A program made the position numbers and the translations under genes. A stretch of 55,836 nt of DNA from Candidatus Nitrosopumilus sp. Its GTDB lineage: Archaea; Thermoproteota; Nitrososphaeria; Nitrososphaerales; Nitrosopumilaceae. The notes below the pieces were generated by a model, which searched no databases, was not told the DNA's origin, and saw nothing but the letters and a program-made list of their open reading frames with translations. Of the stretch, positions 1 to 55,836 are shown in pieces. The DNA lies in the NCBI GenBank assembly GCA_029863275.1, contig JAOTVS010000007.1, forward strand, positions 1-55,836, read 5' to 3'. The stretch's first letter is position 1. Every line of letters starts with the position of its first letter.

Positions 1-358
1 TTTTGTATGCAGGTTCATTATTGTATCTGTCTACATAGTACTGTGGGTCTTCTGTTGGATCAACAAAAGCTGCAATAGGTTTTACCTCTTTTAGTCCAAC
101 TGCCTGATAAATTGAGTCATACTCTGAAAAGTTTTCATCAAACCACTTTTTGTATGCAGGTTCATTATTGTATCTGTCTACATAGTACTGTGGGTCTTCT
201 GTTGGATCAACAAAAGCTGCAATAGGTTTTACCTCTTTTAGTCCAACTGCCTGATAAATTGAGTCATACTCTGAGTAATTTTCATCAAACCACTCTTTGT
301 ATGCAGGTTCATTATTGTATCTGTCCACATAACTTTGTGGATCTTTTGATTCATCTAC
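1..358 (-). repeat. 147-bp in-frame tandem repeat
   Basis: The unit repeats with an exact 147-bp period (49 codons), for example TGTATGCAGGTTCATTATTG at about 5, 152 and 299. The two leftmost copies are nearly identical. The copy nearest the 5' end of the gene (about 212-358) differs, encoding DESKDPQSY instead of DPTEDPQYY. The array continues beyond the left edge. Confidence 0.9.
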
Positions 359-1114
359 AAATGAGGCAATACCTAAACCTCCTGACTGGTCTTTAGGTTC
401 CTTTGGTTCTTCCTTTGGCTCATCCTTGGGTTGGGTTGGTTGTACAATCTCTGGATCTTTTACTGTAATGATAATTGATTCACTGTCTCTTTGAGCTCCT
501 TTCTCTACAACAATATCAAAGCTGTATAGAATACCATTTGGATTTCCTTGAGTAGCGGTGGGCGTCCAAGTAAACTGACCTGTGCTAGGGTTAATTGAGG
601 TGCCCGGCGGTGGATTTTTGTCCAAACTAAAAACTAGGTTATCTAAAGCGCTATCAGTTACATCAGCGGTAAAAGAAATTGATTCTCCTTCAGTTACTGT
701 TCTATCTGGAATTGGTTTTAACGATAAAACAAAATCTTCTTTTTCAAAGACTTTATTTCCATCATATTGTAAAAGAATTGAAATTCCATCCTCCTTGGTT
801 TGATCACCAGTAAAAGCAGTTGCATTATAAATTCCACTAGATTTGAAAAAATCCTCAACTACTCTTGGAATTGTAGAAAATTGCCCATCATTATCTGAAT
901 CTGGATCTGATGCCATGTTCATATACTGCCCTCCAGGTCCGTGAATAACTACAAAGACTGATTGTTTTCCGGTATCTTCTTTTCCAACAAATACAAATGA
1001 TTCTTCATTAGTGTAAAAGGGCTTTTCAAGAGAAAACGAATCGACTGCAGCATATGCTGGAAAAATCATCAAAACAACAAGTGAAAAAACAGAAAATAAA
1101 AACAATTGATGCAT
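1..1114 (-). CDS. Secreted repeat protein with Ig-like domain (3' end outside window)
   Basis: An open frame runs from an ATG at 1114 to the left edge, giving 371 residues without a stop. The first 22 residues form a signal peptide ending in PAYA. Residues about 130-190 resemble a putative Ig/cadherin-like fold (TVTEGESISFTADV, then INPSTGQFTWTPT). A Pro/Glu/Lys linker follows, then at least two and a half copies of a 49-residue unit containing DPQYYVDRYNNEPAYK and SEYDSIYQAVGLKE. This looks like an exported surface or adhesion-type protein. Related thaumarchaeal proteins often end in a PEFG anchor, but the C terminus lies outside this window. Function is unknown; the signal peptide and repeats are directly visible. 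Confidence 0.85.
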   Translation of the reverse strand, partial: MHQLFLFSVFSLVVLMIFPAYAAVDSFSLEKPFYTNEESFVFVGKEDTGKQSVFVVIHGPGGQYMNMASDPDSDNDGQFSTIPRVVEDFFKSSGIYNATAFTGDQTKEDGISILLQYDGNKVFEKEDFVLSLKPIPDRTVTEGESISFTADVTDSALDNLVFSLDKNPPPGTSINPSTGQFTWTPTATQGNPNGILYSFDIVVEKGAQRDSESIIITVKDPEIVQPTQPKDEPKEEPKEPKDQSGGLGIASFVDESKDPQSYVDRYNNEPAYKEWFDENYSEYDSIYQAVGLKEVKPIAAFVDPTEDPQYYVDRYNNEPAYKKWFDENFSEYDSIYQAVGLKEVKPIAAFVDPTEDPQYYVDRYNNEPAYK

Positions 1115-1191
1115 AGTATTTCGTAGTTTAATTCATTTTTAAAAAACGCGTATAACTTCTTCTATCGAATTGCTAAGAAAAATTCACAAGA

Positions 1192-1608
1192 TTAGAGGTC
1201 TAATAGAAACCTCATAAAGACACCGTTTTTTTGTTCAATTTTCATCTCATAGAAGGTTGGAGCTTTTATTTCTACCTTGAAATTGTGTTTTTGAAGATCA
1301 AGAGGCTCTCCAAATGCTTTTGCTTGTATTTTATATTCATCGTTTTGTACAATATCAAATTCAATTCTCCTAATTGCAAAACCTTCAGTAATTAAAACAA
1401 AGGTAATCTCCTCAAGCCAGCTAAAAAGTAAATATCGAAGGTCTTTTCCATTAGCCGAAAACTCTTTTTGATTTTTTTCCTCTACCTTGTCTTGATCAAG
1501 TGTGATGTTTATTACTGCATCTGCAGTAGTAGCAAAGGCCTCTTTGAGATCTTTTGCATTAACTTCTACAAAAGCATCAGTTGCGTGATCTAAAAATTTG
1601 TAACTCAA
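1192..1608 (-). CDS. Archease (RtcB RNA-ligase activator)
   Basis: This 138-residue protein has the length and sequence pattern of archease: N-terminal FLDHATDAFVEV with the conserved D-H-x-x-D metal site, SWLEEITFVL in the middle, and C-terminal KAPTFYEMKIEQ followed by RFLLDL. Archease promotes guanylylation and turnover of the tRNA-splicing ligase RtcB. No RtcB gene lies in this window. The start is TTG at 1608, right before the SYKFLDHATD core; there is no better upstream start. It is a stand-alone gene on the minus strand, about 40 bp downstream of the nitroreductase, so the two could be co-transcribed. Confidence 0.85.
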   Translation of the reverse strand: MSYKFLDHATDAFVEVNAKDLKEAFATTADAVINITLDQDKVEEKNQKEFSANGKDLRYLLFSWLEEITFVLITEGFAIRRIEFDIVQNDEYKIQAKAFGEPLDLQKHNFKVEIKAPTFYEMKIEQKNGVFMRFLLDL

Positions 1609-1647
1609 TTATGAATTTTTTAATATGCTAATTAATAATCTAGATGC

Positions 1648-2277
1648 TCAAAATCTATCATTAATTACAACCTCATCTAGATTTAATTGTCCCCCACGTG
1701 GATTGGCAGGACTCTTTGCCTTTCCAATTACTAACATCATTCCAATAATGTGATCTTTTGGAAGATTTATCAACTCTGCAACCTTTTGGGGATCAAATCC
1801 TATCATTGGACATGAGTCGTATCCTGCAGACTTTGCAGCAAGCATAAGGGTTTGAGATGCAATTCCTATACTACGAAGGGCCTCATCATGTTGGAGCTGA
1901 TCATTTCCTTTGTAGTATTTTTCAATTGCAGGGATGATAAAATCTTGCACTTCCTTTGATGCATTTTTCCAGTATCTTTGTGGATCCTTCTCTCCTGCTT
2001 TAAGATCTGCGCACAATATCAATAATAAAGAAGCATCAGTTACTTGGGGTTGATCCCATGCGGCACTTTTAATTTTTTTCCTCAGTTCTGTATCTTTTAC
2101 AATTAGAAACCTCCAATTTTGAATGTTAAATGAAGTGGGAGATAATATGGCAAGTGAAAGTAATTTTTCAATTTCTTTATCGGTGAATCGATGAGTTTCA
2201 TCAAAGTGTTTTACTGATCTTCTTTTTTCAATCGCATCAAAGGTTTCTGAAGAAAAAGAGGAAATATCATTGGTCAT
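1648..2277 (-). CDS. Nitroreductase-family flavoprotein
   Basis: The 209-residue protein fits the FMN-dependent nitroreductase family. An N-terminal RRSVKHFD segment binds the FMN phosphate in relatives, SPTSFNIQNWRFLIVKD follows, and the second half contains AAKSAGYDSCPMIGFDP and the C-terminal VVINDRF. Such enzymes are usually dimeric NAD(P)H oxidoreductases acting on quinones or nitroaromatics; the physiological substrate cannot be read from sequence. The ATG at 2277 is preceded by an AT-rich region. It is on the same strand as archease downstream, with a 39-bp gap. Confidence 0.85.
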   Translation of the reverse strand: MTNDISSFSSETFDAIEKRRSVKHFDETHRFTDKEIEKLLSLAILSPTSFNIQNWRFLIVKDTELRKKIKSAAWDQPQVTDASLLLILCADLKAGEKDPQRYWKNASKEVQDFIIPAIEKYYKGNDQLQHDEALRSIGIASQTLMLAAKSAGYDSCPMIGFDPQKVAELINLPKDHIIGMMLVIGKAKSPANPRGGQLNLDEVVINDRF

Positions 2278-2395
2278 TTGGATTTATTTCTCTTGATTGA
2301 TATTTGTGTGTATGGAACCTGAATTTATAATATAGAATTTGTTTAGTGGTTCTAAACTTTAAAAATTAAAAATACAAACTGGTATCGAATAAGAA

Positions 2396-2704
2396 TTGAT
2401 TTATTCAATTAAAGCTAAATTTATTGAAAAAAATATGGAGGAATTTTATCAAAAACTAACTGATGGAACAATTGAGAACCAAGAACCAGATGGTAAAGAA
2501 ATTCTTAGCTCAATGAATCGGGCAAAAATTATTGGACCTGGAGAAATTCAGTGGTCTGAAATGTGTTTTTGCTCGCCACCCCTTAAACATGAGCGCCAAA
2601 CAGTATATGATAAATTTTTCTCAGATATGGAAATTAAAGTAATTGATGACTATGTAGAATTTGAAGGTAAGTCCTTTATTGATTATCTAAAAGGAATTGA
2701 GTAG
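2396..2704 (+). CDS. Conserved small protein, function unknown
   Basis: A 102-residue soluble protein starting at a TTG (2396). It begins with MIYSIKAKFIEKNMEEFYQ and contains PGEIQWSEMCFCSPPLKHER, where a Cys pair (CFC) stands beside a conserved-looking PPLKHER motif. There is no signal peptide or membrane helix. The alternating strand/helix pattern is compatible with a small alpha/beta fold. No family is recognised. It is divergent from the nitroreductase and 58 bp upstream of the DedA gene on the same strand, with which it may be co-transcribed. Confidence 0.7.
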   Translation: MIYSIKAKFIEKNMEEFYQKLTDGTIENQEPDGKEILSSMNRAKIIGPGEIQWSEMCFCSPPLKHERQTVYDKFFSDMEIKVIDDYVEFEGKSFIDYLKGIE

Positions 2705-2762
2705 TCCAAAATGCGCTTTTGAGTTGTAAAGTAATTTAGTTGGGACTCATTTTGAGATTTTA

Positions 2763-3290
2763 TTGGAGCCTTTTGATTCATTTCTAATATGGATAAGTGA
2801 ATTTCTTGCAAGTCATCTGTATGAGGGAATCTTTCTGTCAGCGTTACTTGAAACAATAATACCTCCCATTCCTACTTTAGCCGTATTTCCAACTGCAGGA
2901 TTTTTGGCATCCCAGCAAGGCCTATCAATTTTTGCAGTTATACCGATGATAATTTTAGGAGCAATTGGAGCTACAATTGGGACTACGGCAATTTACTTTA
3001 TTGCCTTAAAACTTGGAAGAACAATTTTGTTAAAGTATCTTAGATTTGTAAAAGTTTCTGAAAAGAAACTCCAAAGAGTGGAGATCTGGTTTGAAAAATA
3101 TGGTGACAAGGCAGTATTCTTGGGACGAATGGTTCCTGTAATGAGAGAGATGATTTCAGTCCCGGCAGGATTGCTTAAAATGAAAATTCTAAAGTTTGTC
3201 ATGTATACATTTAGTGGCTCTTTAATTTGGTCAGCTGGAACAATTCTTGCAGGATATTATTTTGGTGCAGGTTTAGATTTTTTTATTTAG
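2763..3290 (+). CDS. DedA/VTT-domain membrane protein
   Basis: The 175-residue protein is strongly hydrophobic with about five membrane segments. It carries the DedA-family signature: ETIIPPIPTLAVFPTAGFLA near residue 30, then FLGRMVPVMREMISVPAGLL around residues 118-138, where F/LGR-x-P-x-x-R and PAG are typical. DedA proteins are linked to lipid scrambling or flipping and membrane homeostasis; the substrate here is unknown. The start is TTG at 2763 (MEPFDSFLIW). Its 3' end overlaps the convergent sugar-dehydrogenase gene by 8 bp. Confidence 0.85.
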   Translation: MEPFDSFLIWISEFLASHLYEGIFLSALLETIIPPIPTLAVFPTAGFLASQQGLSIFAVIPMIILGAIGATIGTTAIYFIALKLGRTILLKYLRFVKVSEKKLQRVEIWFEKYGDKAVFLGRMVPVMREMISVPAGLLKMKILKFVMYTFSGSLIWSAGTILAGYYFGAGLDFFI

Positions 3291-4617
3291 AATCCAAGTT
3301 GATGATATTTTGTTGAACCAGATATTTGATTGCATTGAGTAATTCTTGCTCTGAAACCTGATCTTGGGCATACCACACAAAAATTTCTCTTACCCATTGC
3401 GGAATTTTTTGTTTTGAGACCTCTATTTCTTCAACAAAGATTTGACCATCTACATTTTTACATTGTCGTGGATATGATTCCATTACTGGATTTCCTTTTG
3501 CTACACAGTCCTCAAAACTATTAATCTCATTTAATGGAACAATACGAAGAATCCTATCATCATTAATCTCAGGGGCCCCTCGTCCATCTTGATTACTAGT
3601 CAAAACATACAGATATCCATCGGGACCTGTAGTAACATCTCGAAGACGGCCAAAGTCGCCCTCAAATAATTTTTGATCAGATATTACTTTGTTATTCTCC
3701 AAATCAAAATCAATTATGTGTAAATGACTTCCACGAAGTGTAGCTACAAAGAACTTTCCACTCCATTGCGGAAATTTATCCCCATCATAAAATTCTGCAC
3801 CAGAGGGAGCCCATGTATCATCACCAGTATTTAATATTGGAGTTACAAGACCTTCCATTGTTTCGGAGCCTATGATGTCTGGCCATCCATAATTTGCACC
3901 AGGGATTATTACATTGATTTCGTCGTGTGCAACACCGTGCCAGCCTGAAGGTCCATGTTCAGTAGCCACAAGGTTGCCTAATTCATCCCAATCCAAACCT
4001 TGGGGATTTCTGTGTCCATATGAATAGATTGGAGAATCAGAAATCGGATTATCACTTGGTATGCTTCCATCTGAATTAACCCTCAAAATCTTTCCTGCAA
4101 ATGAATTTTTATCTTGTGCCAACTCTGCTTTACCTGCATCACCAGTTGTGATGTATAATTTTCCATCAGGGCCAAACTTTATTCTTCCACCGTCATGAAA
4201 TGGTCCACCAGGTATGTCTTCAATTAACACTTTATCCTCAGACAAAACTAGATTAGATTCTATATAACGAACCACTTTGTTTTTAGTTTCAAGAAAATTG
4301 TTATAGGTATAGTACAGATAGATGTAATGATTTTCTGAATAGTTTGGATCAAGTGTAATCCCTAGTAACCCTCCTTCAACTCCACCAACCTCAAGTGACA
4401 AAGCAGGCTTTTCTAAAATTATTCCATCTTGAATAACTCTAAGATTACCATTTCTTTCTGTAAAAAATATTGTTCCATCTGGGGTCCAGGTAATAGACCA
4501 TGGTATATCTAGATTCTCAGCAATGGTCTCTACTTTGACTCCTAATTCTGGATACTCTTGAGCAAATACAAATGGAATTAAAGAAAAAATACCTATAGTA
4601 AAGAGAATTCCCTTCAT
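3283..4617 (-). CDS. Secreted PQQ-type sugar dehydrogenase with C-terminal IPxW module
   Basis: The 444-residue protein starts with a signal peptide (cleavage after FAQ). Residues about 25-380 match the soluble glucose/sorbosone dehydrogenase beta-propeller: LDIPWSITWTPDG, GPFHDGGRIKFGPDGKLY with the candidate catalytic His, SYGHRNPQGLDWDELGNL, and ATEHGPSGWHGVAHDEIN. These enzymes oxidise aldose sugars outside the cell with PQQ; the real electron donor is unknown and PQQ synthesis is not encoded here. After residue 400 an extra helical module follows (IPQWVREIFVWYAQDQVSEQ), also found in two other secreted proteins of this window. It converges with the DedA gene. Confidence 0.85.
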   Translation of the reverse strand: MKGILFTIGIFSLIPFVFAQEYPELGVKVETIAENLDIPWSITWTPDGTIFFTERNGNLRVIQDGIILEKPALSLEVGGVEGGLLGITLDPNYSENHYIYLYYTYNNFLETKNKVVRYIESNLVLSEDKVLIEDIPGGPFHDGGRIKFGPDGKLYITTGDAGKAELAQDKNSFAGKILRVNSDGSIPSDNPISDSPIYSYGHRNPQGLDWDELGNLVATEHGPSGWHGVAHDEINVIIPGANYGWPDIIGSETMEGLVTPILNTGDDTWAPSGAEFYDGDKFPQWSGKFFVATLRGSHLHIIDFDLENNKVISDQKLFEGDFGRLRDVTTGPDGYLYVLTSNQDGRGAPEINDDRILRIVPLNEINSFEDCVAKGNPVMESYPRQCKNVDGQIFVEEIEVSKQKIPQWVREIFVWYAQDQVSEQELLNAIKYLVQQNIINLDSK

Positions 4618-4653
4618 TGAATTATCTGGTATTTGTTTTACAATAAAGGTTTT

Positions 4654-5310
4654 CTACTTTGTTAATCTTTTTGCCTTTTGAAAAACTGCAGACCAATCTT
4701 TCCAGGTTAATCTACCTGTTTGAGTATTTTGTTTTGAGGGGTGATAAGATGTTAGAATTTTTACTGAATTATATTCAAATAATTTATTATGTCCAAATTT
4801 TTTTGGTTTTACTTTAATTAATTTACATGTTGTATCATATGCAATTTTTCCGAGACACAAAATAACTATAATATTTTTTAAAATCTTATACTCTTGATTC
4901 AGATAATCAAAACAAGTCTCCATTTCTTGTCTTGTAGGCTTGTTTTGAGGTGGTGCACATCTAACTGCTGCAGTAATATATGCATTATAAAGCACCAATC
5001 CATCATCCAAATTTAGACTCGTTGAAATTGAGGCAAAACCATTCTTGTGCATTATCTTTACAAGCCAATCCCCAGATGAGTCCCCTGTAAACATCCTTCC
5101 AGTTCTATTTCCACCATGAGCTGCAGGAGCTAATCCCACTATGAGTAATTTTGCTTTGATGTCTCCAAATCCGGAAAGCGGTAATCCGTAATAATCTTGA
5201 TCTGCAAACCGTCTTACTTTATTTTCTGCAACTTCTCTGATGTATAGAGATAATCTTGGACATTTTGTACAGTTTTTAATTTCTTTATTTAAAGCAGAAA
5301 GCGTTTGCAA
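4654..5310 (-). CDS. Uracil-DNA glycosylase, family 5 (UDGb), Fe-S type
   Basis: The 218-residue protein has the family 5 motif GLAPAAHGGNRTGRMFTGD (about 59-77), rather than the GEAPG of family 4, and the second motif SYHPSKQN near residue 188. N-terminal C14 and C17 (NCTKCP), a later Cys in RCAPP and another nearby are expected to bind a 4Fe-4S cluster. It excises uracil and other deaminated bases from DNA, starting base-excision repair. It sits 36 bp upstream of the sugar dehydrogenase on the same strand, without obvious functional relation. There is a second DNA-repair locus at the other end of the window (uvrBAC). Confidence 0.85.
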   Translation of the reverse strand: MQTLSALNKEIKNCTKCPRLSLYIREVAENKVRRFADQDYYGLPLSGFGDIKAKLLIVGLAPAAHGGNRTGRMFTGDSSGDWLVKIMHKNGFASISTSLNLDDGLVLYNAYITAAVRCAPPQNKPTRQEMETCFDYLNQEYKILKNIIVILCLGKIAYDTTCKLIKVKPKKFGHNKLFEYNSVKILTSYHPSKQNTQTGRLTWKDWSAVFQKAKRLTK

Positions 5311-5415
5311 TAATAAATATAGTTTAGTTGTAAATAAAAAAGATATAGATCAATTTCTTGATTTATCTCTTCAGACATTAGTTATCTTTGATTCCAATTC
5401 TTATTGTACTGGACT

Positions 5416-5499
5416 TTAATCTCTATTGAGATTAACTCCAATTACTTTGGCCCAAGCTCCTAGGACTTCAACAAAGTCTTCAGATTCTTTTCTGAACAT
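5416..5499 (-). CDS. Possible 27-residue small protein
   Basis: Within the 400-bp gap 5311-5709 a short frame reads MFRKESEDFVEVLGAWAKVI then GVNLNRD, with protein-like codon use and an amphipathic helix pattern. A TATA-like stretch lies upstream (reverse complement of about 5505-5525). It has no recognised family and could be chance. The remainder of the gap is AT-rich and shows nothing else. Confidence 0.3.
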   Translation of the reverse strand: MFRKESEDFVEVLGAWAKVIGVNLNRD

Positions 5500-5709
5500 A
5501 GTGTATTATAGTGATTGATAATAAAAGGAATTGCTAATTATTTATTCATGTGATTCATTCATATCAATTGTTCATTTTTAATTCGAAAATTTTATTTTAC
5601 AAGAATTAAAATTTTTAAAATATTTTTTCAATTGAATACTAATATCAGAGAATATTCAATGAAGTATTAACCAGATGAAAAATAATAATTTAAAATTTCT
5701 GTAAAAGCT

Positions 5710-5940
5710 TTAAAGAATTACTCTTCCTTCACCAAGATCATAAAGCCGATTGTTTATTTTTTCAAGTAGGTCTTTTTTTGACATTTGTACCTCTAAATTT
5801 TTTGTATATTTTTTGCTTTCAACTAATCTATAAAGCCGTTCTAATTGCTCTTTGGATAATATTTTAAGTCCTGTTTTTGAACTGGAGACAATCTCTAACA
5901 ATTCTATTCTTTCATGATCTTCTCTAGTAAATTCAGACAT
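5710..5940 (-). CDS. Small helical protein, function unknown
   Basis: A 76-residue charged protein, predicted all-helical, with SKEQLERLYRLVESKKY in the middle and SKKDLLEKINNRLYDLGEG near the C terminus. There is no signal peptide, Cys or membrane segment. The ATG at 5940 is followed immediately by well-formed coding sequence. It is divergent from the secreted repeat protein at 6028, with about 87 bp between them. Its role cannot be inferred. Confidence 0.6.
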   Translation of the reverse strand: MSEFTREDHERIELLEIVSSSKTGLKILSKEQLERLYRLVESKKYTKNLEVQMSKKDLLEKINNRLYDLGEGRVIL

Positions 5941-6027
5941 GATTGCGATAATGACCTTTCATTATTATTAATAATTGGGTATAATTGTCCCACTAGTCTT
6001 TATATCCAATATTTTTAAGATTGAATA

Positions 6028-6990
6028 ATGAAAAAAATACAACTTCTTAGCGTTGTTTTTTTACTGGTTATGGCAATTGCCCTTACTACGGGACCTGGAA
6101 TAGCCTATGCTGGATTAGATGATAGCATAGATGAAGGCAGAGAAGGGGATTCCATAAATGATGAATCTAACGAGGATGAATCTAACGAGGATGAATCTAA
6201 CGAGGATGAATCTAACGAGGATGAATCTAACGAGGATGAATCTAACGAGGATGAATCTAACGAGGATGAATCTAACGAGGATGAATCTAACGAGGATGGT
6301 TCCAAGAAAGATCACAACGATGCCACGAAACAGGAAAAGAAAGCTATGATGGATAGATATTGTGAAATGTCTCCTGAAAACCAAAAAGCATTTCTAGAGA
6401 AATATGCCATGAACTCTGATCATACAGAGAAAATGGACTCAGATCATAAAGATCAATTGAAGGCGTATTGCTTACTAGATGAAGCTGGACGACAAGCTCA
6501 CTTTGATGAACATCGTGCTACCATGAAAGATAAAATATCTGACCATAAAGATACCATGAAAGATAAAATATCTGACCATAAAGATACCATGAAAGATAAA
6601 ATATCTGACCATAAAGATACCATGAAAGATAAAATATCTGATCATAAAACTCACATGGTACTTAGAGCAAGTGCATTAACTGATGAGCAAAAGGCTGAAG
6701 TCAAAGCTATGCATATGGAATTAAGAAATTTCAAACATTCTCTGAAGAGTAACTCTACTGATCTAGATAAAGAAGAAATTCGGAATCAATTCATGGAAAA
6801 AGCAAAAGAATTTTCAATGGCATGGCTTTCACCTAGACATCAAATTGCAGCAGGAATTGATGCTCAAATGGTAGAATGCCGTGATGGATTTTCCCTTGTA
6901 ATGAAAATATCAAATGAAAAACCCATCTGTGTCAAAGAATCAACAGCTGAGAAACTAATTGAAAGAGGAATTGCAACTTCTGCAACCTAA
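6028..6990 (+). CDS. Secreted acidic repeat protein with C-x16-C module
   Basis: The 320-residue protein begins with a signal peptide ending at AYA. It contains nine perfect copies of the pentapeptide ESNED (DNA 6163-6297), then an acidic/His-rich region with four copies of MKDKISDHKDT (6523-6654), then a helical part. It ends with a small module, CRDGFSLVMKISNEKPIC (Cys 284 and 301) plus STAEKLIERGIA, that recurs twice in the protein at 15318. The acidic and His-rich repeats suggest metal or cation binding at the cell surface, which is inference. A TATA-like box (TTTATATCC, near 5999) sits about 25 bp before the ATG, suggesting a leaderless transcript. Confidence 0.85.
   Translation: MKKIQLLSVVFLLVMAIALTTGPGIAYAGLDDSIDEGREGDSINDESNEDESNEDESNEDESNEDESNEDESNEDESNEDESNEDESNEDGSKKDHNDATKQEKKAMMDRYCEMSPENQKAFLEKYAMNSDHTEKMDSDHKDQLKAYCLLDEAGRQAHFDEHRATMKDKISDHKDTMKDKISDHKDTMKDKISDHKDTMKDKISDHKTHMVLRASALTDEQKAEVKAMHMELRNFKHSLKSNSTDLDKEEIRNQFMEKAKEFSMAWLSPRHQIAAGIDAQMVECRDGFSLVMKISNEKPICVKESTAEKLIERGIATSAT
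6163..6297 (+). repeat. Nine perfect 15-bp repeats (ESNED)
   Basis: GAATCTAACGAGGAT is repeated nine times without a base change, all in frame. The identity at DNA level, including third codon positions, points to recent expansion by slippage, so copy number probably varies between strains. Confidence 0.95.
6523..6654 (+). repeat. Four 33-bp repeats (MKDKISDHKDT)
   Basis: ATGAAAGATAAAATATCTGA starts each of four contiguous 33-bp units. The first three are identical and the fourth ends differently (DHKTH). This is a second independent in-frame tandem expansion in the same gene. Confidence 0.9.
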
Positions 6991-7212
6991 TTTTTCTTTT
7001 TTATTTTTGAATTAAACAATATTTTTAACAGATCTATAATTAAATTGCAATTTTTTTCCATTAGTTGTCTTAAAAAAAAATTACACGTAGCCAACTTTAT
7101 TACAAAAATGCCAATAATTTCATTGGGCGTATGGGAGTGTATACAAGGGAATTATTATTATCACGATATGAGATCTGGCTTGATTTCAAATCTCAGCCAT
7201 GGGGGATGTCAA

Positions 7213-7461
7213 ATGATTACTAAAAAGGACATATGGCTTATGCCAATCACATTCATAATTGCGCCTACATTTTTACTCTTTTTGGTTTTTGTCGCAGCGA
7301 CTACTTATGGTGATATGCTTGAAGAAAAAGCATTCATAGCAGGCCTTTCATGTCCGGAATTAGAAGAATACAGACTAAATCAAATAGTTGAATCAAAAAA
7401 ATACTTTGGAAATGAGGCTTATCTTATTTATGCCGAAGAACGATATTCTGGACAATGCTAA
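7213..7461 (+). CDS. Single-span membrane protein, function unknown
   Basis: An 82-residue protein starting at the ATG at 7213, preceded by a GGGGGA Shine-Dalgarno-like sequence (7200-7206). The upstream in-frame codons look non-coding, so the longer reading (from 7045) is less likely. Residues 8-30 (IWLMPITFIIAPTFLLFLVF) form a membrane helix. The outer part contains SCPELEEYRLNQI and ends EERYSGQC, leaving two Cys that could pair. No family is recognised. It converges with the gene at 7544. Confidence 0.6.
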   Translation: MITKKDIWLMPITFIIAPTFLLFLVFVAATTYGDMLEEKAFIAGLSCPELEEYRLNQIVESKKYFGNEAYLIYAEERYSGQC

Positions 7462-7543
7462 TTGTTGATAATTTAGATATTTTCTCAAAAAGCAATTAAA
7501 GATAATGTAACAATCTTAGCGATTAAAAAAAGAAGTGGAGTTT

Positions 7544-7858
7544 TTATCCACGTCCAATGACTGCATATTTTCCTTGACGACTTCTAATAAAAAACGTAGA
7601 AGCAATTCCGCCAAAAATCCCGGTGGACAAAATTAATGCACCTAAAACCCCATCAGCTGCAAACATTGGTGTTCCAGATCCAGCTTTTGGATTTTCATTT
7701 GAAATAACAACTCTATCTTGAGCTAATTTCAAATAGTCATCAAGTCCAGTTTGTCCATCCACTGCAACATATTGTGCAAATGCAACACTACTGACGGAAG
7801 GTAATATCAAAAGACTAAACATTACTCCTGTTACAATTGCTATTTGTTTTTCTGTCAT
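7544..7858 (-). CDS. Exported small protein with SGSGTPMF membrane tail
   Basis: The 104-residue protein has an N-terminal signal or anchor segment (cleavage likely after SVAFAQ), a short exposed region, the motif NPKAGSGTPMF (about residues 57-67), a membrane helix with IFGGIASTFFIRSR, and a basic C-terminal tail. The tail closely parallels the end of the regulator encoded by the adjacent gene at 7934 (NPSSGSGTPMF, IFGGLAAYFFLKS). The two genes are in the same direction with a 75-bp gap, and may work together at the membrane. Function is unknown. Confidence 0.7.
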   Translation of the reverse strand: MTEKQIAIVTGVMFSLLILPSVSSVAFAQYVAVDGQTGLDDYLKLAQDRVVISNENPKAGSGTPMFAADGVLGALILSTGIFGGIASTFFIRSRQGKYAVIGRG

Positions 7859-7933
7859 TATATCAATTACGTGAATTTGGAATAAAGGCTTTGATGAAAT
7901 TTGAATTTTACCAAAAAAATTCTTGAAATGAAT

Positions 7934-8770
7934 TTATGCTAACTGCCTTGGTTTAGATTGTCTAATTGATTTTAAGAAAAAATATGCGGCCAACCCACCA
8001 AAAATTATTGTAATTATAATTAATGTAATTGATAAATCTCCAACATCAAACATCGGAGTTCCAGATCCTGAAGATGGGTTGGCTTCTGCTGCCTCAATAC
8101 TTCTTTTTTGAATTTCCAAGGCTTCTTCTAATGTGTAACTTGATGTTGATTCAGGTATTGGTTCTAAAGAAGGTGCAGAGGCAAATGATTCATCACCAAT
8201 CTTGTCAGATATTTCTTCATGTGCAGATTCTTCAACTGATGATTGGAATCCTTCCTTCACATCCTCGAGGTTTCTCAATTGAGTATCTTTACCTGATTCT
8301 AGTTGAACTGGAACTTGTTTTTCTTGTCGTAACAACGACAATGACATGAGCCCAGAAATCCCTGCTGCAATTCCAAATCCTGCAATTTTGTAAATATTCT
8401 TAAAAGAGCGGACAAGAAGTTTACTCTCTTTAGTTTTTTCAGAGTATTTTGGGGGGACAATTACCATGCTAAATTTGGAGGCAGAATAGAATTTCATATC
8501 TTGAGATTTTGAGTTTTTTTCAATTTTGGTCACCTTTACCACGCCTAAATCCTGTAATTTGATTATGTGATATTTTACTAACTGTAAAGAAATGCCCGAT
8601 TTTTCTGAAATTTGAAGTGCAGTCAATTCTTCATTGAATAACAATTGTAGGATTGATCTGCTAGAATCGTTTGTTAGCAACTCTCCAAATGACTTTATTT
8701 TGTCATCATCTGTTGCCATAATTTTGATTTTCTCAGTAATTTTCTCTTGGTCTTTACTATCTTCTGACAT
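7934..8770 (-). CDS. Membrane-bound winged-helix regulator (wHTH-TM-extracytoplasmic-TM)
   Basis: The 278-residue protein has an N-terminal ArsR-like winged helix (about 25-97; SSRSILQLLFNEELTALQIS, SGISLQLVKYHIIKLQDLGV). A membrane helix follows at about 127-147, then an acidic region of roughly 95 residues, then NPSSGSGTPMF and a second membrane helix (246-267) with a basic tail. The layout suggests a one-component regulator that senses something outside or in the membrane and binds DNA directly. It is divergent from a secreted beta-propeller protein, with a perfect inverted repeat between them, which makes that gene and itself likely targets (inference). Confidence 0.8.
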   Translation of the reverse strand: MSEDSKDQEKITEKIKIMATDDDKIKSFGELLTNDSSRSILQLLFNEELTALQISEKSGISLQLVKYHIIKLQDLGVVKVTKIEKNSKSQDMKFYSASKFSMVIVPPKYSEKTKESKLLVRSFKNIYKIAGFGIAAGISGLMSLSLLRQEKQVPVQLESGKDTQLRNLEDVKEGFQSSVEESAHEEISDKIGDESFASAPSLEPIPESTSSYTLEEALEIQKRSIEAAEANPSSGSGTPMFDVGDLSITLIIITIIFGGLAAYFFLKSIRQSKPRQLA

Positions 8771-8863
8771 TGAAATCCTTTTAGTTATGCTTGAGTATAT
8801 GTTATTTGTTTGGTAAAATTACAATTTCACTTAACCTTTTAACCTCATATGATATACAATAGT

Positions 8864-8881
8864 AACTATCAAAAGATAGTT
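8864..8881. promoter_or_regulatory. Inverted repeat, candidate operator
   Basis: AACTATC-AAAA-GATAGTT is a perfect 7-bp inverted repeat in the divergent intergenic region between the membrane-bound winged-helix regulator and the beta-propeller gene. It lies 10 bp before the propeller ATG, close to its likely transcription start, so binding there would be expected to repress it. A TATA-like CATATGATATAC lies just upstream. Confidence 0.5.
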
Positions 8882-8891
8882 TCAAAAAAAG

Positions 8892-11111
8892 ATGATAAAA
8901 ATGAATTCAAAAATAATCCTTCCAATTGCCGTCCTAGTTACCATAATTGCAACGGCTGGAGTAATGTTTGCCATAGGTGTTGGCCAACAACCAGAAATTG
9001 TTAGAGAAACCTCTCCTCCCGAAATAGTTTATGTTGATAGGACAGTCTCTGATTTATTTGAAGGTACCCAAGAAATTAGGAAAATCTCCTCAGAATCTGA
9101 ACTCAAAGATATCTTGGCAGCATCAAATGTTTTTGATGGGGGATTTTATGATGATAGAGTCTTTATCAATGATAGTTTTATGATGAGGGAATCATTGGCC
9201 ATTGAGCCTAGACCAATGGCAGAACCTACGAGTGCAATGGATATGGAATCTGCCAAGACTCAATCAGGATCTGTTGAATTAGATTATTCAACAACAAATG
9301 TTCAAGTAGAAAATGTAGATGAGCCAGACTATCTTAAAAATGATTCAAAATACGTTTACATTGTTTCACAAAATACACTTTCAATAATAGATGCATATCC
9401 TGCTGAATCTGCCAAACTTGTTTTAAAAATTGCACTTGATATTGATTCACAATACATCCAAAACATGTTTCTAAATGAGAATCGTTTAGTTATCTTTTAC
9501 AACGGACAAAGCCAAGATGAGATAATTCCCCAGTTTGACTTTATGCCAAGACCCTCATACAATCCTGTGACTCATGCATTGATAGTAGATGTATCAGACA
9601 AAGAAAAACCAGAAATTCTCAAAGATTACACCATTGATGGTTACTTTAGTGATGCCAGAATGATTGGTGATTATGCATACTTTGTAACAAATAGCAATAT
9701 TGACTATCAATATCCACGATTCCCAATAATTATGGAACGATCAGAGCCTGTAATGATTCCTGAAGCATTTTACTTTGATAACGTTGAGAGATTTTCAAAT
9801 TTCAATACCCTAACTGCAATTGATATTTTTGGAGATACCATAAACTCTGAGACTTTTTTGATGGGATATACCGGCACAATTTATGTATCTGAGAACAACT
9901 TTTACTTGACATATCAGAAGAATTCCCCTTATGGATTTAATGGTGATTCAGCTCATGACAGATTCTTTGATGTTGTAGTACCATTGCTCCCACAACAAGT
10001 ACAAGACAAAATAAAAGAAATTCAAAATGATCCCTCCCTTGATTCTGTAAGAGAATGGAGTCAAATTGCTGAGATAATACAAGAGTCTTACAACCAAATG
10101 GAGAAAAGTCAAAAAGAAAAACTATTTGATAGAATTCGTGAAGCATTATCAGAATATGATGCAAGAATCCAAGAAGAATCACAAAAGACAATTGTACACA
10201 AAATTTCAATTGACGAGGATAAACTAGATTACATTGCAAAGGGTTCAGTTCCAGGAAGACTGCTAAATCAGTTTTCAATGGATGAGCACGATGACAAGTT
10301 CCGAATTGCAACAACTCTAGAGTACTATACACAATACAAGGGAACAATTCGATCAAATGCAGTTTATGTCTTAGATGAGAAACTTGAGATTCTTGGAGGC
10401 CTGGATGATATTGCCCCTGATGAGAGTATCTTTTCTGCAAGATTTATGGGAGATAGACTATACTTGGTAACTTTTCAGCAAATAGATCCATTCTTTGTAA
10501 TTGATTTGTCCTCAGACACACCAAAGATCTTAGGCGAACTCAAGATTCCAGGATTCTCAAATTACCTTCATCCTTATGATGATGATTATGTAATTGGAGT
10601 GGGACGTGATACAAAAGACATTGGAAGTGGACGAGTACAACAACTTGGAGTTAAAGTAGCACTATTTGATGTATCTGATGTAAAAAACCCCAAAGTCATT
10701 GATGATTTTATAATTGGAGATTCCTCTACTTACTCTGAGGCACTAAACAACCACAAAGCCTTTTTCTTTGACAGGGAAAAAAATATTTTGTCTATTCCAA
10801 TTAGCAGTGATGTACATTCTCTGGATGGGATATCTAATTCAAAAATGATTGCACCTGAATGGAACCGTTGGAATGGGTTTTACATATTTGGAATGGGTAT
10901 AGACAATGGCATCAATCTCAAGGGAACTATAACTCACACTGACAATGACTCAGGCTTTTATGGTATGGGAAATTCTAGAACTTTTTATATTGAAGACGTC
11001 TTGTATACTGCCTCAGATGTATATCTAAAAATGAATTCCATCAATAACTTGGAGGACATTAATTCAATAAAATTAGAAAATACTGGCAAGTTCATTGAAT
11101 ATCTAAAGTAG
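8892..11111 (+). CDS. Secreted beta-propeller domain protein (Beta_propel family)
   Basis: The 739-residue protein has an N-terminal membrane anchor or signal (residues 8-30, LPIAVLVTIIATAGVMFAIG). The family hallmark follows near residue 135: YSTTNVQVENVDEPDYLKND, then YVYIVSQNTLSIIDAYP. Several propeller blades follow (ALIVDVSDKEKPEILKDY; YAYFVTNS; RLYLVTFQQIDPFFVIDL; GVKVALFDVSDVKNPKVIDD). A roughly 100-residue helical insertion (about 360-430) interrupts the propeller. This family is predicted to act outside the cell, but its biochemistry is unknown. Divergent transcription from the membrane regulator suggests a linked sensing or response pair. Confidence 0.8.
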   Translation: MIKMNSKIILPIAVLVTIIATAGVMFAIGVGQQPEIVRETSPPEIVYVDRTVSDLFEGTQEIRKISSESELKDILAASNVFDGGFYDDRVFINDSFMMRESLAIEPRPMAEPTSAMDMESAKTQSGSVELDYSTTNVQVENVDEPDYLKNDSKYVYIVSQNTLSIIDAYPAESAKLVLKIALDIDSQYIQNMFLNENRLVIFYNGQSQDEIIPQFDFMPRPSYNPVTHALIVDVSDKEKPEILKDYTIDGYFSDARMIGDYAYFVTNSNIDYQYPRFPIIMERSEPVMIPEAFYFDNVERFSNFNTLTAIDIFGDTINSETFLMGYTGTIYVSENNFYLTYQKNSPYGFNGDSAHDRFFDVVVPLLPQQVQDKIKEIQNDPSLDSVREWSQIAEIIQESYNQMEKSQKEKLFDRIREALSEYDARIQEESQKTIVHKISIDEDKLDYIAKGSVPGRLLNQFSMDEHDDKFRIATTLEYYTQYKGTIRSNAVYVLDEKLEILGGLDDIAPDESIFSARFMGDRLYLVTFQQIDPFFVIDLSSDTPKILGELKIPGFSNYLHPYDDDYVIGVGRDTKDIGSGRVQQLGVKVALFDVSDVKNPKVIDDFIIGDSSTYSEALNNHKAFFFDREKNILSIPISSDVHSLDGISNSKMIAPEWNRWNGFYIFGMGIDNGINLKGTITHTDNDSGFYGMGNSRTFYIEDVLYTASDVYLKMNSINNLEDINSIKLENTGKFIEYLK

Positions 11112-11118
11112 AGAACTA

Positions 11119-11301
11119 TTATTGTGATCTAAAATTAGATTTACAATAAGGACAGTTGGGTGTTTGACTCTTTCTACCACAAGTTTTACATCTATTTGGT
11201 TCTCCAAAATAGCTTGTTTTACTAGTATTGCGAATAAGTTTTATCATAACTAATGCCATAATCGCAATGACTATAATTGCAATATAGATTCCAAGTGCCA
11301 T
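11119..11301 (-). CDS. Membrane-anchored zinc-ribbon small protein
   Basis: A 60-residue protein: an N-terminal membrane helix (residues 4-23, GIYIAIIVIAIMALVMIKLI) followed by a short linker and a zinc ribbon CKTCGRKSQTPNCPYC (two CxxC pairs). The ribbon should face the cytoplasm if the N terminus is outside. The gene converges with the beta-propeller gene, 7 bp between stop codons. The role is unknown; it could tether a partner to the membrane. Confidence 0.7.
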   Translation of the reverse strand: MALGIYIAIIVIAIMALVMIKLIRNTSKTSYFGEPNRCKTCGRKSQTPNCPYCKSNFRSQ

Positions 11302-11742
11302 AAATTACAAATACATTTTCTCCTATTGAAACCTTCGTAAATTCCTTTAAATTAAAAATAGTAACTCAGGCCAAACACAATATTCAGGGGAGATATGTTG
11401 TGTAAGACCGGAGTTAATTGTTATTATCAAAATATTAAATTTAAGACCACCGTTCTGTCACACAAATTTTTGACACTGTTTGAAGATAATCTTTGTATTT
11501 GTTCTAAAGATTCATACATACAATTATGTTATACCATAATTGCAAGGAAACCATGTCTACATGTAAATGTAATTTTTGTAAATTTATACAGAAATTTGTT
11601 TCTGAGCGAAATTCAATGGAAGATGAGTACTAATATCTGAAGAAAATGAAATACTAGATTAAGAATGGATATAACTTAAAAAATAAAAAATATTTAGAAT
11701 TAATTCATTTTAACAAGTTTTCAAACCTATCTAAAAATTGTA

Positions 11743-11766
11743 TGTGTAACAATGACTTGTTACACA
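11743..11766. promoter_or_regulatory. Perfect 9-bp inverted repeat upstream of small zinc protein
   Basis: TGTGTAACA-N6-TGTTACACA is a perfect palindrome with 9-bp arms. It lies just upstream of a TATA-like stretch (TTTAAATTTTTTAAT, about 11775-11789), 35 bp before the ATG of the next gene, where an archaeal activator or repressor would bind. The rest of the 500-bp gap 11302-11801 holds one doubtful frame and nothing else recognisable. Confidence 0.55.
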
Positions 11767-11801
11767 AAGTTGTGTTTAAATTTTTTAATCAGTGAATAAA
11801 G

Positions 11802-12035
11802 ATGAATTTACGTTTGTCCTGTAACAGAATTTGTTCTAAATATGCAGTAAAAAAATTAGCCGCAAAATATGGTGGATTATACGAAGCAGGACATAAACGA
11901 TGTACATCTTGCGAAATTTATCTCATATGGGATGAAGTGCATTGTCCTTGCTGTGGATGTGTTCTAAGGGCAAAACCCAGAAATGCAAAAGCTAGAAGTA
12001 AATTATTAGAAATGGTAAATCAAAAAAATTCATGA
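11802..12035 (+). CDS. Small zinc-binding protein
   Basis: A 77-residue basic protein with a zinc ribbon RCTSCEIYLIWDEVHCPCCG and an extra Cys pair near the N terminus (LSCNRICSKYAV). The C-terminal half is rich in Lys/Arg (KPRNAKARSKLLEMV), consistent with nucleic-acid contact. The TATA box about 25 bp before the ATG implies a leaderless transcript. The perfect palindrome upstream suggests dedicated regulation. No family name can be given. Confidence 0.75.
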   Translation: MNLRLSCNRICSKYAVKKLAAKYGGLYEAGHKRCTSCEIYLIWDEVHCPCCGCVLRAKPRNAKARSKLLEMVNQKNS

Positions 12036-12149
12036 GATTTATTAGTTAAATCAATTTTTTAAATTATGTTAATAGCATCAAATGAATTTTGCTGTTCTAG
12101 GTTATCTATTTACATCATAAAAAAATTAAAAAAAAATTAATATAAATGA

Positions 12150-12314
12150 TTAAAGTTCTATTGTAGAACCTTCATTTAAGGAGTATAGGTTGGTATGATT
12201 CTCTCCATGAACATCATACCAGCTAACCTTTAATGCAACCTTTCGTCTCATTGCACTTTCGACTTCTATGGTATGTGCCATCTTTATTCTTTCACTTAAT
12301 TGTTCTTCATTCAT
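12150..12314 (-). CDS. 54-residue conserved-looking small protein
   Basis: A short frame reads MNEEQLSERIKMAHTIEVES, then AMRRKVALKVSWYDVHGENH, then TNLYSLNEGSTIEL, from the ATG at 12314. The mixture of an N-terminal amphipathic helix and two beta strands with clear charge patterning looks like a real protein. It lies between the zinc protein at 11802 and the alcohol dehydrogenase at 12449. No family is recognised. Confidence 0.55.
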   Translation of the reverse strand: MNEEQLSERIKMAHTIEVESAMRRKVALKVSWYDVHGENHTNLYSLNEGSTIEL

Positions 12315-12448
12315 AATCACTGATTGTAAAATAACAAGTTATCACCGAGTGTGAAAAATAATTTTTGATCGCTTGAAGTATTTTGACACTTAATAATCAA
12401 AATAAAAATAAAACCTTAAATTATTTTCATCTTTAGGGTTCACTTTGC

Positions 12449-13399
12449 TTATGGTTTTAAGACAACTTTGAGAGTGTTGGATTCTTTTGCAAGATTAAAG
12501 GCCTCTTGAAATTCTTCCAAAGGAAATTCAGAGTCAATCAACGCATCCACTGAAATCATTCCAGTTGCAAGTGCATTGATTGCAGGTCTAAATGGACCAC
12601 ACCTTGAGCCTACAAGAGTAACTTCATTTACAACTGCAGGCGTCAAATCAATATTTTCTTTTGATGCAATTGTTGATTTTAAAACTACCTTTCCTTTAGG
12701 TTTTACAAGTCTCATTGAATCAAAAAATCCCGACGTACTTCCTGTTGCCTCCACTACCAAATCAAAGATATGTTCATCCTCGGTACGAATCCCTATTTTG
12801 GTTTTTATTCCCATTTTTTGTAACCTCTCAAGTTTGTTCTCATGTTTACCAAAACAGGTAATTTTAAGACATACAGTCCTCAAAACTGATAAAATTAGCT
12901 GAGCTAGTCTACCATCTCCCACTATGGCAACCTTCCAATCAGAATTTAGGGAAATTTGTTCTGTAATTTCAAATGCAGCAGCAATTGGCTCGATAAACAC
13001 GGCTTGTTTATCTGATATTGAGTCAGGTAAAACATGTAGATTCTTTTCAGGAAGTGATAGATATTCTGCAAAGGCTCCATCGCGATTGAGAATTCCTAAA
13101 ACTGTTCTATTTGGACAATGTCTTTCCATTCCTTTCAAACAAGAATCACAATTTTGACATCCAACATTGATCTCACCTACGACCCTTTTACCGACCAGCT
13201 CTTTGTTTTTTGATTGCTCTACAACTCCTACAAATTCATGACCTAAAATTCCTTGATAAGACATGTATCCATTTAAGATTTCGAGATCAGTTCCACAAAT
13301 TCCAGCCAAAGTAATTCTGACCAAAGCCTCATCTGACTGAGGTTTGGGATGATTCTCAACAAAATTGAGTTCTTTACCATCAAATCTTAAGGCTTTCAC
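12449..13399 (-). CDS. Zinc-dependent MDR alcohol dehydrogenase
   Basis: The 316-residue protein is a medium-chain dehydrogenase. Catalytic zinc ligands are C35 (AGICGTDLE) and H54-E55 (GHEFVG). The four structural-zinc cysteines are C81, C84, C87 and C95. The cofactor domain has VAIVGDGRLAQLILSVLR and a later VVEATGS. It oxidises an alcohol or polyol with NAD(P); the substrate is not deducible. It is about 30 residues shorter than usual for the family, mostly in the C-terminal part. It stands alone on the minus strand with no obvious operon partner. Confidence 0.85.
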   Translation of the reverse strand: MKALRFDGKELNFVENHPKPQSDEALVRITLAGICGTDLEILNGYMSYQGILGHEFVGVVEQSKNKELVGKRVVGEINVGCQNCDSCLKGMERHCPNRTVLGILNRDGAFAEYLSLPEKNLHVLPDSISDKQAVFIEPIAAAFEITEQISLNSDWKVAIVGDGRLAQLILSVLRTVCLKITCFGKHENKLERLQKMGIKTKIGIRTEDEHIFDLVVEATGSTSGFFDSMRLVKPKGKVVLKSTIASKENIDLTPAVVNEVTLVGSRCGPFRPAINALATGMISVDALIDSEFPLEEFQEAFNLAKESNTLKVVLKP

Positions 13400-13474
13400 A
13401 TGAAAAAAATTAAATTTCGTTCATAAAAATTAAATGCAAAAGTTTAGAATAAAAAAATTGAGGAGGATTTTATC

Positions 13475-13693
13475 CTACTTTCTCAATTTCAATGCCATTT
13501 TCACAGCCAGACCCCATGAACCCACCGTGAACAATACTGGAAATACTCCACTGGTGAGTATTTGCGGTATCTGCTCTAATGAGGCAGTTCCTTGATGGAC
13601 CATTGCTGCAACAATAGGTAAGACAAGCAAACCTAGTACTCCCAGCTTGGTTTTGTTGTGAGAGATTTGTTGTTGTACATTTATGGTACTCAT
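13475..13693 (-). CDS. Two-helix small membrane protein
   Basis: A 72-residue protein starting MSTINVQQQISHNKTKLGVL, with two hydrophobic segments (GLLVLPIVAAMVHQG and GVFPVLFTVGSWGLAVKMAL) and a basic end KLRK. A second frame over the same bases is slightly longer but has a poor composition and is judged a shadow. The gene lies 75 bp upstream of the alcohol dehydrogenase in the same direction. No function can be assigned. Confidence 0.65.
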   Translation of the reverse strand: MSTINVQQQISHNKTKLGVLGLLVLPIVAAMVHQGTASLEQIPQILTSGVFPVLFTVGSWGLAVKMALKLRK

Positions 13694-13839
13694 TTGTTAT
13701 CATTAACTGAAATATTTCAGATCTATTTAGAATGGGTCTGACTTTTTGAATACATTTTGTTCAGAAATTGAATGATCTATTTAATAGCAGTTCAAAAAAG
13801 GAACTATCGTGTCTATGAATCCCCTAAAAAATTAACTAA

Positions 13840-13950
13840 TTAAGAAATTTCTAATGAACACTTGTCTGAACATATACGCCTGTTGAAAACATCCTCATAT
13901 TCCAAGCCACAATGAACACATATTCGAAAGGTCACATTTAGGTTACACAT
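13840..13950 (-). CDS. 36-residue treble-clef-like zinc-finger protein
   Basis: A short frame from the ATG at 13950 reads MCNLNVTFRICVHCGLEYED then VFNRRICSDKCSLEIS. The arrangement CxxCG...RxICSxKC matches the FCS/YacG-like zinc-finger style (two Cys pairs, CS-x-KC in the second). This regularity makes it very unlikely to be chance. It is just downstream of the Lrp/AsnC gene on the same strand (20-bp gap), and could be part of that transcript. Confidence 0.65.
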   Translation of the reverse strand: MCNLNVTFRICVHCGLEYEDVFNRRICSDKCSLEIS

Positions 13951-13970
13951 TCTTTGTATTTAACATAAAA

Positions 13971-14591
13971 CTATTGTGTCTTAGATTTTTTCTTTACACT
14001 ATTTGGAATAACATCTGTTCCTTCTTTTTTACATGTACTTTGGATAAATCTGTTAAAATCCTCTTCATCAAATAATTGCCATCCCATCTTGTGTATATTC
14101 AGATCAAAGGATCTATAATCTTCCATAATGTCTCCAAACCAAGCACGATAAAGATCCTCTTCTTGTTGTGCCTGCTCATGATTATTGAAAAATTTGAGTT
14201 CAATCCAGTCAATATTCCCATTTGTTCTGGCCGAAAAATCACAATACGGAGCATCTGAGAGGTATTGCTTCATCTCATCAAGCCTGGCGACAAAATCTTT
14301 AGGCGATGTAAATTTTACTGTAATTAGGCGTAAAATTGGCATATTTACTTGGATGAGATCTACCATTGTAGTATAACCATGAATGATTCCAAGTTTTTCT
14401 AACCTCTCAATTCTTTTTCCTACTCCACGCTCTGACATTTCAATTCCTAGCCCTCCCAGCTTTTTGACTATGGTCCTAGTAGAATCACGTGCATTGGCAA
14501 TAAGCAGGTTTAGAATTTGCCTGTCAATTACATCTATTTTTATCTCCTTTTTCTGCTCTACCATAGGCTCAGTCATTGTCATATTAGTCAT
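13971..14591 (-). CDS. Lrp/AsnC-family transcription regulator
   Basis: The 206-residue protein has an N-terminal helix-turn-helix (IDVIDRQILNLLIANARDST through SERGVGKRIERLEKLGII, about residues 20-70) and a C-terminal RAM/ACT-like sensing half (ILRLITVKFTSPKDFVARLD; NGNIDWIELKFF). It extends about 40 residues beyond a typical Lrp protein with a basic tail. Such regulators bind amino acids or other small ligands and often regulate themselves. A perfect palindrome, GTTCAAT-T-ATTGAAC, 34 bp upstream of the ATG is a likely site for autoregulation. Confidence 0.85.
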   Translation of the reverse strand: MTNMTMTEPMVEQKKEIKIDVIDRQILNLLIANARDSTRTIVKKLGGLGIEMSERGVGKRIERLEKLGIIHGYTTMVDLIQVNMPILRLITVKFTSPKDFVARLDEMKQYLSDAPYCDFSARTNGNIDWIELKFFNNHEQAQQEEDLYRAWFGDIMEDYRSFDLNIHKMGWQLFDEEDFNRFIQSTCKKEGTDVIPNSVKKKSKTQ

Positions 14592-14624
14592 CTAGTATCC
14601 TTTGATCTAGTGATAGCACTCAAT

Positions 14625-14639
14625 GTTCAATTATTGAAC
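14625..14639. promoter_or_regulatory. Perfect 15-bp palindrome, likely Lrp/AsnC operator
   Basis: GTTCAATTATTGAAC is an exact palindrome around a central T, with the AT-rich centre typical of Lrp/AsnC sites. It is placed over the expected promoter of the regulator gene starting at 14591 and also upstream of the divergent gene at 14735. It could control both. Confidence 0.6.
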
Positions 14640-14734
14640 TAAAAAGGTAAAAAAAATTCAGATTCTGAACTGAGCCCTACCAAATAGTAAGGCAGATACT
14701 AAATACATCCTCCACTTGGGTTGTTTGATAAAAG

Positions 14735-14965
14735 ATGAGCAAACTCGAAATAAAGGAAAAAGAGATTCTAAAGGAATACTATTCGTTTCTTTATGATCTA
14801 ACTACAAAGAAAAACTATCTTCATGCATCACAACTAACAGATGAAGAAAAAAAATACTGCGACAAACTAATATCTGAATGTAAAACTAAGCCTCAACAAA
14901 ATGAATCATATCTGTTATTGATGAAGAATATTTTACGAAGTCATTACAGTTCTATTAATGGTTAA
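14735..14965 (+). CDS. Small helical protein, function unknown
   Basis: A 76-residue, highly charged, predicted all-helical protein (KLEIKEKEILKEYYSFLYDL near the N terminus; LTDEEKKYCDKLISECKTK in the middle). There is no signal peptide or membrane helix. It is divergent from the Lrp/AsnC regulator and may be its target. A short element able to form a stem-loop follows directly after the stop codon. Confidence 0.6.
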   Translation: MSKLEIKEKEILKEYYSFLYDLTTKKNYLHASQLTDEEKKYCDKLISECKTKPQQNESYLLLMKNILRSHYSSING

Positions 14966-14985
14966 AAATTTTTAAAATCTTAACT

Positions 14986-15032
14986 GGAACTTAAGACCAA
15001 AACCTACTTGAGGTTTTCTTGGTGACAGTTCC
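14986..15032 (+). other. Potential stem-loop RNA element
   Basis: The segment can fold as a hairpin: outer stem GGAACT/AGTTCC, a small internal loop, ACC/GGT, a three-base bulge, then AAAACCT/AGGTTTT closed by the loop ACTTG. It starts 21 bp after the stop of the gene at 14735. It may be a 3' processing or stability element or part of a small RNA; only the pairing is directly seen. Confidence 0.4.
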
Positions 15033-15132
15033 AATCAGTTTTATTATTTCAATTTAGTATTTAGACAATGCTGAGAATTTGTATGAATGATTTGTACGTT
15101 CATCTTTTATGATAATTTTTTATATAAAATAT

Positions 15133-15182
15133 AATAGATGGACATGATGTAGGACCCCGACCATTGCATCATACCATCTATT
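15133..15182. other. Long inverted repeat in intergenic region
   Basis: AATAGATGG and CCATCTATT form perfect 9-bp arms. Inside them ATGATG pairs with CATCAT after a small internal loop, leaving the 17-base GC-richer loop TAGGACCCCGACCATTG. A strong TATA-like TTTTTATATAAAATATA lies directly before it. It could be a structured small RNA or a large operator. No coding frame covers it; the rest of 15033-15317 is AT-rich with nothing else evident. Confidence 0.45.
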
Positions 15183-15317
15183 AAAAGCACTAAAAAATTT
15201 ATGAAAAAATTATCTACAACTTGCAAATGAAAGAATTTGTAACTTTAGATAATTACAATTAATGACAAGAAGAAATTATGAGAATAACATAAATACGATC
15301 AATCAAAGAATCGATCC

Positions 15318-16760
15318 TTGAGTTACTTTGGGCATTCAGTAATTTTGCTTTTAGTAATAGTAGCAGGATCCTTTATGGGCTCAAGTTATGCACAAATTGA
15401 CACAAATAAACAAAGTGAACAAACTACACTGTCTGGAGATTTACTAAACAATTCACTTGCTCAAGATATTTTAGATAAAATTGAACAAACAAGGCAATGG
15501 ATTTTAGACTTGGAAGAAAGAGAATATGAAAAAATCAAGGCACAAAAAGAACTTGAAGAAAAGCGAGAAGTTGTCCTTGAACGACTAAATCAAGATCTTC
15601 TTGAATGGGAAAACCTTTGGGCAAACTATACCTCACGTGCAGCTTTTGAGAGATTTGTAGATGACAAACCACTTCAAATTCAGGGAGTTTTTTGGGATCA
15701 GTTCGAATTTAAGGAGATGAAAGTCAACGCCGGTAGAACAGCTCTAAAAGAAGTTATTGCAAACGGGGGAAGCCTAACTGAGGCAAGAGAGGCATACCAC
15801 ACCGCAGCTGAGACAAAAAGAATTGAATTAATTGAGATGAATGCACAATTTAATGTAAAACATAACCTTGCATACTATAAAGAACAATTACTTTTCAACT
15901 CTACTGGACAAATAACATTAAATCCATTTACTCAATCACAATTAGGTGCATATTATTCAGACTATCGCTCAGATCCACAATATCTTTTAGCGAATCCTCG
16001 TGACGCATATGCTGCAGAATCAATGAAAACAACTGCTGAGACTAAATGTCGTGATGGGTACCTTGTAGTATATAGATTGCAATCTGATGATTATACTTGT
16101 GTAACTGATTTAACTGCTGAAATGTGGGAAAGACACGGTATCGGGATGATTGTTGATTCAAGTCAAGTTTTTGATCAATACTCTCTTTCTCCTAAAGTGA
16201 AAACTAATCCTGGAACTATTTGTATGGAAGGATACATTGTAGTGTATAACATTAAAGAAGGTGAATATGAATGCGTTTTGAAATCTACTGGAGAGCAATG
16301 GATTCAAGAGGGTATGGGTGAAATCCACGAGTTGACACAATTCATTTTAGATAAAGACTATCAAAAGGAAATTGACAATAAAGTATTTTTGATAAACCAA
16401 GAGATTGATAACTTGTATGATGAAAATGTACTTGATCAAATTTCACTAAAGAAAAAATATGAGCAGATGTATAAAGATCAAGACAAAATAACAAAACAAG
16501 ATGAAAAAAATTTATCACTTGAATTCAATTCCAGTGAAGATATGACAAAAGAGGACTTTAGCAATCAAATAAAAGAAATTCGTAAAAACAATGAAATAAA
16601 GAAAGAACAAATTCTTGAAGACAAATATCAAGCTCTAAAGGATCTTGAGATTGAATTTCATAAAAAAATGCAACTAATGGCAGGGGAATTTGACACAAAT
16701 CCTGACATAAAGATGGTTTGGAATTCAGATGATTTAAAATTCCAAGCAATTTCGCGATAA
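15318..16760 (+). CDS. Secreted coiled-coil protein with two C-x16-C modules
   Basis: The 480-residue protein starts at TTG 15318 with a signal peptide cleaved after SSYA. A coiled-coil stretch (about 50-100) is followed by a helical domain, then two copies of a small module: CRDGYLVVYRLQSDDYTC (Cys 244 and 261) and CMEGYIVVYNIKEGEYEC (Cys 302 and 319), each followed by T-x-E-x-W. The C-terminal 150 residues are another charged coiled coil. No membrane anchor is visible at the C terminus. The same module ends the protein at 6028. A cell-surface structural or binding role is likely, but unproven. Confidence 0.75.
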   Translation: MSYFGHSVILLLVIVAGSFMGSSYAQIDTNKQSEQTTLSGDLLNNSLAQDILDKIEQTRQWILDLEEREYEKIKAQKELEEKREVVLERLNQDLLEWENLWANYTSRAAFERFVDDKPLQIQGVFWDQFEFKEMKVNAGRTALKEVIANGGSLTEAREAYHTAAETKRIELIEMNAQFNVKHNLAYYKEQLLFNSTGQITLNPFTQSQLGAYYSDYRSDPQYLLANPRDAYAAESMKTTAETKCRDGYLVVYRLQSDDYTCVTDLTAEMWERHGIGMIVDSSQVFDQYSLSPKVKTNPGTICMEGYIVVYNIKEGEYECVLKSTGEQWIQEGMGEIHELTQFILDKDYQKEIDNKVFLINQEIDNLYDENVLDQISLKKKYEQMYKDQDKITKQDEKNLSLEFNSSEDMTKEDFSNQIKEIRKNNEIKKEQILEDKYQALKDLEIEFHKKMQLMAGEFDTNPDIKMVWNSDDLKFQAISR

Positions 16761-16815
16761 AATCAAATATTTTCTAAATTCAAAACATCATAAAGAAAAA
16801 AATAAAAATTTATGT

Positions 16816-17322
16816 CTAGGTGTGTCTAGTCATAAATGCAGAAACCCAAGACTGAGCAATTTTTTTATTCATATCTGCAATTACTTGGGATTGTTTGTTC
16901 CATTCCTTGATATTTTCTTTTGCAGTATCTATAGATGAGAATACCATTTCATCTCTAATTTTTCTTGCATTAATTGCAGAATCAACTGTATCTGATAGGA
17001 ATTTACTTGCAGCTTTTAATTGTTCTGAAGTCATTTCGGTTTTACTTGCAAACTCTTTTTGAACTGACAGAATTGTATTAAACATGTTTTCGCATGCTTG
17101 GACATATTCTTGTTGTAGTTCAATTAGGGTTTGATAGTATTTTGGAATTGATTTTTCCATAGTTCCAAAATATTTCTCAATATTTTGTTTGTATATGGCA
17201 AAAAAGTCTTGGATTGGTTCTGACTTAGTTTCAGGCTTTTTTGTTTGTTCGGTTTTAATTTGATGCTTTGTGATTTGCTCAGATCTGATTTGGTGTTTTG
17301 AATTTTTGAGTGATTTACTCAT
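16816..17322 (-). CDS. Phasin-like helical protein (copy A)
   Basis: A 168-residue protein with a basic/polar N-terminal extension that repeats KHQI and SEQ/TEQ, then a helical domain of about 115 residues: FFAIYKQNIEKYFGTMEKSI, PKYYQTLIELQQEYVQACEN, and C-terminal IADMNKKIAQSWVSAFM. The pattern fits phasin-type granule-coat proteins. Polyhydroxyalkanoate synthesis is known in thaumarchaea, but no PHA synthase lies in this window. A paralogue at 39600 shares IYKQN-x-x-KYF and the NK-I-QSW-x-x-F end. Each lies divergent from a nearly identical winged-helix regulator, suggesting a regulator-phasin pair like PhaR-PhaP (inference). Confidence 0.65.
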   Translation of the reverse strand: MSKSLKNSKHQIRSEQITKHQIKTEQTKKPETKSEPIQDFFAIYKQNIEKYFGTMEKSIPKYYQTLIELQQEYVQACENMFNTILSVQKEFASKTEMTSEQLKAASKFLSDTVDSAINARKIRDEMVFSSIDTAKENIKEWNKQSQVIADMNKKIAQSWVSAFMTRHT

Positions 17323-17612
17323 GTTTTAATCTGCGCCTTTCTTGTTTATATCTAAATACTGAGATATTACTGTATCAATCTAGTAAATTTAATTTCACTA
17401 TTCCAATTCTGACTAAATTAATTTAAAAACTTGGCTAGAAATTTTTAGAAATCAACTAAAGTTGTTTTTTTTGATCGGTTAGGTTGCAAAATGGTATGTG
17501 CTTTATAGAATTTTTTAGATCAATTTACACAAAATATTTGCTACAATAATTTTTTTAAACATATTAAACAATAAATCATTGATTACATGAAATCTATTGG
17601 GAGATATGAAAA

Positions 17613-17768
17613 ATGAAAATACACTCTGAGCAGTTGTTCAATTATCTAAAATCTAGAGGATTTGAATTAACAGCAGAAGATAAGGCAAATATTGTAGAGA
17701 TTATTCTCTTTGGTAAAAACGATAAAGGAAAATATTCTCAACAACGAGAGAAAAGTTTTGGTGGATAA
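17613..17768 (+). CDS. 51-residue small protein
   Basis: A frame from the ATG at 17613 reads MKIHSEQLFNYLKSRGFELT, then AEDKANIVEIILFGKNDKGK, then YSQQREKSFGG. A GGGAG Shine-Dalgarno-like sequence lies about 10 bases upstream. The helix-turn-like LFNYLKSRGFELTAEDKANI looks like a folded mini-domain. It lies between the phasin-like gene and its regulator. The flanking gaps (17323-17612 and 17769-18091) are AT-rich; the second holds the inverted repeat AGAATGA-N7-TCATTCT at 17832-17852. Confidence 0.55.
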   Translation: MKIHSEQLFNYLKSRGFELTAEDKANIVEIILFGKNDKGKYSQQREKSFGG

Positions 17769-18091
17769 GAATTTGAATCTTCTGAATTTTAATTTACAAA
17801 ATTGGCTAAAACTTTTTTAAAAAAACTTGACAGAATGATCCAGATTCATTCTAATTTGATTACATATAATACAAATAATTTAGCTGAATGCGACAAGTCA
17901 AATCATATCTTGTTGATTTCAAGTATTCTTAAAATCATGTAACATTTTAGATATTACATTTCCTGCGTGAAACCTCAAAAATTTCTCTGTTTTTAAAAAA
18001 CTATATTTTCAAAATTGAGATCCTTTTTAAAATTATGTTCACAGAGGATTTATTCATGTTCCTTTTATTCAAAACTCTCATAAAATTAGAC

Positions 18092-18373
18092 ATGGTAACT
18101 TATCGGACCAGCATGCAAATAGTTGGAGATCTTCTTACAGTAACCAAAGAATCTGGAGAAGAAGGAATTAGAACAACAAGGTTGCTTGCAAAAGCCAATC
18201 TGTCACATTCAAGATTATCAGATTTTCTTGAGAACTTGACGGGTTCTGGGTTGGTAAATAAAATAGAGTACGATGGAAAAAATACATTTGTAATTACTCC
18301 CAAAGGCCGGCAATACCTAGAGTCTTACATGAAATTCTCAAACGTTGCAGGCGCATTTGGGTTGGAAATTTGA
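18092..18373 (+). CDS. Winged-helix regulator (copy A, next to phasin-like gene)
   Basis: A 93-residue winged-helix DNA-binding protein starting MVTYRTSMQIVGDLLTVTKE. It has a helix-turn-helix (TTRLLAKANLSHSRLSDFLE), a wing (LVNKIEYDGKNTFVITPKGR) and the end FSNVAGAFGLEI. The start was set at 18092 because the paralogue at 40114 begins at the equivalent residue (MASYRTSMQIVGDLL) and has the same length. Both copies stand divergent from a phasin-like gene. Probably a dimeric repressor of that gene, by analogy with bacterial PhaR; not demonstrated. Confidence 0.8.
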   Translation: MVTYRTSMQIVGDLLTVTKESGEEGIRTTRLLAKANLSHSRLSDFLENLTGSGLVNKIEYDGKNTFVITPKGRQYLESYMKFSNVAGAFGLEI

Positions 18374-18441
18374 AATTATTCGACTAGAATCGTAACAATG
18401 ATTAGAAATTTATTTAATTATCATAAAAACAAAGCAATACA

Positions 18442-18702
18442 ATGACATCGCTTCTTGATGATGCAAAAAAAATGTTAGAGCTGCAATATGGAGATATTCC
18501 AAGACTGCAGCAAATCAAAGAAACACTTGAGCAAAACAAAATGCTCAGTGTTTCAGATAGACAATATCTATGCAAATTAGCACAAGAAAAATCTCAAAAA
18601 CCCTCAAAGGCTAGCACATATTATAATGAAAAAACAACAAGTGATGATTTGGACATAGACGAACTAGAAGAAAAAATTAGAGTAGAGATGGAACCTTCTT
18701 GA
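18442..18702 (+). CDS. Small helical protein with GDI-RL module
   Basis: An 86-residue helical protein. Residues 4-47 carry a module with YGDIPRLQQIKETLEQNKML and SVSDRQYLCKLAQE, which recurs at the N terminus of the zinc-ribbon membrane protein at 35974. The C-terminal part is acidic (DLDIDELEEKIRVEMEPS). Similar short modules commonly precede other domains and may drive oligomerisation. It ends 7 bp before the secreted protein at 18710, so the two are probably co-transcribed. Confidence 0.65.
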   Translation: MTSLLDDAKKMLELQYGDIPRLQQIKETLEQNKMLSVSDRQYLCKLAQEKSQKPSKASTYYNEKTTSDDLDIDELEEKIRVEMEPS

Positions 18703-18709
18703 AAGTACA

Positions 18710-19660
18710 ATGAAGAGTACTGCAATCATAGCTTGTTTATTTGCTATTTCATTTACTTTTGCATATTCTGAAATTCAAATTCCTGAATCAATTAAAGACA
18801 ATGCAAAACAATTGTATTTTCAAAACAATTTAGATGAAAAAGATATAGTATCAATTCTTGAGGACTTCTCAAATAAAAAAATAGTAAATAACATTCCAGT
18901 TGGCGTACAAGTTTATAACATTCCTGAAGGAGGCAAAACTGATTTTATTAAAATCTCAGGTGGAATTGCCGAGTTTGGGAGGACTGCACAAATAACCCTA
19001 GAAATTACAAAGCCAGATGGTACAATTGAGAAATTTCAATCGCCATTACTTGAGACAGGGAGATATCACACTGTATATCCAATTAGTGAAAACTCTCAAG
19101 TAGGAACATACATTGTGCAAACTGTATTTGCCGGAGAGCGACATTCTGAATCTTTTTTTCATTTAACAAAAACACAACAATACACCTCAAATTTTCCTCC
19201 ATGGATTGTATCTACATTTGAGTGGTGGATACAAGATGAAATTTCAGATTCTGAGATTGTATCCTTTATTGAGCATTTGGCAAAACTAGGACTAATTAGC
19301 ATTCCTGAGAAATCCCTACAACCACTCCAAGTTGTAATTACAGGGGAGAATATGGTTCGACGTGGTATTACTCATACAATTAATGTCCAGGTTACTGATG
19401 GTTATGCCCCCATAGAGGGTGCCAAAGTTACACTTAGCATTGAGGACTATGGCGAGAATATAATTCGAGAGTTTGAGGGACGAACAGATCAAAATGGGTA
19501 TTTTATTTATTCCTGGGAGATTCCAAAAAGTTTTGATAACATTGAGACACTTTTGGCATTCATTAGTGTCTCAGGCAATGATTCATCTACCACTCATCTG
19601 TGGAAATTCCAAGTTTACTGTCTTCCAGGGACTGCAAATTGTAAAATTGATGGAAACTAA
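18710..19660 (+). CDS. Secreted Ig-like protein with IPxW modules
   Basis: The 316-residue protein has a signal peptide ending FAYS. A module beginning IPESIKDNAKQLYFQNNLDE (24-59) is followed by a beta-rich domain (60-155) and a clearer copy of the same module, FPPWIVSTFEWWIQDEISDS (162-198). A final Ig-like domain (205-300) contains GAKVTLSIED and GRTDQNGYFIYSWEIP. It ends with two Cys (YCLPGTANCKI). The Ig-like part resembles carboxypeptidase-regulatory or Big-type surface domains. Function is unknown; it starts 7 bp after the upstream gene. Confidence 0.7.
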   Translation: MKSTAIIACLFAISFTFAYSEIQIPESIKDNAKQLYFQNNLDEKDIVSILEDFSNKKIVNNIPVGVQVYNIPEGGKTDFIKISGGIAEFGRTAQITLEITKPDGTIEKFQSPLLETGRYHTVYPISENSQVGTYIVQTVFAGERHSESFFHLTKTQQYTSNFPPWIVSTFEWWIQDEISDSEIVSFIEHLAKLGLISIPEKSLQPLQVVITGENMVRRGITHTINVQVTDGYAPIEGAKVTLSIEDYGENIIREFEGRTDQNGYFIYSWEIPKSFDNIETLLAFISVSGNDSSTTHLWKFQVYCLPGTANCKIDGN

Positions 19661-19708
19661 TTTACCAATTCTCAGATAACTTTTGTGTATCAAACACGGA
19701 ATAGATAA

Positions 19709-19738
19709 TCTAGGTTTTTTCCGCAAAACGGTATTAAA
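19709..19738 (+). promoter_or_regulatory. Conserved surface-protein promoter box 1
   Basis: A 30-bp box begins TCTAGG, continues TTTTTTCCGC, and ends CGGTATTAAA. Exactly 22 bp separate it from the ATG at 19761. TATTAAA is probably the TATA element, so the transcript should be leaderless. Four other genes of the same family have the same box. Confidence 0.75.
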
Positions 19739-19760
19739 GTGATAATCATACCAAATTATT

Positions 19761-20462
19761 ATGACTTTAACCAATACAAAGAAATTTTTAGCTGTTTCCT
19801 TAGCTCTAGTTTTTGCTATGGGAATGAATAATCTTGCATATGCAGAGACAGTGCTACTTGATGATGACTTTGATTTAGAAAATGGTGGTATTGGAATTTT
19901 AAATTATAACGGATTTACAAATTGGAGTGTTTCTGATGGCACTGTTGACTTGATAGGTAACGGCTTTTTTGACTTTTTGCCAGGAAATGGATTATATGTT
20001 GACCTTGATGGAAGTACAAATAATTCTGGAATAATGACCTCAGATATCTTAGAGTTGGAAGCTTGTGAGTATGAACTTCAATTTGATTTGGCTGGAAATC
20101 ACCGAAATAGTAACACTGAATCAGTCGATGTATCGGTGGGAGCATTGTTTTCTGAACAATTCTCTTTGAATCAAAATGATCCATTTACTACTTACACACG
20201 TCAAATATCCGTTGATTCAAACACTAGTGAATCCATAGTATTCTCAGGAGCAGGCGGAGACAACATTGGACTTTTACTTGATAATGTAAAGTTTACACAA
20301 CTTGATTGCTCAGCACCAGTTGCAGGAGAACTTCTCTCAATTAATTCATCAGCTCTTGTAATTGGTGGATTGGCATCAAGTGCAGTATGGATGATTCCAT
20401 CAGTTGCAGGTATTGCAGGTGCAGGAATTTATCTAGTCAAACTCAGAGCAAATAGAGATTAA
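19761..20462 (+). CDS. Anchored surface protein, shared-ends family (jelly-roll-like middle)
   Basis: The 233-residue protein has a signal peptide ending AYA (about residue 28), a beta-rich middle (30-185), and the family's C-terminal anchor [18 protein letters not shown] plus a membrane helix ending KLRANRD. The middle resembles carbohydrate-binding jelly rolls: [51 protein letters not shown]. It is probably a surface-exposed binding protein held by its C-terminal helix. The last 150 bases are nearly identical to those of the next gene although the middles are unrelated. Confidence 0.8.
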
Positions 20463-20480
20463 ATTCTCTTTTTTATCTTT
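20463..20480 (+). terminator. Conserved T-rich 3' element 1
   Basis: ATTCTCTTTTTTATCTTT follows the stop codon directly. The same ATTCTCTTTT string follows the stop codon in the sister genes. Poly-T runs terminate archaeal RNA polymerase. Confidence 0.6.
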
Positions 20481-20510
20481 AAAATAAATTCTAAAACATG
20501 TAACTGATTA

Positions 20511-20540
20511 TCTAGGTTATTTCCCCACAATAGTATTAAA
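20511..20540 (+). promoter_or_regulatory. Conserved surface-protein promoter box 2
   Basis: TCTAGGTTATTTCCCC then AATAGTATTAAA, 30 bp long, ends exactly 22 bp before the GTG start at 20563. It matches the boxes at 19709, 21121, 23029 and 29933. Confidence 0.75.
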
Positions 20541-20562
20541 GAAAATTTTTAACAATAAAACT

Positions 20563-21063
20563 GTGACTTTGAACTATTCCCAGAAACTTTTAGCAGGAAC
20601 TATAGCTTTAGTTCTTGTTGCAGGAATGACTAGTCCAGCATTTGCACAGACCCCAGGTCTTGCCGTTGATGTAGCATCTGAGGATATTTTATGTGCAATA
20701 GGTGAAGTATCGGCCGGTGTTGGTCTTTGTATCCCATGTCCAATTGATACAAGTTCATTAGTATATGACTGTGATCCTTGTATAATTGCGGACGGAGATT
20801 ATCTAACCCATCCTTGTGAAGATGATGATGATGATGGAGTACTAAACTTTGCAGATCAATGTCCAGACACTCCACCTCAAACAATGGTAGATGAAGATGG
20901 TTGTTCTATTGAAAAGCCAGTTGCAGGAGAACTTCTCTCAATTAATTCATCAGCTCTTGTAATTGGTGGATTGGCATCAAGTGCAGTATGGATGATTCCA
21001 GCAGTAGCTGGTATTGCAGGTGCAGGAATTTATCTAGTCAAACTCAGAGCAAATAGAGATTAA
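20563..21063 (+). CDS. Anchored surface protein, shared-ends family (Cys-rich, Ca-binding-like middle)
   Basis: The 166-residue protein starts at GTG with a signal peptide [20 protein letters not shown] ending AFA. The middle first has [10 protein letters not shown], shared with the protein at 23081, then cysteine-rich sequence ([18 protein letters not shown]), then a thrombospondin-3-like acidic repeat ([20 protein letters not shown]) of the calcium-binding type. The end is the common anchor [16 protein letters not shown] plus membrane helix and KLRANRD. Likely exported, calcium-stabilised and anchored. Function is unknown. Confidence 0.8.
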
Positions 21064-21080
21064 ATTCTCTTTTTTATTTT
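21064..21080 (+). terminator. Conserved T-rich 3' element 2
   Basis: ATTCTCTTTTTTATTTT directly after the stop codon, matching the sister genes. Confidence 0.6.
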
Positions 21081-21120
21081 CAAAAGCATAAACTAGGTGT
21101 TTCAAACATGGAATCTTACA

Positions 21121-21150
21121 TCTAGAGGTTTCACCCAAAAAGGTATTAAC
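21121..21150 (+). promoter_or_regulatory. Conserved surface-protein promoter box 3
   Basis: TCTAGAGGTTTCACCC then AAAGGTATTAAC, 30 bp, ends exactly 22 bp before the ATG at 21173. It is the same element as the other four boxes. Confidence 0.75.
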
Positions 21151-21172
21151 ACAATACTTCAAAAATATCGCA

Positions 21173-21610
21173 ATGACTTTAGACTATTCCCAGAAACTTT
21201 TAGCAGGAATGTTAGCTCTAGTTTTAGTTGCAGGAATGAGTTCTGCAGCATTTGCTACAGAAGGACCTCCACCTGACAGCGACGGTGACGGGGTACCAGA
21301 TGGCCCAGACAAATGTGAGCCTACTCCACCTAATCCCCAAACACTAGATATAGATGGTTGTAGTGATGATGACTTTGATCAAGTAGAGGATAGTGTTGAT
21401 CAATGTCTAGACACACCACCTCAAACACCAGTCGACGAATCCGGTTGTGCTCTTCCAGATAAACCAGTAGCAGGAGGACTCTTATCACTTGATTCATCAG
21501 CTCTTGTAATTGGTGGATTGGCATCAAGTGCAGTATGGATGATTCCAGCAGTTGCAGGTATTGCAGGTGCAGGATTGTATCTAGTCAAACTCAGAGCAAA
21601 TAGAGATTAA
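21173..21610 (+). CDS. Anchored surface protein, shared-ends family (thrombospondin-3-like middle)
   Basis: The 145-residue protein has a signal peptide ([20 protein letters not shown], cleavage after AFA). Its middle consists of two acidic calcium-binding-type repeats, [19 protein letters not shown] and [19 protein letters not shown], each closed by a Cys pair. It ends with [18 protein letters not shown], a membrane helix and KLRANRD. It is the shortest member of the family and shows the minimal plan: signal, variable stalk, anchor. Expected at the cell surface. Confidence 0.8.
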
Positions 21611-21633
21611 ATTCTCTTTTCAATTCTCTTTTT
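21611..21633 (+). terminator. Conserved T-rich 3' element 3 (doubled)
   Basis: ATTCTCTTTTC is followed at once by a second AATTCTCTTTTTG. The doubling supports a terminator role for this element. Confidence 0.55.
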
Positions 21634-21685
21634 GTATTTGTAAATACTAGACAATCTTATAATCAATTAGTATCAATAAATTTTA

Positions 21686-22948
21686 TTGCACAAAAAAATA
21701 TTGATTCTAATTTTTTCTATTGTTGTAATTATTAGTGTGGTGACAGCCTTGGGTTTTATTACATCTCAAAGCTCTACCAAAGAAACTTTAGAGTCACCTT
21801 ACATAGCTAACACTGATTCTCAAAATAAGACTCAGCTTCGCTATCCTTCAATTAATGTATCTTATAACGAAACGCTAAAAAATTATAAAAGTGAAAATCA
21901 ATTAGTAGAACTAATTTTTTCAAAGTGTGGAGTAGATAGCCATTGTGCAGCTGATTCAATGATTATATTATCAAAAAATCAAACAAAACAAAACACGATT
22001 GCTACTCTTAATGAGATTGTAACTACAATTGATGAGACAGGCATGACATGTCATAATCAATCTCATCACTTGGGAGAATTTTTGTATGGCTATATCGGAA
22101 ATCTGACTGAGGCATTAATTATTGCAGATAGAAAATGTGGAGGTGGATTGTATCATGGGGTGATTGAGAATTATTTTCAAACAGAATTATTCTTTGAGAG
22201 AGCCGATAAGGATACAATTCCTGTAAAAGAATCTTGTGATGTTTTAGGAACGGATCCATATTCGCACATAAGACTAGAGTGTACTCATGGTACAGGTCAC
22301 GGCTTATTGCGCGCATATGATTTTGATGTCTTTTCAGCAGTAAAGAGATGTGATGAATTTAAATTTTCTATTGATCATCGGGCTTGCTATCGAGGTGTAT
22401 TTATGGAAAATTTGGTAGAATATTGGGAAGATAAAGAGGGAGCATTTGATGAAGAAGACATTTTTTATCCTTGTAACCGTGTTGAGGACAAATATGCAAA
22501 TGATTGTTATCACTATCAGGCCCAATACATTTTAGATAAAAATAGATATTTTGTTGAGGATTCTTTTGATGATTGTGAAAAAATAAACAATGATACGTTT
22601 GAAAAATATTGTTACTATGGAATTGGAATACAAATTTCCTTTGCATTTGTTAATGATATTCCTGGGTTAATTTCGACCTGCCAAAAAGGTGATCCGCAAT
22701 TTGCCACCTTTTGTTTCCAAGGCGCAGTTGTTACAACTGTTGACCAAAGGGGAATTGATAAGGCAATTTCATTATGTAAAATCCTAGAGGAGAAATTCAA
22801 AGAGGACTGTTATAATACTGTAGGAAAATGGGTAAATACCATCGGTGCTGACTTGAAGGCAAGACAAGACATGTGTTCAAAAGCTGAAACCTTAGAGTAT
22901 GCTGAGGTTTGCAATAATGCAAATCCTGAAGATTTAGAGTCACTCTAG
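21686..22948 (+). CDS. Exported Cys/His-rich helical repeat protein
   Basis: The 420-residue protein starts at TTG with an N-terminal membrane anchor (residues 4-25). The outer part has at least eight repeats of about 35-45 residues built around C-[YFH]-x-G or similar: CHNQSHHLGEFLYG, CGGGLYHGVIE, CTHGTGHGLLRA, CYRGVFMENL, CYHYQAQY, CYYGIGIQI, CFQGAVVT, CYNTVGKW. The regular cysteines and the first three His-containing repeats suggest a metal-binding or disulfide-stabilised helical solenoid. It is not a c-type cytochrome, since there are no CxxCH motifs. It lies inside the surface-protein cluster but lacks the shared ends. Confidence 0.7.
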   Translation: MHKKILILIFSIVVIISVVTALGFITSQSSTKETLESPYIANTDSQNKTQLRYPSINVSYNETLKNYKSENQLVELIFSKCGVDSHCAADSMIILSKNQTKQNTIATLNEIVTTIDETGMTCHNQSHHLGEFLYGYIGNLTEALIIADRKCGGGLYHGVIENYFQTELFFERADKDTIPVKESCDVLGTDPYSHIRLECTHGTGHGLLRAYDFDVFSAVKRCDEFKFSIDHRACYRGVFMENLVEYWEDKEGAFDEEDIFYPCNRVEDKYANDCYHYQAQYILDKNRYFVEDSFDDCEKINNDTFEKYCYYGIGIQISFAFVNDIPGLISTCQKGDPQFATFCFQGAVVTTVDQRGIDKAISLCKILEEKFKEDCYNTVGKWVNTIGADLKARQDMCSKAETLEYAEVCNNANPEDLESL

Positions 22949-23028
22949 GACAAATTGTTTTTAAAAATTCATTTAGAATCTGAATTTTTCAATAAGTTTG
23001 ATCGATTCACAAAACATAGAACATGCAA

Positions 23029-23058
23029 TCTAGATCTTATCCGCATAATGGTAATAAA
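23029..23058 (+). promoter_or_regulatory. Conserved surface-protein promoter box 4
   Basis: TCTAGATCTTATCCGC then ATGGTAATAAA, 30 bp, ends exactly 22 bp before the ATG at 23081. The fixed spacing is the main reason for choosing that ATG rather than the TTG six bases upstream. Confidence 0.7.
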
Positions 23059-23080
23059 GTAAAAACCGATCTACTTGCTA

Positions 23081-23542
23081 ATGACTTTTAATAGTACTAA
23101 AAGACTATTTGCAGGAACTTTGGCTCTAGTTCTTGTTCTTGGACTTGCTAGCCCGGCATTTGCGCAGACTCCAGGTCTTGCAGTTGATGTGGCATCACGT
23201 GAAGCCCCGGTTCTAGCTGAGGATCATATCGACTTTGATCCAGTTTGCCCAGATGATTGTGAAGCGTTAGCTTTAGAGAGAGTATTTGAAATAGACCCAT
23301 TTTGTAAAGATGTCTTTTTTGATGATATTTGTGAAGGAGAGTTAGAGGAGGCTTTAGAAGGATGTCTTTCAACTGCCAAGGAAGATCTTTGCAAGGCCGT
23401 AGCAGGAGAACTCTTATCAATTAATTCATCAGCTCTTGTAATTGGTGGATTGGCATCAAGTGCAGTATGGATGATTCCAGCAGTTGCAGGTATTGCAGGC
23501 GCAGGATTGTATCTATTCAAACTCAGAGCAAATAGAGATTGA
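23081..23542 (+). CDS. Anchored surface protein, shared-ends family (acidic Cys-rich middle)
   Basis: The 153-residue protein (MTFNSTKRLFAGTLALVLVL, cleavage after AFA) begins its mature part with [12 protein letters not shown], as does the protein at 20563. The middle is acidic with seven or so cysteines (VCPDDCEALALERVFEIDPF, then CKDVFFDDICEGELEEALEG). It ends with the common [18 protein letters not shown], a membrane helix and FKLRANRD. Start chosen by alignment with the family and the promoter spacing. Likely a disulfide-bonded or metal-binding surface domain. Confidence 0.8.
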   Translation: MTFNSTKRLFAGTLALVLVLGLASPAFAQTPGLAVDVASREAPVLAEDHIDFDPVCPDDCEALALERVFEIDPFCKDVFFDDICEGELEEALEGCLSTAKEDLCKAVAGELLSINSSALVIGGLASSAVWMIPAVAGIAGAGLYLFKLRANRD

Positions 23543-23567
23543 ATTCTCTTTTTTCATTTTATTTTTT
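23543..23567 (+). terminator. Conserved T-rich 3' element 4
   Basis: ATTCTCTTTTTTCATTTTAT follows the stop codon, matching the sister genes. Confidence 0.55.
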
Positions 23568-23614
23568 CTCCAAATCAAGTTATACTTAATTACAAAAAAT
23601 AATAAAAATAATTA

Positions 23615-24601
23615 TTGAATATTTTATTTTTCTTGTTGGCAGTATCTCCTTTCACCTTAGCTGATGCACAAACCTTGGATAATAATAGTCTAGAACCACA
23701 AACAGAATCATCTATGATAATTCCAGATTGGATAAAAAATATCGCACTGTGGTACGGTCAAGGACAAATAAGTGATTCAGAATTTATCAGTGCAATTCAA
23801 TTTTTGATTGACAATAATATCTTACACACAAAACAATTAGGTTCTGAAATTATCACACATTGGCAAGAACCAATTGAGGACACTGGAGATTTTTATGTAA
23901 CTTTTCATCCAAACCCCAACTCTGTCTTTGAATTTTCTGCCAAAGAATGGGTACAATCTACCGAATACTTTGAGACTCAGATTATTTATCTAAACTCACT
24001 GTTCGTACTCACACAGGATGTAGAAATTATTTTAATTGAATGTGGTGAGGAAAATGCGTTTTATGATCCTCTGACTCGTCAAATTATAATGTGTTATGAG
24101 TTTATTGATTCAGTGTATGAGGATTTTTTATTACATTATGGTGATGAGGTAACTGAAGATGAAATAGGTCTAATGACTTTTGATGTAATGGATTTTGTCT
24201 TTTATCATGAATTAGGACATGCCTTGGTAGATATTCACTTGCTTCCAATTACAGGCCTTGAAGAAAATGCGTTGGATCAATTTGCTGCGTTTTTTATGCT
24301 AATGACCGAAAATGAAGGAGACTATGAAGGAATTGTTGGACAGGATATATTGTATAATGTAGGAACCTGGTTTTTTATTCAAAATGAGAAACAATATGAT
24401 TATGTTTTCTGGGATGTTCATAATCTTGATATTCAGAGATTTTACAATATTTCGTGTTATGCGTATGGACAACACCCAGAGTATAATCAGGACTTGATTG
24501 ATGATGGATGGCTTCCCGAAGAGAGGGCTCTTAACTGTGAATACGAATATGCAGTCTTGGAGGATAGTTGGAACAGAATTTTATCACCATTTTATAAATA
24601 A
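23615..24601 (+). CDS. Secreted DUF4344-type metallopeptidase with IPxW module
   Basis: The 328-residue protein starts at TTG 23615 with a signal peptide (cleavage near ADA). Residues 36-70 are the helical module IPDWIKNIALWYGQGQISDS. A metallopeptidase domain of the DUF4344 type follows: ECGEENAFYDPLTRQIIMCY, then the zinc motif HELGH (198-202), and LPITGLEENALDQFAAFFML, which provides further candidate ligands (E216/E217, D221). It is expected to act outside the cell. Lying between surface-protein genes it may process or turn over such proteins, which is inference. No shared C-terminal anchor is present. Confidence 0.75.
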   Translation: MNILFFLLAVSPFTLADAQTLDNNSLEPQTESSMIIPDWIKNIALWYGQGQISDSEFISAIQFLIDNNILHTKQLGSEIITHWQEPIEDTGDFYVTFHPNPNSVFEFSAKEWVQSTEYFETQIIYLNSLFVLTQDVEIILIECGEENAFYDPLTRQIIMCYEFIDSVYEDFLLHYGDEVTEDEIGLMTFDVMDFVFYHELGHALVDIHLLPITGLEENALDQFAAFFMLMTENEGDYEGIVGQDILYNVGTWFFIQNEKQYDYVFWDVHNLDIQRFYNISCYAYGQHPEYNQDLIDDGWLPEERALNCEYEYAVLEDSWNRILSPFYK

Positions 24602-24760
24602 TAATTGAAATTCTAGAGATATGGATTAGCTTGATAACTAGATGATTCTGCAGATCAAAGACATTGACAATTATTTTTTTTAAAGCTGAAAAGATTTACA
24701 AGATTCATCCCAGTACTAAACTCTAAGAAATTTATAGAATCAAATCAGTTGTATTGCTAA

Positions 24761-25504
24761 TTGACTGAAGACCATAAAGTTCTTCCTAAAGATTTAGACT
24801 CTGATTACAGCTTGCCTGGTCGCCTTGAGGAGAGCAATCCTGAATACTTTGAACCTCCAACTGTAAAGTCTAAATCAACAAACAGGATAATTGTTGTAAT
24901 CGTAATTTCCTTTGTAATAATTTCTGCAGGTGCATTCTCATTTTATTTTATTAACCAAGACCAGATTGATTCAAAAATAATTCAAAGTAGAATAAGTGAT
25001 CCTCAAGACAAATTGGCATTCCAATTTGGTGTGGGAAAATATGGAAGTGATCATGCACATGCTGCAATTGTAGTTTTGGTGAACGGTGAGCAGGTAAACT
25101 TTGGCTTGCCACAATTTCAGCTTTCAAGCAAATACATCCACTTTGAGAATAACAATCCTTATCAAATTCACTTGCATGCAACTGGTGTTCCATTGGAGAT
25201 GCTTTTCTCCTCATTTGGAATGAAAGTTACCTCAGATTGTATAATTCTGAATGATGAGAGATCACCTGAGGGTAAAACTGGTAAATTTTGCACTGACCAT
25301 GACCAATTTTTAGTGTTTTACCTCAATGGAGAACAATACTATCCTGATATTTCCCAGTATGTAATTAAACACAATGACCGAATACTGATATCTTTAGGGG
25401 ATGGCAAATCAATCCAAAAATATCTTGATTATTTAGAATCTTTGCAAATCTATGATGTTCCACAAAAAATTCCCAGATATTCTGGAGATAATATTACATT
25501 TTGA
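24761..25504 (+). CDS. Membrane-anchored His-rich extracytoplasmic protein
   Basis: The 247-residue protein starts at TTG 24761. A cytoplasmic N terminus of about 42 residues precedes one membrane helix (IIVVIVISFVIISAGAFSFY). The outer domain contains DHAHAAIVVLVNGEQVNFGL, KYIHFENNNPYQIHLHATGV and FSSFGMKVTSDCIILNDER, plus two later strands and the end of an ubiquitin-like or beta-grasp-like fold (FYLNGEQYYPDI; ILISLGDG). The clustered His residues (DHAH, IHF, HLHA) suggest metal binding. Comparable domains occur beside thiol-redox proteins in other prokaryotes. Its role here is unknown. Confidence 0.65.
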   Translation: MTEDHKVLPKDLDSDYSLPGRLEESNPEYFEPPTVKSKSTNRIIVVIVISFVIISAGAFSFYFINQDQIDSKIIQSRISDPQDKLAFQFGVGKYGSDHAHAAIVVLVNGEQVNFGLPQFQLSSKYIHFENNNPYQIHLHATGVPLEMLFSSFGMKVTSDCIILNDERSPEGKTGKFCTDHDQFLVFYLNGEQYYPDISQYVIKHNDRILISLGDGKSIQKYLDYLESLQIYDVPQKIPRYSGDNITF

Positions 25505-25630
25505 TTCTCAGGTTTAGCGCACTGAAAATATCTCAGGAAAATTCAGAAATGGCTCTAATAAAATTTGAAATCATTTTTGTACACTAGAATTTGAAGATCA
25601 ACCTATAAGGAACAAGGATTGTAGAGCATT

Positions 25631-25942
25631 ATGATTATAGTTAACTGTAAGGATGTTTTACCAATTCAGCATGAATTGTTGATTCATGTAGCTGATCATA
25701 TAGAGGCAATCCCTGCAATAAAACATAGTGAATTTGTCTTATCACCAATTGAGCATGATGATACAATTGATGACAGAAAAGTAAGTGCAGTTATACAAAA
25801 CTATCTAGAGTCAATAGGTGAGGCAAATAACTTCTCTGTAGTTTCAGATTCAAAGAAAATCATTATCAAATCTATTAATGGTAAAAAAATTAATCGAATT
25901 ACACCTCCAGTAAAAAGCATGCGTACTTGTTGTGGAATTTAA
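25631..25942 (+). CDS. Small conserved protein, function unknown
   Basis: A 103-residue soluble protein: MIIVNCKDVLPIQHELLIHV, then DHIEAIPAIKHSEFVLSPIE, a middle DRKVSAVIQNYLESIGEA, a beta hairpin (FSVVSDSKKIIIKSINGK) and the C-terminal MRTCCGI with a vicinal Cys pair. There is no signal peptide. The ATG follows a clear AT-rich promoter region. The CC pair could bind metal. No family is recognised. Confidence 0.6.
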   Translation: MIIVNCKDVLPIQHELLIHVADHIEAIPAIKHSEFVLSPIEHDDTIDDRKVSAVIQNYLESIGEANNFSVVSDSKKIIIKSINGKKINRITPPVKSMRTCCGI

Positions 25943-26030
25943 TAACATTAAAATAATTTTAAAACACGTTATTTAGAATCTATACTAATTGTTTCATAAT
26001 TCTATTACCCAATCCTTTGATAATTATTTT

Positions 26031-28364
26031 ATGGCATTGACATTTACGGGAAAACTTTTAGCGGGAGCTCTAGTCCTAATTTTCAGTTCAAGTTCGTATG
26101 CGACGGCTTTTGCTGAAACCCAAATCACAGGTTGGCGCTCTTCTCAATACGGAAATAATAATCCTTGGGGACATGATCAATCAGATCCCTCTTACTGGAT
26201 AAGTGTGGCACAACAAATGTCACTTAAATTTCCAGGTCTAGATCCTGGTGGAATACTTGTTATTGGTGAAATTGATGGACCACCAGGTTCGGCCACCTCT
26301 ACATTTTTACCTTTTCCAAAACCTACAGGTACGTATCCTGATGTCACTTTTGGTACAACTGATACAATAGCGCCGTTATTGGATGCCTATGATGATGCAG
26401 GACTCAAAGTATTTTTGCAAGTAGAGTCAGCGGATGCTGATATTCCAATGCTTATGGACTTGGTAATGAATAGATACAAACATCACCCATCTGTGATAGG
26501 TTTTGGTGTGGATGTAGAATGGTATCACGAAGCACAATTCCCTGGTTGGGGACGACCACTTACTGACAGTGAAGTAAATGCTTGGGCTGCTCAAGTAAAA
26601 ACATTTGATCCAAATTATAGTTTGATGGTAAAGCATTGGGATGCATCCTATCTCTCAAATGCAAGACCTGATAACGTACTATTCCTAACAGATGCTGAAC
26701 AACTCGGTTCGCTGTCAAATACAATAAATCAATACATTGCATGGATTGATTATTTCGGAGAGGCTCAAGTAGGATTCCAAATTGGCTATCCATCTGACCA
26801 GTCATGGTGGAGTACGTTTGATGATCCTGCTTCATCTATAATGAATCCTGTAATTACAGCACGGCCAAGTGCAAACATTGGAGCAATATTCTGGGTAGAC
26901 TTTAGTGTTCTTGCACCTTTTCCAGATATCGGAGTTTCAAGTATTACCATTAACGATGTTTCCTTAGATGAGGGAAACTTTGGAACAAGTAACTTTGTTT
27001 TTACAGTAACACGTAGCGAAAATACCAATGCAATGTCTGTACAATACTATACAACAGATAACACTGCAAATGCACCAACAGATTATACCCCACTTTTACC
27101 TACTACAATGAATTTTGCATCAGGCGGTCCATTAGCTCAGACCATAACAGTACCAGTTAATCACGATACCATTGTAGAACCAGATGAGACATTTACCGTA
27201 AATTTGTCAAACTGTATCGGTGGATGCATTATTCTTGATTCTCAAGGAATTGGTACAATAAAAAATGATGATTTACCAGGACCTTTTGTTTTGAGTTTTG
27301 GAAGTTTTGGTTCTGGAAACGGACAGTTTAACACCCCTTCAGATGTTACAGTAGACTCTACAAACAGAATACTTGTTGCAGATTTTAACAATCACCGCAT
27401 CCAAATTTTTGATTCTGCAGGAAATCACATCCAGAGTTTTGGCAGTTTTGGTTCTGGAAACGGACAATTTAGTTATCCTGCTGACATTACAACAGATTCT
27501 GCAGATAGAATTATTGTTGCAGATTATGGAAACAATCGCATCCAAATTTTTGATACAGCAGGAAATCACATCCAGAGTTTTGGAAGCCTTGGTTCTGGAA
27601 ACGGACAGTTTAGTCTCCCTTCGGGTGTTGCAGTAGACTCTACAGACAGAATACTTGTTGCAGATGCTAATCACCGCATCCAAGTTTTTGATTCTTTAGG
27701 TAATCACATTCAAAGTATTGGCAATCTAGGATCAACTGATGGTCAATTTAAAAATCCAGTAGATATTGCAGTTGATTCAATTGACCGAATTCTAGTTGCA
27801 GATTCTGATAATCACCGCATCCAAATTTTTGATTCTGCAGGAAATCACATCCAGAGTTTTGGAAGTTTTGGTTCTTCAAACGGCCAGTTTAACAAGCCAT
27901 CTGGTATTGGAGTTAGATCTGAGGACAGAATAGTAATTGCAGATTCTAACAATCACAGGATCCAAACATTTGTCTCATCTGGTCTTTTCCTTCAGAGTTT
28001 TGGAAGTCTTGGTTCTGCTGATGACCAATTCAACAAACCCTCAGGTCTTACAATTGATTCAGCAGATAGGGTAATTATTGCAGATTCAGGTAACCATAGA
28101 ATACACATATCCCAAGGCTCACCTCCACTTGACCTTGATTTAGATGGGATACCTGATATCATGGATACAACAAATATCATAAACTCCTCAATAACACTTT
28201 CTGATTCCCATGTTGTTATTGGAAATGTTATGATACAGAATGGAGCATTGTTGACAATTCCTGCTGGAGAGAGCTTGACTATCCCTTCTGGAAATAACAT
28301 AACCATAGAATCAGGTGGTGGTGTATTGATAAAGTCAGGTGGGGTCTTGCAGATAATCTCATAA
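26031..28364 (+). CDS. Secreted multidomain protein: TIM-barrel-like, Calx-beta, six NHL repeats
   Basis: The 777-residue protein starts at the ATG at 26031 (MALTFTGKLLAGALVLIFSS), whose signal peptide resembles the shared-ends family. Residues about 30-300 look like a glycosidase-type barrel (GLKVFLQVESADADIPMLMD; VIGFGVDVEWYHE with an acidic pair). A Calx-beta domain follows (DVSLDEGNFGTSNFVFTVTR to DETFTVNLSN), then six NHL propeller repeats (each with GQF-x-x-P and ILVADxxNHRIQIFD), an acidic DLDLDGIPDIMD calcium-type motif, and a short beta-helix-like tail. The family anchor is absent, so it may be released or bound non-covalently. A sugar-binding or sugar-cleaving role is inference. Confidence 0.75.
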   Translation: MALTFTGKLLAGALVLIFSSSSYATAFAETQITGWRSSQYGNNNPWGHDQSDPSYWISVAQQMSLKFPGLDPGGILVIGEIDGPPGSATSTFLPFPKPTGTYPDVTFGTTDTIAPLLDAYDDAGLKVFLQVESADADIPMLMDLVMNRYKHHPSVIGFGVDVEWYHEAQFPGWGRPLTDSEVNAWAAQVKTFDPNYSLMVKHWDASYLSNARPDNVLFLTDAEQLGSLSNTINQYIAWIDYFGEAQVGFQIGYPSDQSWWSTFDDPASSIMNPVITARPSANIGAIFWVDFSVLAPFPDIGVSSITINDVSLDEGNFGTSNFVFTVTRSENTNAMSVQYYTTDNTANAPTDYTPLLPTTMNFASGGPLAQTITVPVNHDTIVEPDETFTVNLSNCIGGCIILDSQGIGTIKNDDLPGPFVLSFGSFGSGNGQFNTPSDVTVDSTNRILVADFNNHRIQIFDSAGNHIQSFGSFGSGNGQFSYPADITTDSADRIIVADYGNNRIQIFDTAGNHIQSFGSLGSGNGQFSLPSGVAVDSTDRILVADANHRIQVFDSLGNHIQSIGNLGSTDGQFKNPVDIAVDSIDRILVADSDNHRIQIFDSAGNHIQSFGSFGSSNGQFNKPSGIGVRSEDRIVIADSNNHRIQTFVSSGLFLQSFGSLGSADDQFNKPSGLTIDSADRVIIADSGNHRIHISQGSPPLDLDLDGIPDIMDTTNIINSSITLSDSHVVIGNVMIQNGALLTIPAGESLTIPSGNNITIESGGGVLIKSGGVLQIIS

Positions 28365-28485
28365 TTTTGATTCTGAAAAAAAATATAAAAAATGCTGAAT
28401 AGTTATTTTTAAAATAAAATTCAAGTATATTCCATTAGCTAAACTTTAGAAATTGAGGATGACAAAGTATTTCAAAGAACTTTTT

Positions 28486-28881
28486 TTAAAAGAAACCCTT
28501 CCACATTGAAACTGCCTTTGAAAACTCTAGGGATTTTAATTTTGGACACATTTCTTGCAATTCCTTGTATGGATTTGTTGAATGTGCAAGATTTAATGAA
28601 GATGGCTTTTCATTACAATACTTTTCAACTAGAACAAGTTGGTTAATCTCAATATCAATCTCATTGGCCTTTACTTGTGCTTGTGGTGTATCTTTGATCT
28701 TTTGAAGTTCCATAAACTCATCAACAATGTATTTGATTTTGGGAATCTCCCCTGCGCCATAAATCAAGTCTAATGTTGGAATGTCATTATTATTTGGACT
28801 CATCAATCCATCAGATGAGGCTTGTGCAAAAAAAACAATCGGTAAGGCAATAATTAAAGCTAAAACTAGTAATCTAATCAT
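28486..28881 (-). CDS. Secreted helical small protein
   Basis: A 131-residue protein with a signal peptide (MIRLLVLALIIALPIVFFAQ, cleavage after AQA) and a helical mature part containing KIKYIVDEFMELQKIKDT and NQLVLVEKYCNEKPSSLN, with two Cys likely to pair. It is divergent from the surface gene at 29144. The intervening 262 bp is AT-rich and shows no box of the 19709 type. Function is unknown. Confidence 0.65.
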   Translation of the reverse strand: MIRLLVLALIIALPIVFFAQASSDGLMSPNNNDIPTLDLIYGAGEIPKIKYIVDEFMELQKIKDTPQAQVKANEIDIEINQLVLVEKYCNEKPSSLNLAHSTNPYKELQEMCPKLKSLEFSKAVSMWKGFF

Positions 28882-29143
28882 GTCATATTGTTAGTTTTTA
28901 AAAATTAACCTGTTATGGATCTGATAATACTTGATAACTAGTCTACATCTAGTAGTATAGATTCACAAGTCTAATATGCATTGAAATTGGAAATTTTAGT
29001 AACACTGAAAACCTAGAAAATAATTTTCTTTATTGTGAAAAAACTGATTTCAAGTCAATTACACCACTACAACATTTATCATACTGGTCAGAACCGCTTG
29101 TTACACACATCGTTTTATCAATAAATTATTCTTTAGAGTTTCT

Positions 29144-29857
29144 GTGAACAAAACGATTTCATTATTTGGGACTTTGGTACTAGTTCTTGCTGTAGGACTT
29201 GCAAGCCCAGCTTTTGCCGAAGAGAATGGAGTTATTCTTTCAAATGGAAATATCGGGCTTTCAAATCCCTCAGTAATAGCTGCAACTCCTGTTTCTCCTA
29301 ATGGAGACTGGTACGAATTTAGTTTTACAACAGCTGGAGTTGAAGCAACAGGATGTGCGCCTGCTGATCCTGCAGGGCTATCATGTACGCCAAGTAGTGG
29401 AACACCTACCATATTTGCACCTGCCCCTGCATGGACATTTGACTGTCCGGTATCTGGTTGTTGGTTAACTGTGACTGATGCATTCCAATATGGAGATGAA
29501 TTTCAAATCTTAGATAATGATGTTATTATTTCTGTGACCTCCTCTACAGGGGTTGGGTCTTGTGGTGATGATCCAGAAGTTTGTCTTGCAGACCCCAACT
29601 CAAGTCATGCAATGATTGATTTAGATCAGGGAAGTCACTCAATAACCATCATACCCACAGTCTCTCCGTTTAATGGTGGTGCAGCATACTTTAAGATAGA
29701 AGTTCATGAAACAGCAGTTTCAGGGAAACTCTTGTCAGTTGATTCATCGACTCTAGTAATTGCAGGATTTTCAAGTATGGTCTGGATGATACCTGCAGTA
29801 GTTGGGATTGCAGGGACTGGACTTTATTTGGTAAAGATCAGGGCAAATAGAGATTAA
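29144..29857 (+). CDS. Anchored surface protein, shared-ends family (beta-rich middle)
   Basis: The 237-residue protein starts at GTG with [20 protein letters not shown] and cleavage after AFA. The middle is a beta-rich domain with three Cys pairs ([39 protein letters not shown]) and resembles secreted jelly-roll domains of the PEP-CTERM type. The end is the family anchor in a more divergent form, [17 protein letters not shown], then a membrane helix and KIRANRD. Unlike the five other members it lacks the 30-bp promoter box and the ATTCTC terminator, so it may be controlled differently. Confidence 0.75.
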
Positions 29858-29932
29858 ATTTTCTAAATTATCTTTTGAAATTATAGGTTCTGGAATTTAG
29901 TTGGTATAGCTAAGAAAACTTGGAAAAGGCAG

Positions 29933-29962
29933 TCTAGGCTTTTTCCCCGAAATGGTATTAAA
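29933..29962 (+). promoter_or_regulatory. Conserved surface-protein promoter box 5
   Basis: TCTAGGCTTTTTCCCC then AATGGTATTAAA, 30 bp. It ends 25 bp before the ATG at 29988. Aligning the signal peptides places the equivalent start codon 22 bp away, so the real start has slipped by one codon in this gene. Confidence 0.7.
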
Positions 29963-29987
29963 CTAAAAATTTATCAAAACCTTAGTT

Positions 29988-31016
29988 ATGTTAAATAATT
30001 CTCAGAAACTTTTAGCAGGAGTTTTGGCTTTGGTTCTAGTTGCAGGTATGACCAGTCCTGCATTTGCTGGTAGCCCTGCACAAGAAAAGATAACTATCTG
30101 TCATATTCCCCCAGGAAATCCAAATAATCCTCAAACCATAGAAGTTGCCAGCCCCTCCCTTCCAGCCCATATAGCGCATGGAGATACTCTTGGTGCATGT
30201 TCAACAATTACTGTAACTAAAATCGTAGATGGTGGTCCTCTTGCGGTTGCAAATTTCCCATTAGAACTAGATAACAACTTTGGACCGGTGACAAGTGGAG
30301 TACCAGTTGAAGTTTTTCCTGCTACCATCTATACTGTATCTGAGTCTTGTAATGATGGTGCAGAATGTAATTTCTATGATGCATCATTTTCTGGAGACTG
30401 TAATGATAGTGGTGTTTTCCCCTCAACAACAGGCGGTACTAGTTATAGTTGTACCATAACAAATACTTACAATCCTCCAGAGACTGCAAACCTTACTGTA
30501 ATTAAAAATGTCATAAATGATGGACCGGGAACAAATGACTCAGATGACTTTACAATGGTTATTACTGCAACAAATCCCTCTGATAACAACTTTGCAGGAT
30601 CCACAGCACCAGGAACCACAGTTACAATTGAGCCTGGACCTTACAGCGTAGGTGAAACTGGACCTTTAGGATATACCCCATTATTTTCAGTGGATTGTAG
30701 CGGTGTTGCAATTGCTGGTCAGTCTTATACATGTACTATAACAAACACTGATGATGAAGAACAACCAGTAGATTCTGACGGAGATGGAGTACCTGATGAA
30801 GATGACAAATGTCCTGACACTCCACCTGGAACACCAGTTGATGCAGATGGATGTGAAATAATGGCAATACTAGTCACAGGCCAACTTCTCTCACTTGATT
30901 CATCATCCCTAGTAATTGCAGGACTTGCATCAAATGCCATGTGGATGATACCAGCGGTTGCAGGTATTGCAGGCGCAGGATTATATCTAATCAAACTTCG
31001 AACTAACAGAGATTAA
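29988..31016 (+). CDS. Anchored surface protein, shared-ends family (CHIPPGNP, repeat and Ca-binding middle)
   Basis: The 342-residue protein has the family signal peptide ([20 protein letters not shown]). Then come a domain with [20 protein letters not shown] and HIAHGD, seen in bacterial surface proteins, and two prealbumin-like repeats ending [10 protein letters not shown] and [11 protein letters not shown] thrombospondin-3-like motif ([20 protein letters not shown]) and the anchor [16 protein letters not shown] with a membrane helix and KLRTNRD complete it. The prealbumin-like repeats typically form stalks or adhesin arms. It is the largest anchored family member in this window. Confidence 0.8.
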
Positions 31017-31029
31017 TTCTCTTTTTTTA
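31017..31029 (+). terminator. Conserved T-rich 3' element 5
   Basis: TTCTCTTTTTTTA directly after the stop codon, the same element as after the genes at 19761, 20563, 21173 and 23081. Confidence 0.55.
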
Positions 31030-31070
31030 CAATAACCTTTTGGTTATATTCTAATGATCAATATTTTATC

Positions 31071-31178
31071 ATGGCATCGTACTGTGTATTTTGTTCATTC
31101 TCAAGTGAAACACCAGATGAATTATCAGAGCATTTCTTGACATGTGCAGGCAAGATAAAGAAAAAAGTCTTCTGGTAA
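31071..31178 (+). CDS. 35-residue zinc-finger small protein
   Basis: A short frame reads MASYCVFCSFSSETPDELSE then HFLTCAGKIKKKVFW. The pattern CxxC...H-x3-C is a classical zinc finger (CCHC type). This organism type has many such very small zinc fingers. The ATG lies shortly after a TATA-like stretch (TTATATTCTAAT, near 31045). Confidence 0.65.
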   Translation: MASYCVFCSFSSETPDELSEHFLTCAGKIKKKVFW

Positions 31179-31210
31179 CTTTTACAATACATGCACAAGA
31201 AAAATTAAGA

Positions 31211-31321
31211 TTATGGAATTGGATTATCAATTATACCGTTTGCCAATAAAATAACAAATGTTACAGGTATGCTGATTCCTACTAGTATTCCTGCCAAAAC
31301 CAACTTGTCTCTATTATCCAT
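31211..31321 (-). CDS. 36-residue single-span membrane peptide
   Basis: A short frame from the ATG at 31321 reads MDNRDKLVLAGILVGISIPV then TFVILLANGIIDNPIP: a short polar head and one membrane helix of about 22 residues. The composition is clearly that of a membrane peptide. Role unknown. Confidence 0.5.
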   Translation of the reverse strand: MDNRDKLVLAGILVGISIPVTFVILLANGIIDNPIP

Positions 31322-31403
31322 TATACATCAAAGCCAGTTTTTCTGTTTGTTTAATGCTTTCGTCTTTTAGAATTTGACCGATCATGGTCTAAAGACCCGG
31401 AAA

Positions 31404-31664
31404 TTATTTTTTTGCACTGATTTTCGTAAAACCGGATCTTTTTGAGATTTTCTTGTCATAGTAATCCATAATAAAATGAAATACAACTAATTTTGCAAAA
31501 ACTATGCTAGAAATCAGGGCCAAAATTGGCTCTCCAAGATAGAGAAGATATCCAGTAACGCCAATTGCAGTCATTATCTCAATTGCAGTACAGGTGCATA
31601 ACTTGAGGAGGTTCTCCTTCATAATACACATAGGAATCACTGACTTTTTACCATTATTTTTCAA
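31404..31664 (-). CDS. Small two-helix membrane protein
   Basis: An 86-residue protein, probably starting at or shortly after the ATG at 31664 (later in-frame Met residues at MCIMKENLLK could also serve). It has two membrane segments (AIEIMTAIGVTGYLLYLGEP and ILALISSIVFAKLVVFHFIM) and a basic tail (YYDKKISKRSGFTKISAKK). The arrangement recalls DUF2061-type small membrane proteins, but the match is weak. It is divergent from the gene at 31704. Confidence 0.55.
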   Translation of the reverse strand: MKNNGKKSVIPMCIMKENLLKLCTCTAIEIMTAIGVTGYLLYLGEPILALISSIVFAKLVVFHFIMDYYDKKISKRSGFTKISAKK

Positions 31665-31703
31665 ATAACACCTTTATTTTTCAGGCCAATGTAGGATTCA
31701 TAA

Positions 31704-31889
31704 TTGAGGACTTTGGTAATTCTGGCAATAGCCATAGTGTGTTTTGCAGGAATAACTGCTGTAGTATTGATTGCAGGTGGAGCATATCAAAAGATGCTAT
31801 TTGATGAATACATGGACGATATTGAAAAGCCTTCAAATCCAAGCCTTGATACCAACCCAAATTTGCCTAAAATTGATATTTTGCCATAA
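31704..31889 (+). CDS. Small single-span exported or membrane protein
   Basis: A 61-residue protein from TTG 31704: an N-terminal membrane helix (LVILAIAIVCFAGITAVVLI) followed by a short acidic and proline-rich outer segment (DEYMDDIEKPSNPSLDTNPN). No family recognised. Confidence 0.5.
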   Translation: MRTLVILAIAIVCFAGITAVVLIAGGAYQKMLFDEYMDDIEKPSNPSLDTNPNLPKIDILP

Positions 31890-31936
31890 AATCTTTAGAT
31901 TTAATCTTTAAATCACAAAAAGACTAATTCAAAAAA

Positions 31937-32053
31937 ATGACCATATCATGCGATCATGAAGACAAAAAGCCAGTAGATATTATTGGAATTGAAATCATGC
32001 TTTGCGACAAGTGTGCCAAGCTTCTACAAGATGATACGGCAGACAATCAATAA
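31937..32053 (+). CDS. 38-residue metal-binding small protein
   Basis: A short frame reads MTISCDHEDKKPVDIIGIEI then MLCDKCAKLLQDDTADNQ. The residues CxH...CxxC form a possible zinc site. The gene lies 47 bp after the one at 31704 and in the same direction. Confidence 0.55.
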   Translation: MTISCDHEDKKPVDIIGIEIMLCDKCAKLLQDDTADNQ

Positions 32054-32084
32054 GGAAAACTAGTAAAAAAACCCTAAGGCAGGA

Positions 32085-32210
32085 TTATGCCATTGAAATC
32101 ATTACTTTTTGTGAATTGTGATTACACAGACTCTTGTGAAATTCTGCGTGCTCTTTTTGCTGGAATGTCAACTCACATCTAAAGCATTTCCACATTGTAA
32201 TGTTTGTCAT
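32085..32210 (-). CDS. 41-residue C2H2-like zinc-finger protein
   Basis: From the ATG at 32210 the frame reads MTNITMWKCFRCELTFQQKE then HAEFHKSLCNHNSQKVMISM. WKCFRCELTF followed by H-x3-H-x3-C is the signature of a C2H2/C2HC zinc finger with the conserved aromatic residue between the Cys pair and the helix. It overlaps a plus-strand frame of poorer composition that was rejected. Confidence 0.6.
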   Translation of the reverse strand: MTNITMWKCFRCELTFQQKEHAEFHKSLCNHNSQKVMISMA

Positions 32211-32332
32211 GTCTTGTATTGTACAAGTTTGTATTTAACATAGATGAACGATTCATCTGTAAGTAACGGATAAACACCAAAGAAATTTTACATTTAATTT
32301 ACAATTTTCATTATTTGAGGTTTTCATATTCC

Positions 32333-32437
32333 TTATTGAAAATATGCAAATAGTGATAATAGTGCTGCAATTCCTGTGAGGATAAATCCTATTGGACCAA
32401 TCATGTAAGCCCTCGAAGAACTAATCAATTTATTCAT
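32333..32437 (-). CDS. 34-residue single-span membrane peptide
   Basis: A short frame from the ATG at 32437 reads MNKLISSSRAYMIGPIGFIL then TGIAALLSLFAYFQ: a polar start and one membrane helix. It resembles the other tiny membrane peptide at 31211 in plan only. Confidence 0.45.
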   Translation of the reverse strand: MNKLISSSRAYMIGPIGFILTGIAALLSLFAYFQ

Positions 32438-32579
32438 AATACCAGATATTGTTTGACAATAAATAGACAAAATTTTTACAAATCTCCAAATCTAAGGCTA
32501 AGGGTTGACAAATGGTTGAATTTTTTGAATTTCCATGCCCAAAGTTTACAAGTAAAGTGAGAATATCTAATAGGTAATT

Positions 32580-33077
32580 ATGGCCAAAACTTGCATCGGG
32601 GTTTATTGTGACAAAGCAGTATACTCTGTGGTGCTAAAGGATTCAGGTGAAATTTATACACAGACAGTAACAAAACATGATGGGCGCCTGAGACATTTTC
32701 GATTTATCAAATATCTAAAATCATTTGGAGATTTTGATTTGTGCGTAATTGTACAAAACGAAGAATCCCAACCAATTTCCAATTATCTAAGGCGAGAGGA
32801 CAAGAGGCCATTTATGTCAATTGAATTCTCACCTATTTCCCAGCAGGCAAACTACAAGGAGAATCCCGACTTGCCAACCATTGCAAGAAAATTATCCTAC
32901 AAGAAAAAGCTAAATGATATAGTCTTTTCAGATGATCAGATGGAACTAAAAAGGAAGATTGATGAATTGGGGTCAGGAGATGAGGCCATACATATGCGTA
33001 GTCTGGATCCGGATGTTTTGGCCTTTATGGCAGCAGCTCACGGGATTTTTACAGAGGACTCATCGCAAACAAGTTGA
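32580..33077 (+). CDS. Conserved soluble protein, function unknown
   Basis: A 165-residue protein. The N-terminal half looks like an RNase H-like or actin-like fold start (KTCIGVYCDKAVYSVVLKDS, then LRHFRFIKYLKSFGDFDLCV). The C-terminal half is helical (IARKLSYKKKLNDIVF; LDPDVLAFMAAAHGIF). There are no membrane segments. It is followed 23 bp later by the thermonuclease gene on the same strand, so the two may form an operon. No function can be given. Confidence 0.65.
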   Translation: MAKTCIGVYCDKAVYSVVLKDSGEIYTQTVTKHDGRLRHFRFIKYLKSFGDFDLCVIVQNEESQPISNYLRREDKRPFMSIEFSPISQQANYKENPDLPTIARKLSYKKKLNDIVFSDDQMELKRKIDELGSGDEAIHMRSLDPDVLAFMAAAHGIFTEDSSQTS

Positions 33078-33100
33078 GAAATGGTACTGGAATTGAGTAA

Positions 33101-33667
33101 ATGAAAAGAAATACAATCATTGCACTTGGCGCTGTAGGCATTATCGTTCTTTTTTTTGTAATAATACTTGGAGAATTCCAACAAATATCTAACAATAACA
33201 CAGAGACTAGAAATCAAGATCTTCAAATAGATGCCCCAAAAGAGCCAGATTCTGAAAACCAAGGGCTTGGAATAACAACTAAAATTAATCCTGTAAAACA
33301 AGGATGCTCAGGTGATGCTAGGTGTATCTCAGGGTCTGTAACTCGTATAGTAGATGGTGATACAATAACTGTTGATGGACAATCAATACGATTTGCCCTT
33401 GTTAATACCCCAGAATTCGGAGAGAATGATTACACTCAAGCAAAAAGCTACATTGAAACTGTATGCCCTGTTGGATCCCAGGTTCTAGTTGATGAGGATG
33501 ATGGACAGACAGGAGGAAGTCATGGAAGAATAATCGGAGTCGTTTATTGCAATAACTTGAATCTCAGCCAAGAGATTTTAGAGGTAGGACATGCAGAGGT
33601 TCTCTCCTCAATTTGCAAGAAAAGTGAATTTGCAAATGAGGACTGGGCCCAAAAGTTTGGATGCTAG
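33101..33667 (+). CDS. Thermonuclease (SNase)-like protein, membrane-anchored
   Basis: The 188-residue protein has an N-terminal membrane segment (IIALGAVGIIVLFFVIIL) and a staphylococcal-nuclease fold from about residue 75: VTRIVDGDTITVDGQSIRFA, VNTPEFGEND and SHGRIIGVVYCNNLNLSQEI. Expected catalytic residues are R in SIRF, E in NTPE and R in HGRIIG. The usual Asp before TPE, a calcium ligand, is Asn here, so metal binding may be altered. It probably degrades nucleic acid outside the cell. Four Cys in the mature part likely form disulfides. Confidence 0.8.
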   Translation: MKRNTIIALGAVGIIVLFFVIILGEFQQISNNNTETRNQDLQIDAPKEPDSENQGLGITTKINPVKQGCSGDARCISGSVTRIVDGDTITVDGQSIRFALVNTPEFGENDYTQAKSYIETVCPVGSQVLVDEDDGQTGGSHGRIIGVVYCNNLNLSQEILEVGHAEVLSSICKKSEFANEDWAQKFGC

Positions 33668-33690
33668 TCTGATTTAGAAACAAAACAATA

Positions 33691-34533
33691 CTAAAACTGG
33701 CCAATCTTTGATAGCGATTCAAAAATTGTATTTGTAACTTTTTTTGCCAAATCAGTAATTACTTTGATTTGCTCCATCAGTACTGCATCTTTTTTCTCGA
33801 TGAGCTGTTCTTTTTCTGCCAAAGTCTCTTTGAGATCAGATATCTCTTGATTCAAAACTATAATTTCTTGGTTTTGCTCATCTATCTGGTTTTGCATATC
33901 TGCTACTTCGATTAGAGATTTATCATCACTTGCTTTATCTACCGTTGATGCAAAATCAACCTTGATTGATTCAATACTATCTGCATAAATCTCAGCTGAA
34001 TGTCCAAAACAAGAGTTTACACCAATAACTGAACCAATAGATGCTTTTCTCTCATCAGTATCAGAGAATACTATAATTTCAGGACTAATCAATCTCTTCT
34101 CAGCAGCACACACATCAAAAAATGCAACGTATTTTCCCTGTATTTTAGTAGATAAGATATCAGTAATGACAATCTTTTTCTCATTTGTAATTGGAGTTGG
34201 CTCATCAAGTGAGATTGAAATAGAGTCAGGATCTTTTGCATCAAGTATTGAAATTACTGGATGTCCCAGCATATCAGTCATACACTGGTCTTTGTACAGG
34301 ATAAAATCAAAATGAAACGACTCCCACTCTAAATCAGTTGAGATCTTAAAATCTTGCCCAATCTTTTCTACCAGGGAGCAGGCATTCCAGCTAATAGTCC
34401 ATTGGTTTGCCCTTATAGGTTCAATAGAAATAATTTCAACTGATATCTTTTCTTCTGCAAAGGCCGAATGCATATAAAATGATGTTACAAAGACTAAAAG
34501 CATAATAATTGAAAAAATTTGATTCTTGTTCAT
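33691..34533 (-). CDS. Secreted protein with C-terminal coiled coil
   Basis: The 280-residue protein has a signal peptide (cleavage after SAFA), a beta-rich domain (about 30-185, containing ANQWTISWNACSLVEKIGQD and three further Cys), and a long coiled coil (about 205-265; MQNQIDEQNQEIIVLNQEIS, LKETLAEKEQLIEKKDAV). No C-terminal membrane anchor or PEFG is visible. The coiled coil suggests oligomerisation at the cell surface. It converges with the thermonuclease gene, 23 bp between stops. Confidence 0.7.
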   Translation of the reverse strand: MNKNQIFSIIMLLVFVTSFYMHSAFAEEKISVEIISIEPIRANQWTISWNACSLVEKIGQDFKISTDLEWESFHFDFILYKDQCMTDMLGHPVISILDAKDPDSISISLDEPTPITNEKKIVITDILSTKIQGKYVAFFDVCAAEKRLISPEIIVFSDTDERKASIGSVIGVNSCFGHSAEIYADSIESIKVDFASTVDKASDDKSLIEVADMQNQIDEQNQEIIVLNQEISDLKETLAEKEQLIEKKDAVLMEQIKVITDLAKKVTNTIFESLSKIGQF

Positions 34534-34648
34534 CGAGTTTGCTTTATGTAATAGTCTATTAATGATTCTAATCTTTTTGTTGTGCTCTTTAAATTTAACT
34601 TTGTTTTATTTCCAATAACATTAAATCGGCCCAAGTAAAAATCAATTC

Positions 34649-34819
34649 ATGGCAAAAATTACAATAAATGCAATGAAAGATGGCCCCTGTATAGTTAATG
34701 TAGATGGAAAGCGAGTAGCTGCACTTTGTAGATGCAATTCATCATCCAACAAACCTCATTGTGATGGCACTCATGCAAAGTCAGGTTTCAAAGCAGACGA
34801 AGCCCATATTGATGTTTAA
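34649..34819 (+). CDS. CDGSH iron-sulfur domain protein (56 residues)
   Basis: A short frame from the ATG at 34649 reads MAKITINAMKDGPCIVNVDG and then CRCNSSSNKPHCDGTH: the CDGSH signature (C27, C29, C38, H42), which binds a redox-active, pH-sensitive 2Fe-2S cluster as in mitoNEET. The protein consists of little more than this domain. These small archaeal versions act as electron or cluster carriers. It is a stand-alone gene before the blue-copper gene at 34968. Confidence 0.85.
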   Translation: MAKITINAMKDGPCIVNVDGKRVAALCRCNSSSNKPHCDGTHAKSGFKADEAHIDV

Positions 34820-34967
34820 GTAATCAAATATCCTGATTCTAAATCATCCTTACCTTTCAAAAAATCCCAGAGGGAGTATCCACACCTCTTTTTAAAAACA
34901 GTGCCATAGGCACTAGATTCTAATAAAAATGACAAGTTTTTTATCATCGCAAAGGAGATTTTTGTTT

Positions 34968-35804
34968 ATGAAAATACAGACAAAGCTCGTATTTCCAATA
35001 ATGATAGTTTTCGCAACTATCATATTTATTCCACCGGCATTTGCAGATGCAAATGTTAGTGCTCCTCAAGGAACATCTGTTCCTGGATGTGAAACTACAA
35101 ACGAATGCTATATCCCTTTTGAGGTAACAGTAAATGTTGGCGATACAGTAACGTGGTCAAATGACGATACGGCAGCTCACACTGTAACTGCAGGAAGTGC
35201 AACAGATGGACCATCTGGTGCCTTTGATAGCAGCTTGTTTATGGCAGCAACTACTTTCTCACATACATTTGAGGAAGAAGGAGAGTTTCCATACTTTTGC
35301 ATGGTTCATCCATGGATGCAAGGAATGGTTATAGTTCAAACTGCAAGTGCACAACCAATGCCTAAAGCTCCATTAGGACTGGATCAAATCATGGCCCAAT
35401 TCCAAACAAGTGAAGGTATGGCAGGCAGTCCAATGACCATTGATCTTACAATGACTGACTTGGATGGAGTTGGCATTGAGCATATCACCTACAACATAAA
35501 GGCAACACAAGGATCAGATGTGTTACTTGATGAAGAAGGACATATGCACATGGGAACAGTGACTAATATTCATACCACAGAGGTCTTACCTGCAGATGCA
35601 TCAGAATCAATGCCAGTTGATATAACAATTGAATCAGTAGGATTTGGACATGACGAGCAATACGTAGCAGTTTCAGGTGAAATTGCAACAAAACAAGTTG
35701 TGCCAGAATTTGGAACAATTGCTGCAATGATATTAGCAGTTGCAATTATATCAATAATTGCAATATCTGCAAAATCAAGACTAAGTATTATGCCAAGAAT
35801 ATAG
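34968..35804 (+). CDS. Blue-copper (plastocyanin-like) protein with PEFG anchor
   Basis: The protein has a signal peptide (MKIQTKLVFPIMIVFATIIF, cleavage after AFA), a cupredoxin domain (about 25-120) with copper ligands His (DDTAAHTVTAG), then Cys, His and Met in FCMVHPWMQG, a second beta domain, and the tail VVPEFG followed by a membrane helix and basic residues. PEFG is a thaumarchaeal sorting or anchoring signal. Such proteins carry electrons in ammonia-oxidation respiration. The start at 34968 follows an AAGGAG sequence (34952-34957); a start at the upstream ATG 34929 is also possible. A second copy begins beyond the right edge. Confidence 0.85.
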   Translation: MKIQTKLVFPIMIVFATIIFIPPAFADANVSAPQGTSVPGCETTNECYIPFEVTVNVGDTVTWSNDDTAAHTVTAGSATDGPSGAFDSSLFMAATTFSHTFEEEGEFPYFCMVHPWMQGMVIVQTASAQPMPKAPLGLDQIMAQFQTSEGMAGSPMTIDLTMTDLDGVGIEHITYNIKATQGSDVLLDEEGHMHMGTVTNIHTTEVLPADASESMPVDITIESVGFGHDEQYVAVSGEIATKQVVPEFGTIAAMILAVAIISIIAISAKSRLSIMPRI

Positions 35805-35973
35805 GCAAATCTTTTTTTCTTTTTTTTTGAACAAATATCAAATCTATATTAGATTAGATAACCTCTAGAATTATATAAAAAAAGATGTTTGTAAACTTCC
35901 TAATCACATTAGGGTAAAGTTCTTCGCATCTTTTTTAATATCGAGAAATTTTAGATCTACACAGGAATGACAA

Positions 35974-36684
35974 ATGACAAATTTTGAGCAATCATTAATA
36001 GAAAAAATCGAATATTTGATAGCACTAGAGGTTGGGGATATTTCGCGGCTAAAGAGCATAGAGAAAAGAATTATTGAGAATAAAAAACTCTACAACTCTG
36101 ATATTTCCTACGTAGAAGAACTAGTCCAAAAAAATCCTAGTAGACTAACTGAGAGATTTGGCGAGAATTATTTTTCTGTAGCAGATAATAAATGTTGGAA
36201 GTGCTCTGAGGCAATTACTGTATCTTCAAATTTTTGTTCATTTTGTGGAGCAAAACAAAATAAAAAAATTTCAAATTTTAATGAGCCATTGTCAAATGTA
36301 GATCAAAAAGAACACTCAGGAACAATAATTTCTGCTTTTTATTCATATCAGTTTTTAGCATTAATCGGAGGACTTGCAGCCCTCATACCAATTTTAATTA
36401 GTGTTGCAAACCTTGAGAGAATTTTTGAAATAATTGAGTTCTACACTGGTAGAGATTTCTCTTCATTTTATTTTGCATTTATTGCACTTGGAGTTGTATC
36501 TGGAATTTTGTGTTTATTGGCAATTGTTATTCCTATTCGACTTAAAAAACCAAATAAAGTTGGAAAATTTTTGATCTATTTATCGTTTGGAATTTTAATT
36601 TTGTCTTTACTGAGTGGAGTTATGGGATTTGCAATTATTTTATTTGCAGGTCTGTTGGTACGAAGAAAAGATCTTCAAAACTAG
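35974..36684 (+). CDS. Membrane protein with GDI-RL module and zinc ribbon
   Basis: The 236-residue protein has an N-terminal helical module (GDISRLKSIEKRIIENKKLY then NSDISYVEELVQ, about 20-50) shared with the protein at 18442. A zinc ribbon follows (CWKCSEAITVSSNFCSFCG, about 75-93), then a linker and about four membrane helices (113-230). The ribbon faces the cytoplasm. This recalls zinc-ribbon membrane proteins that scaffold partners. No enzyme motif is visible. Confidence 0.7.
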   Translation: MTNFEQSLIEKIEYLIALEVGDISRLKSIEKRIIENKKLYNSDISYVEELVQKNPSRLTERFGENYFSVADNKCWKCSEAITVSSNFCSFCGAKQNKKISNFNEPLSNVDQKEHSGTIISAFYSYQFLALIGGLAALIPILISVANLERIFEIIEFYTGRDFSSFYFAFIALGVVSGILCLLAIVIPIRLKKPNKVGKFLIYLSFGILILSLLSGVMGFAIILFAGLLVRRKDLQN

Positions 36685-36805
36685 ATTTTTTATTTTAAAA
36701 ATTTGTACACCTATACTATTTTAAAATTGAACGTCAAAATTTTCTTAAATTTTTACACACTATTGTATATAGAATACTTTAGTATACGGCTATGAAATCT
36801 ATTAC

Positions 36806-37756
36806 ATGTTTCATGGCAATATTTCACCTGAAATTGCTAAAGGAATCAGAATTTTACGACAGAGGATAAAAATAGATGAACCAATTTTAGATAAAACCCT
36901 AAACATTGCAACTTGGAATATTAGAGAGTTTGGAAAAAAGGCAAGATATCAGAGATCTATCCATTATATTGCAGAAATTTTATCTCGATTTGATTTAATT
37001 GCAATAGTAGAACTAAGAGAAAATTTGGAGGATTTCAATAAAGTAATGGATATTTTGGGCCCATATTGGAGGACCATATTTTCTGACATCGCAATGGATT
37101 TGGGAGGCAACAAGGAGCGAATCGCATATCTTTATGACAAACGAGTTTTGACCTTTACTGGCCTTGCGGCAGAAGCTGATCCAATACGAAAAAAGAACAA
37201 AGATGGAGAATATGTTCCAACAATAACTTGGTGGAGAAGTCCATATCTTGCATCATTTCGTGCAGGAAAATTTGATTTTGTTGTCCTGACTGCCCATATT
37301 AGATGGGGTAAAAATGAAAATGATAGAAAACAAGCTTTAGAAAATCTAGCTGACTGGATTGAAAAAAGGAGAAAATCAGAACATGTTGTAAATAAAGATC
37401 TCATTGTAATGGGGGATTTTAATATTCCAAAAACTGATGATAAACTCTACAAGGCAATTACAAAACATGGATTAGAAATGCCTAATAGCTTACGAGGCAA
37501 ACATGGCAGTAATCTTGCAAAGAACAAAAGATATGATCAAATTTTATATTTTAGAAATCAAAGCAAGCCCTTTAACGATAAAGGTGGCATTGTTGATTTT
37601 TACCAAGATGACTGGCGTGCGCTATATCCTGAAGAAGAATTTTCATCAATGACCAAAAATAAATTTACTTATCAGATATCAGATCACTTGCCATTATGGG
37701 TACAGCTTGATGTTTGGTCTGATGATTTTGAAATTGATAAATTAATTAGCGGATAA
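36806..37756 (+). CDS. Endonuclease/exonuclease/phosphatase (EEP) family protein
   Basis: The 316-residue protein has EEP-family motifs in order: LNIATWNIREFG (about 34-45), IAIVELREN with the catalytic Glu, VVLTAHIRWG, LIVMGDFNIP with the catalytic Asp/Asn, and ISDHLPLWVQL with the catalytic Asp-His pair. Members cleave phosphodiester bonds in DNA, RNA or phospholipids. No signal peptide is present, so it probably acts in the cytoplasm on nucleic acid. It stands alone. The start at ATG 36806 follows a TATA-like region near 36765. Confidence 0.8.
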   Translation: MFHGNISPEIAKGIRILRQRIKIDEPILDKTLNIATWNIREFGKKARYQRSIHYIAEILSRFDLIAIVELRENLEDFNKVMDILGPYWRTIFSDIAMDLGGNKERIAYLYDKRVLTFTGLAAEADPIRKKNKDGEYVPTITWWRSPYLASFRAGKFDFVVLTAHIRWGKNENDRKQALENLADWIEKRRKSEHVVNKDLIVMGDFNIPKTDDKLYKAITKHGLEMPNSLRGKHGSNLAKNKRYDQILYFRNQSKPFNDKGGIVDFYQDDWRALYPEEEFSSMTKNKFTYQISDHLPLWVQLDVWSDDFEIDKLISG

Positions 37757-37822
37757 AAAATTAGGCTGAAATTGTTTTTAAAAAATAAGAATTAGATTCC
37801 AGAAAAAAAAAAGTCTCCCTTT

Positions 37823-37957
37823 TCACAAAGTAGAGATCTGAGATTTGAAGTTAAAGCTTGATCCACAAACAGGACAGCTTCTAGTATCACCAAATATAAT
37901 TATACGAACTTGTATTTTCTTTTTAGCACATACTGGACACGCAAAAAATCTTGCCAT
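37823..37957 (-). CDS. 44-residue zinc-ribbon protein
   Basis: A short frame from the ATG at 37957 reads MARFFACPVCAKKKIQVRII then IFGDTRSCPVCGSSFNFKSQ. Two CPVC knuckles with a hairpin between them make a textbook zinc ribbon. It may bind nucleic acid or a protein partner. The rest of 37757-38072 shows nothing else. Confidence 0.65.
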   Translation of the reverse strand: MARFFACPVCAKKKIQVRIIIFGDTRSCPVCGSSFNFKSQISTL

Positions 37958-38072
37958 ATATTTACAAAGAAATTTGATTATTTAGCAGCATGTCAGTTGG
38001 AAAATTTTCATAACTGATCGCATAGAATTTTTGTAAATTTTTTTTTAGTCAGAATAAAAAATAGCAGATTTT

Positions 38073-38567
38073 TTATCTCTTATTCTTATGAGACATTCTT
38101 GATGGCTCTCCAGTTTTGATTTTATTAAAATCATCAATAACTTGATCGTCACTTGATTCTACTAGCTGTTTTTTTGATCTCTGTTTGTCCTTTGTAACGA
38201 CGCAAGTACCAATCGCTTTTGCAACTAGTATCGGCGGGGTTAATACATCACAAGCTGATTCTTGATGCACATTATTTGATGATGAAATTATTTTAAATGC
38301 CTCAAATAGAATTTTTCTGCTTGTGTTCCCAACATTAATGATTTTTCCAAAAACCTCTAAAAAATCTCCACCATGAACTGGTTGTAAAAATTCCACACTC
38401 TCATAAGCCCGTAGTAGTCCCTCATCGCCATCATAACGAATAGTTAATTCTGTTGCAACATCGCCAAATAGTTGCATAATGTGAGCGCCATCTAGAAGAT
38501 TTCCAGCATAATGAGCATCATTTTGGCTGATTCGTACACGTAATTTTACTTTAGGAAATATCTCCAC
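38073..38567 (-). CDS. Hotdog-fold protein, likely beta-aminoacyl-CoA ammonia-lyase type
   Basis: The 164-residue protein has a hotdog domain resembling 3-aminobutyryl-CoA/beta-alanyl-CoA ammonia-lyases of amino-acid-fermenting bacteria: HYAGNLLDGAHIMQLFGDVA, RYDGDEGLLRAYESVEFLQP, VHGGDFLEVFGKIINVGNTS and ATGTCVV-like GTCVVTKDKQR. Those enzymes reversibly release ammonia from a beta-aminoacyl-CoA. Crotonyl-CoA, one possible product, is an intermediate of the 3HP/4HB cycle. A plain thioesterase is the alternative. A basic 25-residue tail is extra. It is divergent from the alpha/beta hydrolase at 38710. Confidence 0.6.
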   Translation of the reverse strand: MEIFPKVKLRVRISQNDAHYAGNLLDGAHIMQLFGDVATELTIRYDGDEGLLRAYESVEFLQPVHGGDFLEVFGKIINVGNTSRKILFEAFKIISSSNNVHQESACDVLTPPILVAKAIGTCVVTKDKQRSKKQLVESSDDQVIDDFNKIKTGEPSRMSHKNKR

Positions 38568-38709
38568 AATTACGTCATGATTTTCTCTTGATATTAGATT
38601 TTATGTCTGATTTGAATTTCGGGCCAAATCAAATGAAAAATTTCAAATTTTAATATAAATTGTAATTCATCTTGTAACAATAAAAACTAGATGCGCAATT
38701 AGAAAATAG

Positions 38710-39504
38710 TTGGATGAATCCTGGCTAAATCTTGATGGACTAAAAATAAGGTATCTAGAGTCAGGAAAAGAAAAAGATAGTCAGATTTTATTTATTCACG
38801 GTTTAGGCTCATCTTCTGATAGGTGGATGAAAATTCCTGAGAATTTATCATCTGATTTTCACACAATTGCCCTAGACTTGCCAGGATTTGGGGAGAGTGA
38901 CAAACCATCTGATGTGGAGTATACAATTGAGCAGTTTAGGAAATTTATAATATCGTTTCTAAATAAAGTCTCTGATAAAAAAACTACAGTAATTGGGCAT
39001 TCTTTGGGTGGATATATTGCATCTGAAATTGCAATTCAAAATCCAAAACTTGTCAATCAATTAGTACTGATTGACTCATCGGGAATGCTTGATTCACCTA
39101 CTTCAATTCTTGAACAATATTTGAATGCAGCAATGAATCCAACACCAGATAATGTACGACGCGCCTTTGAACAAATGGTAGCCGATCCATCACGTGTTCC
39201 ATCTGCACTAGTGGATGGATTTATCAGGCGAATAAATATGCCTAATGCAAAGTATGCCTTTGAATCAACTCTGCAAAACAGTGCAACCACTCAGATTGGA
39301 TTAGATAGATTACGGTCAATTAAGGACATTCAGACTTTAATTCTTTGGGGAGTACACGATAAGGTAATCCCACTTGAGCACTCTAAATTATTTCAAGACA
39401 CAATTCCAAACTCGCAGCTTAAAATTATAGAAGATGCAGGACATGCACCGTTTGCTGAAAAACCAGTTCAAGTGTCTAAAATTTTAAAGAATTTTCTAGA
39501 ATGA
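38710..39504 (+). CDS. Alpha/beta hydrolase
   Basis: The 264-residue protein is an alpha/beta hydrolase: oxyanion-hole segment FIHGLGSSSDRW, nucleophile motif GHSLGG (Ser near residue 99), acid in WGVHDKVIPLEH, and His in EDAGHAPFAEKP. The substrate cannot be fixed: esterase, thioesterase or C-C hydrolase are all possible. It is too short and lacks the motif for a PHA synthase (lipase-box Cys). The start is TTG at 38710. The gene is divergent from the hotdog protein and 95 bp upstream of the phasin-like gene, transcribed towards it. Confidence 0.8.
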   Translation: MDESWLNLDGLKIRYLESGKEKDSQILFIHGLGSSSDRWMKIPENLSSDFHTIALDLPGFGESDKPSDVEYTIEQFRKFIISFLNKVSDKKTTVIGHSLGGYIASEIAIQNPKLVNQLVLIDSSGMLDSPTSILEQYLNAAMNPTPDNVRRAFEQMVADPSRVPSALVDGFIRRINMPNAKYAFESTLQNSATTQIGLDRLRSIKDIQTLILWGVHDKVIPLEHSKLFQDTIPNSQLKIIEDAGHAPFAEKPVQVSKILKNFLE

Positions 39505-39599
39505 AAATTAAGTCCTTGAATTTTAAAATCCTAAACAGAAACAAAAATTTAACTAGTGAAAATTTTAGGAAAAATAAAAAAAGAAAAATCCTTCACACA

Positions 39600-40013
39600 C
39601 TAGTTTTTCTGTGTGAATGGGTTTATCCAAGATTGGATAATGTTTTTGTTTAAATCAGCAAATGCATTTACGTTATCATTGAATGTTTTGATGTTTTGAA
39701 CAGTAGCATCAATTGTGGTCTTTACAAATTGATTGTTTACTGTGCTTGCTTGAACAATTTGCTTGTTGGCATCGACAAATGCAGTCCTTGCTTGGCTTGG
39801 AACTTCACTTGTAATTCCAGTTTTCTTTGCAAATTCTTGCGTCATACCTACTGAGGCATTGATTGTTTTCTCACATGCTTTCATACATTCTTCTTGCAAA
39901 TGTGTAATTGATTGGAAATACTGTGGGGTGATCTTTGAGATATTTTCAAAGTATTTCTGAACATTTTGCTTGTATAAGGTGTATACATCGCTTGATTGAG
40001 TTTGGGTGCTCAT
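39600..40013 (-). CDS. Phasin-like helical protein (copy B)
   Basis: The 137-residue protein (start ATG 40013, MSTQTQSSDVYTLYKQNVQK; upstream codons look non-coding) is all-helical: PQYFQSITHLQEECMKACEK, TQEFAKKTGITSEVP, and the end FADLNKNIIQSWINPFTQKN. It aligns along its length with copy A at 16816 but lacks the N-terminal extension. As phasin-like proteins coat carbon-storage granules, this is a candidate PHA-granule protein. It is divergent from the winged-helix regulator at 40114, with operator-like repeats between. Confidence 0.65.
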   Translation of the reverse strand: MSTQTQSSDVYTLYKQNVQKYFENISKITPQYFQSITHLQEECMKACEKTINASVGMTQEFAKKTGITSEVPSQARTAFVDANKQIVQASTVNNQFVKTTIDATVQNIKTFNDNVNAFADLNKNIIQSWINPFTQKN

Positions 40014-40042
40014 GGGGTATCTTTGGCATACTATTATATATA

Positions 40043-40083
40043 CTATTGGTAATGAATGGTTGCTATTGGTTTCATATACCAAT
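40043..40083. promoter_or_regulatory. Operator-like repeats between phasin-like gene and regulator
   Basis: CTATTGGT occurs at 40043-40050 and 40063-40070, exactly 20 bp apart, about two helical turns. The second copy also forms the inverted repeat ATTGGT-N7-ACCAAT (40065-40083). The region is flanked by TATA-like boxes for both divergent genes (about 40036 and 40085). This is a good candidate site for the neighbouring winged-helix regulator. Confidence 0.5.
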
Positions 40084-40113
40084 GTTTATAAAATAAGAAA
40101 AAATACAATCCAT

Positions 40114-40395
40114 ATGGCCTCATATCGAACTAGTATGCAGATAGTCGGAGATCTTTTGACTGCTACTGAACAATCCGGTCAAAATGGAATTAAGACCACA
40201 ACATTACTCAGTAAAGCTAATCTCCCACATTCTCGACTCTCAAAATTCATATCAAATTTAACAGGTGCGGGCCTTATCAACAAAATTGAATTTGATGGCA
40301 AGCACACCTTTGTGATTACCCAAAGGGGAAGACAATACTTGGAAACATATGAAAAATTTTCAAATGTTGCCCAATCCTTCGGATTAGAACTTTAA
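40114..40395 (+). CDS. Winged-helix regulator (copy B, next to phasin-like gene)
   Basis: A 93-residue winged-helix protein, MASYRTSMQIVGDLLTATEQ, with the helix-turn-helix TTTLLSKANLPHSRLSKFIS and the wing LINKIEFDGKHTFVITQRGR. By eye it is about two thirds identical to copy A at 18092 over its full length. A TATA-like TTTATAAAAT sits about 20-30 bp before the ATG, so transcription is probably leaderless or nearly so. It likely represses itself and the divergent phasin-like gene. Confidence 0.8.
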   Translation: MASYRTSMQIVGDLLTATEQSGQNGIKTTTLLSKANLPHSRLSKFISNLTGAGLINKIEFDGKHTFVITQRGRQYLETYEKFSNVAQSFGLEL

Positions 40396-40502
40396 ATTTT
40401 CAGATTATCTTTTTCTTATGAACCAAATTGAAAATATTTTGATCTATGGTTTACATCAAAAAAACTTGCAGTTTATATCGAATCTAATTAGTTTTCTCAA
40501 TA

Positions 40503-41483
40503 TTGTCCCAAAAAATCAGAATGACTAAAAACGGAATTTTGTGTGAAATTAATGATAAAAAAATATTCTTGGATCCAAAAAAAACAGATACATCTGGAAT
40601 CAATTTTGTATCTCATGCTCACATGGATCATTTGCCAACAAAAAATGGAGGGACTATACTTGCTTCAATGGAGACAAACAAAATTGCAAATCTTAGAGGC
40701 TTTAAAATGCAAAACCATTTAGAAAAAATTGATGATTATGCCCTAATTAATAACGGGCACATTTTAGGATCAAAAGGTCTGCTTTTCAACGATGTATTTT
40801 ATACTGGAGATATTTGCACCAGAGATAGGGGGTTTCTTACTTGTGATGAAATTCCAAAATGCAAAAAATTAATTACAGAATGTACCTTTGGCCTTCCTGA
40901 ATTTGTCTTTCCAAAACTAAATGAAATAAAAAAGCAAGTCAATGAGTTAATCTCAGAACTTTACTCAAAAGGAATACCTGTAATTTTAATGGGCTACCAA
41001 TTAGGAAAAGCTCAAACGATAACTCAACTCTTTGGTCATTGGAGCCCGCTTTATTTTCATGATTCTGTAAAACAAATGAATGATTTGCATAATCAGCTTG
41101 GGGTACCTTTAATTGAAGGAATGGGTTACTCTGAAGCACAAAATCAAGGATTATTGGATAAAAAACCATGGATTATGGTGGCCCCAATGATGTCTGAAAA
41201 AAACAATTTTCTCAAAGAAATGAAATCAAAGTACGGCGCAGTGACTATAGGATTTAGTGGATGGGCACAATCAACACGATTTCCATTTGGGAGGCGCACA
41301 GATTATTCAATTGCAATGAGTGATCATTGTGATTTTAATGAATTAGTAGATATGGTTATTCAATCTGGTGCTGAGCAAGTCTACACTGTTCATGGTTTTG
41401 TAGAAGAATTTGCTTCTCATTTAAGAAAAATGGGAATCAGTGCCCAACCATTACGTGAAAATTCATTAGATGATTTTATTTAA
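40503..41483 (+). CDS. Beta-CASP metallo-beta-lactamase-fold nuclease
   Basis: The 326-residue protein has the metallo-beta-lactamase zinc motif HAHMDH (38-43), a second motif NNGHILGS, an aspartate motif FYTGDICTRDRGF and, in the later part, MSDHCDFNE and VYTVHGF as the C-terminal His motifs of the beta-CASP group. Archaeal relatives (COG1236, Ysh1-like and SNM1-like) cut or trim RNA or DNA. No KH domain is present, so it is not the FttA/aCPSF1 terminator nuclease. The start is TTG at 40503; an ATG at 40521 is an alternative. Confidence 0.8.
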   Translation: MSQKIRMTKNGILCEINDKKIFLDPKKTDTSGINFVSHAHMDHLPTKNGGTILASMETNKIANLRGFKMQNHLEKIDDYALINNGHILGSKGLLFNDVFYTGDICTRDRGFLTCDEIPKCKKLITECTFGLPEFVFPKLNEIKKQVNELISELYSKGIPVILMGYQLGKAQTITQLFGHWSPLYFHDSVKQMNDLHNQLGVPLIEGMGYSEAQNQGLLDKKPWIMVAPMMSEKNNFLKEMKSKYGAVTIGFSGWAQSTRFPFGRRTDYSIAMSDHCDFNELVDMVIQSGAEQVYTVHGFVEEFASHLRKMGISAQPLRENSLDDFI

Positions 41484-41632
41484 CTATGAATGGGGTTATC
41501 TCAATTTTAGAAAATAAAACCCAGATATTTAATTTTAACATTATTTTGAGATTAATTTAAAATAAAAAATAGATCATTGACATGAATAAATTATTCGTAT
41601 TTGTTATTAACAAAATTTGTATAAACTATAAC

Positions 41633-42109
41633 ATGAAAGATTACAACGATAACTCAAATCAGCTTTTTCAAGGAGTCAAAGAAGAAATGTTTTCTGCACA
41701 AGAAATGATAGGAAGCATACAAAATTTTTCAAAAAACATTCAAGACTATTCCTTGATGATAAGAGATACTGTGAGAACTATTAATGCAAGTGGTGTCATA
41801 CCACAAATCGCTGAGGTAATACGTGTGACTTCCTTTGCAGTGCGTGATACTGCAAAAGAAATCAACGAAGCAACCCAAGAGTTGAAAAGAAATGGAATCA
41901 TGGAAGATACTAGCGCTGCAATAGAAACAACCTTGAAATCAACTGAAAAATCCATAAAAACAATAAGAGAAATTACAACTGATGCCAAAAATGCATCGCC
42001 ACAAACGACTAAAGCGATACAGAGTGGTCTTGATATCATTAAAAGAGAAACTAATCAGGTAACTGATAAAATGATGAGGGGTATTAGAACTAAGGTTGGT
42101 GCTGCATAA
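41633..42109 (+). CDS. Long-helix protein, first gene of three-gene operon
   Basis: A protein of 158 residues (start ATG 41633, MKDYNDNSNQLFQGVKEEMF; an upstream ATG at 41582 gives an unlikely hydrophobic extension). It is almost entirely amphipathic helix (IGSIQNFSKNIQDYSLMIRD; ALETTLKS-like AIETTLKSTEKSIKTIREIT), similar in character to chemoreceptor-like or DUF948-like coiled coils. Its stop codon overlaps the next start (TAATG). It is likely the partner of the membrane protein encoded next. Confidence 0.65.
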   Translation: MKDYNDNSNQLFQGVKEEMFSAQEMIGSIQNFSKNIQDYSLMIRDTVRTINASGVIPQIAEVIRVTSFAVRDTAKEINEATQELKRNGIMEDTSAAIETTLKSTEKSIKTIREITTDAKNASPQTTKAIQSGLDIIKRETNQVTDKMMRGIRTKVGAA

Positions 42110-42453
42110 TGCCTAGTACTAAAACGGAAACAATGCATACAAATTTTACCCAAAACAAACTCTCCATTTTTAGATTTCCAAATATTGATGGATTCTTTTT
42201 ATTAACCGAAATAATATTAAAGATCAGTAGGCATTTTCCGATTATAATTTTCTCACTTGCAAGTCTAAAACTGTTGTTGGTAGTAAATGATATCTATTCT
42301 AATAATATTGGGTTTGCCATCCTAAATTCGTTATTTGCAATTGGTGATTTTATTTTTCTTGGGCAATTATATCAAAGGCGAAAAGTCTATCAAAAACAAT
42401 CCTATTTCCCCCAAAGTATTGGCCTACTGTTGATGGATGATAATTTGAAGTAA
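42109..42453 (+). CDS. Small membrane protein, second gene of operon
   Basis: A 114-residue protein whose ATG overlaps the preceding stop. It has two membrane segments (PIIIFSLASLKLLLVVNDIY and GFAILNSLFAIGDFIFLGQL) and short soluble ends. It could anchor the helical proteins encoded before and after it. Stop to next start is 11 bp. No family recognised. Confidence 0.6.
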   Translation: MPSTKTETMHTNFTQNKLSIFRFPNIDGFFLLTEIILKISRHFPIIIFSLASLKLLLVVNDIYSNNIGFAILNSLFAIGDFIFLGQLYQRRKVYQKQSYFPQSIGLLLMDDNLK

Positions 42454-42464
42454 GGTGAAATCAT

Positions 42465-42989
42465 TTGGAACAAAAAAAACTCGGAAAATTACATGACATT
42501 AAAGAGACTACATCAAATGCAGTTGAAATAATACGACGGATTGGTTCACCGGAAATACAAGTAACTCTGAATAAAGTAAAAGAGACTGCTACAATAGTAA
42601 ATGAAATGATGCAAAGTCTCAAAACACCTGAAATGCTACAGAATATCGAAAATTTCCGGATGATTTCAGAAAATATGAATGACGCATCAACCAAGATACA
42701 AAATACCATGCAACAGCTAAAAGACACAGGTTTAGTTGAGGAATCTACCGATTTGATAAAATTCGCTAAAGGCAAACTTAATTCGTTCAGTGGTGATATC
42801 ACTGCGGGCCAGAACCTTCATGATGTAAGCACAGCTACTAAAGACATGTTGATCTCGATAAATTATCTAGTAAACGAATTAAAAGTAACTGTTGCCTCTA
42901 CAAAAAATTCTAAAACTATTCGTAACATCAAAGAAACTTTTATCGAAGCCTCTGATATTTACAAAAAAGCAATCCCACAAGCAAGTTGA
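42465..42989 (+). CDS. Long-helix protein, third gene of operon
   Basis: The 174-residue protein starts at TTG 42465 and is nearly all helix, with heptad-like patterning (EIQVTLNKVKETATIVNEMM; FRMISENMNDASTKIQNTMQ; INYLVNELKVTVASTKNSKT). In plan it resembles the first gene of the operon and may be a distant paralogue. Together the three genes would form a membrane-linked coiled-coil assembly. The function is unknown. Confidence 0.65.
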   Translation: MEQKKLGKLHDIKETTSNAVEIIRRIGSPEIQVTLNKVKETATIVNEMMQSLKTPEMLQNIENFRMISENMNDASTKIQNTMQQLKDTGLVEESTDLIKFAKGKLNSFSGDITAGQNLHDVSTATKDMLISINYLVNELKVTVASTKNSKTIRNIKETFIEASDIYKKAIPQAS

Positions 42990-43021
42990 CAAGAACTAAT
43001 TTTTAATATTTTTTTATTTTG

Positions 43022-43258
43022 TTAACTGTAAAATTTTTCACAATCACAATTCTCAACAAGACACGTCTCAGAGTTTCTAATGTGATCATGTGAGAAATGT
43101 TTACATTTTTCATTTTTACAAATTCTTCGCAAGGCCTCCCGTTTCACAACTGATTGCGCAATCTGATTTGCTTTGTCTTTTGAATATCCTTTTTTATCCA
43201 TGTAAAAATGGACCACTCGATTATAAAGCAAGTCTGGATTGAATGGTTTTTCAAGCAT
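43022..43258 (-). CDS. Small Cys/His metal-binding protein
   Basis: A 78-residue protein with an N-terminal helical half (NPDLLYNRVVHFYMDKKGYS, KDKANQIAQSVV) and a C-terminal metal-binding half: CKNEKCKHFSHDHIRN, then CLVENCDCEKF. Five Cys and three His suggest one or two zinc sites. A stretch of about 240 bp upstream (43259-43497) holds no convincing gene. No family recognised. Confidence 0.65.
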   Translation of the reverse strand: MLEKPFNPDLLYNRVVHFYMDKKGYSKDKANQIAQSVVKREALRRICKNEKCKHFSHDHIRNSETCLVENCDCEKFYS

Positions 43259-43497
43259 TGGGAGTTCTGCACTAAATACGGCTTTATTCTATTAAAATAT
43301 CATGTTAATGGAGTGATTTTACACAATTCCTTGGAATTTAATATATTTTTCATTTGTTTAATAAATGAATTAAATGCAATTTATCAAGGTGGGATACTCT
43401 TGATGATATACATCAAACCCAACAGGTTGCAGTCATCGCAAAAATGAAAAAAGAGAAATTAAAAACAGTAAACCCTATCAAAGTTGCTGTTCGATGA

Positions 43498-44775
43498 TCA
43501 TTGCAAAACTACTCCTATATCCATAAGATTTGAATGAGTAAACCCTGTGATTATGTTACTTTTTTGTTTTTGAAAAAATTTACCTGAATCACTATTTTTT
43601 AAATATTCTTTTAATATCGTTGGTTCGATTTTTACGTTCTCCGTTATCGCACCTGCAAAAAGGGTATTGCCATCTATTCCATCAGTTCCAATTGCTGCAA
43701 TGCTTAGGTTATTTGTCTTTTGAGTATTTTTTAAAATTCTCAATACCATTTCTTGATTTCTACCTCCACAACCTTTTCCTAAAACTTCCACTGTGGTTTC
43801 ACCTCCAAAAATTAGACAATTCTTTGATTCGCTTGGAATATTTTTAATAATTATTTTTACAGCTTCTTTGATATTTCCATAAACTTGTATTTTGTTAACC
43901 TTGTATCCAAGCTCTTTTGCCTTTAACTCCATAGCTTCTAAACAATAACTGTTATTTGCAACAATGTAATTTTTAATTTTTTCCTTTTTTGGAGTTTCAG
44001 GGATTTGTTGATTTACTCCATTTCTTAACAAATGTAATACCTCTGATGGAATTTTATTCTGTAAATTATATTTTTTAATAATATCGACAGCATCAGAAAA
44101 TGTTGTATTATCCATGTAAGTGATACCAGATGCTATGGATGAAAGATCATCTCCCTCTACATCTGACATCACAAGAGATATTCCTTGACATTTTAAATGA
44201 CTCATTAATTTTCCACCCTTTATTTTTGATAGGTGCTTTCTAATGCAATTAAATTCTTGAATGGTGGCACCTGACTTTAACAAAAGATCAGTTACGTGAA
44301 TTTTATCATTTAAAGTAATTTTTTCTGGAAGTGTAAGGAGTGCAGATGACCCTCCTGAAACTAGAAAAATAATGAATTCATCTTTTTTTCTATTTTGAAG
44401 AAATTTTATCACTTCTTTTGCAGCTTTTACACTTGTTTGATTTGGCTTTGGATGACCTGCATTAAAAATTTGGAATTTTTTTCCTAGGATTTTTGATCTG
44501 GATCCCTTTGGAATGACTATTATTCCTCCCTTAATTGGAAGGATTGCGTTTACTGCACGAGTCATAGAATCCGCAGCTTTTCCAAATGCTATCGTGTAAA
44601 TATTTGAAAATTTTTTAATATCTAGACCTTCTTTACCTACTGTAATTTTACCTTCACTTACAAATTTTGGCAAAATATTTTCAGGTTTTGCAGCTTCTAA
44701 TCCTGATTCTAGAATTTCAAGTGTATCTTTTTTCTTTTGAGAAGTGGCAAGTTCCTTGAAATTTTGAATTATCAT
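43498..44775 (-). CDS. Glycerate 2-kinase (MOFRL family)
   Basis: The 425-residue protein (start ATG 44775, MIIQNFKELATSQKKKDTLE; an earlier ATG at 44814 would add an unlikely hydrophobic tail) has DUF4147/MOFRL features: FGKAADSMTRAV, GHPKPNQTSVKAAKEV, FLVSGGSSALLTLP, VMSDVEGDDLSSIASG and GGETTVEVLGKGCGGRNQEM, ending AAIGTDGIDGNT. It phosphorylates D-glycerate to 2-phosphoglycerate, feeding carbon into lower glycolysis or gluconeogenesis. It is divergent from the semialdehyde reductase gene, which has 54 bp of shared promoter space. Confidence 0.85.
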   Translation of the reverse strand: MIIQNFKELATSQKKKDTLEILESGLEAAKPENILPKFVSEGKITVGKEGLDIKKFSNIYTIAFGKAADSMTRAVNAILPIKGGIIVIPKGSRSKILGKKFQIFNAGHPKPNQTSVKAAKEVIKFLQNRKKDEFIIFLVSGGSSALLTLPEKITLNDKIHVTDLLLKSGATIQEFNCIRKHLSKIKGGKLMSHLKCQGISLVMSDVEGDDLSSIASGITYMDNTTFSDAVDIIKKYNLQNKIPSEVLHLLRNGVNQQIPETPKKEKIKNYIVANNSYCLEAMELKAKELGYKVNKIQVYGNIKEAVKIIIKNIPSESKNCLIFGGETTVEVLGKGCGGRNQEMVLRILKNTQKTNNLSIAAIGTDGIDGNTLFAGAITENVKIEPTILKEYLKNSDSGKFFQKQKSNIITGFTHSNLMDIGVVLQ

Positions 44776-44829
44776 ACAAATTGGTTTGATTCTGTAAGAT
44801 ATAATAATAATCAATGATCTTCCTCAGAC

Positions 44830-45774
44830 ATGTACACAGTACGTATTCCAAAGGTCATCAATTTTGGAGAAAACGCACTAGGTGAAACAGAATATCCAAA
44901 AAATGCACTCATTGTAACTACGGCATCTCCAGATCTTTCTGGAAAGTGGATAGATAAAATGGGAATCCAGGATTACATGTTATATGACAAGGTAACTCCT
45001 GAGCCATCCATTAATGATGTCAATGCATTAATATCAGAATTTAAAAACAAAAACCCTTCTGCCCTAATAGGATTAGGCGGGGGAAGTTCATTGGATGTTG
45101 TAAAATACTCTGCGCAAGATTTTGGAGTAGAGAAAATTTTGATTCCAACTACATTTGGAACTGGAGCAGAAATGACGACCTATTGTGTTTTAAAATTTGA
45201 TGGCAAAAAGAAACTTCTTCGAGAAGATAGATTCCTTGCTGACATGGCTGTAGTGGATTCATATTTTATGGATGGAACTCCGCAACAAGTACTTAATAAT
45301 TCAGTTTGTGATGCATGTGCTCAAGCAACTGAAGGGTATGACAGTAAACTTGGAAATGATTTGACAAGAACATTGTGCAAACAAGCATTCGAGATACTTT
45401 ATGATGCAATAATGAATGACAAACCAGAAAACTATCCATATGGTTCAATGTTATCTGGGATGGGCTTTGGTAATTGTTCAACCACATTGGGTCATGCATT
45501 ATCATATGTTTTCTCAAATGAAGGAGTGCCCCATGGATATTCATTATCTTCTTGCACTACCGTAGCACATAAACATAACAAATCGATCTTCTATGATAGA
45601 TTCAAAGAAGCAATGGCAAAACTTGGGTTTGAGAAATTGGATCTTAAAGCCGATGTTTCTGAAGCTGCAGATGTCGTAATGACTGATAGAGGACATTTGG
45701 ACCCAAACCCCATTCCGATATCCAAAGAAGATGTCATTAAATGTCTAGAGGATATCAAAGCCGGTAATCTGTAA
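44830..45774 (+). CDS. Fe-dependent alcohol dehydrogenase, likely succinic/malonic semialdehyde reductase
   Basis: The 314-residue protein has the Fe-ADH fold: cofactor motif ALIGLGGGSSLDVVKYSA (about 76-93), PTTFGTGAEMT, and metal ligands in CDACAQATEG, TTLGHALSYVF and EGVPHGYSLS. It is shorter than usual (about 380). In Nitrosopumilus maritimus an enzyme of this family has been characterised as a succinic and malonic semialdehyde reductase of the 3HP/4HB carbon-fixation cycle. I assign this role by resemblance, without a search. It is divergent from glycerate kinase and upstream of an F420-type oxidoreductase. Confidence 0.75.
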   Translation: MYTVRIPKVINFGENALGETEYPKNALIVTTASPDLSGKWIDKMGIQDYMLYDKVTPEPSINDVNALISEFKNKNPSALIGLGGGSSLDVVKYSAQDFGVEKILIPTTFGTGAEMTTYCVLKFDGKKKLLREDRFLADMAVVDSYFMDGTPQQVLNNSVCDACAQATEGYDSKLGNDLTRTLCKQAFEILYDAIMNDKPENYPYGSMLSGMGFGNCSTTLGHALSYVFSNEGVPHGYSLSSCTTVAHKHNKSIFYDRFKEAMAKLGFEKLDLKADVSEAADVVMTDRGHLDPNPIPISKEDVIKCLEDIKAGNL

Positions 45775-45869
45775 AAAATTCATATTTTTTTTACTTTTTT
45801 TCTATTTTATTGAATAAACCCTCAACCGCCACCAAACTTATTTATCCTAATACTTTGACCTAAAGGTAA

Positions 45870-46970
45870 GTGATTCAAAACAAACTCAAATTTGGTATTC
45901 AAAACGGATTAAATGTAGCAAGAGCAGGTTACAACGAAGATCAAATATTAACTGCTTGTATGCTTGCTGATAAAACTGGATATGACTCTATTTTCTATAT
46001 GGACCACACAAATGTTCCTCAATGGAAAAACGCAACTGTTCTAGACCCTTGGGTTATGTTATCTGCAATTGCTGCAGTGACCAATAATGTAGAGTTGGGA
46101 ACTTGTGTTACTGATGCTATTAGACGGCATCCATCAAATATTGCCTTAGCTGCAATTACATTAGACAGAGTTTCTAAAGGACGCGCAATTTTAGGAATCG
46201 GTGCAGGAGAGGCTCAAAATTTAAAAGAATTTTGCATTCCTTTTGAAAAACCAGTTTCGAAATGGGCAGAACAAATAGAGGTAATCAAAACTTTGTATAA
46301 ATCCACACCTGACAACACTGTAGATTACAATGGAAAATATTATCAACTAGAGGGTGCTTGTTTGCAAGCACCTCCAATTAGAAAACCTCACCCACCAACT
46401 TACATGGCATCCGGTGGTAAAAGAACATTGGAGTTAACTGGAAAATTAGGAGAGGGTTGGTTACCAATTGGTTACACACCAGAATTGTTTGAAGATCATA
46501 AAAAACAAATCGAGAGTTCTATGGATAAATACAATAGAACACAAGAAGAAAAAGATAATTTCCAGTTTGCACTAGATATCGATGTTTACTTTTCTGAAGA
46601 TGCAGAAGAGTCTTGGGCAAAAATGAAAGAGGCAGTTAAAGTAAGTTTGTTTAAACCTGAAGTACTTCGAGTACATTCACTAAAAGAAATTGAGGGCTTT
46701 GATTTTGTAAAATACTTTACAGAATATTCAATGTCAGATCAAAGCTGGATTGTAAAAATGAGAGAAGCTGCAACAAAGATACCTGATGGTGTTGCTCGCT
46801 CATCAACTGCTGTTGGTACTCCAGATGATATCATCCCAACCTTTGAGAGATTCATGAAGGCAGGTGTTAACCACTTTGTAATTAGATTCTGGGGTAAAAA
46901 CTACTTTGGCTCAATTGACAAATTTGCATCTCATGTAATGCCTGTATTAAGAGAAAAAGCAAAACAATAG
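45870..46970 (+). CDS. Luciferase-like, probably F420-dependent oxidoreductase
   Basis: The 366-residue protein starts at GTG 45870. It fits the bacterial-luciferase/LLM fold of F420 enzymes such as methylene-tetrahydromethanopterin reductase: KTGYDSIFYMDHTNVPQW, IRRHPSNIALAAITLDRVSK, GRAILGIGAGEAQNLKEF, and the C-terminal FVIRFWGKNYFGS. Thaumarchaea make F420. The substrate is unknown. It lies 95 bp after the semialdehyde reductase gene in the same direction. Confidence 0.8.
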   Translation: MIQNKLKFGIQNGLNVARAGYNEDQILTACMLADKTGYDSIFYMDHTNVPQWKNATVLDPWVMLSAIAAVTNNVELGTCVTDAIRRHPSNIALAAITLDRVSKGRAILGIGAGEAQNLKEFCIPFEKPVSKWAEQIEVIKTLYKSTPDNTVDYNGKYYQLEGACLQAPPIRKPHPPTYMASGGKRTLELTGKLGEGWLPIGYTPELFEDHKKQIESSMDKYNRTQEEKDNFQFALDIDVYFSEDAEESWAKMKEAVKVSLFKPEVLRVHSLKEIEGFDFVKYFTEYSMSDQSWIVKMREAATKIPDGVARSSTAVGTPDDIIPTFERFMKAGVNHFVIRFWGKNYFGSIDKFASHVMPVLREKAKQ

Positions 46971-47027
46971 GGAATTTCCCTTACAACTAACAGAAAATAA
47001 TTTACCTTACTACTCAAAGTAACTATA

Positions 47028-47249
47028 ATGGATGATGATCTTTCCAAAAGATTGGAGGACTGTTTTAGACTATTGGATGAAAATATAGATGTTTTAGCAA
47101 ATTTAGAGAGAAATTTGGAGGATGAAAAAGAAGATGAACTAGTTCCAGATATGAAACTTCACCAGTTATTTGATATGACTGAGGACGTATCAGAATCTTC
47201 CAAAATAAAACGAGCTGAATTTAACCTATCTCGAAGACAAGCAGAATAA
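47028..47249 (+). CDS. Small acidic helical protein
   Basis: A 73-residue acidic protein (MDDDLSKRLEDCFRLLDENI; NLERNLEDEKEDELVPDMKL), predicted helical with a coiled-coil pattern. It follows the oxidoreductase gene by 57 bp and converges with the wHTH gene at 47264. No family recognised. Confidence 0.6.
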   Translation: MDDDLSKRLEDCFRLLDENIDVLANLERNLEDEKEDELVPDMKLHQLFDMTEDVSESSKIKRAEFNLSRRQAE

Positions 47250-47263
47250 CAATTCTAACAAAT

Positions 47264-47698
47264 TCAAGATTTGTGCGGTCTAGTTCTATTTTTCAGCTTG
47301 GCCCTACCTTTTGCTTTAGTGTATGCTTTGACTTGACGTTTTATCTTTTGCTTTTCTAATCTTTTCCGTGTTCTTTCTGAGGATTTGCTTGTATTTTGAT
47401 AGACTTTGATTTTACTTCCATCTTTTAGAATGGTTGATTTTCCTTTGAATCTCTTCTCTAAGTCCTGACACTTTTTGTAGTATTTTTTTAAACAAAAAAA
47501 TATTCGTTGTGTGTCTTTTTGAGTGTATATGATGTCTTTAGATTTTTTTAAATCATTTAAGATGTTGCGTAGTACCCCTTTATCGATATCAGTAATTCTA
47601 TGAATCTCTCTAAACCAGATAAACCTTGATTCGCTTCCCCACTCTTCTAGTAGTCGGAGAACTTTTTCTGTGGCTTCTTCTCTTTCTTTATCGTACAT
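47264..47698 (-). CDS. Winged-helix-like protein with basic tail
   Basis: The 144-residue protein has an N-terminal winged-helix-like half (EKVLRLLEEWGSESRFIWFR then HRITDIDKGVLRNILNDLKK, about 10-60) and a strongly basic second half (SERTRKRLEKQKIKRQVKAY, KAKGRAKLKNRTRPHKS). This architecture suggests binding to DNA or RNA. It could be a small transcription or chromatin-associated factor. No family name can be given with confidence. Confidence 0.65.
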   Translation of the reverse strand: MYDKEREEATEKVLRLLEEWGSESRFIWFREIHRITDIDKGVLRNILNDLKKSKDIIYTQKDTQRIFFCLKKYYKKCQDLEKRFKGKSTILKDGSKIKVYQNTSKSSERTRKRLEKQKIKRQVKAYTKAKGRAKLKNRTRPHKS

Positions 47699-47814
47699 TA
47701 TCTGATTTCATTATGATCACATATTTTAGGAATTTTAATTTATACAAATTGTTAAAGATCAAAGTAAAATTTTTGAACATAGGTGTTTTTCCATCTTTTT
47801 ATTGAAATATTACT

Positions 47815-47907
47815 GTGGATGAAAAATCTAAAGAAAAATACAACGAGTTGCAAAGCAAAAAATTAGGTATCAAGGACTTTGCAAAACAATTCTATGAGGA
47901 AACCTAG
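47815..47907 (+). CDS. Possible 30-residue small protein
   Basis: A short frame from GTG 47815 reads MDEKSKEKYNELQSKKLGIK then DFAKQFYEET, an amphipathic charged helix pair. Its stop overlaps the end of the convergent gene at 47904 by 4 bp. The composition looks genuine, but it is very short. Confidence 0.4.
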   Translation: MDEKSKEKYNELQSKKLGIKDFAKQFYEET

Positions 47908-48155
47908 ATTCGCTTTTTGTCCATTTTTTTCATATCTTTTAACCTTGATTTTGTAACTTTGGTTGACTGTTTTTGATTATTCTCCATTTTGGTGGAAATT
48001 GAATCCATCTTTTTTATTATTTTTGATTGCTCTGAGGATGAAGAAGATTTTAGAAGTTTCTGTCTTAATTTTTTTAATTCTGAAGAATATTGATTAAATT
48101 CTATCTTAAGGTCATCAAGATAGGGATCTTCAATTTCTCTTTGTTTTCTCTTCAA
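47904..48155 (-). CDS. Small basic coiled-coil protein
   Basis: An 83-residue protein, Lys- and Ser-rich, forming a long helix or coiled coil (LDDLKIEFNQYSSELKKLRQ; KIIKKMDSISTKMENNQKQS) with a basic end (RLKDMKKMDKKRI). No Cys or membrane segment. Could be a nucleic-acid-associated protein. It is divergent from the PNPOx-fold gene. Confidence 0.6.
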   Translation of the reverse strand: MKRKQREIEDPYLDDLKIEFNQYSSELKKLRQKLLKSSSSSEQSKIIKKMDSISTKMENNQKQSTKVTKSRLKDMKKMDKKRI

Positions 48156-48208
48156 TATAGGGGATTTTGAGCTTTGGATTTATAATATTATTTATAAAAA
48201 AAGAACTA

Positions 48209-48841
48209 ATGCAATTAGTAGGAATACTACAAATAAAATCATATGAAAAAATTAAAGAATTCCTTCATGAGCAACATGTAGGTAGAATTTCAACCATTGA
48301 TTCCCATGGGTATCCTCAAATAATTCCAATGAATTTTGTTTTTCTAAATGACAATGTATACATGCATTCTCATACTAAAGGAGAAAAAATTGAAAATTTA
48401 AAAAGAAATAACAAGGCAGGTTTTGAAATAGACCGAGAACTGGAATTTCTTCCATCTTATTTTGAAGATCCTAAAGATGCATCTCTTGCTGATACTCTTT
48501 ACATAAGCATTGTAATGAAGGGTAAGGCATCATTAGTAACTAACAGAGACGAAAAGACTTTGGCCCTTAATGGATTAATGAAAAAATATCAGCCAGAGGG
48601 TAGATATGATCCAATTCAATCAGACATGCGAGTTTTAGATGCCGTAGCTGTTATCAAATTTACTCCAGTTACTCTTTATGGGAAATACAAAATTGGGCAA
48701 CACATTTCCCCTTCAGATAGGCTTGATTTGGCTGAGAAAATTTTGAAAAAAAATTCTCCTACTGCAAAAGAGACTCTAAAAATTATGGGTTTTAAGATCA
48801 CAAATGAGGGATTAAAAATGATAGATGAACCTATCTGGTAA
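48209..48841 (+). CDS. Pyridoxamine 5'-phosphate oxidase-fold protein
   Basis: The 210-residue protein (start ATG 48209; an upstream in-frame start at 48167 adds a poor hydrophobic stretch) has the split-barrel flavin-binding fold: IKEFLHEQHVGRISTIDSHG, YPQIIPMNFVFLNDNVYMHS, HTKGEKIENLKRNNKAGFEI, and a later SIVMKGKASLVTNRDE. Members bind FMN, F420 or haem and are oxidoreductases or scavengers. The substrate and cofactor are unknown, though F420 is plausible in this organism. Convergent neighbours are unrelated. Confidence 0.75.
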   Translation: MQLVGILQIKSYEKIKEFLHEQHVGRISTIDSHGYPQIIPMNFVFLNDNVYMHSHTKGEKIENLKRNNKAGFEIDRELEFLPSYFEDPKDASLADTLYISIVMKGKASLVTNRDEKTLALNGLMKKYQPEGRYDPIQSDMRVLDAVAVIKFTPVTLYGKYKIGQHISPSDRLDLAEKILKKNSPTAKETLKIMGFKITNEGLKMIDEPIW

Positions 48842-48888
48842 TTTTTTATTTTTTAAAAACTTAACAACAAGAAAATATTAATTCCTTT

Positions 48889-49209
48889 ATGGCATTATTT
48901 GGAATCGATGGCTTTCATACCACAGATGCATGTCCTCTAAACAATTCAAAAAGCGCAAAGTTACTTCTAAATGCTGAGATGTTAAACCTAGACAAGATTT
49001 CAAAAAAATACAAGATAAATAAAATTTTGGGACAATACCATTCTGCACTTGAGCATACTTTTCTCTGGATAGTTGATGCTGAGGATCCTCATCTTATACA
49101 ACAATTCTGCATCGAATCAGGTCTGGCAAGTTTTAATGCAGTAAAAATAATTCCTCTTATTACAACTCAGGAGGCAATTGAAACTGTAAAAAAAGTAAAC
49201 CCACAATAA
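48889..49209 (+). CDS. Small alpha/beta protein, function unknown
   Basis: A 106-residue protein starting MALFGIDGFHTTDACPLNNS. It contains KINKILGQYHSALEHTFLWI and VDAEDPHLIQQFCIESGLAS, followed by AVKIIPLITTQEAIETV. The beta-alpha-beta pattern recalls ferredoxin-like dimeric barrels (DUF3303-style), but this is a guess. His and Cys (FHTTDAC; QYHSALEH) may bind metal. It precedes uvrB by 66 bp in the same direction. Confidence 0.6.
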   Translation: MALFGIDGFHTTDACPLNNSKSAKLLLNAEMLNLDKISKKYKINKILGQYHSALEHTFLWIVDAEDPHLIQQFCIESGLASFNAVKIIPLITTQEAIETVKKVNPQ

Positions 49210-49275
49210 TTTTCATTGACCTGGAGTATTTAATCAGTTTTCGTTAGCTATAAGTTCAGTTTAGAACTATCGTAA

Positions 49276-51231
49276 TTGTTGCAGCAAGTTCAAAAATTTG
49301 ATCTTCATTCGGAATTTACACCCACAGGAGATCAACCTCAAGCTATTGATACTTTGGTCCGGGGGGTAATGAAAAGTCAGGTTCAGACATTGATTGGGGT
49401 GACTGGGAGTGGAAAAACATTCACAGTGGCAAATGTGATTGCGCGAACTGGGAAAAACACTTTGGTTATATCCCACAATAAAACACTAGCCGCTCAGTTA
49501 TACTCAGAATTAAAGCAATTTTTTCCAAACAACAATGTTGGTTACTTTGTCTCTTACTATGATTATTATCAGCCAGAGAGCTATCTTCCCCAAACTGATA
49601 CTTATATTGAAAAAGACACGCAGATAAATGAAAAAATTGAAAAACTAAGACTAGAGGCGACTGCCATGCTTCTATCCGGTGAACCTACAATTATTATTTC
49701 AACTGTATCGTGTATCTATTCACTTGGAAATCCTAAAGATTGGGGAGATCTTGCAGTTGAGATAAAATCAGGAGCTGAAATTAAAAGAAACGAAATAATC
49801 AAAAAATTAGTTGATGCAAGATATGAACGAAATGATATTGAGGTAGCCCCGGGAAACTTTCGGGTAAAAGGCGACACTATTGATATTGTCCCTGCCTACT
49901 CTGAGGATATCGTTAGAATATCTATGTTTGGCGATGAGGTTGAAAAAATTACTTTACTCGATCATATTTCTTTAAAAGAGAAACGTAAATTATCTCAAAT
50001 AAAAATTTTCCCTGCAAAACATTATCTTATTTCAAAAGATGTTAGAGAATCTGCTGTAAATTCAATTAAAGAGGAACTAGAAAAACGCTTACCAGAATTA
50101 AATGAATTAGAAAAACAAAGACTAGAGATGAGAACAAAATATGATTTGGAAATGATTGAAGAGTTGGGATATTGTTCTGGAATTGAAAACTATTCGAGGC
50201 ATTTTGATGGACGAAAATCTGGAGAAAAAGCATTTTGCCTAATGGATTTTTTTGGAGATGATTTCCTACTTGTAATTGATGAGTCACATGTAACACTACC
50301 ACAACTTCATGGAATGTACAAAGGTGACCATTCTAGAAAAGATCAACTCGTTACATATGGATTTAGACTCCCAAGTGCATATGATAACAGACCCTTAAAA
50401 TTCGAAGAGTTTGAGGGGTACATAAAAAATACGATTTTTGTATCTGCAACTCCTGGAGATTATGAGAAAAAAACATCTCATCAAATAGCAGAACAACTAG
50501 TTAGACCTACTGGATTATTAGACCCTGAAGTGGAGATAAGACCTTCAAAAGACCAGATGGATGATTTGATTGAAGAAATTGCTATTCGAACCTCCAGAAA
50601 TGAGCGTGTTTTAGTTACTACCTTGACTAAACGCATGGCGGAGGATTTGGCAGAATATCTATCCAAAAAAGAAGTTAGGGTTCGTTATATGCACTCAGAA
50701 ATTGATGGTCTCCAGAGAACGGAGATAATTAGGCAACTTAGATTAGGAGAATTTGATGTACTAGTTGGAATCAATCTGTTAAGGGAAGGTTTGGATATTC
50801 CTGAAGTTTCTCTAGTTGCAATCTTGGATGCTGATAAAGAAGGATTTTTGAGAAATTTCACTAGTTTGATTCAAACCTTTGGACGTGCTGCCAGAAATGC
50901 AAATGGATCTGTAATAATGTATGCAGACCGCAATACTGATTCTATGAAACATGCCATGGATGAAACTAAGAGACGTAAAGAAAAACAGATTCTATACAAC
51001 AAAACACATAATATCACTCCTCAAACAATAATTAAATCTGTTCCAGAACAAGTAACAATTCTAGATGAATCTAAACTAAAATCCACATATGACCTGACCG
51101 CTGATATGATTGATTTGGAAGCTCAGATGAAAAAATATTCGGAGGAGTTAGACTTTGAGCGAGCAATTGAATGCAGAGATAGAATAAAAAGACTAGAACG
51201 GGAGATTAAATTCAAAGATGACAGAAAATAA
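49276..51231 (+). CDS. uvrB: Excinuclease ABC subunit B (UvrB)
   Basis: The 651-residue protein has the helicase Walker A GVTGSGKTFT near residue 40, the beta-hairpin region (VSYYDYYQPESYLPQTDTYI), the VIDESHVTLPQLHGMYKGD motif, helicase domain 2 (LLREGLDIPEVSLVAILDAD, LIQTFGRAARNANG) and the C-terminal UVR motif (EELDFERAIECRDRIKRLE) that binds UvrC. It verifies damage loaded by UvrA and opens the DNA. Its end overlaps uvrA by 14 bp. The start is TTG 49276 (or TTG 49279). uvrBAC is of bacterial type; archaeal holders are usually thought to have gained it by transfer. Confidence 0.95.
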   Translation: MLQQVQKFDLHSEFTPTGDQPQAIDTLVRGVMKSQVQTLIGVTGSGKTFTVANVIARTGKNTLVISHNKTLAAQLYSELKQFFPNNNVGYFVSYYDYYQPESYLPQTDTYIEKDTQINEKIEKLRLEATAMLLSGEPTIIISTVSCIYSLGNPKDWGDLAVEIKSGAEIKRNEIIKKLVDARYERNDIEVAPGNFRVKGDTIDIVPAYSEDIVRISMFGDEVEKITLLDHISLKEKRKLSQIKIFPAKHYLISKDVRESAVNSIKEELEKRLPELNELEKQRLEMRTKYDLEMIEELGYCSGIENYSRHFDGRKSGEKAFCLMDFFGDDFLLVIDESHVTLPQLHGMYKGDHSRKDQLVTYGFRLPSAYDNRPLKFEEFEGYIKNTIFVSATPGDYEKKTSHQIAEQLVRPTGLLDPEVEIRPSKDQMDDLIEEIAIRTSRNERVLVTTLTKRMAEDLAEYLSKKEVRVRYMHSEIDGLQRTEIIRQLRLGEFDVLVGINLLREGLDIPEVSLVAILDADKEGFLRNFTSLIQTFGRAARNANGSVIMYADRNTDSMKHAMDETKRRKEKQILYNKTHNITPQTIIKSVPEQVTILDESKLKSTYDLTADMIDLEAQMKKYSEELDFERAIECRDRIKRLEREIKFKDDRK

Positions 51232-54037
51232 ATTAAAAATTCGAGGTGCAAGACATCATAATTTAAAAAATATTGATGTGGATATTCCTAAAAATAAACT
51301 AGTTGTAATCAGTGGATTATCTGGCTCTGGTAAATCTACTTTGGCATTTGACACAATTTATGCTGAAGGACAAAGACGATATGTTGAATCTCTCTCAGCG
51401 TATGCAAGACAATTCTTAGATATGATGGATAAGCCTGACGTTGATTCAATCGAGGGATTATCTCCAGCAATTTCTATACAACAAAAAACAACTAGTAAAA
51501 ATCCCCGCTCTACAGTCGGCACTACTACAGAAATATATGATTACATGCGTTTACTTTTTGCACGAATTGGAATTCCTTATTGTACTAATTGCAACCGAAA
51601 AATTTCAAGCCAATCAGTTGAGACGATTTGTGATTCGGTCCTTAAGGACTTTAATGAACAAAAAATTCTAATTTTATCTCCATTAATTCAGAGAAAAAAA
51701 GGGACTTATGAAAAATTATTTGAACAAATAAAAAAAGATGGATACTCTAGAATACGACTAAACGGCGAAATTTTGAGCCTGGATGATGAAATTCCGAAAC
51801 TTGACCGACAAAAATGGCATAATATTGAGATTGTCGTTGATAGAATAAAGACAGAAAAATCAGAAAGATCCAGGTTATTTGAAGCTATACAAACTGCAAT
51901 TAAAACTTCAAAAGGTGATGTAATGATTTCCTCTGAAAAAGGAGAAAAAATTTTTTCTCAAAATAATGCATGTCCTTACTGTGGTTTGACCATAGGTGAA
52001 CTAGAACCTAGGACATTTTCGTTTAATTCTCCTTTTGGAATGTGTAAAGGATGTAATGGACTTGGTGTAAAAATGGAGTTTGATGCAGATTTGGTAATTC
52101 CTGATAAAACCAAATCCATTTTGGATGGCGCCATTGTTCCTTGGAGTGGACGATTCTCATCTTTTAGAAGACAAGCTTTGAGGGCTGTAGGAAAAAAATT
52201 TGGCTTTGATTTAATGACTCCTATTGAAAAAATAAAACCAAAACATCTCAAGATAATTTTACACGGTTCAGATGATATGATTGATTTTGATTACCGTTCT
52301 AAATCAGGAGATTCTTCTTGGCAATACACTAATGCGTTTGAAGGTGTTCTTGAGAATCTCAAGCGTGTTTTTATGGAGACTGATTCTGAATCAAAACGTG
52401 AATGGTTAAAGCAGTTTATGCGCGATACTCCATGTAATGTATGTAAAGGAAGAAAATTAAAACCAGAGTCTTTGGCAGTTAAAATTAATGATAAAGGAAT
52501 AATGGAAATCTGTGACATGTCTATTGATCATTGTTATGATTTCTTTTCAACCTTAAGTCTTACTGAAAATGAACAATACATTGCACGAGACGTTCTAAAA
52601 GAAATTAAAGAAAGATTAGAATTTTTGATGAATGTGGGTTTGAATTATTTGACATTAAATAGATCTAGTGCAACATTGTCTGGAGGTGAATCTCAAAGAA
52701 TTAGACTAGCTACGCAAATTGGTTCTAATCTTACTGGGGTCTTGTATGTTTTAGATGAACCAACAATAGGTTTGCATCAAAGAGATAATGAACGACTCAT
52801 AAAAACGCTAACAAAGCTACGAAATCTTGGAAATACTGTAATTGTCGTAGAGCATGACGAAGAAGTTATACGAAATTCGGATTGGATTTTAGATTTAGGT
52901 CCAGGGGCTGGAATTCATGGAGGAAGTATAGTTTTTGAAGGAACTGTTGATAAAATTCTTAACGGACACAAATCCATAACTGGAAATTATCTAAAAGATA
53001 ATTCACTCATAAAACTTGAAAATAAAATTCGAAATCGCTCCGGTTCGTTAGTAGTTAAAGGGGCTTCTGAGAATAACTTGAAAAATATCGATGTTGAATT
53101 TCCTTTGGGCTTGTTTATTTCAGTCACGGGTGTTTCTGGCTCTGGAAAATCTACTTTGATTAATGATATTTTATTGAAATCTTTGGAAAATCATTTTACA
53201 AAATCTACCTTAAAGTCAATCAGTCACAATGAAGTCACAGGTTTGGAAAATATTGATAAAGTAATTGCCATTGATCAGTCTCCAATTGGAAGAACTCCTA
53301 GATCAAATCCTGCAACATACATTGGTGCATTTACACCCATTAGGGAACTTTATGCAAATACAGAAATTTCTAAAGAGCGTGGTTATGCGCCAGGACAATT
53401 TTCTTTTAATGTAGCTGATGGTAGATGTTTTGCATGTGATGGAGATGGAGTAAAAAAAATTGAGATGCAATTCTTATCTGATGTCTATGTAAAATGCGAT
53501 GAATGTAAAGGAAAACGATACAACTCAGAAACTCTCTCTGTTTTGTATAAGGGGAAAAATATCTCTGATGTATTGGCAATGACTGTATTTGAGGCTTTGA
53601 AATTCTTTGAGAATATTCCTGCAATCAAAAGAAAGTTACAGACAATAAATGATGTTGGTTTGGGATATATCAAACTTGGACAATCATCCACGACTTTATC
53701 GGGAGGTGAGGCTCAACGTGTAAAATTGGCAGCAGAACTATCCAAACGTGGGACTGGAAAAACTTTCTATATTCTTGATGAGCCTACCACAGGATTGCAT
53801 TTTGCAGACGTACAAAAACTCCTTGATGTTCTAAATAGGTTGGTTAATCTTGGAAATACAGTGGTAGTAATAGAGCATAATATGGATGTGATAAAAAACT
53901 CTGATTGGATAATTGATCTTGGGCCTGAGGGTGGCGATGAAGGTGGACGATTAGTAGCAACAGGCACGCCTGAAAGGATCTCTAAATCTCCGGGAAGCTA
54001 CACTGGAAAATATCTCAAAAAAATAATCAAGAAATGA
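51218..54037 (+). CDS. uvrA: Excinuclease ABC subunit A (UvrA)
   Basis: The 939-residue protein has two ABC ATPase modules: Walker A GLSGSGKSTLAFDT near residue 31 and GVSGSGKSTLINDI near 638, ABC signatures LSGGESQRIRLA and LSGGEAQRVKLA, and the UvrA-specific QRRYVESLSAYARQFL. Zinc-binding Cys pairs are at CTNC (about 122), CPYC...CKGC (252-282), CNVCKG, and CFAC...CDEC (737-762). Length and motif order match bacterial UvrA with all parts present. It overlaps uvrB by 14 bp and uvrC by 4 bp, indicating translational coupling. Confidence 0.95.
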   Translation: MTENKLKIRGARHHNLKNIDVDIPKNKLVVISGLSGSGKSTLAFDTIYAEGQRRYVESLSAYARQFLDMMDKPDVDSIEGLSPAISIQQKTTSKNPRSTVGTTTEIYDYMRLLFARIGIPYCTNCNRKISSQSVETICDSVLKDFNEQKILILSPLIQRKKGTYEKLFEQIKKDGYSRIRLNGEILSLDDEIPKLDRQKWHNIEIVVDRIKTEKSERSRLFEAIQTAIKTSKGDVMISSEKGEKIFSQNNACPYCGLTIGELEPRTFSFNSPFGMCKGCNGLGVKMEFDADLVIPDKTKSILDGAIVPWSGRFSSFRRQALRAVGKKFGFDLMTPIEKIKPKHLKIILHGSDDMIDFDYRSKSGDSSWQYTNAFEGVLENLKRVFMETDSESKREWLKQFMRDTPCNVCKGRKLKPESLAVKINDKGIMEICDMSIDHCYDFFSTLSLTENEQYIARDVLKEIKERLEFLMNVGLNYLTLNRSSATLSGGESQRIRLATQIGSNLTGVLYVLDEPTIGLHQRDNERLIKTLTKLRNLGNTVIVVEHDEEVIRNSDWILDLGPGAGIHGGSIVFEGTVDKILNGHKSITGNYLKDNSLIKLENKIRNRSGSLVVKGASENNLKNIDVEFPLGLFISVTGVSGSGKSTLINDILLKSLENHFTKSTLKSISHNEVTGLENIDKVIAIDQSPIGRTPRSNPATYIGAFTPIRELYANTEISKERGYAPGQFSFNVADGRCFACDGDGVKKIEMQFLSDVYVKCDECKGKRYNSETLSVLYKGKNISDVLAMTVFEALKFFENIPAIKRKLQTINDVGLGYIKLGQSSTTLSGGEAQRVKLAAELSKRGTGKTFYILDEPTTGLHFADVQKLLDVLNRLVNLGNTVVVIEHNMDVIKNSDWIIDLGPEGGDEGGRLVATGTPERISKSPGSYTGKYLKKIIKK

Positions 54038-55620
54038 CCTTTGATATTTCAAAAATACACATTCCATCTAACCCTGGGATTTATTTGATGAAAGACTCTG
54101 AGCAAAAAATTATTTACATTGGAAAAGCAAAAAATCTTAAAAACAGGGTAAAATCATATTTTTTAAAAAATCAAAATTATAAAACACAAAAACTTGTTGA
54201 AAATATTTCTGACATTGAATTTGTTTTAACCGATAATGAAAGTGAAGCTTTTCTTTTAGAATCAAACATGATCAAAAAATACAGACCACGGTTTAACATT
54301 GAACTAAAGGATCAACAAAGATATACCTATCTTAGAATCTCTGATGAAAAATATCCTAGATTGCTTGTTGCAAGACGCACTAGGGATGGAAAATTTTTAG
54401 GCAAAGGTAAAATTTTTGGTCCCTTTACACGTGGTAGTTCAAAGTTATTAACTATTGGAACATTGAGAAAGGCTTTTCAGATTAGAATCTGTACACAATT
54501 ACCAAAAAAAGTTTGTCTAGAATACCACTTAGGTAACTGTGAAGGCCCCTGTGAATTTAAAGAAGCTCAACAACAATATCCAAAACATGTTTTTGCACTA
54601 GAAGAAATCCTTAAAGGAAAAAACCAAACTAAAATTTTTAGCCAAAAGCTAAAAGAAGAAATGAAACATGCTGCAGATTTACAACAATTTGAACGAGCAA
54701 AAGAGATTCGAGATACTCTAATTAGATTAGATAGCCTTCAGACAAAACAAAAAATGGAATATGTGGACAATTCTGATGAAGAATACTTTGGAATAGGTGA
54801 GCAAGATCAAACTGTTACGGTTATGAACTTTAGGATGATACATGGAGTAATTAGAGATAGTGATAAGTTCTTTTTTGATTTGGTAGGTGATAATTCCTTT
54901 TCCAATTTTCTTTTTCAATACTATTCTACACATAAAATTCCCAAATTTATTCTTGTAAGTGAATTACCTGAAAACACAAAATTGTTAGAATCATTATTGT
55001 CGGACCAATCTGGATTTTCCGTCCAGATTCAATGCCCTCAAAAAGGAAAACGCAAAGAAATCATTAAATTAATTTTAAAGAACATTAATCTAATTCACAG
55101 CAAAGGGGGTGATCCTAGTCTAATGGATCTCAAAGAATTACTGGGTCTTCCTAATGTTCCAAAAATAATTGAATGTTTTGATATTTCAAATCACGGGGAA
55201 GATTTTGCAGTTGGCTCTATGTCAAGATTTGTGGATGGAATTCCAAATAAATCTGGATATAGAAAATTCAAAATAAAAACAGTTTCAGGCAGAGATGATT
55301 TTGCAATGATTGGGGAAATAATTAAACGCAGATACTTTAGATTACTTGAAGAGGATTCACAGTTACCTGATTTGATTGTAATTGATGGTGGGAAAGGCCA
55401 ATTAAATGCGGCTTTAAAATCATTACAATCACTAGGTCTAAAGACTCCCTGTATATCCTTGGCAAAAGAAAACGAAGAAGTCTTTCTTCCAAACAAAAAA
55501 AATCCAATTTTAATTCCAAAGAACAAAGGATCATTGCAAATTCTTCAACATGCTAGGGATGAAACACACAGATTTGGTGTGACATTCAATAGAGCCATAC
55601 GCAAAAACCAAATAAAATAA
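54034..55620 (+). CDS. uvrC: Excinuclease ABC subunit C (UvrC), lacks C-terminal HhH domain
   Basis: The 528-residue protein has the GIY-YIG nuclease domain (NPGIYLMKDSEQKIIYIGKA, about 12-31), a Cys-rich loop (CTQLPKKVCLEYHLGNCEGP), a UVR motif (about 208-232; LQQFERAKEIRDTLIRL) and the RNase H-like nuclease domain (FDISNHGEDFAVGSMSRFVD near 380; LIVIDGGKGQLNAA near 447). It ends shortly after ARDETHRFGVTFNRAIRKN, where bacterial UvrC continues with the helix-hairpin-helix pair. That domain supports the 5' incision and DNA binding in E. coli, so the incision may differ here. Start overlaps the uvrA stop (ATGA). Confidence 0.95.
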   Translation: MTFDISKIHIPSNPGIYLMKDSEQKIIYIGKAKNLKNRVKSYFLKNQNYKTQKLVENISDIEFVLTDNESEAFLLESNMIKKYRPRFNIELKDQQRYTYLRISDEKYPRLLVARRTRDGKFLGKGKIFGPFTRGSSKLLTIGTLRKAFQIRICTQLPKKVCLEYHLGNCEGPCEFKEAQQQYPKHVFALEEILKGKNQTKIFSQKLKEEMKHAADLQQFERAKEIRDTLIRLDSLQTKQKMEYVDNSDEEYFGIGEQDQTVTVMNFRMIHGVIRDSDKFFFDLVGDNSFSNFLFQYYSTHKIPKFILVSELPENTKLLESLLSDQSGFSVQIQCPQKGKRKEIIKLILKNINLIHSKGGDPSLMDLKELLGLPNVPKIIECFDISNHGEDFAVGSMSRFVDGIPNKSGYRKFKIKTVSGRDDFAMIGEIIKRRYFRLLEEDSQLPDLIVIDGGKGQLNAALKSLQSLGLKTPCISLAKENEEVFLPNKKNPILIPKNKGSLQILQHARDETHRFGVTFNRAIRKNQIK

Positions 55621-55639
55621 GAAAAAAAGGAAATTTTGG

Positions 55640-55836
55640 TTAGTTCACTTGAACGTCGCCAACCATCCATGGATGTACCATACAGAAGTAATCATAGCTT
55701 CCAATTTCTTCAAATGTGAATGCATATTGTGCACCCCCTAAGATTAAACTGCTATCAAATACACCTGAAGGACCATCAGCAGGACTTCCACCCGTTACTG
55801 TATGAGCTGCAGTATCAGAATTCGTCCATTCTACAG
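55640..55836 (-). CDS. Blue-copper (plastocyanin-like) protein (5' end outside window)
   Basis: The window ends inside a minus-strand gene; the visible C-terminal 64 codons read VEWTNSDTAAHTVTGGSPAD, then GPSGVFDSSLILGGA and FCMVHPWMVGDVQVN before the stop at 55642-55640. The copper ligands His (AAHTV), Cys, His and Met (FCMVHPWM) are all present. It closely parallels the cupredoxin domain at 34968 but ends right after it, without a second domain or PEFG anchor, so it is probably a free or N-terminally anchored electron carrier. It converges with uvrC, 19 bp between stops. Confidence 0.85.
   Translation of the reverse strand, partial: VEWTNSDTAAHTVTGGSPADGPSGVFDSSLILGGAQYAFTFEEIGSYDYFCMVHPWMVGDVQVN

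Follow-up and report, generated by a model that had tools for sequence, protein, structure and literature searches.

A putative TGGTA operator, phasin-like genes and an AbrB-type PhaR candidate in a Nitrosopumilaceae archaeon

The window studied here, a stretch of 55,836 nucleotides, is contig C43 in the draft genome (1.76 Mb in 103 contigs) of an ammonia-oxidizing Nitrosopumilaceae archaeon. In two places it carries a gene for a phasin-like protein divergent to a gene for a small winged-helix protein (copies A and B; Table 1). A sequence-only reading proposed that the two pairs are copies of one duplicated unit and that the winged-helix protein is the equivalent of PhaR, the bacterial repressor which senses PHA granules and controls the phasin PhaP, the archaeal circuit being built independently. 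The locus raises the question whether these proteins are phasins, and which protein would control their genes.

Two gene pairs of different make-up

All four open reading frames of the proposed pairs are present. The start of winged helix A was set at the ATG at 18092, where the similarity to its paralogues begins; the longest open reading frame starts at 18035. The winged-helix proteins are indeed strongly similar over their full length, with 73% identity from end to end, and the phasin-like proteins are 36% identical across 129 residues (E 3e-31). The two motifs said to be shared by the latter are found in both proteins, in a slightly different spelling: YKQN-x-x-KYF is preceded by I in A and by L in B, and the other reads NK-x-I-x-QSW, as NKKIAQSW and NKNIIQSW. 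By a simple arithmetic of our own, about 0.01 cases would be expected in which one of the three close winged-helix genes lies less than 800 bp from any of the four phasin genes in 1.76 Mb; two were found.

Table 1. Positions of the features in the window (contig C43) and of features on other contigs and stretches
Feature	Contig or stretch	Position	Strand	Remarks
Phasin-like gene A	C43	16816-17322	-	168 aa; divergent family member with N-terminal extension
Conserved gene	C43	17613-17768	+	51 codons; between phasin A and winged helix A; 82-96% identity in same-genus genomes
Winged-helix gene A	C43	18092-18373	+	93 aa; PF14947 (HTH_45), Sso10a-like
Two genes	C43	18442-19660	+	86 and 316 aa; kept with winged helix A in same-genus genomes, even without phasin A
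Three secreted proteins	C43	19761-21610		successive genes
3-aminobutyryl-CoA ammonia lyase	C43	38073-38567		NF052388, 171 bits, over cut-off
Phasin-like gene B	C43	39600-40013	-	137 aa; two long amphipathic helices predicted
TATA box, phasin B	C43	40035-40042	-
Putative operator	C43	40043-40083		between the two TATA boxes
TATA box TTTATAAA, winged-helix gene B	C43	40085-40092	+
Winged-helix gene B	C43	40114-40395	+	93 aa; divergent from phasin B, 100-bp common intergenic region
Two helical proteins	C43	41582-42989		175 and 174 aa; 3' of copy B
Third phasin paralogue	C34	11894-12319		46% identical to phasin B
AbrB-domain gene (PhaR candidate)	C34	12316-12741
Second B-type phasin, split	C99 (L022); C65 (L021)	1-112; 1-91		over two contig ends
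Second PHA synthase	L020	7844-9145		433 aa
Promoter word GCGATC/GATCGC	L019	10140-10228

The claim that the pairs are one duplicated unit did not hold. A gap of 100 bp separates the start codons in copy B, compared to 769 bp in copy A; the intergenic regions are unrelated, and none of the promoter elements of copy B was found upstream of phasin A or winged helix A. At seven same-genus loci, the window included, a stable set consists of the 51-codon gene, winged helix A and the 86-aa gene, and the 316-aa gene belongs to it wherever the fetched stretch reaches that far. Phasin A was found only in same-genus genomes among the family genomes compared; it is present at four of the seven loci and missing from three, the rest of the set staying in place. 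Among 78 phasins placed in a tree, A branches as a lineage by itself (99% SH-aLRT), apart from the B group. The winged-helix tree sets A off as a clade of its own and joins the B protein of this genome to universal copies from its genus (98/98); constrained trees with A and B as one clade were not rejected (AU p 0.25-0.34). The separation of the copies is therefore carried by gene order and not by the winged-helix tree. Gene order, spacing and intergenic sequence all spoke against a duplicated unit, which was rejected; the trees agree, though not significantly in the winged-helix tests. Copy A is probably outside the operator circuit described below.

Other genes around the pairs should be mentioned. 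The 51-codon gene always stands before winged helix A and has no family match. Downstream of the A set, three successive secreted proteins carry a near-identical C-terminal tail of 37 residues, likely a common membrane or surface anchor. Relatives of the two helical proteins 3' of copy B occur near the winged-helix A cluster of another genome (G071, L169) and near an odd phasin at locus L130.

The phasin-like proteins and the PHA genes

The A and B proteins are very probably phasins, likely coats of PHA granules. The sequence-only reading had set absence of a PHA synthase beforehand as the finding that would speak against phasins; the genome encodes two such enzymes, one of them the class III PhaE-PhaC of contig C34, above the curated cut-off. 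There the third phasin paralogue adjoins phaE (PF09712) and phaC (TIGR01836, 411 bits, cut-off 365) and is convergent with both. A gene with an AbrB domain overlaps this paralogue by four bases, and next comes an alpha/beta hydrolase gene. This order, hydrolase-AbrB-phasin-PhaC-PhaE, is found at about 30 named Nitrosopumilaceae loci. To lie beside phaR and phaEC is a trait of haloarchaeal PhaP which the third paralogue has, and A and B do not.

Phasins and PHA synthase also go together across the family. Of 151 family genomes, 125 have a match to the phasin model, and so do 18 of 22 genera. TIGR01836 PhaC was found in all eight phasin-bearing genomes checked and is missing from 18 of 20 phasin-less ones, so that presence of the two agrees in 26 of 28. 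In one of the exceptions (G049) the contig breaks off six bases past the end of the phaC gene, on the side where a phasin is expected; in the other (G088) PhaC is present and no phasin was found within the 8 kb examined. With 137-168 aa and an amphipathic, helical build the proteins have the size and shape of phasins. Their hydrophobic moment is 0.34-0.36 compared to 0.19-0.21 after shuffling, none of 500 shuffles being as high, and the predicted structure of phasin B is a two-helix model (helices 10-65 and 73-134, pLDDT 71). The paralogue beside phaEC and phaR, the co-occurrence with PhaC and the amphipathic all-helical sequences support the phasin nature proposed for these genes, whose products would bind to the granule.

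Profile searches gave no family match above cut-off. The curated cut-offs of the bacterial families PF09361, TIGR01841 and TIGR01985 were not reached, phasin B scoring 14 bits against a cut-off of 30.2 for TIGR01841. Phasin_2 matched marginally in four of 29 members (best E 0.0026), and the profile of haloarchaeal PhaP gave 7.4 and 5.9 bits, with E values of 0.0009-0.003 which come from a search of only four sequences. Foldseek matched the phasin model to no PDB fold, and a sequence search of the PDB with the phasin gave weak coiled-coil matches only. The lack of a phasin family above cut-off would be expected if the helical proteins were coiled coils of another kind, for example chaperone-like or cytoskeletal proteins under the same operator. 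We regard this as very improbable in view of the paralogue in the phaR-phaEC cluster, the company of PhaC and the amphipathicity.

A second B-type phasin is split over the ends of two contigs; both ends are identical in protein to phasin B, and a recent duplication is the probable cause of the break in the assembly. The second PHA synthase has a helical N-terminus which is faintly phasin-like (3.7 bits); a relationship to phasins was rejected, the similarity being at noise level. Next to a hydrolase gene and phasin B lies a gene for a 3-aminobutyryl-CoA ammonia lyase, which could supply crotonyl-CoA. A PHA synthase and probable PHA granules have been reported in Nitrosopumilus (PMC11082331).

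The putative operator and the protein that may bind it

The divergent B-type pair with a gap of 100-140 bp recurs at 15 distinct loci. When the 15 intergenic regions are aligned the flanks vary and a core stays constant: TATATATA on the phasin side, TTGGTAAT every 10 bp in about three to five copies, an inverted ACCAAT and TTTATAAA on the winged-helix side. The TGGTA iterons directly adjoin the phasin TATA box, on its upstream side. In copy B of the window TGG is found at 40047, 40057 and 40067, in phase at 10 bp, and the inverted ACCAAT at 40078-40083. Both TATA boxes lie about 22 bases from their start codons, and the transcripts are for this reason probably near-leaderless. No second conserved element was found in the copy B-type promoters besides the iterons and the two TATA boxes.

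The same repeats are present, across genera, before B-type phasins without a winged-helix neighbour, the split copy included. At a spacing of 10 bp, the 14 paired B promoters contain 29 pairs of ACC and the 27 unpaired ones 47; other spacings give a mean below 1, and shuffled sequences reach 3 at most. Related repeats are found downstream of the TATA box of the phaR-phasin operon (16 pairs at 20 bp in 31 promoters), and no such iterons were found in the promoters of phaE, the hydrolase or phasin A. A TATA-anchored pattern of 26 bp, TATATATAYYATTGGTARTRNNNGGT, was searched in 151 genomes together with a control pattern. It gave 30 matches, all 30 immediately upstream of a phasin gene, and the control gave none. 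The short operator is, as judged from these matches, specific enough to predict members of the regulon from sequence. A loose pattern, TGGTNNTNNNTGGT, was discarded as non-specific (25 matches, the control giving as many). The promoters of phaE and of the alpha/beta hydrolase share another word, GCGATC/GATCGC, near the TATA box, perhaps the site of a second regulator.

Two candidates have to be considered for binding to the operator. The winged-helix proteins match Pfam HTH_45 (PF14947) at 51 bits (cut-off 25.5), and profile searches gave no match of either A or B to an AbrB domain, which haloarchaeal-type PhaR carries. Their assignment as Sso10a-like is based on PF14947 and on Foldseek, where the best match is Sso10a-2 (4hw0, E 5e-3); the NCBIfam model of Sso10a (NF053610) gives 48.2 and 42.1 bits, below its cut-off of 60, and a sequence search of the PDB found no relative of the winged helix. 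The other candidate is the AbrB-domain gene of C34, which has its AbrB domain at the C-terminus, matches TIGR01439 with 29.4 bits (cut-off 28.3) and lies with phaP and phaEC as haloarchaeal-type PhaR does. In a search of 72,556 plasmids the protein matched four records, all haloarchaeal; the top two matches are AbrB genes of phaR-phaP-phaE-phaC clusters, 51-55% over the domain. Other haloarchaeal phaC loci examined on plasmids are mostly without phaR.

The AbrB-type PhaR is favoured because it tracks the phasins, whereas the winged helix also occurs without PHA genes. PhaR was found in 163 of 250 genomes of the class; the 15 phasin-less family genomes listed in that sample are all without it. 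Of the 151 family genomes 149 have a winged helix, as does every phasin-less genome tested. The operator points the same way: TGGTA-N5-TGGTA fits the bipartite TGGNA pattern of the AbrB sites mapped by ChIP in B. subtilis (PMC11135676). PhaR of C34 is, from these comparisons, the more likely protein to bind the operator. In Haloferax mediterranei, PhaR with its C-terminal AbrB-like domain is reported to repress phaRP, whose promoter has four tandem repeats; expression rises with PHA, and PhaR and PhaP are located on the granules (reviews PMC9049629, PMC7137286).

The explanation we prefer, to which we give a probability of about 0.64, is that an AbrB-type PhaR regulates the B-type phasins and winged helix B through the putative TGGTA operator, that the phasins coat the granules made by the class III PhaE-PhaC of C34, and that copy A stands outside. 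Next to the TATA box of the B-type phasin, PhaR would bind the TGGTA iterons, which are spaced by one helical turn. Without PHA it would hold the phasin promoter down as in H. mediterranei; when PHA is made it would be drawn onto the granules and leave the operator free. At copy B the phasin and winged helix B would then be made together, the operator lying between their TATA boxes, and winged helix B would be a downstream member of the PHA regulon, a DNA-binding protein of the Sso10a type. We infer PhaR as the binding protein, the sign of the regulation and the role of the winged helix from comparison of sequences; for the direction of control Haloferax is the model, and iterons adjacent to the upstream side of a TATA box could also mean activation. 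Against this explanation stand the scores of the phasin family, below the cut-off of every phasin model and with no PDB fold matched, and two observations on the winged helix which are taken up next.

Could winged helix B, together with its universal paralogue, be the PHA-responsive regulator that binds the iterons and controls both phasin B and itself? Divergent pairs with a common operator, found at 15 distinct loci whose gene contexts vary, are expected if it is, and the extra inverted ACCAAT lies near the winged-helix TATA box. Several PHA-bearing genera (g1, g12, g15) have a single TGGTAATACC element at the TATA box of their universal winged-helix gene, and in PHA-less genera it is altered, which would fit binding of the winged helix to TGGTA. 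However, the operator also stands at phasin genes without a winged helix, the winged helix is universal and present even where the PHA genes are gone, and a haloarchaeal-type PhaR is at hand. The promoter of the universal gene has one TGGTAATACC element and no array of 10-bp iterons upstream, and to take the iterons as winged-helix sites from this promoter was rejected for that reason. At copy A there is neither operator nor common promoter region. The adjacent winged helix as the equivalent of PhaR is thus not supported, and we consider this explanation unlikely; the protein is more likely a co-regulated gene product than a sensor of PHA. The short near-palindrome at the universal TATA box (L018, L054-L082, L183-L204) is TGGTAATACC in many PHA-bearing genomes; PHA-less ones of genus g19 have GAGTAATACTC instead.

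An explanation in which both proteins act overlaps in part with the one we prefer. PhaR would set the operator according to the level of PHA, and winged helix B would feed back on the same or a neighbouring site or be an architectural nucleoid protein like Sso10a. The Sso10a-like nature of winged helix B and the operator region in common are in line with this, and the Nitrosarchaeum pairs stand apart in the winged-helix tree (not significantly), so that pairing with a phasin operator may have arisen more than once; the lack of a second conserved element in these promoters speaks against it. We hold it as a possibility, the least doubtful of the alternatives. It is also a tentative thought that the phasin regulon has an operator code of its own, and that the winged helix was recruited to it more than once as a second PHA-responsive regulator or as a nucleoid protein tying the granules to the chromosome. 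That a duplicated winged-helix gene landed beside the phasins by accident, with no functional link, is improbable for the B pairs. Only some B-type phasins are paired, in a scattered pattern that forces at least six changes on the tree, but the gap, both TATA boxes and the operator are kept at the 15 loci and the flanks and downstream genes differ. At copy A, where the winged-helix cluster is stable and phasin A is present at some loci and missing from others, accidental neighbourhood is the likelier reading.

Comparison with known systems

A PhaR-PhaP-like circuit, as an idea, is supported. The bacterial systems (Ralstonia, Paracoccus) likewise have phasin genes under a regulator tied to PHA, as we infer here; they differ in the regulator family, and the phasins described here fail the bacterial phasin models. 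The winged helices resemble archaeal Sso10a/HTH_45 proteins in their PF14947 and Foldseek matches and differ from them in the NCBIfam scores and in one copy being placed beside phasin operators. The operator has pairs of TGGTA 5 bp apart and a presumed regulator with an AbrB domain in common with AbrB of Bacillus subtilis. Unlike there, three to five in-phase copies lie next to an archaeal TATA box and the sites found in the pattern search are confined to phasin promoters, with a related array at phaR.

Among the closest systems is phaRPEC of H. mediterranei, in which an AbrB-domain PhaR likewise lies next to a phasin gene beside phaE-phaC. The C-terminal AbrB domain is 51-55% identical to that of haloarchaeal PhaR, and the phaR promoter of Haloferax larsenii has CCATC at three successive 10-bp steps, a series of CCA repeats like that of the phasin operator. 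The differences are that the Nitrosopumilaceae phasins score only 6-7 bits to the profile of haloarchaeal PhaP, that phaR-phaP is convergent with phaEC in Nitrosopumilaceae, and that the extra, dispersed phasin genes bear the operator, some of them divergent to a winged-helix gene. No publication on phasins or their regulation in ammonia-oxidizing archaea was found in the open-access literature; a phasin family, a candidate for its regulator and a short operator would be new for these abundant marine archaea. The independent origin proposed for the archaeal circuit is doubtful, because its PhaR part appears to be common with haloarchaea. The comparison of sequences suggests that control of phasins by PhaR is common to haloarchaea and ammonia-oxidizing archaea rather than built independently.
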